In this document: piece by piece, positions 1 to 64,000 of the stretch
Numbering within the stretch: the stretch's first letter is position 1
Layout: each line of letters opens with the position of its first letter
Assembly: GCA_023014335.1 (NCBI GenBank)
Contig: JAECYW010000002.1
Location: 4,030,001-4,094,000, forward strand
DNA from: Galerina marginata
Lineage: Eukaryota; Basidiomycota; Agaricomycetes; Agaricales; Galerinaceae
Direction: 5' to 3'
DNA length: 64,000 bases
Program-made: the position numbers and the translations under genes
Notes under the pieces: model-generated
What the model was told of the DNA's origin: nothing
Database searches by the model: none
What the model saw: only the letters and a program-made list of their open reading frames with translations

Positions 1-644
1 GTGTTGACTATCGACTCCATAAGTAATCAGAGCTACCTTGATTTCCTTGTCGATGCATTTACATCCACCAGCAGCAAAGCCAATAGACCGACTCCCTGGA
101 TAGTGGGTTTCATTCCGTCAAGATCTGAATTTATTTTCGAGGAAGATACCTTCGTCTTGTCACAGAGCTCAAACTGGTCGTTTCCAAGAAGGGCAGAGTG
201 TTGTAGAACTGTCGTCTCCTGGACGCGCAAAAGGCCAGATGCGGTGAAGTTGAGATGCTTGATGTCTCTTGACGGTAGGAACATATTTGATGCCACTATT
301 AGAAGAAGATTGCACTGGAACTACTTTGTGGCGCCCAATCAGCATGCTAGTGTATAAAAGTAATTTGGGGTTTGAAGCTTGAAGCTTGAAGCCTTGAACT
401 AAGTTCGGATTGTTCACGCTCAAGCCTGGGAGTCGGGCATTCTGAATGGATGTACGAGGGCAACCGGCGAGGTCCCAATTGGGATGAGGAACGTCCGGAC
501 ATGTGTCCCGCCGAGACTCGGATCAGACGGCATCTGTTGTCGCGGATCAATCATTTTTCCCGCTCTCTCTGGCTTGCCTGTTGCCTCAGGACCTGCAAAT
601 ACTCTCAGCTAAATTCACACTCCAACTCCAGGATCGCAGAAATC
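1..644. other. left-edge intergenic region
   Basis: No gene is supported here. Weak overlapping frames exist on both strands (about 1-357 on +, 33-296 on -), but neither has an ATG-led structure or a recognisable motif. A GAAGCTT-type short tandem repeat lies near 370-400. A TATA-like TATAAAA lies at about 353, roughly 290 bp upstream of the BTB gene ATG, which is far for a core promoter. Confidence 0.5.
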
Positions 645-1697
645 ATGGACACCGACACATCAGAGACAATAACCGGACTTCCCATCCATGAAAAATGTGA
701 GTAAGCGTCATTTTTGTGGGCTTCTTGTTCAACTTCTTGTCCCTCTTGTGCTGACCTCCGACCAAACCACGTACAGTCAATGCCAATGACGCTGACGTGA
801 AGATCCAGTCGTCTGATGGCGTTCTGTTCTGTTTACACCGTAAATACCTGGAGGCAAACACAGGTGGTTTTCCTGGCCTCGATGCTGGGCTCATACGATC
901 AGATCGTCCCGAAGACGTTGTCCATCTCACAGAGCCAGCCGAGATTTTAGAGACCCTCTTTGAATTTGTATACCCAAGGAGACATCCCACTCTTGAGGAT
1001 ATCAAGGTTGAAAAGCTCCTACCACTCGCAGAAGCTGTTGAGAAGTACGAGGTGTTTTCAGCCGTTATGATCTGTGACGTGCTACTGAAGTAAGTCCAGT
1101 TTGTTAGGTCGTGCATGTCTCATAAACTATATCCTATGATTTACAGATCGTTCATGTTAACTCACCCAGCTGAGGTCCTCAGTCATGCAGTTTTACACGA
1201 TCGCCCATTCATTAATGAGGCAGCAGTCTGCCTCGTTCGTAGTACGAGTCGTGCGTGCAGGCCATTGGATGAAATTATGGAAATCTTAACCGAAAGAGCT
1301 CGAATTCCGTGGGTGAGTCAACATTTGTTATTATTATGGAACCACAGAGTGATTAGACCTTTACCAGGCTTGTTACAGTGATGCTTGGAGAGCAGTTTTC
1401 AACCGCGAGATTGACTTGTGTTGGAGGAATCTCGACGATCGAGAGCTCGATTTTGAGAACCCGCAAGATCATGATTGCAAGAAGTGTACCGCCTTACTAC
1501 TGCTCTGGATTACCGAGCTGGAAAGACTGCCGACTGTCCCGCAACTAGAAAGAGCACTTGCTATAGGCTTCCCAGCAGAAGACCAAGCCACCATTAGTCT
1601 TTGTCGTTCTTGCAGAGGACAGGAACCACAGTATGTAGCAGACAGAATTCGACGTCGTATCAGTTCTATTCCTCAGTTTACCGAATATTTACGTTAG
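645..1697 (+). CDS. BTB/POZ domain protein (copy 1)
   Basis: Exons 645-696, 777-1089, 1147-1312 and 1368-1697 join in phase to 286 residues. A short Thr-rich leader is followed by a BTB/POZ domain (about residues 18-120) with the basidiomycete signatures NANDADVKIQSSDG, LHRKYLEA, LTEPAEILE and LAEAVEKYEVF. The rest is an alpha-helical tail with a zinc-ribbon-like CKKC and a CRSC pair. BTB proteins of this kind are usually adaptors for cullin-3 ubiquitin ligases or transcription-linked factors; the partner is unknown. It is a diverged paralogue of the BTB genes at 11.9-14.6 kb and has one extra intron, between the IPW and DAWRA positions. The fourth-exon acceptor at 1366-1367 was chosen because the AG further downstream (1377-1378) would put a TGA in frame. 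Confidence 0.85.
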
Positions 1698-4334
1698 TTC
1701 TTTTATAACTTGGTATGTAATGCAGGTCGCAGTGGGGGGATTTAATCATCTTATATGATAATTATATTATTCAGGTTCAGTCGAGAACTAGTGTCCAAGG
1801 TCACTACCATTCTGGAAAATTTCAGTGTAACAGATAACTGATATCACAATGGTTTTCGTGTTTTTTGATGTCTGATAGCCATATGGTTTGTATCCTCTAC
1901 GTAAATATGTAAAGTGATGTGCAAAGTAATTTTGAATGTAGGTATTTTTGTTGGGGAGAAAGTGAGGCAGCAGAAACAAATGTGATGCGGGTACATTCAG
2001 AATGACCAATGAGTTTCTTTGGGTTGACAGCTGCATGCAAAACCGTAGACAGTTTTCAAAATTTTGCACCGTGCGCCGTTGTTTGTGTAAATAACCATGT
2101 TTAGTAGCCCGAATGAACCTGAGTGGTGCGCGAGCGATATTAATGACGTAGTAAAGCACTAAGGACCCTTAGAGGGCTCCATGTTGGAGTGATTTGCCGG
2201 CGGGTTTTCCAGAATAAGACTTCGTCGCGAGGCGCGAGGCGTGGAGCTGACCAAAACTGGTTGTTTATACAAACACAGGCGCAATGGCAGAAATTCGGAA
2301 GACTGTCTAGGGTTTTGCATGCAGCTGGAATAGAGCAAAAAATACGGCACATTTAGAGTAAACGCGAACTCAAGAGTTAGATAAAAAAATACTCGCCAAA
2401 GTCAAAAGAGTCCATCCTCATTAGTTCAATGTCCGGAGGACGGCGGAAGTTACCATTACTTAACATGGAATCCAACGGGGTGCACATTCGGTACGGACTT
2501 TGGACTCTGACTCTGTAAGACATGCGTCCATGATTTGGCGGAATTTTAACAAGCAATTAAATGAAATTAAATGAACTTGGTCAATGGCTTAAGAATACCT
2601 AGATAATGTTTCTATAAGGGCACTCCTGCCTACGGCAACAAGGAAAGCCGATGGTACTGGACCCTGGGTCAGAGATGACCAAGAGATGACTGCGCATGCT
2701 TGTTTCAATGCCAAATAAGGGAGAGAACTTCCCAATTTAGGTTGACCTTCCACAAGTCAGAAAAAAGTCTTAAATAATACAGTGGGCCTTTGCTTTAAAA
2801 CCACGATGACCACGGATTTTGAGAAAATATCAATCCATGAATTCTTATGTAACCGTCCTTGAGGGCCATCCTTTGACAAAGCTTCCCTTGGGTCCACTTC
2901 GCTAAATCATCAACACAGTGATGCCGGTGTCATCATTCAGTCATCTGAAGCTATTGAGTAGCACCTCCATCGTTTTGAGAAATTTAGTGGTCGACGGAGT
3001 CCCTGAAATACCGGATAAAGCGAGGCACATGAACAAAGTCTCCTGGACGGACGGACGGACGAAATGGGCCTTCTGAATACAGATATACGGGGTCAAAACA
3101 GACGAGGAGAGGCAAGACGGAGAGAAGGCAGTCAGGGCTGCTCCATTGACAGTGTAACGCGAGCAACACATGAGGTCGAATAAACCAACCAAAATAAGTA
3201 TCGTTCGATCGGCCACGCACACGACTTGGAAAAGGTGGGTCGAACAAACACCTATGCTTTGCATGACCAGCTAGATATATGATGAATACTGACGGCTATT
3301 GAGTGTCTGGACATCGATCAGACGATTAAGCGCCCGTGTGTCACATGCTCATTGACGCGCCGCTAAGGAGGCATAATATGGCTCCTGATTTGATTGAAAC
3401 TCACTGGGGGTTGCCATCTCTATCGAAGGAGAGTTAGGAGTTTAGCTGATATATTGAGTGGGGATGCTCGAATTTTTGAATGTCATGTCCTGCATCGCTT
3501 TCTCAATATCTGGTTAGCTTACAACAGCCGAGAAATACTGAAAGAGAGGAAGAAAACCGAGGATAATAAATTCCGACTTGGCTTCCATACAATGCAGTCC
3601 CCAAATCTGCCAGCACTAGAATAAATGTAGGAAGGAAGCAGGAAAACTTGGAGAGGTAGTCGAGAAGGCCAGACTGAAGACAGAAACCGTTGGAGTTGAC
3701 GAACCAACAAAATTCTTGCTCATGGAAGCGCTGAGCGAAGCCGCCGTAGCGCGAGCTATTGTTGGATTGAATCCTTCGGAAGTGTCGCTGTTGACTCGGC
3801 GCGCCTTCATAGAAGCATCCATTGCCTAAGGATCCATGTTCACTGATGCTTTGAGTATTTTCCACTGCCTTACAGTAAAAGTTATTCGCGTTCTTGATGG
3901 TGCTGAGGGTATATATGCAAGGGAATCGAATGCTACAGAAAGAACGGAAGATTATTAATTAAATATATCAAGACAAAATCGTAAATTAACTACGAGGCGG
4001 TGGTAGATCAATAATTAGGAACGCGGTTATACGATGTGGAGGTGGTCAGACTTGGAGCGACAACCACTGTCTAAAATGAGATCGTGAGGTGAGAACCAGA
4101 AACAAGGACAACAGAGTGTGGGTACAACTGACTGCAAGATCAATATGCCAGTATAAGGAAAGAGTGGCTGAACGAGGGACGAGGAGGGCGATGAAAAGGA
4201 GTGAAAAGCGGTATTTACAATAACAATAAGCAAAAGCATATACATCGCCAAGAATCTCAATCCAAGACGGAAAAGTGATCAAGAAAAAGGCAAGCACAGG
4301 CCCGAACGAAAGGAAAAACCAAAACAGCACATCC
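1698..4334. other. 2.6-kb intergenic region
   Basis: No gene is supported. ORFs up to 123 codons (minus strand 1788-2352, 2941-3264, 3503-3865) lack recognisable motifs and overlap in several frames. The minus frame 3616-3822 starts with an ATG and is Ser/Thr-rich, but I could not extend it by splicing. A short GACG microsatellite lies near 3049-3062. The region contains the 3' flank of the large minus-strand gene that ends at 4335. Confidence 0.5.
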
Positions 4335-7300
4335 TCACCGCACCTCGCTGCTGAAGCTCGAACGCGCACTGTAATACGTGCCGGAACACATCGAGTCTGT
4401 CTCCATCTCCATCTCTTTCTCTCGCACAGGTGTCTTCCTTCCCGTCATCACAGTCACGGTCTCCATCCGCATGCGCGTCTTTTGCTCCGGGTCTGGCAGA
4501 ATAGTCTTATCCGAGCTCATAGTCGACGGTCGTTTCTGCGAATGCGGCTTCACGCTGGCAGCGGCAGTGGTACTGGAATTTTCGGCTCCATTCGAAACCG
4601 AGACCAGGGAGGCCAACATCGGCGGCGCGGGGAAGCAGCTTGCGAGCGGGATGGTGGCGGAGATGGGGGAAGCGGTGGGTGTTATTGAGCCGGTTGAGGC
4701 GTTGGAAGTGACGGAGGAAGTGGAGGCCCGGCGAGCCCGATCAACTGGCAATGATGATGACGAGGAAGGTACGGCGGTGGATAGACTCGAAGGGGCCATC
4801 TGAGGGGTAGGCGAAGATGCGGTTGTTGGGCTGAACGCGGACGCGGGGGTGATGGTAGCTGTAGACAGACGGGAGTCGGCTTTTAATTTTGTGGAAGGCG
4901 CCAGAGACACAGGAGACGGAGACGGAGAGCGCGCCATCAATCTCAGCGAGCCGCCTGAAGTACTCGCGCTCCTACCCACCGGCTGGCCATAAATACCACT
5001 GGCCAATACAGAGGAAACGCCGACAGACGCCGCAGCCGTCTCCAACTTGCGCGGCTTGATACCAAAAGCGGAAGGAGGAGGGGCAAAGGGAAGAGGAGCG
5101 CGAATCTTCGTCGTCGTCGTCGTCGTGGTCTGGGCCTGGGTCGATGTCAATGACACGGAGCTCGATATGCTAACCCCGCTGAGACGGTTTGTGCGCGTCG
5201 GTGCTGTCGGTGCCGAGAATACCGTCGCGGGTGCAGCGCCAGTTCCAACTTCCTCCTCTTCCTTGTCCAACCCTGTCGCATCCACATCCACATCCTTCAG
5301 AAAGACCTCCACACTAGGCATCCTCAGCACAGCGTTCTTCGGCGGCGGCTCATCCACCTCCAGAACCCCAAACGAGCGTGAATGCCGTAGAGGACTCGTC
5401 GGAGGCGGCTGTAAACTCTGCAGCCTCTGCCGATGCGACCCACCCGCACTCGGTCCTCGCCCAAGCCTCGCCCCACCACTGCGCAGCATCTCGTTGAAAC
5501 GCGCCAGGTCAGCAGAGAGCTCGTCTAGCTTGGCTAGATTCGACCTGGCGTTTGCTTTGACGCGTTCTTTGGCGGAGAAAGGGTCTTCGGAATCCTCGTC
5601 AGAGCCTTCTTCCCGTTGTTGTTCTTGGGTTTCTTCGACCTGAGCATCGTCTCTTGTCATCACCTCCACCTCTTCCACCTGAACCGGTTCCCGCGCGATC
5701 TGCGACCTCGACCTCTGCCTCTCCCACATCCCAGACTCTTTCCCCGTCCTCGTCGTCGATTTCGCCCGATGCATACTATTCACAGCATCCTCCATCCCAC
5801 TCCCGCTCGACACCACCCGCGGCACACAGAGCACGATCTCCTCCACCCTCGTTTCTCCCACTCCCAGACCACTATCCGCCCCGCTGTCCAGCGCCGAAGT
5901 ATAGCTCTCACTGGAAGCCGCACTCAGACTCTGAACGTCCATGCCCAAGTCACCATCCGCATCCACATCCACGCCGGAAGGCGAGACAATCGCCCCAGTT
6001 TGCGAGGCCACTGGCTCGGCACGGTGCTCCTCCGCACTCGCCCCCTCCACCGCCTCCCCAATCCCAATACCGCTCGACGCCCCAGACAACCTCTTCGCCC
6101 ACTCTTTCGGCTTCGGCAACGGCAAAGACAAAGTCCAATCCTCCTCCCTTGCTTGCCTCTCTCTCTGCTTCTGCCCAAACTGGCTCCCCTGACTCCCCGT
6201 CCGACCAAGAGCCGACTCGGACCTCGTCCGCCCGCGCAGGTTTTGCGTATTCACAGTCAAAGTCTGCGCACATAGCAAACTCCCCACACCGTCCACCCCA
6301 CCTTCAGGCAAAGCCGCACGCGCCCTAGCCTTCATCGTCAACGCCGGCTTTCTCGTCCGCGTCCTCGACGTCGCACCCAGCCCCCCAACCACACTCGGCT
6401 GCGGCCCGCCCTCCGTCGGCGCAGGCGCATCACCCAAACAAAGCGTCCACTCCAAGCCCGCCCCATCCTCCCCCTCAGCACTCCCACCCGCCCCCGACCC
6501 CCGTCTCGCACGCGCGATCTGCTGCCTCCCAACCCCGATCTTCTTCACAGCAGCATTAATCCCCGCGTTCGCCCTCGTATTCGCAGCCAAGATCGCAGCC
6601 GCCTCCGCCGCCGTCGCAGAGGTGACACACGAGTCGGCGGAGGCGGTGGAGGCGGTCGGGCGGTGCGTTTGGCGGAGCTTGAAGAGCTGGAGGGGGTTAA
6701 GATGGGGATGGGGGTGGGAGAGGGCGGGGAGGGAGTCTTCAGAGGCGCGTTCGGAGCTAGACCCTGACCCTGACCCGGAGAAAGAGGCAGATGCGGCGCT
6801 GTGGAACTCAAGCTCGAGCTCGAGGTCTGAGAGCTCGGAATCCGCGTCCCGGTTCCTGCCCTCTTCTGCTCCTTCCTCAAGTTCGGAGGCAGCGGAGGAC
6901 GACATGTAAAACTCATCCGATCCGCGGTTGGCCACACCGCCCTCGCCCTCCTGCTCCGAGCGGGACGAAGTCACAGAATCGGTAGAATCAAACGTCGACA
7001 TGATCCCAAACGGCGAGGGGTGCCTATGGGGCGGCCATTCGCGGGAGGCTTGGGGGGATAGAGTCTGGAGGTGCGCCAGGAGGGGCCCATGCGCATGCGC
7101 CTGGGTCTGGGTGTGCCGGCGAACGGACGACTTTGCGGGGCTTGCTGTTTTCTGTACCACATAAAACACGATGATGAGATGATGTTCGTCATAAGCAGCG
7201 ACAGACGAGGGAAGAAAAAACGAACCGGAGGTGGGGGTGGCAACGGCCCAGAAGGCGGGGGCGACACGGGGCCGCCGGCTGCTGCCAAGTTCTGGCGCGA

Positions 7301-10297
7301 GCGCGACTTGTTCAGGCATGGCTTGCCCTGACCTGGTACCGGGCTCTGGCTGCGAGTTGGGGTGTAGCTTTGCGCGAACGGGTGCGGGGTGAGGAACACG
7401 GGGCTTTCAGTGCGGTCGATCTAAGAAAAAAAGTTCACAAAGCGACAATCAGCATCCTTCCAACTTAACATCCCCGCTCGGATTCCCCGCCTCGAGTCCG
7501 ACACAGAGTCCGAGTCCGAGTCGAGGTTCCGGGTGAAATAAACAGAGAATAAAACCAAGAGGAAGAAAAAAAAGCAAACTGACCGTTTCAACTCCCCCAA
7601 CTTTCTCTCTCATCCCATGAACATCAACGCTCCCGTCTCCATCAACACCCACGCCCACACCCACACCCAGACTCAAGCTCTCGCCACTCGACCTGCTCCC
7701 GTTCTCGTGGCCATGGAAAGACACCACCACGCTCCCGTTCCCACTCAGACTCGCCTCAGAGGCAGTGAAGAACGGCGTCCGCGGTGTGATAGGGCTCTTG
7801 CTCTCCCAGCTGGATGCAGTGGAGGCGGAGGCGGTTGAGATTCTCGACGCCCTCGCTCTGGAAGCTGAACCGGAACCGGGCACAGGAGAAGGCGGAGGTG
7901 ACGGTGCCCTTGTCAACGGTGCGGGGTGCGTCAACGGCGGAGGTACATGTGTCCGTTTGGGTTTCTTCGAGTTTTGGGTCCCACTACCGTTGTCGCTTTG
8001 TGGTCTTCTCTCCAGCTCATCTGCCTGGCTAGCCTCCGAGGGCACCGGCACCAACGACACGCGCGACTCCGCCGCCTTCTGCCCAACAAGACTAACCGCG
8101 CTCAGGGGCAGCGACACCTGCAGCCGCTGCTGCAACCGCTCGTGCTGCAGGATGAGAGGGAGGTACGGGACGTAGCTGTGTGTCGTCGAGGAGTCGTCTT
8201 CTTCCGCGTCCACTTCCGCTTCCACTTCTGCTTCTGCTTCCGGACCATGCTTGGTGCCGTTGAGCCTGGCGGACGGTGGATGGGATGTACGTTCGTCACG
8301 CGTTTGCAAGCCGACGAAGAAAGACTCGGAAGAGCCAATGTACGAGTCCGCGTCCATGTCGGCGTCCGCTTCGATATCGATGAAGGATGTGGCAGTGGAG
8401 AGCGACGCACTCTCGCAGGAGTACACGGACGGCGAGGAGACATCTTCTTCAGCCTGCTCCTTGCGCAGCGCAGCGATGACAGTAGCTCCAGCAGCAGCCC
8501 CGAACGTGCCCTTCCCCAGACCACCCCCACCCTCAAAGGGTCCAACATCAACATCAACATCAACCTCGAACCCAGAACTCTCACTCCCACTCCCACTCCC
8601 GCTTCTTCCCCTCACTCCGCCCGCCGCCCTCCTTCTCCGCTCGTTCCTCCCCCGCCGCTTCTTCTGCTTCTTCCCGCCCCTCGACGTCGACATGGACGCG
8701 TCCGTCGTGCTCAAGCTCAAGGCCGACGCCAGACCTCCCTTCCTTGAACTGACAGGCCCACCACCAAAAACTGACCCCGGCGCGTTGCTATTGCTACTCC
8801 GATTATTCGACGCCACGGAGGACACGGAAGGCAAAGACGACACCGAGTCGTGCTGCCCATACGCTTGGGCGTGATGCAGCGCGAAGATGGGCGTGGTCGG
8901 GGAGGGCTCCGGGGTCGGCGCGAAGGATACCGTCTGCGTCTGCGTTTGCGTTTGGCCCGGGGTGTGCATGGGATGGGAGTATGAGACGGGACGCGTGGTA
9001 TTAGAGTTTTCGTATTCGTCCTTTGCCCCCATTTCGGGGAACTTGAAGGTCAGAGTCGTCGGAGGTGCTGAGGAGGCACCGGTTGCGTTTGGAGGCGGGG
9101 AGGGAAAAGGGAGCCGCACGTTGTTCTTCGAGAGCTGCCGCTTGATTTTGGCGAAGAGGCCTTGGGAGGCGGTCGGCGTCGTCGGGGTTGGAGTTTGTGT
9201 TGAGCCTGTGGACGCTGGTGATGCAGAAGCAGAAGCAGAGCTTGACCCGGGAACGGATATGGAGATATGGGGCAGCTTTCCTCTTCCTGTCTTCTTGCCC
9301 TGCGGCGCGTCCATCCAGCAGCTAGAACTCGGGTCGAGTTCGCCATATGCATCACGGTTCGTTGTCGCGTTGGCCTCGCCGTTCCTGCCCCTCCCTCGAC
9401 TTCTACTCCTGCTTCGACCTCTACTCTTACTCCCGCTGCCCCCTCCTAATGCCAGACAATTCCCTCCAAGGTCGACAGTGGACATGGTAGCAGCGACGAT
9501 GGCGGTCGAGGTCGCGACAGACGGGTCCGGGGCTCCTGAGGGCGGTGTGAGGAGAAGCATGTTTCGTGATGTTGTTTTTGTATTTGAATCCCAATTTTGC
9601 GTGGGGTTTGTTTTTGTTGCAAGTGGGGTTTGGTGTTGATAGGCACGCGAATTGGAACGCGAGTTTTTGTTGTTGTTGTTGGTGATATTAGAGTCAATTT
9701 GTTTCGAGGCCCGAACGCGAATAGGAGTCGGCGTGGATCCAAACACTAATGAAGAGGACTGCGCCAGGGATTGCAGTAGGGTTCGTCGTGGGGATGGCGA
9801 TAGTGGCTGCGGGCTCAGATCGTCGTCGAGACCATGGGAGTGGTTGGGAGACTAGGGGAAAGGATAAGTAAAGACAGGACAGGATAGGACAAGCGTAATG
9901 AACGTTGGGCGGACAAGGACAAGGAAGGACAAGCGAGATGTCGTGCACGTCGTGTCAGGCTAGCGCTGGCACTCTGCAACCATGAACAACGGCATGCATG
10001 TAACGGGAAGAAGAAATGGAAAAATGGAAAAAGGAACACCAACGCCACCGCCGGGACCATCCAGCCAGGGTTGATAACAAATAAATGCGCACGCAGCGGT
10101 CAGGGCCCAATTTGACCACCATCATTGCGCGTGCAGGGTCATCGAGGAAAGAGTTCTTTACTCGCCTCGTCTTTGTCTAGAAGCACCTCTCCAAACTCCT
10201 CGTGAATCTGAAACTCGCCCGAGTGATCAAGCGCAGCGGAGACGAGGTCCGCAAACTCTGCTATCGAGAACGAGCTCGAGCTCGAGGACGGCGGCAT
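4335..10297 (-). CDS. very large Ser/Pro-rich disordered protein, 1,803 aa
   Basis: Four exons on the complement, 10297-10166, 9851-7584, 7420-7226 and 7151-4335, all meet in phase 0 and give 1,803 residues. Acceptors read CTAG at 9852, CTTAG at 7421 and TACAG at 7152. Donors of introns 2 and 3 are GTCAGT and GTTCGT. The first donor is a non-canonical GCGAGT, chosen because it joins an ordered N-terminus (S-rich, then a helical stretch around IAEFADLVSAAL) to the long second exon, which has no in-frame upstream ATG. The protein is dominated by Ser, Pro, Thr, Gly and acidic runs. A short coiled-coil-like segment around AKLDELSADLARFNEML lies in exon 4. No catalytic domain was recognised. Exons 2-4 are secure; exon 1 is an inference, and without it the first in-frame ATG is the Met before LLLTPPSG. 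Confidence 0.75.
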
Positions 10298-11867
10298 TCA
10301 GGAAGTCGGGACTCGGTGAAGAGAAAAAAAAGAACAGAGATCAGAAGAGGGGGAAGAAAAGAAGGGTCCGGGTTTCGAAATTCGAGGATGCATCCTCGCA
10401 ATCGAAAAAAAAAATTATCAAATGGGCGGAGGAGAAGCTTGACGATGATCGGTTCGAGGGAGAGGGAAGAGGGGCGCTTCCGCGTCCTTCCTAATTCGGC
10501 TCGCGATTTCATCAAATAATCAATCACCCGGAGCCACTTGCCCCGAATGGCATATATTTCAATTTTCCTTCATTTTGTGTCCGCTTCCTCTCTTCTCTTC
10601 TGTGTTCATTTTACTCGCTTCATTGTACTTGGATGCGCGTCGCGCCAATCCTCTTGCTTCTAGTTCAGACTCGTCTCGTTGCTATTCATGACTATTCGTT
10701 TCTTCGGAATCTCCTCATGGACACCCCATACATGTTTCATCTGATCCTAATAATCGCCCGGGCCCTCGTCGCCACCATCATCGTGATCCTACTGAGTCCT
10801 CGGCGCTGTGCCCTTCAGGGAGTTCAGATGAATCACCAGGCTTTCGTCTCGTCCTCGTCTCGTCCTATCGCAAGCTTATCAGAGTCACAATCAGAAGGAA
10901 GAAAGGCGCAATCCTAATAACCATACGGACGAACGCCACAGCGACGACGCATCTGGCATCTGGCCTCCCTTCCACCTTCCATACTGACGGACGCAGACAC
11001 GACATCGACGCTCATCCCAAGATCATGATCGATGCACGCTCAATGATCAGCGAACTTCCTGCGGCGTCATATAGCCTGCTATGGTCAACGAACCACATGG
11101 GCCATGGAGGCCTGACCTCTGCCTTCGAATCTGACTCGGGCTCCTCGTTTCCAGTTCAAGTCGTGGCGTTATAAATAATCCACGGCCAAAAGCTTGAATG
11201 GATCTTGTGCCATTCGGACCCGGCAAGTTCAAGTTCTCAATAAAGCTAGTCCAGAAAAAAAAAGGGTGAAAATGGGTTGCAAATCCACCAACTTTTCTCT
11301 CCATCGGCGAAATTGGACAAGGTTCTTCCAAACGCGCAATTTTTTGCAAGGTCTGCGGCGATAACTTGCTTCCTCTGCCTCTGCACATATCTTGGACACA
11401 CTTAGGCTCATCGGACTTTGAGTCCATATCCGAACTGTTTCTGCCATTTTTGCCATTTTTTTTCTAACCAAACTCGTTCTTAAATGCGCGAAAGCGGATA
11501 AGGGTCTGCCTGCATGGCCGGCGCTTTCAAGCCCACCAAAAGGGATGGTATTTTTGAATTTTTTGGGTCCCCAGTGGCTCCGATGTGGGCGATGAAGCGT
11601 GTCGTGCAGTAGGCTGGGTGGCTTGCAGGGAGATGGAGGCGCCGACGGTGAGCGTCTGAACAAGCTTTTCCGAGAGATTCCTGGGTCCTGCTATGCCTTT
11701 CCACTTCCTCCCGTCTGATATGCAAGAGTAAATTCTGGTCTTGCCATTGGACGGCACGAAATCCATCACAGGGTCCCGTCAGCCTTATGAATTCGTGATA
11801 ATATTAGAGGTCATTACTTGACAAGTAAAGTATGAAGATAAGTTAGCAGGTCCAGCTGAAATTCAAT
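10298..11867. other. 1.6-kb intergenic region with repeat-motif copies
   Basis: No gene is supported. It contains the 5' flank of the large gene and the 3' flank of the BTB gene at 11868. Two degenerate copies of the GCGAAA..GGAyAAGG motif (about 11307-11330 and 11483-11506) and TTTTTGCCATTTTT (about 11446) resemble the repeat cluster at 54.1-54.5 kb. The minus frame 11229-11663 (144 codons) is open but runs through these repeat copies and is not called. Confidence 0.5.
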
Positions 11868-13001
11868 TCACCTGACGTCCCGGAGTGCTGCTTCCCGTGC
11901 ATCCTGTGCAGCATTCCTGAAATACCAAAGTCGTTACAAAGTCAGCGCCTTCATACATAAACCACTCAAAGAAAAAAATCCGACACACCTCGCCGCTCGA
12001 CTGTCCTTCAAAAAATCAGTAAACGGAGGATTCGTCTCAAACAAGACCTTCATCACTCTAACGACACCCATTTGTAAACATCCCCTAGTCCTATTGCCAG
12101 CGTAGGGATCGCAGGCAGTTATAGCCTTATAATACTCCTCCGGCGGTCGGGCACAAATCTGAGACTTCAAATCGTCCATCGTCGCACTGGGCTCCAGCTT
12201 GTCCCTTATCCAAGCCATAGTGACGCCCTTGCACTTGATACACAGTTTCACATCTTTGCCAGTGCCAGACGATCGCATTGCGAATGTGGCTCGCCACGCT
12301 TCATGATACCGGATCCACGCCATCTGGGCGTCAGCGGGCAAACTCTCCACGATATCGTCCAACGACTTGCCACTGCGCGAGAGCTGGAGGGCAGCCTCGT
12401 TTGTCAGCTGTGGATAATCGTGTTTCATGCCGTGTAGAAGTATCTCAAGCGGGCCCTGTTGGATAAAACTCCTACAAATTTCAAACCACATTGACATCAA
12501 TCAGGGTTATAACGAGCGGGACCTCACTCACCTCAATCTCACCTCACAGATCCTCATCGCACCGAACACCTCATACTTCTCCACAGCCTCCGCAAGAGGC
12601 CTCAAAACCCAGAACTCCAAATCTTTAAGGTCAGGCGGTCTCTGCGGGTACACGAACTCGAAGAGGATCTCGAGAACCTCAGCTGTTTCCGTGAGGCACA
12701 CGACGTCTAGATCTGAATCCGAGTCCACTGGCGCATCGGACTCGGAGTTTGAGATGATTAATCGTGCGGATTCAATTTCAGCACCGGGAAACGCCCCGGT
12801 GTGCGCTTCTAGGTGCTTGCGGTGGAGATGGAATTGGACGCCGTTGGATGATTGGATGGTCACATCGGCGTCGTTGGCGTTGACTGGGATGTTAGGAGAA
12901 AGATTTAGTAGTGGATTAGATGTCGATTCGGGTGATGCGTAAAGCTGAAGTTACGTACATTTTTCGTGTGTCGATGTTTTGTTTGTGGTGTCAGTCGTCA
13001 T
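11868..13001 (-). CDS. BTB/POZ domain protein (copy 2)
   Basis: Exons (complement) 13001-12959, 12883-12532, 12471-11989 and 11916-11868 join in phase to 308 residues. Exon 1 encodes only a Thr-rich leader ending THEK. The BTB domain follows with NANDADVTIQSSNG, LHRKHLEAHTGAFPG, LTETAEVLEILFEFVYPQRP and LAEAVEKYEVF. A helical tail contains SGKSLDDIVESLPADAQMAW and a CIKC pair. The last short exon gives a C-terminus RNAAQDAREAALRDVR, matched by the same exon in copy 3, so I prefer it to reading through the donor. There is an acidic insertion in the BTB domain relative to copy 3 (the SDSD stretch). Role inferred: substrate adaptor or protein-interaction module; partner unknown. Confidence 0.87.
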
Positions 13002-13449
13002 TTTAGTACGAGTTCAAGAAGTGAAGACAAGTTTCGGAATAAGAAGTGCTGGAACCTCACTGACAGGTGTGTGTCTATGATTCAGAGAACATCCCGAATC
13101 TGACGTCGATCAAAGAGAAAACAGAGCAATTATTGTTGTATCCTCAAATGTTTTGCGTATGAGGTAGAGTTAAGCATAGATATTCATATCTAAATTTTGA
13201 GTTGAATAGCCAGTACAATTTTCATATAGAAATATTTAATGAGTCCAAAAAGAGCGATCTGCACGGGCGCCTATTTGTGCCTCGTGACCAAATCCGTTCT
13301 CACAGAATCTCACTACGTGATGCCTGGTTGTACATGTCTTTAAGATTTAAAAACCAAATACCCACTACAACCACATAGCATAAGGCACAGACAATAGACG
13401 CTGGTTGCGCATAGATTCAGATTGGACTTGGTGCCAGCATTGGGTCAGG
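13002..13449. other. spacer between tandem BTB genes
   Basis: A 448-bp spacer that includes the 5' flank of BTB copy 2 and the 3' flank of copy 3. A short conserved motif, ACGGGCGCCTATTTGTG, at 13263 recurs at 14839 and 17361, marking duplicated flanks. No gene is seen. Confidence 0.6.
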
Positions 13450-14555
13450 TCAAGCTTGAAAGCTACTGTAGGAAAGCTGAACCCGTCTGCATCCCAAAAG
13501 GGCTGCTTTGCGTGCTTCTTGAGCAGCATTTCTGAGATGTCAGATTGGTTATGAGGTTAGCGTCTTCATAAACTATGTTTGAAGGAATAACCAACATACT
13601 TCGCTGCACGACTGTCGGCCAAAAATTCAGTAAATGGAGGGTTTGTGTTAAATACGGCCCTAATCCCATTAACGATATTACTGCCTGTGCATTCGAAAGT
13701 GCCACAGGCGTTTAGAACGTTCCAATAAGCGTCTGGCGGTCGGTAACGAAGTTGAGATTTTAAATCGTCGATTGTTGCAGTTGGCTCTAGCTTATCCCTA
13801 ATCCACGCCATTATGGCACCTTTGCAATTGATACACAGACTAATATCGGTGCCAGTGCTAGTCGTTCGTATTGAAAATGTGGCTCTCCATGCTTCATGAT
13901 ACCGAATCCATGCCATCTGGGCCTCGCTAGGTAAATTCTCCACGATATCGTCCAAAGACTTGCCACTGCGGGAGAGTTGAAGGGCAGCCTCATTGATCAG
14001 CTGTGGATAATCATGCTTCATGCCGTGCAGAAGAATCTCAAGAGAGCCCTGTTCGATGAAAGACCTACAAAGATCACAAAACCACACCAATCATAATCAG
14101 GGTTGTAACGAAGACTCGGGAGTACACCCACCTCAATCTCATCTCGCAGATCCTCATCGCGGCGAACACCTCGTACTTCTCCACAGCCTCTGCGAGAGGC
14201 ACCAGGACCTTGAACTCCAGATCTTTCAGGTCAGGAGGTCTCTGCGGGTACACAAACTCGAAGAGGATTTCAAGGACCTCGGCTGGCTCCGTGAGGTGCA
14301 CTACATCCACTCGCCCATCGGAGACAATCAACTTTGCAGAGTCGGCACCGGGAAACGCCCCGGTGTGCGCTTCTAGATGCTTGCGGTGTAGACGAAATTT
14401 GACGCCGTCGGACGACTGGATAGTCACATCGGCGTCGTCAGCATTGACTGGGTTGTTAGTAAAAAGAAGCGGATTAGAGGTCGATTCGGGACCGGCGTAA
14501 GCTGTAGTTACGTACATTTTTCGTGCGTCGATGTTTTGCTTGTGTCAGTCGCCAT
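13450..14555 (-). CDS. BTB/POZ domain protein (copy 3)
   Basis: Exons (complement) 14555-14516, 14447-14132, 14064-13600 and 13531-13450 join in phase to 300 residues. It is a close tandem paralogue of the gene at 11868-13001, with the same intron positions and phases (1, 2, 2), the same leader ending THEK, and BTB motifs NADDADVTIQSSDG, LHRKHLEAHTGAFPG, LTEPAEVLEILFEFVYPQ and LAEAVEKYEVF. The tail carries SGKSLDDIVENLPSEAQMAW and a CINC pair. The last exon encodes NAAQEARKAALLG and runs to SFQA. Non-coding flanks are also shared with copy 2, so the duplication is recent relative to copy 1. Confidence 0.88.
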
Positions 14556-15149
14556 CCTGTTACGGGGTTCAAGGAGTGGAGACAAGTTGTGGAATAAGGA
14601 AAAGTGCAGACACCCATCTCACACGTGTTGTCCTCGTGTCTGTGCCTGTGTGAACATTACAATCTAATCCCGAATCCGACCGCGATCAGAGAAAAAACGG
14701 ATCCACTGTTATTGTGTCCTCAAATGTTTTGCGTATTAAGTAAAGTTGAGCATATATAAGCTGAATGGCCAGTTTTAATTTTTATCCAAGGTTATTTAGT
14801 GAGTGTGAGTCCAAGAAGAGCGATTTGAAGGAGTCTGTACGGGCGCCTATTTGTGCCTCGTGACCAAATCCATACTCACAACATGATGACTGGTTATATA
14901 CGTCCTTGATAATGGACTGAATACGAATTATGTCGTACAAGCCCAGGTGGCACTTCTTGGAAGACGCGAGATTGATATTGGGGTTGTACCATCACAGTGA
15001 CAGAACAACATCAAAAGTTAGGACCCGGCGCTTATGGGTCATAGTGTTGCAGTACATTTTCAGTCCTCTAATAAAACATTTGAGCAAATTTACGTGTTGA
15101 GATAAACACACCTCACAAATTAGGACATATCCACGAAAAATACCTCGTA

Positions 15150-15438
15150 ACATCTATCACTGCTTCGGCAAGCGATGCTCGAGTCTCAAAAACATGTCCC
15201 ATGACCGTTGGGTTTGTTTTGGGGTCAAGAAGTTAGAGAGCCCTACCTGGTCCGATAGCAGGGTAATATCTCAATGAATTTTTCAATTTTTCAATCTATT
15301 TCAACTGCTTCGGGTTTTTGGCATGCTCCAGAATTTGCCTCCAGATATTTTCAGTGCAAATGGGATTGCGCGTCACCCTTGTCCGAGGATTGGGTTATCA
15401 AGTCCAAATCAAGTCAGCATCCGAGCTGTTAGAGTTGA
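15150..15438 (-). pseudogene. decayed BTB domain copy (relic 1)
   Basis: The minus strand reads in fragments TCAACTCTAACAG at the expected exon-2 acceptor, then a degenerate DADL, TQSSD, YLEANS and finally SLAEAV (near 15150-15185), in BTB order. Stops and frame breaks separate them, including a TGA soon after DADL. No start exon or tail exon was found. It lies upstream of and divergent from the F-box-like gene at 15809 and corresponds in position to relic 3 in unit B. Confidence 0.65.
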
Positions 15439-15808
15439 CTATCGGGAAAATCGGAGGAAAAATACATAGGGCTCAGTAGTGTATATACGTGAAGAAAACC
15501 CCCATTCACTGGGTAGATCTCATTGTTTTATGGAAAGAAGACGAGTAGGATACATGTTTCGAAGGTTGTACAAAGGGTTAGGCCTTTAGGCCTTAGGTGC
15601 CAACTTCAAAAAATTAGGACACAATCTACACATATATTAACGTGGGACTATGTCCGCAAAGGGAGACAGTGATCATCGATCCTCCCATGGTCACCAAAGT
15701 GCATTTTGCCCCCGTTTCTCTCGAACGACACTTAGGATCTTCAGCAATCCTGATCAAAAGGCTAGAATGACCTCCCGATTAACTTCAGGCCATAATCCAC
15801 CCCTTCAA

Positions 15809-16986
15809 ATGCAACAACTCGCCAAAGCGCCCGCCATCAATACCCAAGGTCTTCCAGCTCTGCCAGACGAACTGCATCTTGAGATTATCTCTCATTTTTC
15901 TTTTCAGCCTGTTCCGTCAAAACAAAAGCGCTGGCCGTCGGAGAAATTCAATGTGAAGGGTCTTCGGGACAGGCACTTGGCATTGCGCTCCTTGTCACAG
16001 ACATGCTGTTCGCTACGACCCTTTTACCTGAGATACCTATGGCAGCGTATTGAAGTTTTCGATGAAGTGGAGACTGATAAAGGGGCTCTCGAATTCATTC
16101 ATGAGTTCGATACGAGACGTATTGACAACACCAATGTGGACAAGTTATATGTCGAAGAATTATCGAGGCAGCTAGAAATTGTCACAATACGAGACTCAAG
16201 CCTTGCGTTGCATGTCAAGTTCGTCTTTTTCAATTTTGTCTCATCTCTTTTTCTGATAAGGCGGCAGCATCTTGAATCTAACAATCGTGGAGGATTTCGC
16301 TAAAACGGTGCTCTCCGAGTTGGGCCGGTGCATAGCTCTCTTGCCGAACCTTCATACAGTCCAGTTTGACTTCCGCCTCGATATTACTGAATTCCCTGAA
16401 GCCAGAAATGCTCTCATGGCCCATCGATATCCGCAAATCCGAACGGTCTGTTTGTCTGAATCGGCATATTTTTTCATCGCCTGTTGCCCCAGCGTACGTC
16501 GCGTAGTGTCATACGAACATCTCCCTGAGTTGGACCTCTTGGAAAATGTTATTCAACATTGTCCGCAAGTGGAGGTTCTTGATCCTCTGTTTGCTTTAGT
16601 CCCCTTGACACGTAGGTTCTTTCCATCAAGACTTGGACCTATCTAATCTTAGCTGTTTTCAGCAATGATAACTAAACTAAAGAATCTACGGGATGTTTCT
16701 TTAGACTGTGCCTTCCTTATGGATTGCAAAGTAAGAACCTGAACTCAGAATACTCGTCTCAGCAGCCAAATTGACTCTTTCCTAGGCAGATCTGGAAGCC
16801 CTATCCCAATTACCCCTCCTACATACAATCAGGATCAGGGTGGATATCGACGGCTATAGGTCATATCGCCCTCGCAGAGAGGATAATATGACATCAGAGG
16901 AGGTTAAAGATTGTGTGGAGTGGGGTCAAAGAATCCTATCCGGTCACGAAACTGGAGACGTCCATCGAGTCATCGTGGTCTATTAA
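15809..16986 (+). CDS. F-box-like protein (copy A, slightly truncated)
   Basis: Exons 15809-16218, 16268-16611, 16663-16730 and 16786-16986 join in phase to 340 residues. The N-terminal F-box-like segment reads LPALPDELHLEIISHF, RHLALRSLSQTCCSLRPF, LRYLWQRIEVF. It is followed by leucine-rich helical segments such as GRCIALLPNLHTVQFDF and QLPLLHTIRIRVDI. Such proteins are usually substrate receptors of SCF ubiquitin ligases; the F-box is weak. Compared with copy B (18742), the ancestral ATG before NTQGLPALP is ATC here, so translation must begin upstream, most simply at the ATG at 15809. A TAA replaces a Gln codon near the end and removes about 10 residues. Both changes suggest mild decay, but the frame is otherwise intact. 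Confidence 0.83.
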
Positions 16987-17084
16987 GACAGGGAGACCGA
17001 AATTATTTCAGAACCTTGAAGTTTTTGCATTGAATTGTAATCGATATCCTCGTGGCGACACTACCATTTTTTGTTAGAAGTGTT

Positions 17085-17221
17085 AGTGACCAGGTATAAA
17101 TTCAGCGCTGGGAAACACCCTGATGTGCACCTTTATGTCCTTTCGATGCAGGAGAAACTGTACGCCATCGCATGGCTCCGATTCATTGACTCGATTGTCG
17201 TATTAGCCCTCGGCTGGTTGA
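17085..17221 (-). pseudogene. decayed BTB domain copy (relic 2)
   Basis: Minus strand: an acceptor-like CCAG then VNQPRANTTIES, followed after a frame break by DGVQFLLHRKDIKVH and FPSAEF. These align by eye with the NANDADVTIQSS, DGVKFRLHRKHLEAH and FPGA segments of the intact BTB genes. The surrounding intron-like GGTTTAGATGTTGAGG also matches their intron 1. No further domain is retained, so it is a fragment. Confidence 0.65.
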
Positions 17222-17654
17222 CTGGTTTATCGGTAGCTACTAACGGGGGTTGGTTTAGATGTTGAGGTAAGTGAAGGAGTAAAGGGGTTACAATATTCAT
17301 ATCTCTAGCATTGATGGCCGGTAAAATTCTTGGATTTATTGACTGCTTGAAGTGAACAGCACGGGCGCCTATTTGTGTGCCTCGTGAGCGGTTAGTCGTA
17401 CACGTCTTCGACAACGGACTAACAACCCACTATAGAATACAACCGCCCAGCACTTAGCAGGCACTTTCTGGAAGACGCGAGATCGATATTTGGGTTGTAT
17501 CATCACAGAACAGCATCAAGAGTCAGGATGCGGCGCTCATAAATCATAGAGTTGCTCAATCCTAGGAATCCATTTCAGTAAATTCTTCGTGTCGGGTTGG
17601 GCGTACTAAAACAGAAATTAGCACATATTCACGACCACAAAAGGCCTGGAATTT

Positions 17655-17925
17655 TCCACTGCTTCGACAAGCGGCGGTGACTAGAGTCTCGGAACTCGGC
17701 CCCATATGGGTTGGCTTGGCTTGGATACACGAACCGGAACAGAAACTAGAGAGCCCTGGCTGGTCCGGTAGCTAGGTAAGGCCTCGAAGAATCTATAAAT
17801 CTGTTTTAAATGCTTCTGGACAACAGTATTTGCCTCTAGATATTTTCGATGCAAATGGAATTGCCCGCCATCAGAGCCTTCCGATTCCGAGGATTGAATT
17901 ATCAAGTAGGCGTCGTTAGAATTGA
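17655..17925 (-). pseudogene. decayed BTB domain copy (relic 3)
   Basis: Minus strand after a GGCAG acceptor-like site: NSNDAYLIIQSSESEG, then GGQFHLHRKYLEANTV in one frame. These match the start of the BTB domain in the intact genes. The middle of the domain is missing; a short stretch near 17660-17690 resembles the LAEAVE segment out of frame. No leader exon or tail exon is present. Position and orientation relative to the downstream F-box-like gene match relic 1. Confidence 0.7.
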
Positions 17926-18741
17926 CTGCCGGGAAAATCGGAGTGAAAAAAGGCTGAGGGCGTACAGATATAATTGAAGCAAAACCATTATGACTGGCTC
18001 TTATCGTTTTATAGAAGAACGAAGGACGAAGCGTTCATTGGTCAACTTCCAAAAAATAAAAATATTACGTATCCGCAATCTGCAGGGGCGCTCGCTTCGC
18101 CATCCGAGGCGTCTGGCAATTGTACATAAGTAAAGCAGTTATCGGAGAGAGAAATACCCTAGTCTATCCTGTCTAGGGGACGGTGTCTGCGGTACATGAG
18201 CGGGGTGATCAGGATGTCGCAGGATGTCGGAGTCGGGTCGACTCGGATGTGATCATGCGGGATCTTTCTTACAGCATAAAAGCTACAATAAGAACAAAAA
18301 TTTCCAGTTGTTTTTGCAGAATATTGTACAAGGTATGGTTTTCTATCCAATGCTAAACTTTCAAGAGGAATGGAGGAAAGCATGGAGAGATATAGGGCAT
18401 TCAAGGAAGTTACTGATAGAATTTGCGCGCTTAAAGTTTGTGTTTGTTTGTCCGGGAAGATTGCTCGCTGCGCTCGCAATAACGATGACGCAATTTACGA
18501 ACGTGACCGTGTCGGGTCCGCAAAGGTGATGACCTTCACAACTCCACCAGGCCACCAAGTTGGACGAATGTGCTGAGCTGGATACTGTTGCACCCAGAGA
18601 ACATTTTTTACACTGCTTCGCTCGACCCACACTTAGGGTATCACAGTCCTGATAAAGCCTTACATAAAACGACCTCTCGAACTTTAACTTTAAACCACAA
18701 ACCACACCTTCAAACACAACAGCTTGCCAACCCTTGCGCCC
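17926..18741. other. intergenic region upstream of F-box-like copy B
   Basis: About 0.8 kb with no supported gene. Overlapping frames on both strands (18159-18873 on -, 18224-18788 on +) lack motifs. The last 140 bp, with AACCACACCTTCAAACACAAC, matches the flank of copy A and is the 5' flank of the gene at 18742. Confidence 0.5.
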
Positions 18742-19926
18742 ATGAATACCCAAGGTCTTCCAGCTCTGCCAGACGACGTGCATCTTGAGATTCTCTCGCA
18801 TTTTTCGTCTCTGCCCGTTCCAACAGAGCAAGGGCAAGAGGCAGTTGACGTGAAAGGTCTTCGGGATAGGCACTTGGCACTGCGCTCCCTGTCGCAGACA
18901 TGCCGTTCGCTGCGACCTTTTTATCTGAGATATCTATGGCAGCGTATTGAAGTTTTTGACGGAATGGAAACTGATAAAGGGCCTCTCCAATTCGTCAATC
19001 GGACTCATCGGAGACGTCGCGGGGAAATCACCACCATGAACAAGTTATATGTCGAAGAACTATCGAGGCAACTGGAGATTGTCACAATACGAGACTCAAG
19101 CCTTGCATTACATGTTAAGTTTGTCGTATTTTATTTTAATCCAATTATTTTTTCTAACAAGGTGGCAGCATCTTAAATCTGACAGTCGTGGAGGACTCCG
19201 CTAGAAGGGTGCTCCCAGAGTTGGCGCGGTGCATAACGCTCCTGCCGAATCTTCATACAGTCCAGTTTGACTTCCGGATTGATATTATCATTTTCAATAA
19301 AGCCAGAAATGCTTTCATGGCACATCGATATCCGCAAATCCGAACGGCCTGCTTGGCTGCATCGGCATATTTTTTCATCGCGTGTTGCCCTAACCTACGT
19401 CGCGTAATGTCGCTCAATAATCTCCCTCGCGTGGGCCTCTTGGAAAATGTTATTCAACATTGTCCGCAAGTAGAGGTTGTTGCGCCTCTGTTCGCTCTAG
19501 CTCCCATGAGACGTGGGTTTTTCTGTCGACGCTTAGAGCTATCTAATCTTACTTGTTTTTAGGAATGATATCTCAACTAAAGAATTTACGGGACGTCTCT
19601 TTAGATTGTACCTTCCTTGTGCAACGCAAAGTATGACTTTCTGGACTCAAAATATTCTCTTCGCAGCCAAATTGACGCTTTCCTAGGCAGATCTAGAAGC
19701 CCTATCGCAATTGCCCCACCTACATACAATCAGGATCAGGGTGAATGTCGATGACTATAGCTTATTCGCGCTCGGGCCTTTCAAAGCACAGAATAAGACA
19801 TCAGAGAAGGTCAAAGAATGTGTGGAGTGGGGTCAAAGGATTCTATCCAGTCACCAAACTAGGGAAGTCCATCGAGTCATCGTGGTTTATCAAGACAGGC
19901 AGACCGAAATTATATTAGATCCTTGA
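18742..19926 (+). CDS. F-box-like protein (copy B)
   Basis: Exons 18742-19118, 19169-19512, 19563-19630 and 19687-19926 join in phase to 342 residues. The first three introns have the same phases (2, 1, 0) and positions as copy A at 15809. It begins MNTQGLPALPDDVHLEIL with the F-box-like segment, then RHLALRSLSQTCRSLRPF and WQRIEVF. Leucine-rich segments follow (ARCITLLPNLHTVQFDF, QLPHLHTIRIRVNV), and the protein ends with DRQTEIILDP, the stretch lost in copy A. I chose donor GTTTGT at 19119 because the nearer GTTAAG breaks the frame, and the same choice works in copy A. Likely an SCF-type substrate receptor; target unknown. Confidence 0.87.
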
Positions 19927-20194
19927 AGTTATTGTGTTGAAATATGTATATTTTTTGGTGACGTTGACATTGTTTGTTGGGAATGCTAATTTCAGTCACG
20001 GTTTTGCGGCGTAGATAGGATGGGATAGTAAGAGTTCAACATTGATTTCGTCAGTGTACGATGAAATATGACGTGGATCGAATCTCAGTGTTGTCCTATC
20101 GAAAATGGCGAATGCAGTAAATATTGGTAAGTCCCCTGACGAGAAAATTAGAATAAACAGGATATAATTCCGCCACGCTTAACAATATCTTTGA

Positions 20195-21298
20195 TTACGA
20201 TGCTGGTACAGATGCCATTCTATTCTTCTCAAATGCCTCAACGAGAGCGTCAAAGCTTCTGATCTGGTCAAATGCATATCTCTCGTAAATCGCTTCCCTT
20301 TGGTATACAACCTCCGCTGTCCGAATCTGAAGACATGTCATTAAAGGGAAAAATCCTGGCAAAGGAAAACATACCAAGACATCGGCAGTTAATCCAGTTA
20401 TCGGGGATGCACTGGTTTGAAAACAGTGGAGGCGGTATGTCATTCCACCTAATGCTTCGACAACATAATCAATGTGATGCTAAATAAAATGTCATCAGAT
20501 ACTCAAGTAAGTTCCTGCAAGACCGACCACCCATAAAGATAAACTCACATGGTACTTTGACTCATATGGCCAGTGTTTGCTTCCATGAGGAACGAGGGAC
20601 TCAAATTTGGGAGCAAGAGTCGGGTCAAGGAATGCCTCGAGAGGATGAGAGAAAATATGGTCCACTTCGCCCTTCCGGGCTTTCAAGACGTCGAGAACCG
20701 AGTTGTCTGTGAGGAGAGCGACGACTGGGGCAACAACGAGTTTATGGAATGGATGCAGCTCTAATGTCCCCAGTGTATGGATGTGTGGATTGTTTAACGG
20801 GAGGGAGACTTCTTCATTGGCCTCTCTGAACTGTCGTTTCGGATAAGTTCAGACTCTCATACCACGGCGTGCATAATGAGAGCTGACATACCGCAGTGGC
20901 AATGACATCTCCGTTGTCTATATCTTCCATTTTTCCGCCAGGTAAAGAGGTTTGGCCACCATGGGTCTTGAGGTGCTTTCCTCTTGTGGTCACAAGAACG
21001 CGTAGTTGCCCATCTCGTTCAAACAGAAGTACGAGCACTGCGGCCAACCTTGACGTAGGCCTAATGCTGTTTCTATTACCGTTACAAAAAGAAAGAGTGG
21101 TATTATCAGCCTTGCTTGGCATGATGCACTGAAGAAACGACTGACGAACAGATATACCGCCCGTGCTTCCTGCTCTTCTTTCGAAGTCGCGAAGAAGTTG
21201 ATCAACGCCTTGATGTAGGCTCTGTTCTCTTCGGAGAATAGAGCGACTACTGACTCAGCCGTCGAGCTCGAGGTGGCTTCCGGTGTGTCTTGTTCCAT
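20195..21298 (-). CDS. Nudix hydrolase, CoA-diphosphatase (Pcd1/NUDT7) type
   Basis: Exons (complement) 21298-21158, 21110-20892, 20830-20549, 20479-20375 and 20326-20195, all joined in phase 0, give 292 residues. The Nudix fold starts at RLAAVLVLLFERDGQLRVL, then TTRGKHLKTHGGQTSLPGGK. The Nudix box spans LPGGKMEDIDNGDVIATA / FREANEEVSL (residues about 103-130), split by an intron just before FREANEE. The spacing, GGK..D.D...TA.REA.EE, is that of the CoA pyrophosphatase family, which cleaves CoA to 3',5'-ADP and phosphopantetheine, usually in peroxisomes or mitochondria. The glycine after the EE pair is Ser129 here. No SKL-type C-terminal signal is present (it ends VPAS). It diverges from the caleosin gene at 21873. 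Confidence 0.9.
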
Positions 21299-21872
21299 GG
21301 GTGCGTATGAGGATGTTGGGTCTTATGCAACCCATAGGCAACCCGTTAAGTCTGTTCTGCGGACAACAATCATAATGACTGGACCGGAGTCCAGGACCAC
21401 AGGGGTCCCGTCGCCGAACGGGGATAAAATTTCCTAACTCATCCGACATGACCATTGTCCTGCACTCAATCCTCGTCAACCCCCTCCTGAAACCAGGGTG
21501 TGTAGCTTATTTATGATCGACAACTCTATTCCCTCAGCTTGTGGGATGACCATGTTGATACCTTTATCACCGTGTCCCGAAGAATATCCCTCAGATGTGA
21601 AAGCAAGAGTGACAAACGCCATTCTCGACATCGAAATCGGCGCTTTACTTCGACTCAAACCTCATCCGAGTCGCCAAATCTCGGTTTTCTAGCACCTGGC
21701 TTGTTTTTTCCTGCCTTCTCTGCGCTCAGCCCCAGATTGTAAATGACATCACAATGTCTGAGTGCCATCACAGACACCGTCATCACTTCCGACACAACGA
21801 TTGTTAAGCGCAGACCTTGCTCTTGACCACCATCCCCCTCCAAACAAATACAGCCAGCTAAGAATTTACAAA
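21299..21872. promoter_or_regulatory. shared divergent promoter region, Nudix/caleosin
   Basis: A 574-bp interval between the ATGs of two head-to-head genes must carry both promoters. No clear TATA box was recognised. Weak ORFs on both strands are not supported as genes. Confidence 0.5.
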
Positions 21873-22741
21873 ATGGTAGCACCAGTCGACGGCGCGTCTC
21901 CAGCTCCAGGCAAAGGATTTGAACCAGGAAAGAAAAACACCGCGCTTCAGCAGCACGTCGCCTATTTCGACCCCGACGGAGATGGGGTTATCTGGCCTAC
22001 TGATACGTATGTTCGCTCTTTTCAAAACCAGTAACGCATCCATTCTTACTCTTCTTGGGTAATTCTCCAGATACAAGGGCTTTAGGGATCTCAAATTTGG
22101 CATCTTTTTATCCCTTCTCTCGATGTTCGTTATCCACGGCGGTTTCTCGTAAGGGCTCGACCCATGTTGAACCTTTAGAGCGCTCAAATTTTCATCCAAT
22201 AGGTATATTACGTCCGGAAGCATATTCCCAGATCCCTTCTTTCGTCTGCAAATAAAGGACATGCACAGGGTAAAGACGAACTGATATCTAATATTTACCA
22301 ACTTATATCCTTCCTCAGGGAAAGCATGGATCTGACACAGAGGCGTATACTACCGTTGGCGAGTTCGATAACGACAGGTTCAATAACATCTTCAATATGT
22401 ACTCGGCCGAACCGCACACACACCTTACTTTTTCCCAAGGCGTCCGCATGTTGCACGGGAACATGAACCCATTCGATTTCGTGAGTGGCTATCTCGTCGT
22501 CAAGATTGTTCTGCATTCCTACCTTTCACTTAGTTCGGATGGTTCGCGGCCGCGTTTGAATGGCTCTCGACGTACATTTTGCTTTCACAGAACAATCCAA
22601 AGGGAATCCCGAAAGATGACGTCAAGGCTGTTTATAATGTGCGTCTTCATCTTCTTCCATGCAAGTGTCCCAAATCAATCTGGATCCTCAAAACAGGGTT
22701 CTGTCTTTTATATAATATCTGGAAGAAAGCCCAAGAATTAG
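21873..22741 (+). CDS. caleosin (lipid-droplet peroxygenase family)
   Basis: Exons 21873-22006, 22071-22148, 22203-22269, 22319-22480, 22534-22638 and 22697-22741 join in phase to 196 residues, the usual length of fungal caleosins. An EF-hand loop starts at D33 (FDPDGDGVIWPTDT). The preceding His28 in LQQHVAYFD is at the position of a haem-ligand His in the family. A hydrophobic hairpin follows (FGIFLSLLSMFVIHGGF) with FPDPFF, then the conserved IKDMHRGKHGSDT and EFDNDRFNNIF, and a C-terminal GSVFYIISGRK. Caleosins bind calcium and haem, sit on lipid droplets and oxidise unsaturated fatty acids with hydroperoxides. The neighbouring divergent Nudix hydrolase could share lipid or peroxisome-linked regulation, but that is inference. 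Confidence 0.92.
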
Positions 22742-24228
22742 ACCGCCTGGACGGTACATGGAATACGACTGAAACATATCACACTGGTTTTTATTGGGTT
22801 TTTACATTTTTCTCACAAGGACTTTGACTATAGCCTTGTTCTTGCCTTGTGACGTAGGCTTTGAATTTGAAGTTATCACGTATTATTTACAGTCATACGA
22901 CGAGTATCCGCCTCCTTGCGTCTGGCATTCCAGAACGAGACAAAAAATCTGCGCGACGATCGTACTTCCGTCTATCAGCCCAAAGTGGGGTGGGGTGGTC
23001 ATATAAGATAAACGCGCACTGTTTGTGCACGCTGCTAAACGATATCCGTGAATTTCTTGCCTGGAATCCGGCCCGTCCTCCAGTCTGGTAATTCCATTGC
23101 TCTGTACATACCCATTGCTGAACAGATTGGGGTACAAATAATATCAAAGTTCTCGAACAGGAGGTTACTATACCTCTATACCTCGACATCGTCTGCCTCT
23201 ACAAGGATACTTCATGGCACTTGAGGCTGTTACTGTATCAATATGCAACACGTATCTTTATTTTGGAGATGGCTTATAATTACCCCCAACCCTTCTCTGC
23301 ATTGTATCTTCAGTACGATATTATCATGGTCCGTCGTTGGACCCAAGCAGGTCCCAGGTTAGCGGCACGAACAGGAGCAGGTTTTCATCTCCGTTCGCAT
23401 TCGCGTTCTCTGATTTCATCGGTCTCGTCGGGCAAGGAGAACTCGATCCTACAGTTCCTGGCCATTTTCCATCGGAATCCATAGCGATAACACGGTTTCG
23501 TGTACCTGTCAGGAAGCAGGAAGCCAACAGGAAGCAGAACCGCGTCGGTGGGCTATTTATAGAGTTGAGAGTTTGGGCGTCTATTTATAGTTTGTTGATT
23601 TTTTGGCGGTGTTGAGGGACGCAAACCGGAAACAACAGTGAAAATATATGCTTATGTTGTGACTTATTCAGGGGAAATGAGGCTGGATAGAAAGCGAGGT
23701 ACTTCTGCTTCGGCTATTCCGTAGGCAGTGTCAGCGTCGAATATTAAACCTTGGATTGTTGCAGCGTTGTGCAGAAATGTGCTGACTTGTACCAAGGTAG
23801 AATTCCAGATAGAACTTGCATTGCATCGCGCATAGCATACAATGAGGTGAGCATCCTGAGATCTGGTGCCCTTACTGATGTTCCGGGAGTTGGTCGTAAC
23901 TTGTAAGGAAAGTCGAAGATATTTGACAGTCGAGTAGGCAACGAGGCGCGGATGTGATGTGTGGAGGCACTTGCGTAAACGGTGTAAACAATTGTCCTCG
24001 AATTTGGATGGGCATTGTCAGGCCTGAGTTTGGGAACGACGTACAAGATAGAATGGGACAATAGATGATCGAAGGGACTTTTTATGCCAGAATGACCCAT
24101 TCGATACGAATATGAAGACGCGTTGAAGGGGGAGGTCGGGCGAAGGCTTTACACAAACCTCAATCAGTCAATCTCATCCGTGCCGATACGGATATGAGTG
24201 TACATTCCAAGTCATGCGTCAATGAAAT
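22742..24228. other. 1.5-kb intergenic region
   Basis: Nothing supported as a gene. Several ORFs of 60-118 codons on both strands overlap without motifs, for example + 23337-23615 and - 23744-24100. It contains the 3' flanks of the caleosin and kinase genes, which converge. Confidence 0.5.
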
Positions 24229-25166
24229 TTATGCATGGGTATTTTCAGTGCCAACGCCAGACAAGGCAGGGATATTTTTACTCTGAATAATTCTGGTTGG
24301 CTCCAACATGTTAGCAATGATAAACTGACCATCTAAAAATGAAAACGACATTGAATTGTCAGTGAAGGGCTCCCAATAATGTAAATGAGAATTCGAGGCG
24401 TACTGGGCATATCGTTCTCGTCGGCTCTCCACTCTGCCTCCTGCGTATCTTTGGCAACTCCGGTCAATACATGCCTCCCGACGAGTCTCCTTCTAGCCTC
24501 GGCAGTGTCAACTTCTACAAACCAGCGTTCGTCCAATAGCATCCCGGCATCACTCCACGGCGGGACGGCAAGGAAGACATATAGCCCTTCGATGATCACA
24601 ATCCGGTGGTGCGGGTGTATGGACACTGCATCTGGGGAGGGGTCTTTCAGCGTATGATCGAAGGATGGGGCGGTAATGACTGCGGTGTTGGTGCTGTCGC
24701 GGAGCTTCTGTAGGAAGTCGACATAGCCCACACCGTCAAAGGTCCAGTGGATTCCTCTTCTGTCGTGGGCGAGCTGTGGATCTGGGAGAACATCGAGCTG
24801 AGCACGCGAAAGGTGCCAGCCATCAAGTCCGACTAGGATGGCTTGACCATGCACTGAGGACGTTCGCTGGACATCAGATTCATTCTCGATGCTCAACAGG
24901 CGCTGGTTTTTGTCCTCCGCAGATGAAGTTTGCGATGAAATCAAACGGCCTTGCAGAATACGGTTCGTCCGTTCCGTTAGGAGCAGAGAAAATGTAGACT
25001 TCCCGGAGGCAGGTATACCTGCAATTCCGACCAGTAAACGCTGAGGCGAAGGTGTGCTATAAAATTTGGTCTCCATTTCGGGATATTTGGAGAAAGTGGT
25101 GTACAATGCATACCTCTCCAGTTTATCCACCAAATACCGCGACAACTCTTCGATTTCCGCATCCAT
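24229..25166 (-). CDS. P-loop kinase, uridine kinase/Yfh7-like
   Basis: Two exons (complement 25166-24404 and 24332-24229) give 288 residues. The Walker A motif GIAGIPASGKST is at residues 47-58. It is followed by LVGLDGWHLSRAQLD, a GIHWTFDG motif, APSFDHTLKDP, a Walker-B-like IVIIEGLYVFL and a lid region with RRRLVGRHVLTG. This order is that of the phosphoribulokinase/uridine kinase family as found in yeast Yfh7 and bacterial relatives; the substrate is not fixed by sequence. The short last exon restores ENDMPNGQFIIANML, a segment typical of the end of this family, which supports the intron at 24403-24333. It is divergent from the hydrolase gene at 25543. Confidence 0.9.
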
Positions 25167-25542
25167 GGTGATTATGGTCGCTCCAGCTTGGCTGTGCCAG
25201 CTGTATGCTCCCGGTTCTCACCGCGTTACAAGGTACGCCATGACTGGAAATAGAACAATTAATAGGTGGGAAAGCTGTGCTCATTGGAGATTGATCATAT
25301 TGATCAGGGGTCCCTGCATAGCTTATTCCGGTTCTTATTGAACGTGGATGGTGGATCCGTCATTCCTTGTCATATTCTTGGTGCCTTGCGCTGTGGCAAC
25401 CTTTCATTGACCAGTTTTCTTCCTGAACCACGACAGCTTCTGACTTTCTCTGCTCAATTTGTCTTCAATTGAGCTACAGGATATTCGCGCCCACGATTAC
25501 TATTTCACAGGAGAGAAGTACTGGAACTCGCATCACAACTTC
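25167..25542. promoter_or_regulatory. divergent promoter region, kinase/GH gene
   Basis: A 376-bp interval between two head-to-head ATGs, presumed to contain both promoters. No distinctive element was recognised. Confidence 0.45.
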
Positions 25543-28500
25543 ATGGCTAGTTCGAGCTCAAGTAATAACGCGGGGAAGATTCTGAAAAGGTGGCGTCGCA
25601 GTTTTCAGTCATATCAGGTGTCCTTTTGAAATTTAATCGATCTTACAGAGCAAACCCTTCAACGATACACGACAAGTTTCTAGTGGGATACCAAGGATGG
25701 TGCGATAACTTCTTAGCTTTGGCTCATGTTCGGTGCCAGGTCACTAGAAAGAGACGTCGACTCACGCACTCTGGATTGAACAGGTTTACTTGCCCTGGAG
25801 ACGGAGAACCTGTCGGACCAGGGCACCATGGGTGGTTACATTGGTTCAATCAGCCAATTCCTGACGGCGGGCGGCCAAACACCGATGTCTGGCCTGATGT
25901 CTCATCATACTCGCCATCCGAACTATTCCCTGCTCCAGGACTCAAGACAAAGGCAGGCGAACCCGTCTTTCTTTTTTCATCACGAAATGCGAAGACAGTG
26001 CAGAAGTACTTGCAGTCATTCTTTGTTCCGAACTAGTTCTGATAACTGATCATAGGCATTTTCACTGGATGGCAGAGCATGGTGTTGATGGCGCGTTTCT
26101 TCAGCGATTTGCGGGACAATGTGATCTTGAAGCCGGGAACGAAGGCATTATGCGCATACGCGACGAGGTGGGAGACCGCGTTAGAGAGGCAGCAGAAAGG
26201 GAGGGTCGAGTTTTCGCGATTATGTGAGTTTCATCATTACTTCTGTCCATCTGCCACACCTCTTGTTGGTCATCCCGCCCTGGGATCACCATCGATGAGC
26301 TCAAGAATTTCTATCTGACGTCCGGCTTATGTTGATTGACAAACAATAGGTACGATGTCTCAGGCGTTCCTGCCGACCGCATACAAAGAATTTTAGAGCG
26401 CGATTGGGCCCACCTTGTCCGTAATAAAGACGTACTGGACAGTCCAAACTATCTAAGAGAACGCGGAAAGCCCGTCGTCGCGTTATGGGGTATGACATAT
26501 TGTCCATACACCTTATTCCTTTGACTGAACCATCTTTTAGGTTTCGGTTTCGACAACGCCAATCACACCCCTGCACTTGTTCATTCGATCACACAATTTT
26601 TCCGCGACAATACTCCCGGTGGCGTATACATCATGGGCGGGACGCCTGCAAGCTGGCGAACGGCAGAAGGCGACGCAGATCGAAATCCTGCATTTTTAGA
26701 CGTCTGGATGAACGATTTCGATGCAATCTCCCCGTGGACGGTTGGGAGGTACAGTACAGAGCAAGATGCCGATAATTTTTTCGAGCAGAAGATGAAAGGC
26801 GACTTCGATCTTGTCAAGCGGCATAACGAAGAAGGTTCTGGAAGAAGGATAGATTATATTCCAGTGGTCTTGCCGGGCGGTTCGGTGAGTATATTTCACC
26901 CGTGATCGGCGAAGTTATTTTAACAGTTTCAATTTTGTGAAGGGCTTTAACCTGTCTGAAGGAAAATGGGGGTTCAATGACATTAAGCGACGTGGTGGCC
27001 GATTCCTTTGGAAGCAGATCTCAAATGCCAAACGGCTCGGCGCCCGTACTATGTATGGTGCAATGTGGGACGAGTGAGTGAAAGTTTCCTAAACTATCAA
27101 ACGTGCTTTGTTTCTTCATACTCATTAACCTTTCAATCCCGCGTCCAGATATGATGAAGGCACTGCATTCATGCCGATCGTCGAACATAAGCGAAACCTC
27201 CCCGTATCCGACAAGTTCCGATTCATGGCCCTCGATGAAGACGGATATGACGTTCCCTCAGATTGGTTAGTCTCCTCTTCTCGATCACATTTTTTTTCCA
27301 GGACGCACAAATGTAACCCTATATGTTTTTGTTTCTAAAATAGGTACATGAGAATATGTGGCTTCGCCGCCGAGGGCCTGCGCAGCGAACGAAGAATCCA
27401 CGAGACATTCCCGATCAAAGAGCTTCAGGATTATTGGTCCTCACGTCCCAAATACGAAGCAGTCAGCCAAAAGTCCGCTGACTTTGTATCTGGATCGTCC
27501 AGTGCTGCTGCCGGCGGTGCGAGTGGAAGTTGTGCAGGGTCCAGTGATGCAGACGGACAGACCTACGAGGAATGGCTCGCTGCGCAGAAAGAAGACAAAG
27601 ACGAGTTACCTCCACCCCCATATTCTCTCGAAGCCGAAGAGGCAGCGTCGACACCTGTTTCCCAGACACAGTCTGTGGCTGCTGCTGCTCCTACTGTCGC
27701 CGTGGCATCTTCAACCCCTACCACGGGTCAAATTGCGCCCACTAATTTGACAGGTCCTACTCAGCTTGCACCCCAAAATCATACTGGCGGTCCACCTGTT
27801 GTTAATGCTTCTACATATCCAGCTTCCGGCCACGTTGGCCCTGGACCTGTTCCCAATGGACCTGGAGGAATCCAGAACCTATCGCAAGACCCCGTCGCTG
27901 CTCTAGCTCACGATTTTGGGCGGCAGAGTATCTCGAATCCATCTAACCCTGCGTTTGGCAGTAATATATCTGTGAATGCAGGCCCACCTACTACGTCGCC
28001 TCCTCCTCTTCACCCGGCACATCCGGCGGCCCAGAATTCTGCACATGCTACTGCGTCTGGATATCCTGGTCTACAGTCACGTCCTTCGATTCAAGGTCAG
28101 CCGAGACCCCCATCTGCTCAAGCCAGACCCTCTTCGCAACAGCAATACTCGCGTCCGCAATCTCAGCAAGGACATCCTTCGGGTCCTTCAGTTGCCAGTG
28201 TCGGAGTTGCTTCTTCATCCACTCAGGCAACACCTGTATCGGGCCCGTGGTCTCAAAGTCAATGGCCTCCTCAGGAATGGAATATGCCCCCAAATCAAGC
28301 TTCATCTGCCCCATCTGTGCCTCAATCGACGCACCCTGGTGTTTCTGGCGGTGGTGCTAATCTTACTAGACCTCACACGTTCACTGCTTCTGCCAGTTCA
28401 GGAGCTGGCGGGGGATCTCTGCGGCCGAGTGCTACTGTTATCGGCAGACCTTCTTCAGCAGCAGCATCTAACCAGATCGCACCACCTGCTAGCTATCCCA

Positions 28501-29583
28501 GTCCTACTATCAGCGGCCAGCATTCTCAGTCACCTTATCCACCGCCTCCTAATAACCATACTGCACCCAATAATACTTTCAGTTCTACTTCTTATCCCCA
28601 ACATGCCGCCTCGTCATACACACCTGGGCCCCCCGCGGCCGCGCCGCCTTTCCATGGACATGGCCATTCTACACCGAGCTTCCCGACTGGACCGTCGGCA
28701 TCGCCTTACACCCCCCCGGTATCGAGCTATCCCGGTCACGGTGGTCATATCTTCCCCGAACAACCAAGCAACAGTGCTTACCAATCTATGCCTGGCTCGA
28801 GTTACACGCCGTGGTCAGGTGGCCCATCGCATATCTCTCCTCCCCACAGCCCTCATAGCGTTGGGGCCTCACCGTTCCCCGGCCAGTCGGCCTATAATTC
28901 ACGACCGTACACCCCTGCTCAGGGCCCGCAGCAGCAGCAGTATCCCAGCCCTTCTTTCCCGTCGAGTGCTCAGTCTTCGCCTCCCATAGGTGGCCCAGAA
29001 GGTGGTGGAATGTACTTCCCTCAAGGCCCCGGCGGAGAAGAGAGCTACTTCGGCGGCGGAAGTGGCAGCAACGTCAACGTGCATGCGACTGGCTCGACTG
29101 CTTATGGAGCGTCATACCCCGGTCAGTATGGCACGTCATCGTCGTCGTCCTATCCTGGACAAGGAGGACCATCTTATCCACAGGCGGGTCCTCCTGCCCC
29201 GGGACCGTGGATGCCTCCTGCCGTCCCACCGCGTGAGTATTTCCCCGTTTTAATTTTTTAGGTGTCCTCTGTGTGATATTGATCGTGATTTCAATACGAA
29301 AAATTATTTATAGGACCGCCCGCGCAGTCTGGATATTCTTATGGCAGGCCTTCAGGACCTGCTTTCCCCGTGGCTTCGAGTTCAGCGGGATCTGGACCTC
29401 TAGGTTTCGCGTTGAATGCTGTCGATAGGGTCGCAGGTAAGAAAACAAGAGAGCAACTGGAGTCACAGGTCGGAAGCCTTGCACAGAGTGAGCTTTTGCA
29501 TTTCGTTTTTTAGTATTTCGTTTCGGAGGCTAACTCGTCTTCCTGTAGCTGGCAGCAAGCTGTTTAATAAATACATGAAATAG
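25543..29583 (+). CDS. GH71/GH99-like glycoside hydrolase with long Pro/Ser-rich tail
   Basis: Eleven exons, 25543-25589, 25649-25699, 25784-26005, 26056-26223, 26350-26489, 26541-26884, 26943-27073, 27149-27265, 27344-29232, 29314-29487 and 29549-29583, join in phase to 1,105 residues. Residues about 20-440 form a TIM-barrel-type domain with FLVGYQGWFTCPGDGEP, HGWLHWF, PNTDVWPDVSSY, HFHWMAEHGVDGAFLQRF, YDVSGVP and GARTMYGAMWDEYDEGTAF, as in the GH71/GH99-like family (alpha-glucan or mannan endo-acting enzymes and relatives). Residues about 445-1080 are a low-complexity Pro/Ser/Gly/Gln tail in one 1.9-kb exon, ending in a conserved-looking LFNKYMK. No signal peptide is seen, so a cytosolic location is possible. 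Substrate unknown. Confidence 0.87.
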
Positions 29584-30843
29584 AAATTGCGAACGTGTGT
29601 TAAATGGTGGGAAAAAATAGTTTCTTCTGGAAAGATTATCTTGAAGATTGGTGGATTGGTTATTGTGATTTTGGGAAGGTGACGTTTTTCCTTTCGGTAG
29701 CGACAAACCTGAACTGTTGTAGAATAATACAGATGTGTCAATGTAATATGTTTGTCCGTTCTCCGATCAATTGCCTAGTAACTGGTACGAAGACAAGGTT
29801 AACCATTGAACCTAATGTAACAGCTCGTGCAGTTAGATCTTGGCAAGTACCTTCTTAGTGTGACGATGAATAGTTAGAAATCATCTTTGACGTGCAGGGC
29901 TCCAAGAGACGATCCGGACTTCCCTCCTCAGCCATCCTTGCCAAAATCGCGACTAAGGGACTGTGCGATTAAGCCCGATTAGGGGTTATATGACCGCTAA
30001 TCGAAAACACTGGGCGATCGAGAGAGGTTGATGCTTTCAAGCCCTATTCTAACCGTCGAGAGTTTGAGCCCTAGGTCCGCAAGAATAAGATTTCGAATTC
30101 ACAATCGATAACTAATGACCGGGCAACGGTGAGGTAAAAGAAGAGCGATCGCGATATCCAGCATGAGATCAGACAGCCAGCCGTACAGCAAAAATTGTTC
30201 TGGGGTCCCTTGGTTGGTTCTCATTGTTTTCGTTCTGGCACAAGGGTTCTGGAATTCCAACTCCGTGAACAGATTGCGATGGCTTTTCCGCGCTTTGGGG
30301 GTAACGATACATGTACATCAACATGTGTAAAAACATGAGGACGGATTCTGGGATGACATGGAACGCAATTAGAACCTGCGGGGGACGGTGATAGGGCATA
30401 AAAAATCGAAGTGGATACAAGCGCCAGACAGGCCCGACCTCCATGCATGCGAGAAGACATGCGACTGAGAGAGATGGTATCTTGGTTCATATGATCCAAG
30501 GATTGGGGATATAGTGGGCCAGCGACAAAGGCAGAGCATACGAAGATGGATACAAATTGGATGGACTCCTAACTGACTGCAAAGTAGAGTAGAGGATTTG
30601 AATCGAAAGATTAGAGACCTTCGATGATCTTGGTCGTGCGAAAGGGAAGATAGGATGGCCCGGTTCGGACTGAGCTCCGCGACGTCTACGTAAAACTCAG
30701 CGAAGGTCTTGAGGATTGTGGCAGGTGCCTGGACTTCCGAAATTCACATCTTGGTCTCATGCAGAGACGTATTAGATCGGAAAATATATAACATCAGTCG
30801 CTGTGGATTCGCTCACCCGCTTTTCCAGTGCAATCCGTTGACC
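29584..30843. other. 1.26-kb intergenic region
   Basis: No gene is supported. It has small overlapping ORFs near 30169-30499 (minus strand) without motifs. A TATA-like ATATATAA at about 30784, roughly 60 bp before the ATG at 30844, is a plausible core promoter of the zinc-finger gene. Confidence 0.5.
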
Positions 30844-32422
30844 ATGCAAGCGCAGCAGTACGCCTTGCCTTTGCCTCCCGACTACTACGCAGCTATCCAG
30901 GCCTTTCCCCCACCTCTATCTGACCATTATCTCGCCCAAGATGATGCTCAAAATTTTGCAACCAGCTTCTCGAGGGGATCATCGTTCACTTACCCATATC
31001 AAGAGTACAGATACTTACTTGACCGCGGAGAGTTGACCTCTAGACTCTGTACTTCAGGCCTTGTGGGCTCAACCCTTGACGCCACCGGCTTAGGATTCGC
31101 CGGGAACCATGCCTCTAATACTGGCGCTCTTGCTGCTCCCGAGGACATAACGGCCTACCAGCAGCAAACATGGGACTGGACAGGAGCTCCTAACGGCGAA
31201 ATTATTGCTCCTGCGCCTGTCTACGCTGCCCAGGCCGAGCCCGATTATTTTGGTGTTAAAAGCCCGGGTATTCATGCATCGGGGGTTCGTTCTCCAGCGG
31301 CTCAGCTCCCAACTCCCGCTGCAATGGCAGTTTTGCTCAATCCGAGCGGCCGATCTGAAGACGAACCCTCACAGATTGGATATGAGCTTCCTCATACCTC
31401 CGCGCTCGTCGCCAACCATGCATCCGCTACGGCTAGACCCAACCGCCTAGTGGAGCCGCTGGTTTCTACTCAGGAAATTGTTCCGGAGTCTCTATCGCGG
31501 GAGAAGAAACATGCATGCACCATGTGCCATAAACGGTGAGCCTTCCTGGTATCCAGTTCCCATAAATTCGGTTCACTGATCAGCTGCAATACCAGCTTTG
31601 ATCGTCCCAGCACCCTACGAAAAGTAAGTCATTTTCATCGACTTACAAACACGATACTCACGAAATGTCGTCGGCTTTTTCATGGTCAGCATCTCCTCGT
31701 ACACACCGGTGAAAAGGGTGCGTATCTTTAGCCGTTGAGCTGCATAACCAAAGACCCGCTGACATGGTAATTTGTTGGCAGCTTTCGTGTGCGACACTTG
31801 CGGACGTCGCTTTGGAGTAGCATCCAATTTAAACAGACACGTCAAGCGTTGCATCTTGAAGCCGGTCAATACCCCCTCCCCCTCCAATAACTCAGCCTCA
31901 GGTTCAGGATCACCTTCTGCAGTTGCCGACTCCCCAAACGTATCCACCTTAATTTCTCCTTCTCTTTCCCCCATGTCCGCTCGGGAATCCAGCGCATCCA
32001 CCTCCGGATCGAGGTCAGGAAAGCGTCCCCGTGCGCCGCCTTCACCGCCCCCTGTTCCTTTAGAATCCGAGGTCGCCTCCGCAGCTCCCAAGGCCAAGTC
32101 CCAAGGTCAGAAACGCCGCCGCCGTGCACCCTCTCCGTCGCAATGGATCCCAGCGACGCTACAAAACTTCAACCTGCTCTCCGACGACTCCTACCGCGTC
32201 ACCTCTGTACCGCTCCCGCCTGTCCGTCGTAACCCTCCAAAAGAGGAGCGGGACTCCTGGGACGAAAACGTCGCGCACGCGCCGTACCACCCGTGCGGAT
32301 GGAGCGGCGTCCTCCCTGGGCCAGGACTAGGGCTCGGTCTTGGTCTAGGCGGCAAGGACGTAAGGAACTTGAACCTCGGGGGTAGGGGCGGGTTCATGCT
32401 TGGCCGTGTTCTTGTTTTTTAG
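30844..32422 (+). CDS. zinc-finger transcription factor with C2H2 and C2HC fingers
   Basis: Exons 30844-31535, 31596-31623, 31690-31717 and 31782-32422 join in phase to 462 residues. The first 220 residues are disordered and rich in Ala, Pro and Tyr. Finger 1 uses C225, C228, H241 and H245 (CTMCHKRF...HLLVH) and is followed by the linker TGEKAF. Finger 2 uses C253, C256, H269 and C273 (CDTCGRRF...HVKRC), so its last ligand is Cys. Two 28-nt exons encode the middle of finger 1 and the linker. A Ser/Pro-rich C-terminus contains a basic KRPR and a KRRRR patch (possible nuclear localisation signals) and ends with a Gly/Leu repeat. A paired finger with a TGEK linker implies sequence-specific DNA binding. 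The target is unknown. Confidence 0.87.
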
Positions 32423-34308
32423 ACGTACTGATTTTTCTTGAAGAGAGGAGCCCCAAAGATGGCCCTTCCAATGAACATACGATACCCCCGGCATGATATA
32501 ACGACAGATATGAAGACGACGACGGCCGCCTATACATTATATTCGTCTGCAGCCTGGCCATTGGAAGCTGGAGTCAGCTGCCGTTTTGGCAGTGTTCCCA
32601 GCATGACCTACATCATTATATGCTTTGCTATTTCGCTTTTGGGACCGGACTTCATTTATCCCTGTAGACGTTCCTTATCAGCATAGCAGAACGCTTTTCT
32701 TTTATTTTTCGTTTGATGTACCTTTTTTGGAGTAACGATGGGACAAGCGGATTTTGGCGGATATACTACTTGCAGGAGGACGATGAACGACTTGATGTGG
32801 TTGAGGCGTATCTAGGAGACAAATTTCATTTGAGATTTCGGGGTAGAAGAATCGGAAATTATAGTCCCTGACATCCTCTCTGAGCTCCTGGCTTTCTGGT
32901 CGTTAGTGCAGTTGTCGCAACATTGTCAAAACATTGTGGTCAGAGCCCCAGGGAAGAACGACTTGAATCATTTCATTGCACAAAAGGATTGGCATCCTGA
33001 GCGTCTTTCGGTTGGGCTTTTTACTGTTGTTAAAGTATAAGGGTCCTTGAGCGAATGACCAATACGAGGCTCTAAAACGCTCGCGGGAAGGCATTCAATT
33101 GCCGCACATCGTGGCAGACATTGGACCCGAAGACAACGACAAACAAATGACAACAGTTTCCCATCTTGGAAACCAACTGCGCCACATGTTCTACTTCCTC
33201 TTTATTCAAGCCACCATCAACGCCCTCAGGGCCCATTTGTATGATTCTAAAATGCATGTTTTCTGGCTGATGGCTCAACCTCAAGAGACTGCACTGACAC
33301 ACTGGGCGCCAACGGAACCACGGGTGTTGTGTTGTTTTGAAGGCCGTACTTAAAGTTTGAAAATTTATTTCTGAGGTAGCAACTTCCGTACTCCATAGGG
33401 TCCAGAGAGCATCGACAACGAGGCGTATTCTGCTGTCCCAGTGCCTGTCTTAAATATAACGTCCCAAACGACAAGGACCAAATTGCGAGCGTTTGCACCT
33501 GGTTACTTAGTCTCGTGGCCTACAGAGAATAAGTTTTGAACCATGACATACACTAAAGTTCATGGGATTCCAACGACCTCATCAGCGCTAGTACGACCTG
33601 TCGGAGTTTTGCCTTTTTATTAAAGAGTAAGTATGGAAACGGGGCAAACTTCAGCTTCAGGCTGCAGATTTTTCCCTATAAGCATTGCATTACCTGCGAG
33701 CATCTCGATGCCTGTCTGGGCTGCGCAAGCCCGTGAGTTTCCCTCATGTCGCGTGAACGACTCGGCTTTTGTGAAGATCTGGTACCAAGAGATGAGATTA
33801 TTGGCGGAATACGCGTTCAAGTTGTTCTCCGCAATTCAACAAAATGACACTTAAGTTACGCGTATATCCGGAAGCAGATGAGACACTTTGAGAGGACATA
33901 CTATCATACCCCTCATCGAATATCCATCAACAGCCCAACACGGTTATTTTGCAAGCTCAGGCAGGCTTGGAGCAAGTTTTCGGTTTGAACTTGGGATGTT
34001 GTGCCACAAAGGAAACGGGGTCCAGAATCCTCACTAAAAATAAACAGAAGTAAATAAAGCGGGTCACGAGCGCAATGTCGGCCTCGGCGATTTCAATTCT
34101 GGTGCAGCACCACAACCAACCTTGTTTTATTTCCTCGCTTCTGTCGCGTCAGGATCCATTCTCTGACTTCTTTGATCAACGAGAGCCTTCTATTAACTAT
34201 AACTACCAAATCAACGGCTTCCGCCTCTTTTGTGCACCTTTCAAAGGCCCTCAAAATTGCGATTTTTGGAGGAGATTGTCCATATTGGCCCAACTTGAAC
34301 GGCGTACG
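32423..34308. other. 1.9-kb intergenic region
   Basis: No gene is supported. Overlapping ORFs at 33072-33353 and 33620-33854 on both strands have no motif and could not be extended by splicing. The frame open upstream of 34309 is the same as that of the Rsc-like gene but reads as untranslated leader. Confidence 0.45.
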
Positions 34309-37239
34309 ATGCCCATAACACCAGTGCAGAAGAATGCGATAGAGGAAGTTATCGCTGCCGTCTTGTCACTGACGGCTCCTCGCGGGAAGCGGCAGTTGGC
34401 TGCCATCTTTATGGACTTGGTCGACCGCGAAGAATGGCCAGAGTACTATGAGGTATGTCTCGCGAAGTCTTGCAGGTTGAAGATGTCCTTAGTGCCCTTA
34501 CAGATCATACCTGAACCTCGGTGTTTGAAAAATATCCAGGCAGGTGTGGCAAAAGGGCGATACAAGGAACCCACAGACGTTTACACGGATCTGTCTCTGG
34601 TGTTTTGGAACGCGATGTTTTACAACGAGGCGGATAGTCAAATAGCTGTAGATGCTGATGCACTTAAAGTACGTGACTTGACGCGTTTTACAGTTGAAAT
34701 ATTGAATTTTCTGTTCAGAATTCATTAGAAACAGAATGGAAGAAACGGACAGTGCTTCCTGTTCCGCGTAGTTCGCCTCCCCCTTCTTCTGCCCAGAAGG
34801 TGCACGGCGTTGTGAACGACAATCTGACTGAAGCCAAAAAGGAAACCCCATCTACCACAGATACGACACCGGCTCCTCCAACACCGGCGCCCGCAACGCC
34901 CGCTCCCCTTCCGGTTCCTACAATTCCTACACAAACCGCTGCACCTTCTATGCGGACCCAAGTAGCACCAATAGCAAGTACCAGCACCGTCAACTATTAC
35001 GCGAAACCAGTCCCAATACGGCCCAAATCTGCCCAACGCCAAACTCCCGATGTGGAGGTGGACGTCGTGTCTCCAGATTCCGATGAACCTGAGTCTGATT
35101 TTCAGGCAGAACGAGACCCCCAGAGCGAAGAGATCGTGAAACAGCTCGAAAAGGGCCTGCCTAGGTGGCCTGGGTTTGGAGAAGATGGATGGATTGACGA
35201 CATTAACCCAGTAAGTTGGCTTATTGCCTCATGGTCTGATTGCTCTAAGGCCCGGCTTAGGAACACTTTTCTGATATCGTGCATGCTCTAAAGAGCTACA
35301 AGGACATAATGTGCGTGTCCTAATCTTTATCTCGCGAAGGTTTGTTTTGACACTGTCAATACTACTTTAGTGGAAACCGTCTCGCAGTCTGCTTGGAATC
35401 ATTGCCAGAAGAGTCATCGCCCACCTTGCATCTTTCAACTACAACGCCGATATCTCTAAAACAGATCGAGGTAGATATATACTTCAATGTGATCAGTTCT
35501 TTTTATGAGGTTTGCTTCTCCAGACCCGCGCAAAACACAAGATGTACAAAGCTGCCAAAGAATTTGACCTTGATATGGCTCACCTGTTCGAGAAAGCTCG
35601 TCGGTGGCACGATCCTGGCACAGAAGCATATGGACGAGCGCTTCTCCTCCAGGTATGGTTTTAATCTGCCTCATTTTCCTATCTTGCTCAAATCGAAGCC
35701 TGTCAGCGTCTTTACCAAGCTCTTACATCACCAAATCCTCCTGCCGCGCCGTACATCTCGTCTACGAATTTTGCTGCGCTGAGAGCTGGTCCGGGAAACG
35801 TCAAACCCGTTCATGGACCCGATGGCGAAGGTGTTACAAATGTGACGACCCATCGTGTTCTTACCCGAGACCGTACTTTCGTCAATGAAGTGAACTATAA
35901 AGGATGGAAAATCAAGTTGGCTGACTGGGTTCACCTAAGTAATCCAGATGACCCAAGTCGGCCCATTATTGGTCAGGTGTTTCGGTGCTGGGTGTCAGAT
36001 GAGTTGTGAGTTATCTTTGGAAGTGACATTAATTGCATCCATCATATAAACTTTGTTCCTAGTGACAAGGTGGGGCAACCTGGTATTACCGTATCGTGGT
36101 ACTATAGACCCGAGCAGGTCGGTCCCTTGGTTATACAAGCCTCGGTTAATTGACGAATATACCCATCTTTGCAGACCTTCCACCCCGCAAACAGACAATT
36201 CTGGGAGGGCGAGGTATTCAAAACAAGTATGTAACTTGTTTCAAGGATTCATTTCACTTTCATTAACAGTCGGCACCGAATCTAGGCCATTTCGCGGACC
36301 ATCCTGTGGAGGACATCATTGAGAAAGTTGCATGTCAGTTTACTGCTCGACATATCCGTGGACGGCCTCGACCGCCGTTCTGGCACGTCGGGTTCCCATT
36401 GTATGTCTGCGACTCCCGATACAACGACCGCGACCGGGTTTTTGTCAAGATCAAGAACTGGAACTCTTGTGTTCCTGAAGAGGTCAGGCAAAGCACCGAG
36501 TTTATGCCGATCTATCCGTTTGAACGGACTGTGTATCCGGTCCGACTTCCGAGCCCGTTCTTGGTCAAAGGAGCTGGAAAGGGAGCCTCCAAAGGACCTG
36601 GGGGGCTGCTGAGTCCGGCTCATGACCAAGATGCAGCAGGCGACGGTGTGGCAAGGAAGAGGGCAAATGGGTCGACGAAGATTGCTAGTACGGATGCTGG
36701 CTATGCTACTCCATATCAACCCATGCAAACCCCATATTCTCAGCAAGTTAGTCAGCGTACGGCCGCTAGTCCTGATAGATCGGTAGTATCGGCAGCTGGA
36801 GGACTGTTGGCGATTGGAGGCCCAGGCCAGGTAGAGAAGCTTCCCCCAGAAACAGGTATGTGGGTCATCACACACACGATGTTCTTTGGGTACCGCCCAA
36901 GCTCGGCATTTGGTTCTTTTGTCTTCTCATCCACACAGTATTGACCTTCTTTATATAGCGAAACTGTTCGATCGTGACCCAGAGACAAATGAGGTTCTCT
37001 GGTTCGCAGCTCCCCCATTGAACATGCCTCGTGCAAAAGGTCCTCGGCATAGTCTTGCGTATTTGCAATTCTTGGCATCGAAACGCAGAATAGACTCGGA
37101 TTCAGCCAGTAACGAAATGGGGAACCACGGCGACGGGCGGGCTCCTAAACGGGCCCGTATTTCTGTTCCGCCAACTGTAACAGAAACGATGCAACAGGTG
37201 TGGAAAGAGATGCAGACTGATTTATCAATGTTGACCTAG
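34309..37239 (+). CDS. Rsc1/Rsc2-like bromodomain-BAH chromatin remodelling subunit
   Basis: Eleven exons, 34309-34452, 34504-34668, 34719-35210, 35261-35310, 35371-35470, 35524-35652, 35707-36005, 36063-36117, 36175-36226, 36286-36855 and 36959-37239, join in phase to 778 residues. The first bromodomain (about 10-110) has WPEYYE, YKEPTDVYTDLSLVFWNAMFYNE. A Pro/Thr-rich linker follows. A second, less typical bromodomain (about 230-375) has TRAKHKMYKAAKEFDLDMAHLFEKAR. The BAH domain (about 410-560) has KLADWVHLSNP, IGQVFRCWVS, ITVSWYYRPEQTFHP and EVFKTSHFADHPVEDI. The C-terminus contains LWFAAPPLNMPR and a basic PKRAR. This domain order is that of yeast Rsc1/Rsc2, nuclear subunits of the RSC nucleosome remodeller. 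Confidence 0.92.
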
Positions 37240-38355
37240 GAATCGCGCATGCTTGCTTGCGATGGGTGTACTTTTCGCGTCCGATGTTATCTCGCGAAAA
37301 TTGATATTATATTTAGATGTATGTTTTAATAATCTCATCTTTGTTGGACTGATATCTTGTTCGGGACGCTTAATTCCCCATGATATCAGAATATGATAAA
37401 CTGCGGGGATCGCACTCCCGAGCCTATCGTATGCTGTTGTACGTATGTCCATCCTCACTTAAGAGTCTAGGTTTTCGACGAGAAATGGTAGAAATGGTCC
37501 ATGGCGCGCATCATTCTTGTGCGCCTTGATCGCAATCAGCGCAGTCAAGTTCCGCCATCAAGCCTATACTGATGGAATTGGCGAACGGACGCAAAATATC
37601 TCCAACATCGCTTCAGACACTTCAGTCGTTCTCGTCAACGCCTTGAGTAAGTCCCGCCGCATTTACGGCAGTTCCCAGGGCAGAATATGCCAAAATCCAA
37701 ATTGAATCTTCAAGCTTTAAATTTAAGGGAGGTGGGGCCGTAACCAAGCCCTTTCTGTAACAGCCTTTCGACAAATCATATCAAGTTGTTTCAGTCTTTC
37801 AGGTCCGACAAATGCTGCCTCGCGTGTCAGGCTTCAGATGTCGCGGCGTTAAAATGTTCACCGTACTTGAGTAGTCTCCGCCCCGGAGTGCTTCGGAATG
37901 TCTGCCAGCCGAAGACAGACCGCACGCACGCACGTTAGGCATTTAGCATTGGGATACAATGGTCTGAATCTTCAGCACCGCAAGTTATTAGCCGACCACC
38001 GCCAAAGTTCACAGACAAGACTTCGATGCTAAATGAAAGAACTCTCCCTCTCTTTCTTGCTCCGGCTCGGGAAGTTTGTAATCTGCCTGAACACGCGTTG
38101 ACAAACCTCCGCATGCACCCTATGCACACGGGCGAAAAATAGCCTGAATTGGAGGTGTCGGCACTGCCTTGCATCCGCTATGCCGTATATCTGCGTATGG
38201 ATCCGACAGGCGCCCACATTAGGTGTGAGATCTCGATTAATCGCCGATCTCTCCCACACATGCTTACCCTCACATGTTATATTTCCGTCAATTGGTTTAT
38301 CAGCCCATCCCTTCCTGTTCGGAACCCTTACCCTCACCGCGAACTGGTCTGGTCG
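37240..38355. other. 1.1-kb intergenic region
   Basis: Nothing supported as a gene. The frame open upstream of 38356 lacks protein-like composition. A CGCACGCACGCACG microsatellite lies at about 37922-37935. Confidence 0.5.
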
Positions 38356-40102
38356 ATGTTGCCAATCGTTTTCTCAATCCTTGCCGGGTCGATGGCACTC
38401 GCCAGGGGATCACTGCTTCTACCACGGGCGATTCAATCGCCAGCAACATGCACCTCAGACTTCAGTTGGATGGACAATGCCGAAAATAATTCGCCTTGTC
38501 AGGTTGCAGCCCAAGTGAACGCAATTTGCAACGGCGGGAGTACGTTCAAGTTTCTCTTTAAGAGTCTCCGAACTAATGAATGACCTGTCAGATTGGATTG
38601 TGCCTGCGCTGAACGCCTCCTTTCATTACGCCCTCCCAGATCCGGCGAGTGGAACGGCAACATTTTGTACCTGGTATGGCGGTTGGTCTTACATTACGGT
38701 TTATGTGAAGCTGACATAGACCTAAGTTCATGGGCATCCTATAACTTAATTAGCGCCTGCACCATTTGTCAAAATCAGGAGTTTGCCTCAGAAAATGTTC
38801 AGTACGGAATGTCTTTCCAGGATGCATTTATAGGGATTTAATATGGTTTGAATAGATTCACGGCCTACACAGTGAATTGTGCTGGGAAACTATCTAATAC
38901 GTATGTGATGAAACCCTTGATTTCTTCTACGCCGTTGACCCATCTGAAATAGATACTTTCCTTCGAATATAACATTACCTTCTACCGTTACAATCCCTGC
39001 ATGGGCTGGCACAGACCGTGAGTGGGATTACTCAGAATTCTTTTTAAAAACTTACGTTAGACCTTTTAAAGCTTCGACTTGGACGAACGGTTTGTTTGAT
39101 GTGTCTGCTGCGAAAGCAACAGCAGCTAAGGGTTAGCCACTGTATTTTTCCGATGGAATAGGGCATGGATTCAACTATTTCCATGTAGATCTACCCGACC
39201 TTTTGGGTACCACCCAAACCAAGGGGAAGAAGTCCAGTAATGTTGGTGCTATCGTTGGAGGTGTCATTGGAGGGCTCGTTGTCATTGCTGCTGCTGCTGC
39301 AGTCGCATTCTACATGTTGCGCAGGCAACGACAAGCCCCAAGGCCTGGACCTCCTCATTCAATTAGCGAAAAACCACTTCACATGCGCTCTATCTCAGAC
39401 GTTACGACGAATTCCGGCTTTCAACAAGGGTATACGACATTATCCTCGACTCCTTTGAACCATCCTGCGAGTCCGACTATCATGACACATAATACGAGCA
39501 TACGGTCCGTGCCATACTTTAGCTCAGTAGTTGGCAGCACTGTCCCCCACGGTACTGCCTCACCACCGCCTGGCCGACAAGCAGGATCCCCTCCTCCGGC
39601 CAACCGCGAGGATATAATCGAACCTTTCACCTCACCTCCTTCGAATAATCATAACCACGCAGATAGAAAGCAGTCCAACGGCGCCTTTCCGGTCTATGAC
39701 CCTCCCACCGCCCCACCAATGCGAATGGAAATAACACGACCTATCACACCAACACAAAGAACGCGATTCAATCCGCCTGCGTACGAGGAATCGACTCCTG
39801 ACCGTTCTGGCACGGGAACTCCGACACGTCCGCCTCATCGTGGAAAGCAACCTTCGTCGGACACTACGCATTCAATGACATCGACTGGCCATGCACAGCG
39901 TCCAGCAGTGGACCACAGCCCGAATTCCAGTGCATCTGGCATGGCCAACATTGTAGGGCAAATGGGAATTGCCACGACCGGTGCACAGACTGGTGGTAAC
40001 GCGATACCGCAGGGACATGGCCGACAAGCAAGCGCCAGCGTGTCAAGGGACGAAAAACGCAAACCGACGGAAGAAAGTTTCAGCGCCAGGGACATTGCTT
40101 GA
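38356..40102 (+). CDS. single-pass membrane protein with Cys-rich ectodomain
   Basis: Exons 38356-38539, 38592-38673, 38727-38801, 38856-38900, 38953-39017, 39072-39131 and 39189-40102 join in phase to 474 residues. A hydrophobic N-terminus (about 1-17) looks like a signal peptide. The ectodomain (about 25-185) holds paired cysteines, among them SPCQVAAQVNAICNGG, FCTCSWASYNLISACTICQN and TAYTVNCAG, and an NIT glycosylation site. The transmembrane helix is about residues 190-214 (GAIVGGVIGGLVVIAAAAA...), followed by a basic RRQRQ stop-transfer and a 250-residue Pro/Ser/Thr-rich disordered tail. The family is widespread in Agaricomycetes without known function; the shape suggests a cell-surface sensor or wall-linked protein. 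Acceptor CTAAG at 38726 was preferred since it restores the FCTC motif. Confidence 0.87.
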
Positions 40103-42691
40103 AAAAAAGCTTCTATCGCCTGACATGTTCCTTGGATAGATGGGTCTCGGACATTCTTTCTTCGATTGTAAAACGGTCTGTATAACTGGATATACCTGTA
40201 TGAGTAGTCAAACGATGTGACACGACCCGATAAGATACATACAAACCCCCAGTACGGATTAATGCAAACCTTGGACACGATTACCTAGCTCTCCGTCCAA
40301 GGTACCAGTTTAATAATAGCCTATGTATCATATTTATTCTCGCTAGAACTATGGATTCGACATTCGGACACTTGACATGAGAGTATGTTACCTAGTTCTG
40401 ACCATAGATAACAGCTGACCTTTCGGCCACATGTCAACAAGCGCACCTTTTGCTATCGCGCATTGGAGTTTGTCGACTTGGGAGGGCTAAATACAGAATT
40501 AATTAACAAGAACTCAACCGAACAATGGGCGTCTCCGTAATTGGGGAGTGGAGCTGAGATATGCTTCACTCGCAATGAAAAGCCAAGGGACTTTCATGCC
40601 GATATCTTTAGTGTACAGATATGTTACCGAAGAAAGCATTCAGATAGCATCCGAGCCGTGTTCACCGCAGTGAGCTCAGAGATGCCGCGTCCGAGGTGAA
40701 AGGATTGACAAGCCATGCAAGACACAGAATTCAGAAGATGGCGGATCGTATATTGGACGGCTATATCACAGGGTGAACGTTTATAGCCATTGACAGAAGA
40801 ACCAAGACTCTGCAAAGAAACCAAGACCTGCGAACGGCAAGCTGTTACCTTTCCCAAGGTAAGTAAACCATCGTGCTTCGTCGGCTCAGGCTGTTCACCT
40901 CGGGGATGCTTGTGCCAGTGTTCACAGTGTATTTTCAGGCGGGGCTATGTATAATAAAGCCGTTATGTTGTCTTATTCGGATAGTATCGAATGACCTGTT
41001 CACACTCTGTCGACGAGGAGGCGCACTGGCAATTATCAAGGAAGGGCTGGAATTCAAAGCATCAACCACGAAGGTAGGTTTGCGCAAATCCATGACACCT
41101 TCGGCCTATGTGATACGGTTACTCCATCTGTATCGTCAGTAAAATTCCGCAGTCTCAGCCACGGACCAAGTTTATTCAGGTATCACGACAAGAACCACTG
41201 TCGAATGCCATGTGCTCGTCGAGAATTTGTCCAACACGTGGAAAATTTGTGTCTTGTCAATTCAGTGATAGTGGATTCATGACCAGATTGGACTTGTGAG
41301 GAAACTACAAAGTTCTAGCCTCAGTTCTAGCCTCAACCCGATGGTGGCTTTCCTGAGAATTTGCTCGGGAGTCGGCCTTGAAAGGACGATCTTTGCGCCT
41401 TCAGCCAGGAAGCAGACACAGCATGAACAGGTGAAGATACCCATGCTTCCAACTCCCGCCGAGAAGCCCGGCAGAACAGCACCGGACTCAAGTTCATCAA
41501 GCACAGCCAGAGTCGAAGGTTCAAATTCAGCTTTCAGAGAGAGCAGGAGGTACTCCGTTGAACTCCATTCAGTCGCAATCATGATGCTGATCTACTAGCC
41601 CAGCCTTTCAAGTTGGTCGGTTGAGTATTCTGGATCCAGGTGGCAAGAAGCAGAAACTAGCGTGTCAGGTAAATGTTATGAAGAAAAAGGGAGTTTTCAG
41701 CAAGAAAGCCAAAAGCTACCCACAGTCCATAATTTCTTACAAGACTCTCGCGAATAGGACGTCGAAGTCGCAGAAGAAGAGCCTGTCTCACGTTGTCTAA
41801 ATCTGTCTTCACCCTACCCGACGGTCCCGTGACATATATATTCCATTTTTAGTAGTTACGCCTCACCGCATTGACCTGCGGCGGATTCTGCGCACATTTG
41901 ACAAGGTCGGCGAGAGCTAAGTGACGCCTTGTTTATTCCATGCGCAGAATAACTTTTGTTTGGGCCTTATCAAATTTCTCTTTACCTCAGTAATGGGTTG
42001 AGCGAAAGTATGGAGTGCACTATGGACAGACCTCCTTTGTCCAACAGTCCGTTCTGCAAAAACGCTCTCACAACAGGGTCGACCCACTTATTCTTATTCT
42101 ACTTGGTTCCCAAAATTCTGCAGGCCCTTGGAAAGCCCGTGAACAATGCACCTGTTCGTCTCAAGCCCGAGTCATTGCCGAGTTACCGAGAACTTCTTTC
42201 TTTACATCTGGAAAACAAAGAGGCCGTGTAATAATGGCAGGAATATTGATTGGTGTCGAGGACTTGGAAGGTTGCCTAAAATGACTACTTTCCATTTGCT
42301 GGATATCTTTCGGACGTGATCTATGCTTTAGCCCCAGTTCTGCTTGCATTAAATCAACCATCATCATCATGGAAGAACATGATGTTATGGTCGCATTCCC
42401 ACAAAGGTCTTTATCGTGCGTAACGAAGAACGTCGATCATGAATCTGTGATAGGTACAGAAAATGGTAGGATGCCTGATCAATTGGTACATTCGTTTTTC
42501 GTAGGACCGCGGTGAATTTCACGCTGCAGTTATTACGCTTCGATTTCTTAACAGTTATCCACCCCTTGAACATGTCTTTATGCCAGAAAGGAAGTAAAGG
42601 AGAATGATGAAAGTTGGCAAAGGAAAATAATGATATAGATACAAACACACATTTCCTCCTTTTGAGCCATGCTGATACCAGAACAAGACCT
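40103..42691. other. 2.6-kb intergenic region
   Basis: No gene is supported. The stretch 41277-41598 is open on both strands (about 100 codons each) with no motif on either. A short direct repeat TTCTAGCCTCA lies near 41311-41333. Frames near 41956-42284 look non-coding. Confidence 0.45.
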
Positions 42692-44097
42692 TTAGATTCC
42701 AGCGCCACCAGTGACCTCCAAAGTGTGCCCAGAGACATAGGAAGCTAGAGGAGAAGCCAAGCTAAAATATTCACGTGAGTGGAAAAGACACGAAGATAAA
42801 TAGTAGACATATACGGACAAAAGCACAGATCCAGCAGCATCCTCTGGAGTACCACCCCGTCTGAGAGGAATATACGGGTATGTATCGGTTTCCTGAGCAG
42901 CACTGACGGGACCCTTAGCGCCGGGGACGCCAAGAGCCACCTTCTTTCCATCAATCTCAATCGTCACGCCAGCCTCTTTAGCAGCTGTCAAGCTGCACGA
43001 TTCTAATCAGCCCAGCCACGGTGTTCCGAAAGAAGGGAAGATACTTACCGCGTATGAATCAGTCCAAAGGCAATAGTATTGGCACGGACACCATAAGGGC
43101 CCCATTCTTTGCAGATGGTTTTCGTCAAACCAATAACAGCAGCTTTGGCAGATGCGTAGTTAGCCTGGCCGACATTTCCATGAAGACCTGATGTCGAGGA
43201 GACATTGATGATGGAGCGGTTCTCTCGCTGCTCAGGCTGCCAAAAGAAATCACGATAAGCGGGAATTTTTTAGGGGCCATCCATCGTCAATAAGTTTTAG
43301 TAAATTTACCTTGAGACGGAAGTAAGGAGCTGCTTGACGGATCAGCCTGAATGGCGCGCGAACGTGAATCTTCATGATGATATCAAAGGTCTCGTCGGGT
43401 GTCGTGTGCAGCATCTTGTCGAATGTGAATCCGGCATTGTTCACGATGTGATTGATTTTTCCCCACTTTCTAGAAAGCAGAAAGGTGCTTAACAGGGATC
43501 TTTCTTTGACATTCCAACTAGAAGACTCACTGGACTGTTGCATCAACAATTTTCTTCGGGAAATCATCCGCGCCAACGTCACCAGCCACAGAGAGGACCT
43601 GACCACCAGCGGCTTTGATTTCGCCTTCTACGGATTCCAGACGCTTAGCATCAATGCTATTTTAGGGGCATTGTCGTCAGAGGACGCGGCCGTAATGGGA
43701 AGGACAAGGCATTACTCGCTAATGACGACTTTGGCTCCTTCTTTGGCAAAGAGGAGAGCTGTCGACCGACCAATTCCCTATAAACAGTTTGGGATCAACC
43801 CTGAAAGCATACGCGTAGTAACGACCCGGGGTTTACCTGACCAGCGCCTGAGATCAGAAAAAAAAACTGGGTTAGTCCCGTGTCCCAAGAACGGCACGAC
43901 GCGACAGAAAGTTGTGGCCCTCAATGCTCTAGCCTTGCCCAAGAGGTTCCATCACCCGTCCCAAGAAACAAACGATCTCGACAAAGTAGAAAAAATTAAA
44001 CCAACATACCGGTAATAATAGCGACCTCCCCAGCGAGCAATCCACGTCCGTGTGCGTTGGAGACGTGTCCAGACACCTGAGCAAGACGTTCTGACAT
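42692..44097 (-). CDS. FabG-like short-chain dehydrogenase/reductase
   Basis: Eight exons (complement) 44097-44010, 43847-43837, 43777-43716, 43656-43531, 43469-43310, 43236-43049, 42992-42819 and 42761-42692 join in phase to 292 residues. The cofactor motif TGAGQGIGR is at residues 29-37 and is assembled from three exons, the middle one only 11 nt. NNAG is at 106-109, catalytic Ser163 lies in NVSSTSG, and Tyr176 and Lys180 in NYASAK. A late insertion (GKKVALGVPGAKG) and the end SGHTLEVTGGAGI fit a fungal 3-oxoacyl-ACP-reductase-like SDR, which reduces keto groups with NAD(P)H. The substrate is not fixed. Donor GTCCGT at 42818 was chosen because it alone keeps the frame into the last exon. 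Confidence 0.93.
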
Positions 44098-44908
44098 TTC
44101 CTTGAGATTAGATGAAGCTGTAAAGTGCCAACAAGAGGAAAGGTGGTGGTAGAGGTGAAGGAAGAAACGGTTACCGACGCGGGGTATTTCAGCAGGATGT
44201 GGGGAGGGCTAACGGGTATGAGTGAGTGCCGGTGCCGGTGCACGTGAAGAGCCCACCCAATCAAATATTAATAATCCCGAAGGGCGGAGCTGCGGGGGGG
44301 CAATCTTGAATGGCTTGCTCAACGTCCACGACCTCCGAGGGGAGTGAAACTTGGCAAATTCCACGATCTTGGCTTTCCTGACAACTCTCAGCTATGGGAA
44401 ACTCAACAAACTCAACCTCTCTAATCTGGCTAAGACGAACCTTCACCCCAACATTTTTCGTCATCAGTGACTAGTGCCTTCGAGGGGCGTATCATACAGC
44501 ACGGTCCCTGATTGGGCAGTCCATTCACCGACGAGGAACAGAAATATACATAAGCCAGATTTTCAGGCAAGCTTGCGTTACTGTGCGGAGTACCTCTACA
44601 TACTTTTGGGGAGCTAGAGGGCTCTAGACTTGCACTTGAGTACCTCCCGAGTTGGAAAATTGAACTCAGCGATACTCAATGTCCTGCTTTTCCCCCTACT
44701 CCCTACGACCCTGCCAACGATTTCTTCATGGATAAAAGGTTAAAAGGAAGGGGGAATTTTGTTATCTTTCCTATTCCTATTCCCGATTTTCGGTGAGTCC
44801 CGTTTGCATACTCGCCGCTCAATAAATGACGACTAGAATTTATTTACCTCCACCTAGGCCGTAGAATTTTCCTCACCTTGTTGGACGCATACCGGCGGTC
44901 AACTTTGG
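44098..44908. promoter_or_regulatory. divergent promoter region, SDR/F-box gene
   Basis: An 811-bp interval between head-to-head ATGs with no supported gene. Pyrimidine-rich stretches (about 44690-44790) precede the F-box gene, a common look of fungal promoters and leaders. A weak minus ORF 44261-44464 is not called. Confidence 0.45.
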
Positions 44909-46063
44909 ATGCAGTCCATGTCTCTTTCCCATCCAAAGTCCCATCCTGTGCCTTTGCCTCAGGAGCTTTCGGACTGTATAATTTCCTATCTCGAGGGCGA
45001 TCGGACTTCGCTTAAAAACTGTTGTCTCGTATGCCGCTCGTGGATGATCTCTTCCCGTATACATATATTTCGGAAACTCGTCGTAACACTAAAAAACGTC
45101 TCGTTCGTCGTTTCATCCGCCAACAAATTTCTATCTACTATTTCGCCGTTTGTGAAGCAGCTGGAATTTCGAAATTTGGACTTCTCTTCTTGTTGGACTT
45201 CTGCGACCAACTTATTCCCCCATTTTTTGCCAACTCTGACGCATTTACATCTCTGTGACATCACCTTCAGTGCCTTCCTAGACGTCACCCACACTATCTG
45301 CGCCTTTCCACATCTCCAATCCGTAGAAGTGGTCCGTGTACACTGGGATTCCAACGTCATACACGCGAGGAAAGGCGACGCCGTCCAATATCCCGCCTTA
45401 CCACCATTCGTTCACCGGATTCGGTGGCGCGACACCCCGCTCCACGAACTCCTGCACTGGCTCCTATCACACGACAAGTTACCCATAGTCCCGCATCTAG
45501 ACATTGGGCCGGTAAGGGAACGCGACGTTTCCTCCGCCGGCCGGTACTTATTCCAAGTCGGTCCGCACCTTCAGCACATAACCTTTTCCTTCTGCTTCGG
45601 CACCTACCACGATTGTGCTTTACTCCCAGACCCAGAGCGCCGAGGCGACTCGCTTGCCCTTCGTTACAAGGAGGTATTCGGTATCTCCACCTGCCACCAT
45701 ATCGCTTTATTCACCGAGCTGCGTTCGTTAAAGATCGACGACTTCGTTGACTGCAACTTGCTCAGCTGCAACCAAAAAACCCCGGCATTCTGTGCCCCGC
45801 GCGTTCTCGCTTCTGTGCGCTCACCGAAATTGACTCGCCTTATTTTGGGGGTTAACTTGGCGAAGGTTGGGGACTTGGATAAGCATGATGTAAATTGGGA
45901 GTTTTTAGATGAGACTTTCGCGAGCAGGCCGTATGAGACCTTGGAGGTGATCGAGTTTGAGGTCAAGGGAAGGGTTAATGTGGAAGGGTTGAAGGAGTTG
46001 ATTTCGTCCAGGCTTCCGTATGCCGCTGGTCGGGGGCTCCTGAAATTCCATAAAGTGACTTGA
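44909..46063 (+). CDS. F-box protein, single exon
   Basis: An uninterrupted 384-codon frame starts at ATG 44909 in a context downstream of a pyrimidine-rich leader. The F-box is near the N-terminus (about residues 14-58): PLPQELSDCIISYLEGD, then SLKNCCLVCRSWMISSRIHIFRKL. The rest shows irregular leucine-rich segments (LPTLTHLHLCDITFSAFL, AFPHLQSVEVVRVHWDS, SPKLTRLILGVNLAKVG), typical of the large Agaricomycete F-box family. Such proteins serve as substrate receptors for SCF ubiquitin ligases; the substrate is unknown. It is not a close relative of the F-box-like pair at 15.8 and 18.7 kb. A second ATG four codons in (codon 4) could also serve. Confidence 0.83.
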   Translation: MQSMSLSHPKSHPVPLPQELSDCIISYLEGDRTSLKNCCLVCRSWMISSRIHIFRKLVVTLKNVSFVVSSANKFLSTISPFVKQLEFRNLDFSSCWTSATNLFPHFLPTLTHLHLCDITFSAFLDVTHTICAFPHLQSVEVVRVHWDSNVIHARKGDAVQYPALPPFVHRIRWRDTPLHELLHWLLSHDKLPIVPHLDIGPVRERDVSSAGRYLFQVGPHLQHITFSFCFGTYHDCALLPDPERRGDSLALRYKEVFGISTCHHIALFTELRSLKIDDFVDCNLLSCNQKTPAFCAPRVLASVRSPKLTRLILGVNLAKVGDLDKHDVNWEFLDETFASRPYETLEVIEFEVKGRVNVEGLKELISSRLPYAAGRGLLKFHKVT

Positions 46064-47698
46064 AATCTTGTCTTTTTTCCATTGTCCTTGGTGAGTTCCT
46101 CAGACCAGCGGGGAACTCTTTCAGCGACAAATTCGGGAACTACGCTCGTTGACATATTGAACATTTTCTGTCACTTATAATTATTTACTCGTACGCATAG
46201 GGATATATACGTTTATCTAGAGGTAGTACACGGTTAACACTTCAGCGTTGAGAACTAGATACTGGGATTGATATAGTTCTACGCTCTGGCACTCAAAGAA
46301 ACAGACTCCGACTTCCGAGAAGTGGCATTTGGCCCCTTCAACCCCGCGGGCGCTTCCTGTCTTCCTCTCGGCTGTAAGAATGCCCTGGGATGGTGCATAT
46401 AATCTCCGTAGCTTCTGGTATGCCCGACGACGCTTCTGCCGCAGGCATGCTCTTCATACAGAACCAGCACCGGAATGTTACCAGGATGACGATTATGGAA
46501 GCGGGGCGAGGGCGCTGTCGAACAGATTTATTTTACTGTGGTCGTCACATCCCGTGTCCCGTGTTGAGAAATTTCTTGTCCTTATAATTATCACTCTTTC
46601 CACACTAACTGACCTCTGAACAATCCATTGGTACTCTGACCTCCCCTATCGCGGCATTTTTTTCATATCGGTCATCTGCGGATGCCATTACGAGTGATGC
46701 GTCGATTGGTACAACTCGATCCAATCTCGGGACTTTCCGGCTTCTCCCGCACCACGTTCCACGCCCGTTCACGGCGCCTTGACGGTCAACAACATTGCAG
46801 GCCGACGCCATGTTAAGTCAATAAAAAAAACCTTTACTTGATTACCTCGTTGGCTATGGCTCCGAGCAACATTATCCGCACATTAGAGCCCAACTACAAC
46901 AACGTCCACCTTCAACAGCGACCGTAGTTCGGGGAACTTAGGTATGTCCTCGGTATGTCCTTGCAATATCATGTCTAACTGTTTTTCTACAGATTACATA
47001 CTTTGCCTGGGCTTGTGCTGCCTGGCCTGCTCGCGCTACCCCCACTCTTTCATTCGAAAAAGTTGACAAGGCCGACCTCATGCCTTGAACCACAGACTGG
47101 ACACAGGCGCCTTCCATTTGCCGCTCTAAGTGGCCCGCCATTTTCCTGCTAACCTCAAATCTTCTAGCTGTGATATGACAACAACAACCATTCCCCCCGT
47201 TGTTGGTGTCTCGTCGTCGCTGTTCCGGCCACTTTCGAGCTTCAACCCCTCGAGAGTCGTTGCAAGCTCGTCAAGCGCGGTACCGCTTGGCGCGGTTTTG
47301 TCCACACACCAATCCGAACCATCGACCACCACCGAAATTTTTATCAACCGCAGACCGAGAAGGCACCGATTCGAGCTTCAAGTTTCAAGTTTTAACCTAT
47401 CGTATTCCAAACTCGGCCTCAAGATCACGGTCTAGATATTGACGTGGACGTAGACGTGGATGTCGTTACACTATGCGGGTATCGCGTCGGTGAAACTGGT
47501 GTGTATTTGAAAATCCTGCCTCCCTCCCCTTTCCTCACTCTCTGCATGCTGTCAGCTGTGTCCTTATCCTCCTTTTTCCATCTCAGCCGTCTTTCGTGTG
47601 TGTCTCTGCTCATTTCCTAGCTGACTCGTCTCCCCTTAGAGTAAACATCATCCCACTAGCAACATTAACCTGATGCTGCTCGCCCAACTCAATGTCGA
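46064..47698. other. 1.6-kb intergenic region
   Basis: No gene is supported. ORFs at 46279-46619 and 46605-46811 have no motifs. The 47126-47442 stretch is open on both strands (73 to 101 codons) with reasonable composition on each, so it cannot be assigned. Confidence 0.45.
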
Positions 47699-48078
47699 AT
47701 GGGAGGGTACCTGTATATACCCATGCCCAACACCCATCCGTCACCCAGGAGCGGAATGCCGAAGGCTCCTGCACCCGCCTGCGCCTTGAACAGTGGTAAA
47801 TTATTTTATTTTCCTGTTGCTTACCCTGAACCTGTAGAGCTCGGCGTAAATGACCAAACCATACAAGCGAAAATGCAAGCTACGAAAAAGAAGAATAATA
47901 ATACAGCGGCCGTCGGCTTAATGCGCCGAAGGAAAGGTTACAACAGTAAGTCTTGCCCACTTTTATCATCATGACCAACTGCTCAGTATCTTTAGACCAT
48001 TACTACTTTGTTGCGAAGGTTTTATTCACCCCAATCACCTCACAGGTCTGCACAGCTGTGTCAATTGACACAAGTTAA
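47699..48078 (+). CDS. possible small protein, 112 aa, unrecognised
   Basis: A speculative two-exon model (47699-47945 and 47987-48078) uses a consensus donor GTAAGT and an acceptor CTCAG and joins in phase to 112 residues. The protein is basic in the middle (KMQATKKKNNN, MRRRKGYN) and ends with FVAKVLFTPITSQVCTAV. An optional 42-nt intron, GTAAAT..CTGTAG at about 47806-47847, could be removed without changing frame. No family is recognised, and chance ORFs of this size are common here, so this is a weak call. Confidence 0.25.
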
Positions 48079-49584
48079 TATGTCTGTGAGGTCACGAAAG
48101 GTGGTATACCTCCTGTAATTAAGGCCACGATTCCCTGTCGTAAGTAGGCCCTTCAACTGGTCTCTATCGCTAAGCGGTTATGCTGAAAGCCGGAGAAATG
48201 AGATTCTCCTCGGAATTCTCCTCCTCTCCTCCATTCAACGGCTGCTTAAGAGTTTAGATAGTAATGGTCTCCTCAAGTGATTCAGATGTCCGTCATTGGC
48301 CGAGGAAAGGGTATGGACCTGTGATTCAAGTGAGTGTTCATCTGTTGTCTTATCGGTTTGAGGCTCCTTAAAAATTCCAAGCGGCCATTTCCATGTCAGG
48401 AAATTGCTGCTAGACAGAGGCTTGAATATATATTACCATGGCGTCTAACGGACGGCATACCTTCACTCCGTATTCCCTCAGTGCAGAAATTTGGTAGTCG
48501 TGTCTTTTTCCATATAATCTCACTATACTCAAGCCCCTTCCTGATGACACTTAAATATGACTTTGTGTTGATTTTTTTATCCCTTTACCCACTCGCAAAC
48601 CATTTTGATTTGTTTTTGGTGTGCTACTCAAGTATAAACATGAAGGACTTAAGTTGTTCCAATTCCTTTGAACCCAACTTCAATTTATTCAAATAATTTT
48701 CTCTGTGGCCTTGGCATTGTTTAATTAATAGAATATCTCACCTAGACGCAGACCGGATTGCCGTCCAGCGACTGATTTTCGGGGGACGCTCCGTTTGGCG
48801 GGACGGGAATTTGCTGTATAAGGAAAGCCACGTGTAAGATCTGGATCGAGTTGTACCAATCGACCTAAGACTCTGCCATTACACGCCACAACTTTAGAGT
48901 CAAGTCAAGTAAGATGGCATTACATAGTTCATTCCAAATTAAATTTATGTATTGCATGTCCGGACATGCTCCGCGCGTTCTACTGCGGAGGTTAGTCCAG
49001 CACTGCCATACCTTCGCTACTCACATTTTCCAATATTGTATGTGCAGGTGGGTCCATTCCGACCCGAGAGACAAGCCAGAGCGGAACTGCCCAAGAATAG
49101 CCCCACGCGTACGGAACCCGTTCACTCTCGGAGACTCTGGGTGAAGGGTGACATCGACACGAGGCATATGTCCATCACATTTCCTGAAGCTTTGAATTTA
49201 AGCTCCATGGCATGAATGGATGGTGCCTTCTCTCTGATGTGGGCTCATCAAGAGGTTCAAAAACTTCGTTATTACAAGTTGGATGTAAAGGAATTACTAC
49301 GTGGTGGAGAGAGCTCCATAAAACTGCTTTAAAAATCCGTTGTTCTGTTGTTGAGGTGATCAGGAATCAGAAAGCTCCATCCAGGTCCCAATGGAGGGGG
49401 AGCGACCTACTCTAAATATATCCGAGGTCAGGGTCCAGTGACATGTGGGGGTTGTGCTCCAGAAGAAGAAGCGAAAGAACTGTATCGCACCATTCCTTCT
49501 TCTTTTTTTCAAACCAGAAGGTGGTCACCGTCAAGTTGAGGTCTCAGGTCACCCTTTCATCTTGAACCACCACCACCCTGTTTT
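48079..49584. other. 1.5-kb intergenic region, partly AT-rich
   Basis: No gene is supported. The frame + 48334-48696 lies in AT-rich DNA and its product is hydrophobic and irregular. The last 100 bp are the leader of the gene at 49585. Confidence 0.5.
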
Positions 49585-51678
49585 ATGGCGACGACGACCA
49601 TCATGGAGGCCAGCTCGATGACAAGCTCATTCATGCTGCCTGGCATGTCTTCTCCTGAGCCAGACGCCAACGGTCGTGTGGTGAGGTTCGACAACGAGTG
49701 TGTGTTGATACAAGAGGTTATGCAGAAGAGAATGCCTCTGATGCTCACAAAATCGTATTCACTGCCGTTGTGGAGGAGGAAGGGACACCCACTGTCAGAT
49801 TCTGACGCTGAAGACGCATCAGGCTCCTCAGCACGGTCACCAAGCCCCGAAGACTCTCGGGTCGTTCTCAAGGTCCCAATACCACTGTTAGTGCTCGAAT
49901 AGTCTCCAAATTTCTTTCTCTGACTTCTGAGACACAGATTTAGGAGGAGGTCGTCGCGATCGCCAACGCGGGGCAGATCGGTTTCGTCATCTCCAGTCGT
50001 ACCCAAGACGCTTCCTTCGTGCCTTGTCCACCGATCACCATCTATGTCACCCATAATCACCCGGAGTACCCCACTGTCTCCTGTTCGTCGCCCGTCTCTA
50101 CCCGTTTACCAACGCCGCAAGGACGAAGTAACGGTACCACTACGCGCATGTTGCGAAGCGTGTGAGCGGATCATGGAGGAGTCTCTCAAGGAAGGAGAAA
50201 GTTGGCAAGAAAAGTTCACAAAGGGTGCCAAACGTCGTCGAAGCGCGAGCCTGGAGACCAACGACATAAACTCCCTTTTCCGCCTGCCATCCCACGCGAG
50301 GACTTCCAGCTTCTCCAAGGAATTTAATGCCCTATCTTCTTCTTTGGACAACATAGGAGATTCCTCTCGATACGGATCTACCTCTACCTTTACGCTCACG
50401 GTCGATGAAGTTGATAAACGGAGGAAGTCCCTTGACTTCAGTAGAGAACCCCTGGAACCATTTCTCGCAGCCCCACCGTCACCATCCTCGCCTGCCTTCC
50501 CATCCCATGAGTCTCTTTATTCGGGGCATCCTCGACACCCACGTTCAAGACCCCATGAGCGTGAAACGTCCTCGAATTCTTCCATATCATCTAGTTCGGC
50601 TACAGAGGAGCTGCAACTTCCTGATATCCTGGATCCTCGTCACAGGTTGCGGTCTTCGCCTATCGAAGAAGAGGATGAGGCCCAGCTCTTCCCTCTCCCA
50701 TCTCCGAGGCGGTCACCAAGCGGCACTCCATCGCCATCGCCATCTCCCAGAGTGTCTCCTGTCCCGAGTCCAAACGGCTCGACCTCCTGTCTTCCTGCAG
50801 CAGTAGCCAAAGGGCTGGCAGCGTCCGGTCGTTCAGTATCTGCATCATCTTCGAAGGAGAGCGTGGCTTCTAAGAATAACAACTCGTCCCAGGAAAGCCT
50901 ACTCAAAGCTTCACTTTCTAGGAAGGGCCCGGCAGCTTATCTCGCGGCGCCAACGATGTCAACCCCGAGGAAGGTCTCTCCCAGTCCGGTGACGAGTCTA
51001 GCGAGATCTCCGTCGCCTTTGTCGTCTTCTACTCTGAATGAAATTCCGAATGGGGCTACGACGATGAAGATCTCCACACATGGGTTGAAGATCTCTACTT
51101 CTGGCGAGAGAACGCCGTCGAGTGCGATGTCTCCGAGAGGCCCTCGTCCGCCTATTTCTGCGACGAGAGAACGTGCTGGGTCTGTGAAAGAGAGTTCAAT
51201 GCCACCACCGCCAGCGAAGGATGATGTTCGGAGGACAGAAGTTGCTCAACCTGTGCCTTTCGTCCCTATCCGCCTCTCTGCTATATCGAAGCCGACTGAG
51301 GCAGTGGTATCAAGACCTCTGGTGCCCCTCCGTCTCTCAACAGTGTCCAGTCCGTCATCCACTTCGTCACCCATCCCTATACCAAGCTCTCAGACGTCGC
51401 ACGCGGCTTCCCATTCGAGGCACGCCTCCTCGCCACCGAACCCTTCCTCCTATTCACAATCGCACGTACCTCTCCACACACGCTCTACTTCCGCCTCCAC
51501 AGCCTCACCGACGAGCCCGCAATCAAGTAGCAGGAGCCCGGTTCTCGGATACCAGAAGCGCAAGAACTCGTTCACTCTGCCGTTTATCAAAGCAGGAGAG
51601 GCGCTCCGCGAAGTGAGCGTGGATGTCCTCAAAGGGGTCAGTTCTATCTCCAGCGCGGGTGCGGTTGGTAGTGTATGA
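49585..51678 (+). CDS. Ser/Pro-rich disordered protein, 680 aa
   Basis: Two exons (49585-49886 and 49938-51678) joined at a GTTAGT donor and CACAG acceptor give 680 residues. The N-terminus has a compact, probably conserved block (VVRFDNECVLIQE, then RMPLMLTKSYSLPLWRRK). A second ordered patch has RACCEACERIMEESLKEGE with three cysteines. The remainder is Ser/Pro-rich with many SPSP and RSP motifs, as in proteins regulated by proline-directed kinases. A final ordered segment, RKNSFTLPFIKAGEALREVSVD, closes the protein. No domain with a known function is recognised. The second exon alone is open for 1.7 kb, which with its biased composition makes coding very likely. Confidence 0.82.
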
Positions 51679-52563
51679 GTGGGTTGCCTGGGCTTTGCTT
51701 TTCTTCCTAGGTTTTCCGTTGGCATCCGTTCGGGTTTTAGCTCTCGTGCCCTGTTTTGCGACGCCGTTTTTCTTGCAACCGTATACCCGTCCTTTTGCGA
51801 CTACCATCACCCCATGTAATAACACTGCGAACGCCTCACCCGTCGTTGACGTCGCTGCCATCAATTTAATTACTCCAAGCCTCGCTCCGCCATGTACCCC
51901 GCGGCACTGTGCCTTACCCAATACCAGGAAGCAAGCGTACGCCTTGGACCCCGATACCCGTCCATGACTCTTCGACAATCAACACCATACCACTCTTTTC
52001 CACTTCTCTGTCTCCGCCATTACCAACACCCTGCCACATAAATATCACGTATTATTATGACTTTTTACGACCCCACCTTCCGAGCTCAGGTTCGGCTCAT
52101 CTTACGACCCGAAACAAAGCGTCCTTATCCTCTTCTGACATCCATCCGCTTTCCTCCTCGAGTTCTTTCTGTTTTCCTTTTCGCATCCACCTACTTTGAA
52201 GCTAGTATGAACACAATCAACCAACCGACCAATCTTCCGCTGTCGCACCTTTCCACAACGCCTTGGAAACTCCTGTGACGACCAACTTTCTCTCCGCCTA
52301 ATTCTCTCTCAGTGCCTAATGAGGATGCATTACGACCATCCACCTGCACTTTCTGAACATCCATTCACTGTTCGTCTAGCGATACATAACTGCCTGTACA
52401 ATGATATAATTTGATGTCTGCAGTGCTTTTGAAACTTCGACCTTTCAAACTTTGCGACTAGTGGTCTGGACTCAAGGTCTTAAGTCAACGAAAGCTCGAA
52501 ACGAGGAGATACGCGGGCCTTCATCGAACTTCATCCGTGACGTACTAAACATAGGAAGCGAGG
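51679..52563. other. 0.9-kb intergenic region
   Basis: No gene is supported. Frames open here (51523-51978 on -, 51623-52278 on +) are leader or trailer sequence without motifs. Confidence 0.5.
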
Positions 52564-53712
52564 ATGTTTTTAAGACCGTCGACGAGTGTATTTAGGTGGT
52601 TCATACCCTGGTTACACAACGAGCGTTATCATGCACTTTTATCGAGTCATGTCTGGCCAGATCCACTTTTCACAGCTCGCACAAAAATTGTTGACAAATC
52701 CTTTACGGTCGGTGAAGAAGACTCAATCCACGCTGCCCCTTTGCGAGCTTGCACTTTAACCTGCCAAACACTCCTTTCGGCCTCTCAGCCCGTCATACTT
52801 TCGAAGATTAGTGTCTTAGAGGATCGCAAATACGAGCCCAGGCAAGCAAGGAGGTTGCCAACTCGTCGCTTAAACGATTTGCATGCAATCTTGCAGCAGA
52901 AGCCACACTTAACCGATTATGTTCGAAAGCTCTATCTGGGTGTTACTTACCAGGGCAGGAACTAGCCGTCTCAAAACGGCCATTTCGTCTATATTCGGCA
53001 ATGCATTCAGACAACAAAACCGAGCATAATCTACAACGTATGTCTCTCTAATTCCTTGATTCTGTACCAATCTAATACTTGCTTAGGGTCATGAGATCTA
53101 GAGCACTATCCGTTTCCCTTACTAAATATTGTCAAGCTTTCGGAGGCGTGTTCTTTGCACCTGTATGATGTTGATGTTAAATTGGTGGAATCGACCCCTT
53201 TTTCGGTGTTCTTTGGCATCCTCACAGATAAAATCAAACGGGTCAATTTGGCCATCCAAGTTACAATCGAAAGCATGACCACGCTGGAATCGTTCATCTG
53301 TGGAGAATGGGAACCCCTCGACACACATGGGACCAGAATGTTGTGCGGAAAACCTTACCGCTTCCATCTTAGCTTGATCTATTATGTCCTGTCGAAGGAT
53401 TTTAGCCCGCCGGCATCTCTAGATTGTCCAGAGGGCTTCTTGGAAGGGTACAAAGCCACTTTCGAGAGTGTTGTGCAATGTAAACGACTCAATCTCGACA
53501 ACGCGACCCAGTCCGAGTCCTCCATGCCATGCCTCCGTCTCTCTGCAATACAGAATACACCATCGTTGGCTATTCTCGGGAAAACAATTGCATACTCTTC
53601 GACGATTTCATCCATATTATGCAGTGCATCTGGAACCATCATGCCATCCAGACTCTTCGGCCGTATCCATCAGTTCGAGGTTACTCTGCTCGCTGCCAAC
53701 ACAAAGCTTTAA
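52564..53712 (+). pseudogene. F-box-like/LRR gene, probably degenerate
   Basis: The frame 52564-52965 encodes a start typical of fungal F-box-like proteins (ACTLTCQTLLSASQPV, DLHAILQQKPHLTDYVRKLYL). A second open stretch up to 53712 has leucine-rich segments (LLNIVKLSEACSLHLYDVDV, CKRLNLDNA). A single intron 52940-53095 (donor GTGTTA, acceptor ATGAG) would join them into 330 codons, but both sites are weak and the intron would be about 156 nt. The well-formed intron inside it (GTATGT..CTTAG, about 53040-53086) leads into a stop. I therefore think the gene is decayed or wrongly spliced here, though a functional gene cannot be excluded. Confidence 0.4.
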
Positions 53713-54166
53713 GCATACTGGAACTTTCACATTATCGATCGTGTGCGGTAGTCCTAGAAGAATTCCACAGAAACAGACCATTTCCCGAACTCTAGAACTT
53801 GCTCTGAACAATTACTGGCAACAATAATATCAGAAGCTTAACTCATTTTCACGCGCCTGAGGACCAAGAAAAGCCTCTGAAAAGGCCGTCCTAGTCCGAC
53901 TCCTAGAGCAAATCCCCTTGCTTGCAAGGGTTCTCTGCCCCCCCAAAATGAAGCCAGTTCCTGACTTCCCGCCTGTTGCCGAATGTTTGATGCCATCAAT
54001 AAGTCACGTTCTACCACTCCCGGGTGTACGCGTATTACTACGCGTCGCGTCCGACTCGCGTACATACATACACTATCCATTCGGTCAGGACCCGGGAAGC
54101 TCCCTCAAAAACTTGTCCGGGAGGAATCCCAGAATCGAGTCTCAAATCTGTCGTGATTTTGGCTTC
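53713..54166. other. intergenic, repeat-flanking
   Basis: No gene is supported. The sequence GCTTGCAAGGGTTCTCTGCC near 53921 resembles GCAAGCAAGGGTTCTGCC near 55487, which suggests repeated material on both sides of the helicase relic. Confidence 0.4.
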
Positions 54167-54478
54167 AAATCCGCGAAACCGGACAAGGTCTGGCTGGCTC
54201 TTTCCTGAAATAAAACAAATTTTTCGGGGCGTGCGGCGCCTCAGCACCGGTTTTCCTCTAAAAATTGCCCTTTCCCCTTCGCGTCGGTGTCTTCTGGTTC
54301 TACCTAGATCTCTTTCCCGCACGCACAACTTCAGGACGTTTGCCACAAAAATTTATGCCCACAGGCATTTGAAATCCGCGAAAGAGGACAAGGGTTCGCA
54401 TACGGCGCCGTCGAATCCGCGAAAACTGGACAAGATTTTTGCCATTTTCGGTCTCAAATCCGCGAAATCCGGACAAGT
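54167..54478 (+). repeat. cluster of TCCGCGAAA-n-GGACAAG motifs
   Basis: Four copies of AATCCGCGAAAnnnGGACAAG occur on the plus strand at about 54167, 54372, 54413 and 54456. The last three are spaced about 41-43 bp, like a small tandem array. Degenerate copies occur at about 11307 and 11483, and an inverted one near 55085. The motif probably belongs to a dispersed, non-coding repeat family, perhaps a non-autonomous element. Confidence 0.6.
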
Positions 54479-54659
54479 TTTAGCGAGAGCTTCCCGGGTC
54501 CGATTCGTTCGATGATTCTAATACTGCATTCAACTTTGACTCGTGGCCCTTTTAAGTCACTCATCATCAAAATCTCGCGGAGGCTCTACCGAAGGCAGAT
54601 CTCTTCAATAATGACATTGGGGAGCAAAGTTTATCGAGTTCTGGGATCTAGATTTGGTA

Positions 54660-54944
54660 TTATAGTAAGCTGTAAGACCGTAAATTAAATCTTGTGAACC
54701 ATTTCTGACTTTCAAGTTCCAGGTTTCCCGGTTTACCACAGATTTCCCAATCTTCTACCACACCATATACAAGAAAGTGGTTATAGTCAGTTGGAGGTTT
54801 ATCGGGATGTAAAATGATGCTAATGATTTTATTACATGCTCCATTTGTCGGATGGAGGTCCGTCCTTTTATTCTTCATAACTGTCACTTGCATCCCAATG
54901 TTCATTTCAATAATTCTAGGAAGGTTTTTTTGAGAGCCCTGCAC
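54660..54944 (-). mobile_element. relic of PIF1/Helitron-type helicase
   Basis: A 94-codon minus-strand frame reads LPRIIEMNIGMQVTVMKN, TDLHPTNGACNKIISIILHP and DKPPTDYNHFLVYG. This order (L.. IGM.V....N..TDL..TNGA...I..IILHPD.PP) is that of the C-terminal part of PIF1-like helicases carried by fungal Helitrons. The ATP-binding motifs and the Rep domain are missing, so it is a fragment. Terminal hairpin or CTRR ends were not identified. Confidence 0.6.
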
Positions 54945-55959
54945 GTCCTTTTCGCCATTTAAGACTCAGAGTTAGTTTGACCAAAAGTTCTGCTATGACT
55001 CGACAATGGGGAGCTCAGTCTTACCTGGAAACTTTTAGTGACCGACCCCACTGGCATTTTTGAAAGAACTCCAGTGATCTGAATCCTTGTCCGCTTCCTC
55101 AAACTTAGTTACTTAAGAGCCAAAGCCAACGGATTTGCGGCCGAACTTCAGAATTCTGCATGGTGCTTTTTTGCGAATGGCAAGCTTCCCGGGTCTTCCT
55201 TGTCTCCTTGAAGGTTGCAGCCTGTACAACTGTCTTTCTAGGTCAAAGTTTAAAGTTGTCCCTCAACTTCTCCCGGGCCTTTGAAAACAAGAAGTAGGGT
55301 CCAAGAAAGCCAGAGGGATACTTGTCACCCGAGGGACGAGTCGCGGCGAAGCCTAATTTGTCAATGAAATATCTTTATGAATCAAATTATGATTGCCTAG
55401 AACTTGCGGAAAGTTTTACTTGTTCGGAAGATTTGACATGGGTACTCGAGTAGAGATACATGGGCCACACAGTCCTCTCTGCAGCGGCAAGCAAGGGTTC
55501 TGCCGACGCAGTCGGCCCTTCCCTAGTCCACTTTCGACAGGCTATTCGTGGTCCGCGGTAAACGTCTTAACCTGCCGGAAAGGATCGAAATGCTTCTTAT
55601 ATTTTCAGAGTCCAGACTACCCGATGTAGAGGGTCACGACTCACCTCGATGTCCAGATTCTGTTTGAATTTGAAGTACTAAAATGAAAATAGACGAAACT
55701 TAAGGCTTGACAGTCTTCTTCCCTGAGCGATACCGTGCTCACATCGTATTGGGATATTTGAATTTTCGACTTGGCACCTCGATAATCCTGTATGGCCAAT
55801 CTGATAATTCTGTTGCTGTGGCTATTTAGGGTCTCTCTAACTTTTCACTTCACAAGTTGATGTCGAATTGTATCCTCGCTCGATTTGCGCTCGAGTACGT
55901 ATAAAAATACCGGCCCGGGAGCATGTCCTCGCCGTCCGGTGCCGCAGCTCTTGACTGTT
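54945..55959. promoter_or_regulatory. intergenic region with TATA box before the SLOG gene
   Basis: No gene is supported between 54945 and 55897. A TATA box (TATAAAAATA, about 55901-55910) lies about 55 bp upstream of the ATG at 55960 and is the clearest core promoter in the window. A stretch near 55480-55520 resembles repeat material near 53921. Confidence 0.55.
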
Positions 55960-56697
55960 ATGTGTTTTCGACTCACACTCTCTACTATAATCATCCGCAC
56001 TTGTATCAGAAGGACTTCCACCTCTCAACAATCGTCTCTTCGCGTCAACAGCTTTCCAGAGTTATCTTTACTATTACCAGCATCAAGGATCAAACGGTAT
56101 AAATCGTCCTCTGTATCAATCGATTCAAATCAATCGAAAGTCAAAGCCAAAGCCCCAATGCCCGTTCCAACCCCCTCCAGACCAACAGCGCCGAGGCGCC
56201 AGATAGCATTTATATCGGGACCCCTGGAGGCAAATGAGGAATACTTCAACATGCACTACCTTCCCAAGCTCCGTGAAGCCGTCGACAAAGGCCATCTCTT
56301 CATCATTGGGCCTTCGCGCGGGATTGATAGTCTTAGTTTCGACTATCTGCGCAAGTCTGGCGTCCCAGCGAGCCGAATACGGCTCTACCTGAACACGAGT
56401 GAGGAGACTCGTCTTTCGCGTCACTTTAAGCGCTTCGAGGAGGTCGGCGGGGCACTGGTCATAGTTAAAGGCAGCCATACAGAGAGAGACGAGGCGATGA
56501 CCCGTGCAAGCCACTACGATATCCTCAGGTATCGGACGGAAGAGGAATGTCGTGCGCTTTATGGCGCATCGTATAGGCCCCGCATTAGTGGGACACAGAA
56601 GAATGAAATTCGAAGGAACGCTGGAATTGGGTTGGTATGGCCTGACCCAGGAAACAAGCCTGTCGAACTGCTGCCATCAAAGGACACCAAAGCATAG
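55960..56697 (+). CDS. SLOG/Rossmann-like domain protein
   Basis: A single-exon frame of 245 residues starts at ATG 55960, directly downstream of a TATA box. The first 40 residues are basic and hydroxylated without acids (FRLTLST, RTCIRR, SQQSSLR), which may be a mitochondrial presequence. The core has IAFISGPLEANEEYF, then GHLFIIGPSRGIDSLSFDYL (G117-D123), IRLYLNTSEE and a helical ERDEAMTRASHYDILRYR. The arrangement of a nucleotide-binding GxxRGxD loop between beta strands is that of SLOG-superfamily proteins (DprA/LOG-like fold), which bind nucleotides or their derivatives. The ligand is unknown. An alternative start is the Met at 56158, which would remove the presequence. Confidence 0.75.
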   Translation: MCFRLTLSTIIIRTCIRRTSTSQQSSLRVNSFPELSLLLPASRIKRYKSSSVSIDSNQSKVKAKAPMPVPTPSRPTAPRRQIAFISGPLEANEEYFNMHYLPKLREAVDKGHLFIIGPSRGIDSLSFDYLRKSGVPASRIRLYLNTSEETRLSRHFKRFEEVGGALVIVKGSHTERDEAMTRASHYDILRYRTEEECRALYGASYRPRISGTQKNEIRRNAGIGLVWPDPGNKPVELLPSKDTKA

Positions 56698-57715
56698 GGA
56701 CGCAGGATTCCAATTGTGGTACCGCTCGACCAGGGTCTTCGACTGGGGACATTCCCTGCATACCATTTCAACCCGTCATAACCTAAAATATTGGGTCCCG
56801 ACACGTTTTGTTTTCTCTTATGCCCTCTCTTCATTAAACTTCCAATTACGAGTCAAGGAATCAACGATGTCTCGATCGAGGACACGCAGGAGATAAATCG
56901 ACAGTCATTTGTTATATTGGTCTGTTTCAATTGACTATGTTTATCTCACAAAGCAATCAACCGTCGTCTTATGTCGGCTCGACAAATACGACGACAAGCT
57001 CATAGCTAAAGCGCTCAAGGTTGAAGCCTCCGTGCCAATGAGACGGCATAATATTTGAGGTGCCATCGCAACATAGAATCCTGGAAAGCATGGTCATGGG
57101 CAACCCCAGTAACAAACGTCGTATTCGAGCACCTGTCCGTCTTCAAACCGACTACCTTGGAATTCAATATAACGCTGGCGGGCTGGATACCATACCACGC
57201 TTCTTCCACAGCCATGAGGGCTCGTCGAAGTGAAAATGTCAGCTCATACTTTAGTCACTTCGCCCACTGCTAACATGGTGTTCTAGCCTTTTGGTTGAAT
57301 AGCCTCTCCGGCCTCCCGATATGTATTTCTCCAAGGGGAGGCATCATGGTCCTTCACATCCTTCAAGCCCTTTCCTCTTGTCTGGCGCCTCGAATTTCCT
57401 AGAGGATCTTTTTACGTTTACACTCGTCGATATCGGTTCCCTTTCGTTACTGTCAACCATCTGCCACTGCTGGACCAAGTTGATTTTTACGGGTTCAGAC
57501 TTACTGCTACGTGAAAATGGATGCAGGAGAATCTGCGTTGAATTTACAAGTACAATCATAGCGTCGCAAAAGAAGTCAAAAGGGTCTTTTAATCGAAAAT
57601 TTTGTGAGTTTGATTGGGATGCTGTTTCGTTGATTGTTAGAATGTTCCCTGTCTAAGAACGACGACGACACTCACACAAATGGCCACCGGGATAATAATA
57701 TCTCGGTATGGCAGC
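56698..57715. other. 1.0-kb intergenic region
   Basis: No gene is supported. The minus frame 57015-57215 and plus frame 57321-57656 are open but lack motifs and splice partners. Confidence 0.4.
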
Positions 57716-58006
57716 TCAGGAGCGACCAAACCAACCGCCTCCGCCTCCTCCTCCACCGCCGCCGCCGCCCTGTCCAGGAGCACCAGGGGCACCAGGAGCG
57801 CCTCCAGCACCGCCCGGAGCACCCGGAGCACCTGGCCCGCCTGGCCCTCCCGGCCCTCCAGGAGCTCCAGGAGCGCCTCCACCTGATCCCCCGGGGCCAC
57901 CGGGAGCACCAGGAGCACCCGGCGCACCTCCACCCGAACCGCCGTTACCCGAACCGCCGTTACCCCCCTTGCCACCAAAGCCGAAGAACGACATGTCTCT
58001 ACCCAT
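57716..58006 (-). CDS. collagen-like Gly-Ala-Pro repeat protein, 96 aa
   Basis: A minus-strand frame from ATG 58006 gives 96 residues: a short head MGRDMSFFGFGGKGG, then repeated Gly-Ala-Pro and Gly-Gly-Pro triplets in collagen-like G-X-Y register, a run of 12 glycines and the end WFGRS. No signal peptide is present. The opposite strand is also open (57708-58061, 117 residues) as a Pro-rich protein with the same GAP triplets, because a GGN-GCN-CCN repeat reads as the same repeat on its complement. I favour the minus strand because the other two glycine-tract genes nearby also end or break their glycine runs with Trp, but this is not decisive. Function unknown. Confidence 0.45.
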   Translation of the reverse strand: MGRDMSFFGFGGKGGNGGSGNGGSGGGAPGAPGAPGGPGGSGGGAPGAPGGPGGPGGPGAPGAPGGAGGAPGAPGAPGQGGGGGGGGGGGGWFGRS

Positions 58007-59818
58007 TGGTGAGCAAGCACCTTGCGCATTGATTGAAGTCCTTACCTCTTTTAGTATTTGAGAGTGTATTCGAAATGAGATACGAATGCTGCTTTACCTG
58101 GGGAACTGAAGGATTTTTATAGTCAGGCAAGCATCAACCCGAATTCATGCTTCAGGGTTTACCCGTTATTAAGGGGTCGTTTTAGGACAGCAGGAAAGAA
58201 GAGGTGATTCTCTCGATCTCGTGGTGGTCACGAAGGACGTTAGACGGAGTCTTTTAGTGTACCCGAATCACTCATCGTCGCAGGTAACCATTTACAACTA
58301 CAACTCTCACAGATGTTGTCAGCTGAACGATCTATCTGTGGTCGGCTTCAGATGAGCTCGTCAAGGTAGATGGAGGGTTTGTAGCTTTCGTCTGTCATGT
58401 TTGTAACAGTGTTGTACCTGGTCTTCTCAACAGACTTCCATTCTCTGTTTGAAATGGCGCCAGATTGTACGTCAAATATCGCCATCTTCACTACCATGGG
58501 GTCAGCTGTTAAACGATTTGCATTGTAAGTCGTGGGCTACGCCAGACTCTACCGCTTGTTGGGCCCAGACTCTTTCATTGAAACTGCAGGGTCTCAGTGG
58601 AAAAAGCTAAATTAGTAGACTTGAATCGATCAGAACCGGTTCACTGATGTCTGAACAGGAATACAGGTCGCACTGCGCAGCCGTTTCAAGTTTAGGTACT
58701 GTTCGTGAGATCCCCGGAAGAAATGAGATAAATGGGTAACAATTGACCCGCGTGTGATCCATTCTGCTGGCCTATGACAAAGGTGTTTAGTCATGTGGTT
58801 CTCACATCGCCAGATCGCGGTCATTCAGGATAAGCGCCCGATAAGCGCCGACCAATACCGCTGCGTTCAGTTATCAGTTTGACATATCCCCCAGATGATA
58901 TGCGTCGTATGTGCGCAGATTGCCAATTACACTAAATTTAGTAGCTCTTCTCCGTCAGCCATGATATGATATCTTTGGAAAGAAGTTGAGAAGAGAAACT
59001 CCAGCACCTCACCGCTCACATCCAAAAATGATGATCTACACCGATCATGAATCACCGCATGCCCTCTAATTGTTCCTACTCAGGTCGAAATTAATGCTCC
59101 ATTCAGTTCGGAAATTAAGGGCATGAGACAGGACCTTTTGGAAACCTTTGTATAGACTTGTTCCAATTCGATGAAAGAGCCCCGTAGATGGGATTGCGGA
59201 ATGGGCGTACTGAGCAGAAAATCTGGGGGAGAATCTACGACGGAGTTTGTTGGATTCCATCAGCAGTTTTGGAAGAACGTTACTTCCTGGAGTTGAATCT
59301 AGTCCATTTAAATTTGGGACATAGACACTTTTCAAATCACGGTTTCGCGAAGAGAGATGACCAAGGTCTTGAGCTTCTATTGCGGAAAAGCTGATTGAAA
59401 CATTCTCACAAAGAGCCAGCCTTCTGGTAACGGGCTAATTTTCCGTCAAGGCAAGTGTCAAGTTTGTCAGGTACGAGACTCGTTTATGGCTGATTTTGTC
59501 AGCTGAGCGAAATCCTGATCTATCGACCTCTGGCAAAACACTATGCCAGTCTTCCAGGTTTGACGTATTCTCTATTGTGAACTCTTATCTCGTTTTATCT
59601 AACCTTCTTTGCAAACTGTCAAAGCGATTCGGCAGATAGGTTGGCCGACTCCAAACTCGTGGGGAGGTATTGCGCCTTACATCCGACCACGGATGGTTTG
59701 CCAGATTTATGATGTCCAAAGAATCTCCCAGGGGCTAGATATTGGGTATATAATGGGCTCGATGTCGCTCGTTCAAGATAGGTCCAACACTTAAATCATC
59801 TACTGCATAACAATAGCG
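58007..59818. other. 1.8-kb intergenic region
   Basis: Nothing supported as a gene. The overlapping frames at 59066-59394, one on each strand, have no recognised motif. The frame 59609-59794 is possible leader sequence of the poly-glycine ORF. Confidence 0.4.
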
Positions 59819-59956
59819 ATGGGTCACTTTAGCATTTGTCCTGGTGGCGGCGGTGGCGGCGGCGGAGGTGGTGGTGGTGGTGGTGGAGGAGGAGGAGGCG
59901 GAGGAGGAGGCGGCGGCGGCGGTGGTGGAGGCGGTGGAGGCGGAGGCGGGTGGTAA
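59819..59956 (+). CDS. poly-glycine peptide, 45 aa (36 consecutive Gly)
   Basis: An ATG at 59819 opens MGHFSICP, followed by 36 consecutive GGN codons, a Trp and a TAA. The Gly codons mix GGT, GGC and GGA and are not a simple perfect trinucleotide repeat. The peptide is too short for a normal gene, and the frame could be part of a longer spliced message (one other frame runs on to 60140). It could also be a repeat tract that is open by chance, since a GGN tract cannot create a stop. Its value lies in having the same Gly-run plus Trp pattern as its neighbours at 57.7 and 62.9 kb. Confidence 0.3.
   Translation: MGHFSICPGGGGGGGGGGGGGGGGGGGGGGGGGGGGGGGGGGGGW
59843..59950 (+). repeat. GGN trinucleotide tract (108 bp)
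   Basis: A stretch of 36 GGN units with a variable third base. Similar tracts occur at 57745-57775 (as CCN on this strand) and near 63560-63720. These are the main GC-rich islands in an otherwise AT-leaning right end. Confidence 0.85.
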
Positions 59957-62918
59957 TTCTGTTAGTCCTGTCCCACCCGTTGATCTTGCACATATTAAAC
60001 TTACTACTTCCTACTTGTTAGGTTCGACCCTCCTACCATCGTTTACCGACCAACTTCGACGGGGCAAATTCACGGACCATTTGGTGAGTTCTTGCATTCA
60101 AGTTAAAGCCTTGACTAAATTATTATCACAGGAAACATAAGAAAATCCAAGTCTAAATTGCTTGTTGTATATTTTTGTATTTCAACTTTTGCGCGTCGAG
60201 AATACATATGACTATTCGGAAACTTCTCGTGATTTGATTAAACTTTTCTTTCTTCCAAATTTGAGGGAACAGAGAAAGGTGCAAAATTGCTACCATTAGC
60301 GCCGCTAATAACATTTTATCCATTGCCTCCGCTGAGAGTCCGCTCCCACATCCCAATTTTTATGGGTTTCATGGTTGCCGGTTTTACCGAACATGATAGA
60401 AAGCTTGATTTTAGGAGTCAATATGGAGATGAGCGGCGTAGAAAGCGCAGGTGCACCCTCATTTCTATTGCCCACTAATTGGATGGCACGTCGCAGCAGT
60501 TCAAGTGTTTGCCCGCATATGTTAGACCGTTGGCAACGTGCTGTGCACGAGTTGATTCACCCGGCCACGAAAATGTCATGTACAACATAAATGAACAAAA
60601 AGCCACTGCGAAACAGCTTCGGCATAAATTCCACCGAATGCAGGTCTGTTTACGGATGACGAGACTCACGAGAGTTAAAGTAGTACATTTATTATATGAT
60701 CTGATATCGCTCACTTCAATTTGAAGTCATGGGACTCTTGGGCGTGCATGGGCACCATGCTGTTCTCTTGGTATTAATTTCAGCGTGCGCTATACTCCGT
60801 AAAAGCATACGCCCCTAGATGACCCACTAAGTATCATGATCAATACCCTGTGTCATTTACATCTGGTGATCCACGGAATACTTAGTTCGATGGAAGGAGG
60901 AAAATTATACATGCGAGAGGACATAGGACGCTAATAGTGGAAGAATCCTTCTACTCCGCAGTCAATCGTACTGGTACCGTGAAGTGTTACCAAGTCCGAG
61001 GGTTGATATATTCTCACGTCAACGGGTTTTGGGAATAAGCGCCTACCAGGCGCTTGCAAGTCGTGTTGTATTTTTGCTATCAGCTTGGATATTCTGCCGT
61101 ATGACAGGCGTCATATGGCTGTGGGATATAAATCATGCCAATACGCGTTTATTTTTCCACACCGATGTTGAACACATGAGACAATTGGTCGGCAGGAACT
61201 TGAAGGTGGACGGGCTTCCAAGCAATCTGTCTCCGTCTTCAGAATCTCCCACCTGCGTGGAAATTTCCAGCCAACTAAGAATAGTCTCCCTTCCAATTTT
61301 CAAATTGCTTAGAACAGTAGAGCACTATCCGGGGCATAGTTTATTATTATTCTGAACAAAATATTAGGGAGGTCAGCGGTTTTGAAATAGTTTTCGTTGA
61401 AACGTTTCTGAACGAAAAGTGCAAACTCTCAGAACCATCAACGAGTCAAAAGCAACCCTGGAGTCGCTTTTGGCCTCAGAAACGCGATGCTTGAAATCCG
61501 GTTCTGGCATCCTGTCCTGGATTGATCAAGGATTGATCTGGGCTTCCAAGAACAGGTCTGACATTACAGTGCCTTGCAAGTCACCCCAACGGTTGGGTAA
61601 ATTTCGGCAGTATTTAAACCTTTCTTTCAATACTCGATTAAGGCTAATACAAATTTTTTACTGTGAAGAAATATTTTGATTCCGAATGTTGTGAATTTTC
61701 TTCATGGGGGTGTTACTCGTGGCTGTGCCAAGTGCGCTGATCGCCGTTTTTGGCAGTCGTGCCCTAGTCGTGGCACCGAAGTTGTTGTTCATCATCGATC
61801 CCTGTCGTCGCCGCTGCTGCTCAGCATCCTCGTATCTGGAGCCGCAGCCTACCTTGACATATAGCCAAGCCTCGCGCGAACATTGGTACCGATGATAATT
61901 GGCTACTTTGACTTCATCGATCGGCCTGCATAAAATCGCAACATTGACAGTGACTCAATGACAGAAGAAACTGGTGCTGAGCAGGGACTCAAAAGATGAA
62001 TCTTAATTTTCAGTAAGCAAGTTAGACATTTGGTGTAAGTAAAATCATTATTTCATGTACTTTTCGCTCCCTGAAACTTGTGTTCACAGCTAGAGCCTAG
62101 CAAAGTTGGCCCGTTACCTCGATTCGCATCCCCGTCCCATGTACACTTCTTCGACGTCTCTCTTCAATGCCCATTCCTGGCCGCGAAAAGGGTAGCTGAG
62201 TACTGGTGCTCCCAATCTATTATTTTTTTTTCGCAATCAACTATGACTACCGGTATCAAACTGTCGAACAACGCCTGCGGATCGTTCACAACTTACGGCG
62301 CCGCTGATGGTTCAGTCGAGAACATCCTCATTGACGCTTTTCGAATTCTTTCCTGGATCACCCTAGTCGCTTCCCGTGTCAGTATACCCTTCATGAAACT
62401 TGAAGAAACTCTTTGGGTTCGAGCTCGTTAGTTGAAGGCGAGATTCTTTACTGGCTTTATCGTAAACTCTGTTTCGAACTAATTGCGCCAGCCTGTCTTG
62501 AACAATTACCATATCCTCGTCAGATTTGCTACTCTGCCGCTCCAGAATCTCCAGTCGTGGAATAGCCCGCGCTTCGATCCTCAACATCGCCTTCAACTTA
62601 TCAACTCGACTTGCAAAGCATTCACTGATATCGGTGATTTACGAAGCCAAACCGCTTCCTTTGACAGCACACTGTAAGTACTTATCACCATTCCATTCCC
62701 AATATCCATTCACGGTGTTATCAAAGAAACGTGTTGGCATTCAAACTCGGAGATATAAATGTGCCGAGTGTCAAGCCAAACCAAACCGGTATTGACATAG
62801 CCTATATATACAGAAATCACTTACCGTCAAGTCCACAACTCTGTACGTTTCACTGTCCCGCAGTGTTGAAGGCATATCGAGGTCATCTAACATTTTCGGT
62901 TACTCTTCGTCGTCGTTT
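59957..62918. other. 3.0-kb region without an assignable gene
   Basis: No gene is supported. ORFs at 60479-60724, 60984-61355, 61419-61679 and 61676-61895 lack motifs. At 62078-62677 both strands carry protein-like frames: plus ATG 62243 (TTGIKLSNNACGSFTTYG..) and a minus frame with a helical, charged stretch (LKAMLRIEARAIPRLEILER), interrupted upstream by one TAA. Either could be a gene or a relic; I cannot choose. Confidence 0.4.
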
Positions 62919-63737
62919 ATGCTGACTCGGTCGTCAATAGTTCTTGCGAAAAAAATGGTCGAATCTCGTGGCAATCCCGGGGCACCTGGGACACCTGGGA
63001 CACCTGGCGGGTCAAACACTCCAAATACTGGAGGTAGCACGCCTAGTAGTGGCTCTAGCGGCGGGTGGGGTTGGGGCTTTTGGGGACAAGGAGGGCTGGG
63101 AGGACAGGGAGGCGGCCCTGGCCAGCCCGGTGCACCAGGCGCTCCCGGTGCTCCTGGTGGTCCCGGTGGTCCCGGTGGTCCTGGTGCTCCTGGTGGGGCG
63201 GGCGGATGGGGATGGGGAGGAAATGGTGGCCACGGAGGCGGGTTTGGCGGTGCTCCTGGTGCTCCCGGTGCTCCCGGTGCACCTGGAGGTAACGGCGGTG
63301 GAGGCGGCGGTTGGGGCGGTTGGGGTGGTGCTCCCGGTCAGCCTGGTCAACCCGGTCAGCCTGGTGCTCCCGGTGGCGGTCCTGGCGCCCCCGGTGGTGC
63401 GGGTGGTTGGGGCTGGGGAGGTTGGGGAGGTAATGGGGGCCATGGAGGCCATGGAGGTGGTCCGGGTGCTCCTGGTGCTCCTGGTGCTCCTGGTGGAGGT
63501 GGTTATGGCGGATACGGCGGCTATGGTGGGCCTGGTGCTCCTGGTGCCCCCGGCGCTCCCGGCGCTGGAGGCGGCGGAGGTGGAGGTGGCGGTGGAGGTG
63601 GCGGTGGAGGCTGGAATGGTGGAGGAGGAGGCGGATATGGTGGAGGAGGTGGACATGGAGGAGGAGGTGGCCATGGAGGAGGAGGTGGACATGGTGGATG
63701 GGGTGGATGGGGTGGTGGTGGCGGATCCGGGGCCTGA
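62919..63737 (+). CDS. collagen-like Gly/Trp-rich protein, 272 aa
   Basis: A single-exon frame from ATG 62919 (or ATG 62955) gives 272 residues, with glycine by far the most frequent. After a short basic leader comes GNPGAPGTPGTPGG, then alternating blocks of collagen-like G-X-Y triplets (GAPGAPGAPGG, GQPGQPGQPGAPGG) and Gly/Trp blocks (GGWGWGG, GGWGGWGG). A GGYGGYGGYGG block, a 16-Gly run and GGGGHGG repeats with aromatic residues close it, ending GSGA. No signal peptide is visible, and no Cys. The G-X-Y blocks could form a triple helix; the Gly-aromatic blocks resemble structural glycine-rich proteins. Third codon positions vary, which suggests selection on the protein rather than simple DNA repeat growth. 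Confidence 0.6.
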   Translation: MLTRSSIVLAKKMVESRGNPGAPGTPGTPGGSNTPNTGGSTPSSGSSGGWGWGFWGQGGLGGQGGGPGQPGAPGAPGAPGGPGGPGGPGAPGGAGGWGWGGNGGHGGGFGGAPGAPGAPGAPGGNGGGGGGWGGWGGAPGQPGQPGQPGAPGGGPGAPGGAGGWGWGGWGGNGGHGGHGGGPGAPGAPGAPGGGGYGGYGGYGGPGAPGAPGAPGAGGGGGGGGGGGGGGGWNGGGGGGYGGGGGHGGGGGHGGGGGHGGWGGWGGGGGSGA

Positions 63738-64000
63738 TACAGTAGTTCTTAATGGCGCCTCAGACTTTCCTCAAGTTAGTGGGGTTTCATTGAAATTCCT
63801 TTACCTATTCTCATGCTTCCTTCACAGGGTTTCTTGGTTCGAATCGTGCTTCATATCGCTGTCCACGTCTCTCAATCGCTTTTGCCAATCGTTTCTGTCG
63901 AATTCTAATTTTCATCCACGTCCACGTCCATCTTTTACTTGCCATGTATCGCCTATAACAAAAAGTCATTCTTACAGCTTAGTAACCAAAATGCGGCTGA
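63738..64000. other. right-edge intergenic region
   Basis: No gene is seen in the last 263 bp. Pyrimidine-rich sequence follows the stop at 63737. Confidence 0.5.

Follow-up and report, generated by a model that had tools for sequence, protein, structure and literature searches.

Antifreeze proteins of Collembola are built on G-X1-X2 triplets (PMC10235112), and the polyglycine sandwich of phage S16 gp38 consists of ten glycine-rich motifs (PMC6851490). The latter is a 73-residue domain in the tip of the tail fibre, in which the long motif quoted has 8 Gly and one fully Gly motif, GGGGGGGG, lies in the lattice (PMC6851490). In loricrin, loops of the YSGGGGYSGGGG type are indexed on aromatic residues (PMC6447390). 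For fungi, the collagen-like protein MCL1 of Metarhizium is described at the cell surface (PMC7348879), and collagen is reported for anther smut fimbriae in work cited in PMC5713455. A polyglycine hydrolase carries S-V-S-K and Y-S-N without K-T-G (PMC9912923). Fungal hydrolases of this type belong to a beta-lactamase-like family of the kind that is also present at the locus described here, but they are enzymes and not polyglycine proteins. A glycine-rich protein from a Grifola transcriptome was set aside as an RNA-binding protein of a different family (PMC13413351). Long polyglycine as such is, in the literature drawn on here, mostly treated as a disease-related product of CGG repeats or as a linker.

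How does the glycine-tract locus of Galerina marginata, with its ten frames g1 to g10, compare with these systems? Its predicted proteins resemble the PPII-bundle antifreeze proteins of Collembola in being small and Gly-rich and in having G-X-X triplets with Cys (PMC10235112), and the spacer NGNNGANGANGAPCG of the two-tract members resembles the grammar of these antifreeze proteins of the snow flea type. They differ from them by pure tracts of 11-40 Gly, in that no signal peptide was seen and in having no match to solved structures in the PDB searches with the sub-family profile and g9. With gp38 (PMC6851490), g6 and g7 share Gly-rich motifs and short variable joints as a sequence pattern only; unlike in the phage domain, nearly whole predicted proteins are of this kind in the fungus and their runs extend to 36-40 Gly. 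The GGX/GGY/GGH/GGW blocks of g3 and g4 are like those of the plant glycine-rich proteins of the GGX class (PMC13243192). The plant proteins cited there include cell-wall proteins, whereas no signal peptide was seen here and G-A-P triplets are interleaved.

The cluster and its three genes in the window

The window, the whole stretch of 64,000 nucleotides analysed, contains g1, g2 and g3 within 6 kb, where the initial annotation had placed them, and their Gly12, Gly36 and Gly15 runs lie directly before a Trp, as it had noted. The three-gene cluster it proposed is real but was drawn too small: these frames make up the left end of a cluster of ten glycine-tract frames on both strands in 25.4 kb (C12:4087719-4113172), with seven further glycine frames within 20 kb to the right of g3, beyond the window. 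Nine are present on the second haplotype, C7, and the fungus, with its haplotypes C12 and C7, is probably a dikaryotic wood-decay basidiomycete; peroxidase matches point to a white-rot type. At least six copies of one cluster gene type are found at other sites in the genome. The 166 kb of C12 scanned contain 21 GGN runs of at least eight codons, all of them within the ten cluster frames, and 19 of 20 such runs in C7 lie inside the cluster (110 kb scanned). In Markov shuffles of the 166 kb (n=20), the longest GGN run reached 3-5 codons, as against 36, 15 and 12 in g2, g3 and g1; up to 40 consecutive Gly occur in the cluster proteins. The reading of this locus as a cluster of small coding genes for glycine-tract proteins is well supported.

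The first gene, g1, lies on the minus strand (57716..58006, stop included) and would encode a protein of 96 residues, MGRDMSFFGFGGKGG...G12-WFGRS, with GAP/GGP triplets and a 12-Gly tract at 57734-57769. Its TATA box, TATAAAAA at 58114..58121 on the same strand, is located 115 bp before the ATG and is identical in the other haplotype. In the g1 allele (C7:229036-229422) the frame is kept, with 10 synonymous and 2 nonsynonymous codon differences (counted from MSFFG) and gaps of 9, 6 and 6 bases. A candidate splice donor upstream of the g1 ATG was rejected, since its GTAAGG reads GTCAGG in the other haplotype. The 45-residue frame of g2, MGHFSICP-G36-W, is found on the plus strand at 59819..59956 (stop included), its Gly run of exactly 36 residues at 59843-59950 and its TATA box, TATATAAT, at 59747..59754 (plus strand), 72 bp before the ATG. 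Both alleles have 36 Gly and differ by 11 synonymous and 0 nonsynonymous codons. An extension of g2 via introns after the TGG codon, for which donors and acceptors exist in both haplotypes, was rejected and the 45-residue form kept because the putative exon contains two nonsynonymous differences and one synonymous difference.

For g3 two candidate starts are available on the plus strand, at 62919 (272 residues) or at 62955 (260 residues, with an ATG context that is better by eye), and the latter is used here. So defined, g3 (62955..63737, stop included) encodes a predicted collagen-like protein with 57% Gly and 13 Trp, in which Gly/Trp, Gly/Tyr and Gly/His blocks stand among G-X-Y triplets; the GGN run scan placed a run of 15 codons, followed by Trp, at 63567..63611 (plus strand). 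The TATA box TATATATA at 62803..62810 (plus strand) precedes the ATG at 62955 by 152 bp, and a second TATA-like site is seen 201 bp before the same ATG. A putative intron in the 5'UTR, GTACGT...CAATAG, is possible. The g3 allele (C7:234316-235107) shows 12 synonymous and 3 nonsynonymous codon differences and gaps of 27 and 18 bases.

Selection, promoters and the opposite strand

Over nine allele pairs there are 119 synonymous versus 26 nonsynonymous codon differences, corresponding to a dN/dS of 0.096 (0.054 for Gly codons, 0.261 for non-Gly codons), and pN in the frames (0.015) is lower than the intergenic substitution rate (0.042). Gap lengths are divisible by three in 9 of 9 cases in coding sequence and in 12 of 50 cases between genes, so that the free frameshifts which the initial annotation had named as evidence against its view do not occur between the two haplotypes. 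The cluster frames are under purifying selection, from which we infer that they are translated. Within tracts of 32-40 codons identical neighbouring codons are clustered, which is a signature of slippage. Tract length differs between the alleles of g6 and of g7, and exact length is therefore not needed there.

Of 14 genes examined, 13 carry a TATA box 72-152 bp upstream of the ATG, compared to a background of 3.4-4.0%; the exception is g5. Promoters of the TATA type suggest strong or regulated expression. MFGFG was taken as the start of g5 because the haplotypes show five differences in the 34 in-frame residues that precede it. In-frame ATGs are also present upstream of it.

Since silent positions are identical on both strands, the opposite strand was checked for polyproline genes. 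Antisense to g1 an open frame of 117 residues, MAAQERPNQPPPP..., was found, and a polyproline gene in this place may exist, being compatible with the allele data. Antisense to g8, a piece of 24 residues has an ATG ahead of its Pro run. Among the antisense frames listed for the eight remaining cluster genes, none has an ATG preceding a Pro run; such an ATG does occur in some dispersed copies on C43 and C14.

Sub-families and database searches

By composition, g2, g6 and g7 are nearly pure polyglycine (82-83% Gly), g5, g8, g9 and g10 are two-tract proteins with short G-X-X stretches (41-56% Gly), and g1, g3 and g4 have a collagen-like G-X-Y pattern. The relatedness initially proposed for the genes holds within sub-families: g6 and g7 are related through a common upstream sequence, and g5, g8, g9 and g10 form one sub-family in sequence comparison. 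Less sure is the relation of g3 to g4, which match with E 1.4e-5 within low-complexity sequence. A common ancestry of g1, g2 and g3 did not emerge from a search with g1, which matched the g3 allele only at E 3.1.

The two-tract sub-family, in ten rows, has a first tract of 11-16 Gly and a second of 13-14 Gly on either side of a spacer of 32-34 residues, and C43 copies differ in the first tract (14 vs 16 Gly). Identical Gly codons amount to 7 of 39 between g9 and the C43:137k copy and to 12 of 40 between g9 and g10, neither of which exceeds the 31% that codon frequencies would give by chance. Paralogues with Gly codons scrambled in this way still hold the two tracts and the spacer of 32-34 residues. 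Four other pairs of paralogues have 43-73% of their Gly codons in common and are therefore younger and less informative. The pattern x(y)n reads YYG40 in g6, which has three tracts, and YSG9HYG10HSG9YSG32H in g7, which has six tracts of 9-32 Gly and linkers of 1-2 residues; the ends, MSRYNRY...CRQ and MSHYNQH...RHC, respectively, contain no Lys and one Gln apiece. Runs with Gly at every third position extend over 20 triplets in g3, 11 in g4 and 9 in g1. Such runs exceed what composition predicts in g3 and g10 (1 of 5000 shuffles each), with a weaker signal in g5, g4, g8, g9 and g1 (33-242 of 5000 shuffles); the test covered these seven genes, the remaining three being nearly all Gly.

The term collagen-like, which the initial annotation had used, fits g1, g3 and g4 as a description of the G-X-Y pattern and goes no further. 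No Pfam model, including Collagen (PF01391), matched g1, g2 or g3 at E up to 0.1 in a scan covering these three genes, in which HMMER filters may hide repeats, and a signal-peptide-like stretch was seen in none of the ten genes nor in the C43 type. The latter test is crude, using hydropathy near the N-terminus without a signal-peptide predictor; mean hydropathy over 11 residues was at most 0.85, highest for the longer g3 start, as compared to 2.75 in a neighbouring anchored protein. AlphaFold2 with single sequences gave no confident structure (mean pLDDT 43.6 for g3 and 53.7 for g1), as would also be expected for disorder. PDB sequence searches, with 56 matches for the sub-family profile and 1 for g9, returned Gly linkers, unrelated chains and weak collagen matches and no PPII-bundle protein; the best match of g3 was a collagen chain, weak at E 0.012. 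Protein searches found no homologues for a two-tract member or for the seven-row alignment A1, and residues 1-130 of g3 had a single match, a weak one (E 8e-3), to a collagen-repeat protein of the green alga Ostreobium. As low-complexity words dominate these searches, which scored about 8000 candidates sharing most words, absence from other fungi does not follow.

Proposed helical packing and the competing readings

We tentatively favour the view that the cluster encodes small leaderless structural proteins that associate via polyproline-II / polyglycine-II helices. The attribute structural was also used in the initial annotation and is, here as there, something we infer; helix type, self-association, cellular place and role are likewise presumed. 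On this view the G-X-Y / G-X-X stretches and the pure Gly tracts would be two forms of one left-handed helix, and backbone hydrogen bonds would hold such helices together in lateral packing. Tracts made entirely of Gly could then serve as inner helices with neighbours on all sides, and G-X-Y stretches as outer helices with X and Y towards the solvent. Trp, Tyr, His and Cys at the tract ends would provide turns, stacking points or cross-links. The resulting material would be abundant and either be retained inside the cell or be released by an unconventional route. Support for this view comes from the steady two-tract architecture despite scrambled Gly codons, from the every-third spacing of Gly in g3 and g10 and from the like grammar of known PPII/PGII proteins; the low-confidence models, the PDB searches and the changes of tract length in g6 and g7 speak against it. 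That the material consists of cytoplasmic polyglycine-II blocks, with inner Gly and outer G-X-Y helices, and that these build up an ordered fibre, plug or granule, we consider unlikely. A septal-pore role was considered and found no support, as septal disordered regions in the study drawn on here are biased against Gly.

It is also possible that the tracts are flexible glycine loops as in loricrin, where Tyr, Trp and His associate and disordered, elastic Gly tracts form a cross-linked elastic matrix or condensate with no ordered polyglycine helices. Loops indexed on aromatics, as in loricrin (PMC6447390), and linked genes for Gly-rich structural proteins, as in the epidermal differentiation complex, are features that the cluster would share; g6 and g7 closely match x(y)n and vary in tract length between alleles, and the lack of a confident AlphaFold2 structure for g1 and g3 would fit as well. 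Yet loops need neither the constancy with which the two-tract sub-family keeps its tracts and spacer despite strong synonymous divergence, nor the every-third spacing of Gly beyond composition in g3 and g10; the tracts of g8 and g10 have no adjoining aromatic residue, and g6 and g7 lack the Lys/Gln-rich ends of loricrin. Tracts are also purer and longer than in loricrin, and no common ancestry is suggested. Long G-A-P / G-Q-P / G-G-P stretches, together with the weak matches of g3 to a collagen chain and to the Ostreobium protein, could argue for g3, g4 and g1 being classical surface proteins that form extracellular triple helices, as for Metarhizium MCL1 and fimbrial collagen. Unlike these, the cluster proteins appear to be leaderless and most of them are predicted Gly-tract proteins; with the Pfam collagen model matching neither g1 nor g3, G-X-Y stretches short in g5 and g8-g10 and absent in g2, g6 and g7, and triple-helix stability doubtful since many X/Y positions are Gly, this reading is improbable.

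Two PF00144 genes lie inside the cluster between g7 and g8 (C12:4103566-4107704), with SVSK in the first, SLTK in the second and YSN in both, which could make the locus a substrate-protease system whose neighbouring enzymes cut the polyglycine tracts for a defence decoy, self/non-self recognition or turnover. A search of the genome with an exon of the second gene gave 7 matches, all of them in the two genes themselves, in the copies of these on C7 or in three pieces located at C12:1.54 Mb; none was near the dispersed Gly-tract copies, which counts against the idea. PF00144 proteins in general have the S-x-x-K and Y-S-N motifs, PDB searches with one piece of each gene did not return the solved hydrolase 7tpu, and in the first gene, at its putative start, the PF00144 match is preceded by about 100 residues that include a hydrophobic anchor. 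The neighbours are not supported as polyglycine hydrolases by sequence, and such a system is very improbable. Least probable of all is that the frames are untranslated and kept by selection on DNA or RNA, as two-tetrad G-quadruplexes or a recombination hot spot, or are neutral microsatellites. One-strand GGN arrays can form weak G-quadruplexes, a conserved GG with free N is the pattern that quadruplex and Gly codon alike would keep, and the longest tracts bear slippage signatures. However, GGG is rare in the tracts (16 of 325 codons, vs 130 of 491 for the Gly codons of background frames), conservation extends to the non-Gly codons, the frames stretch between an ATG and a stop and have TATA boxes within a limited distance, and tracts occur on both strands.

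If the ordered assembly of cytoplasmic polyglycine-II blocks is true, near-pure polyglycine would be a protein material that nature uses deliberately, comparable to silk or collagen but made of polyglycine, and its runs of 36-40 Gly are several times longer than the 8-Gly motif called long in the gp38 polyglycine lattice. The locus bears on the question of ordered polyglycine-II assembly by long polyglycine in nature and on the role of leaderless collagen-like proteins in fungi, and the likeness of its layout to the vertebrate epidermal differentiation complex is a possible case of convergence. Purifying selection keeps runs of up to 40 Gly open in a linked family of at least ten genes, so that polyglycine seems to be intentionally produced, kept soluble and put to use by the cell.

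Extent of the glycine-tract cluster

The three glycine-tract frames described at window positions 57716-63737 are all present and match their description. The cluster they were said to form also exists, but an extent of three is too small, as a scan for such frames over 166 kb of the contig holding the window (C12) and 110 kb of a second contig of the assembly (C7) found ten (g1-g10, in order along C12) in C12:4087719-4113172 and nine in C7:229039-252039, the window (C12:4030001-4094000) holding g1-g3 only. Outside the cluster just one other Gly-dense frame passed in the fetched stretches, a Ser/Gly/Gln-rich open frame of 1081 aa at C7:288900-292142. GGN runs exceed chance: those of at least 8 codons lie inside the cluster in 21/21 cases on C12 and 19/20 on C7, and 20 Markov shuffles of the C12 stretch produced no run above 5 codons.

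The ten proteins are 41-83% Gly. On the plus strand lie g2 (MGHFSICP-G36-W), the collagen-like g3 (260 or 272 aa, with candidate starts at window 62919 and 62955), g4 (163 aa, resembling g3) and g5 (90 aa, with two Gly tracts). The minus strand carries g1 (GAP repeats and G12-W, with two candidate starts, MGRD or MSFF), g6 (MSRYNRY-G11-Y-G11-YY-G40-CRQ), g7 (MSHYNQH and six Gly tracts of 9-32) and the two-tract proteins g8, g9 and g10 (CGGRG11/12 and GGRG13/14). The Trp adjoining the Gly run in g1-g3, pointed out in the initial annotation, is borne out; g1-g5 and g9 each have a Trp after a Gly tract, the tracts in g6 and g7 have Tyr, His or Ser at their flanks, and g8 and g10 have no aromatic residue there. 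Between g7 and g8, to the right of the window, lie two tandem PF00144 beta-lactamase-like genes (C12:4103566-4107704, loci L007/L008). The exon used for comparison is 52% identical between them, the first gene has a hydrophobic anchor, and a single TAA occurs in the C7 match to the second. A link of these genes to polyglycine cleavage is speculative.

The region recurs in colinear order on C7, with blocks above 1 kb mostly 92-97% and in one case 86% identical, from which we infer that C7 represents the other haplotype of a dikaryon. Since g8 (C12:4108872-4109384), 90% of whose upstream 500 bp is common to g9, is absent from C7, copy number differs between the haplotypes. Colinearity is lost, in the fetched stretches, near C12 4136267 and C7 276860, while the two-tract copy at C7:369755 pairs with one at C14:925250, which may reflect a rearrangement or an assembly phase switch. 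The genome (69.3 Mb, 43 contigs) holds twenty-seven PF00141 peroxidase matches, and one peroxidase exon is nearest to solved versatile and lignin peroxidases, pointing to a white-rot basidiomycete.

A genome search with g9 gave at least 13 matches. Six lie beyond the cluster, at C14:925250, C7:369755, C30:163828 and C43:137058, 160136 and 184496; such copy counts are lower bounds, as the search scores best candidates only, and a search with g7 did not return even g6. Because the C14 and C7:369755 copies encode an identical protein, as do C30:163828 and C43:184496, the six copies are probably four loci. The three C43 copies are spaced by about 23-24 kb, perhaps through segmental tandem duplication.

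Allelic constraint and tract slippage

Selection was measured on one haplotype pair, C12 versus C7, in which nine of the ten genes have a C7 allele. The frameshift check proposed in the initial annotation, run between these haplotypes, found the frame kept in every one of the nine allele pairs. All nine coding gaps (3-27 bases) are multiples of three, compared with 12/50 gaps in four intergenic stretches, albeit this alone is weak evidence for coding, as slippage of a GGN array favours multiples of three too. Codon differences comprise 119 synonymous and 26 nonsynonymous changes, with a dN/dS of 0.096 in total, 0.054 in Gly-containing codons and 0.261 in the remainder. Since silent divergence in Gly codons (0.174) exceeds the intergenic rate (0.042), probably through slippage and the misalignment it causes, the latter served as second yardstick; pN amounts to about a third to a quarter of it (0.015 for all codons, 0.011 for Gly codons). 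The alleles of g2 differ by 11 silent and no other changes across 45 codons and those of g6 by 24 and none across 74; the weakest gene is g7 (26 silent, 8 nonsynonymous), whose alleles exchange blocks (tracts of 22, 9, 10, 9, 32, 10 versus 33, 10, 10, 9, 21, 10). At the sequence level, the cluster frames have the appearance of translated genes on which purifying selection acts.

In the two-tract sub-family, tracts of 11-16 and 13-14 Gly are separated by a spacer of 32-34 residues in ten of ten rows, which include alleles and leave out the C30 and C43:184496 copies. Among six paralogue pairs compared for Gly codons, g9 matches the C43:137058 copy in codon at 7/39 shared Gly positions and matches g10 at 12/40, the chance match from tract codon frequencies being about 31%; the other four pairs share 16/37, 30/44, 27/41 and 29/42. 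The wobble bases are thus scrambled in at least two pairs in which the tracts are held, so these are not fresh expansions. When sixteen tracts, each 11 codons or longer, were compared with shuffles for identical neighbouring codons, those of 32, 36 and 40 codons lay above expectation (fractions reaching the observed value 0.0035, 0.0135 and 0.026), one of 22 codons was borderline (0.0505), and 1/12 tracts of 11-15 codons fell below 0.05 (0.013). Long tracts slip, and short ones mostly hold their length.

Coding strand and transcription signals

The coding strand needed checking because GGN reads as polyproline antisense with the same silent positions. An open antisense frame of 117 aa, beginning MAAQERPNQPPPPPPPPPPPPCPGAPGAPG..., covers g1 (window 57708-58061, plus strand), and the allele data are compatible with it because GAP codons read GAP again on the opposite strand; g8 contains a 24-residue antisense frame, and antisense of the other eight cluster genes no ATG was found before a Pro run. 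Selection on G-quadruplex DNA could likewise be imagined to maintain G-rich tracts, but the evidence speaks against it: GGG codons are rare in the tracts (16/325 versus 130/491 in 18 long open frames that served as background and are unproven as genes), as fits codon choice in translated genes.

TATAWA lies 72-152 bp before the ATG in 13 of 14 genes examined (the ten cluster genes, g5 being the one without it, and four of the six dispersed copies), against a background of 3.4-4.0% of region positions with TATAWA 70-155 bp upstream; the 14 cases are not independent, as upstream sequence is common to g6/g7, to g8/g9/C14 and among the C43 copies. A segment of about 300 bp from upstream of g9 has a second copy, at 76% identity, in C7:270503-270813 (locus L028:1503-1813), just upstream of a PF13434 L-ornithine/lysine monooxygenase frame starting at L028:1924, suggesting a common or captured promoter region. 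3'UTR introns are suggested by two observations: g6 and g7 (C12, minus strand) each have a GTAAGT donor-like site four bases past the stop, and g2 has GTGAGT...CACAG downstream (window 60084-60131).

Possible assembly of the proteins

Gly-rich structural proteins as such are already known. Among the open-licence PubMed Central papers listed, none was seen to describe a linked fungal family whose polyglycine reaches 40 residues, and protein database searches, which are weak for such sequences, did not return one either. A Pfam scan of g1, g2 and g3 gave no match, scanning g1-g10 for hydropathy, rather than with a signal-peptide predictor, detected no hydrophobic N-terminal stretch, and mean pLDDT of single-sequence AlphaFold2 models was 43.6 for g3 and 53.7 for g1.

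How could such proteins assemble? Pure Gly blocks alternate with blocks having Gly at every third position. With long tracts collapsed, the longest Gly-every-third run was matched by 1/5000 shuffles in g3 and in g10 and by 33-242/5000 in g5, g4, g8, g9 and g1. G-X-X triplets and Gly runs are two sequence forms of polyproline II and polyglycine II (PPII/PGII) helices. In Collembola antifreeze proteins, two layers of PPII helices pack through the inward Gly residues of G-X1-X2 triplets (PMC10235112), and ten Gly-rich motifs of phage S16 gp38 form a three-layer PGII lattice, for which an 8-Gly helix is quoted; its authors stated in 2019 that the four other structures with such motifs all lack long Gly motifs (PMC6851490). 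We propose that the Gly-pure tracts may form inner and the G-X-Y stretches outer strands of PPII/PGII-type assemblies. Nearly equal weight falls on glycine loops of the loricrin type, as described in PMC6447390, a pattern that g6 and g7 fit and that the slipping of long tracts favours, whereas the fixed length of short tracts favours ordered helices. A mixed family combining ordered helices and loops is possible.
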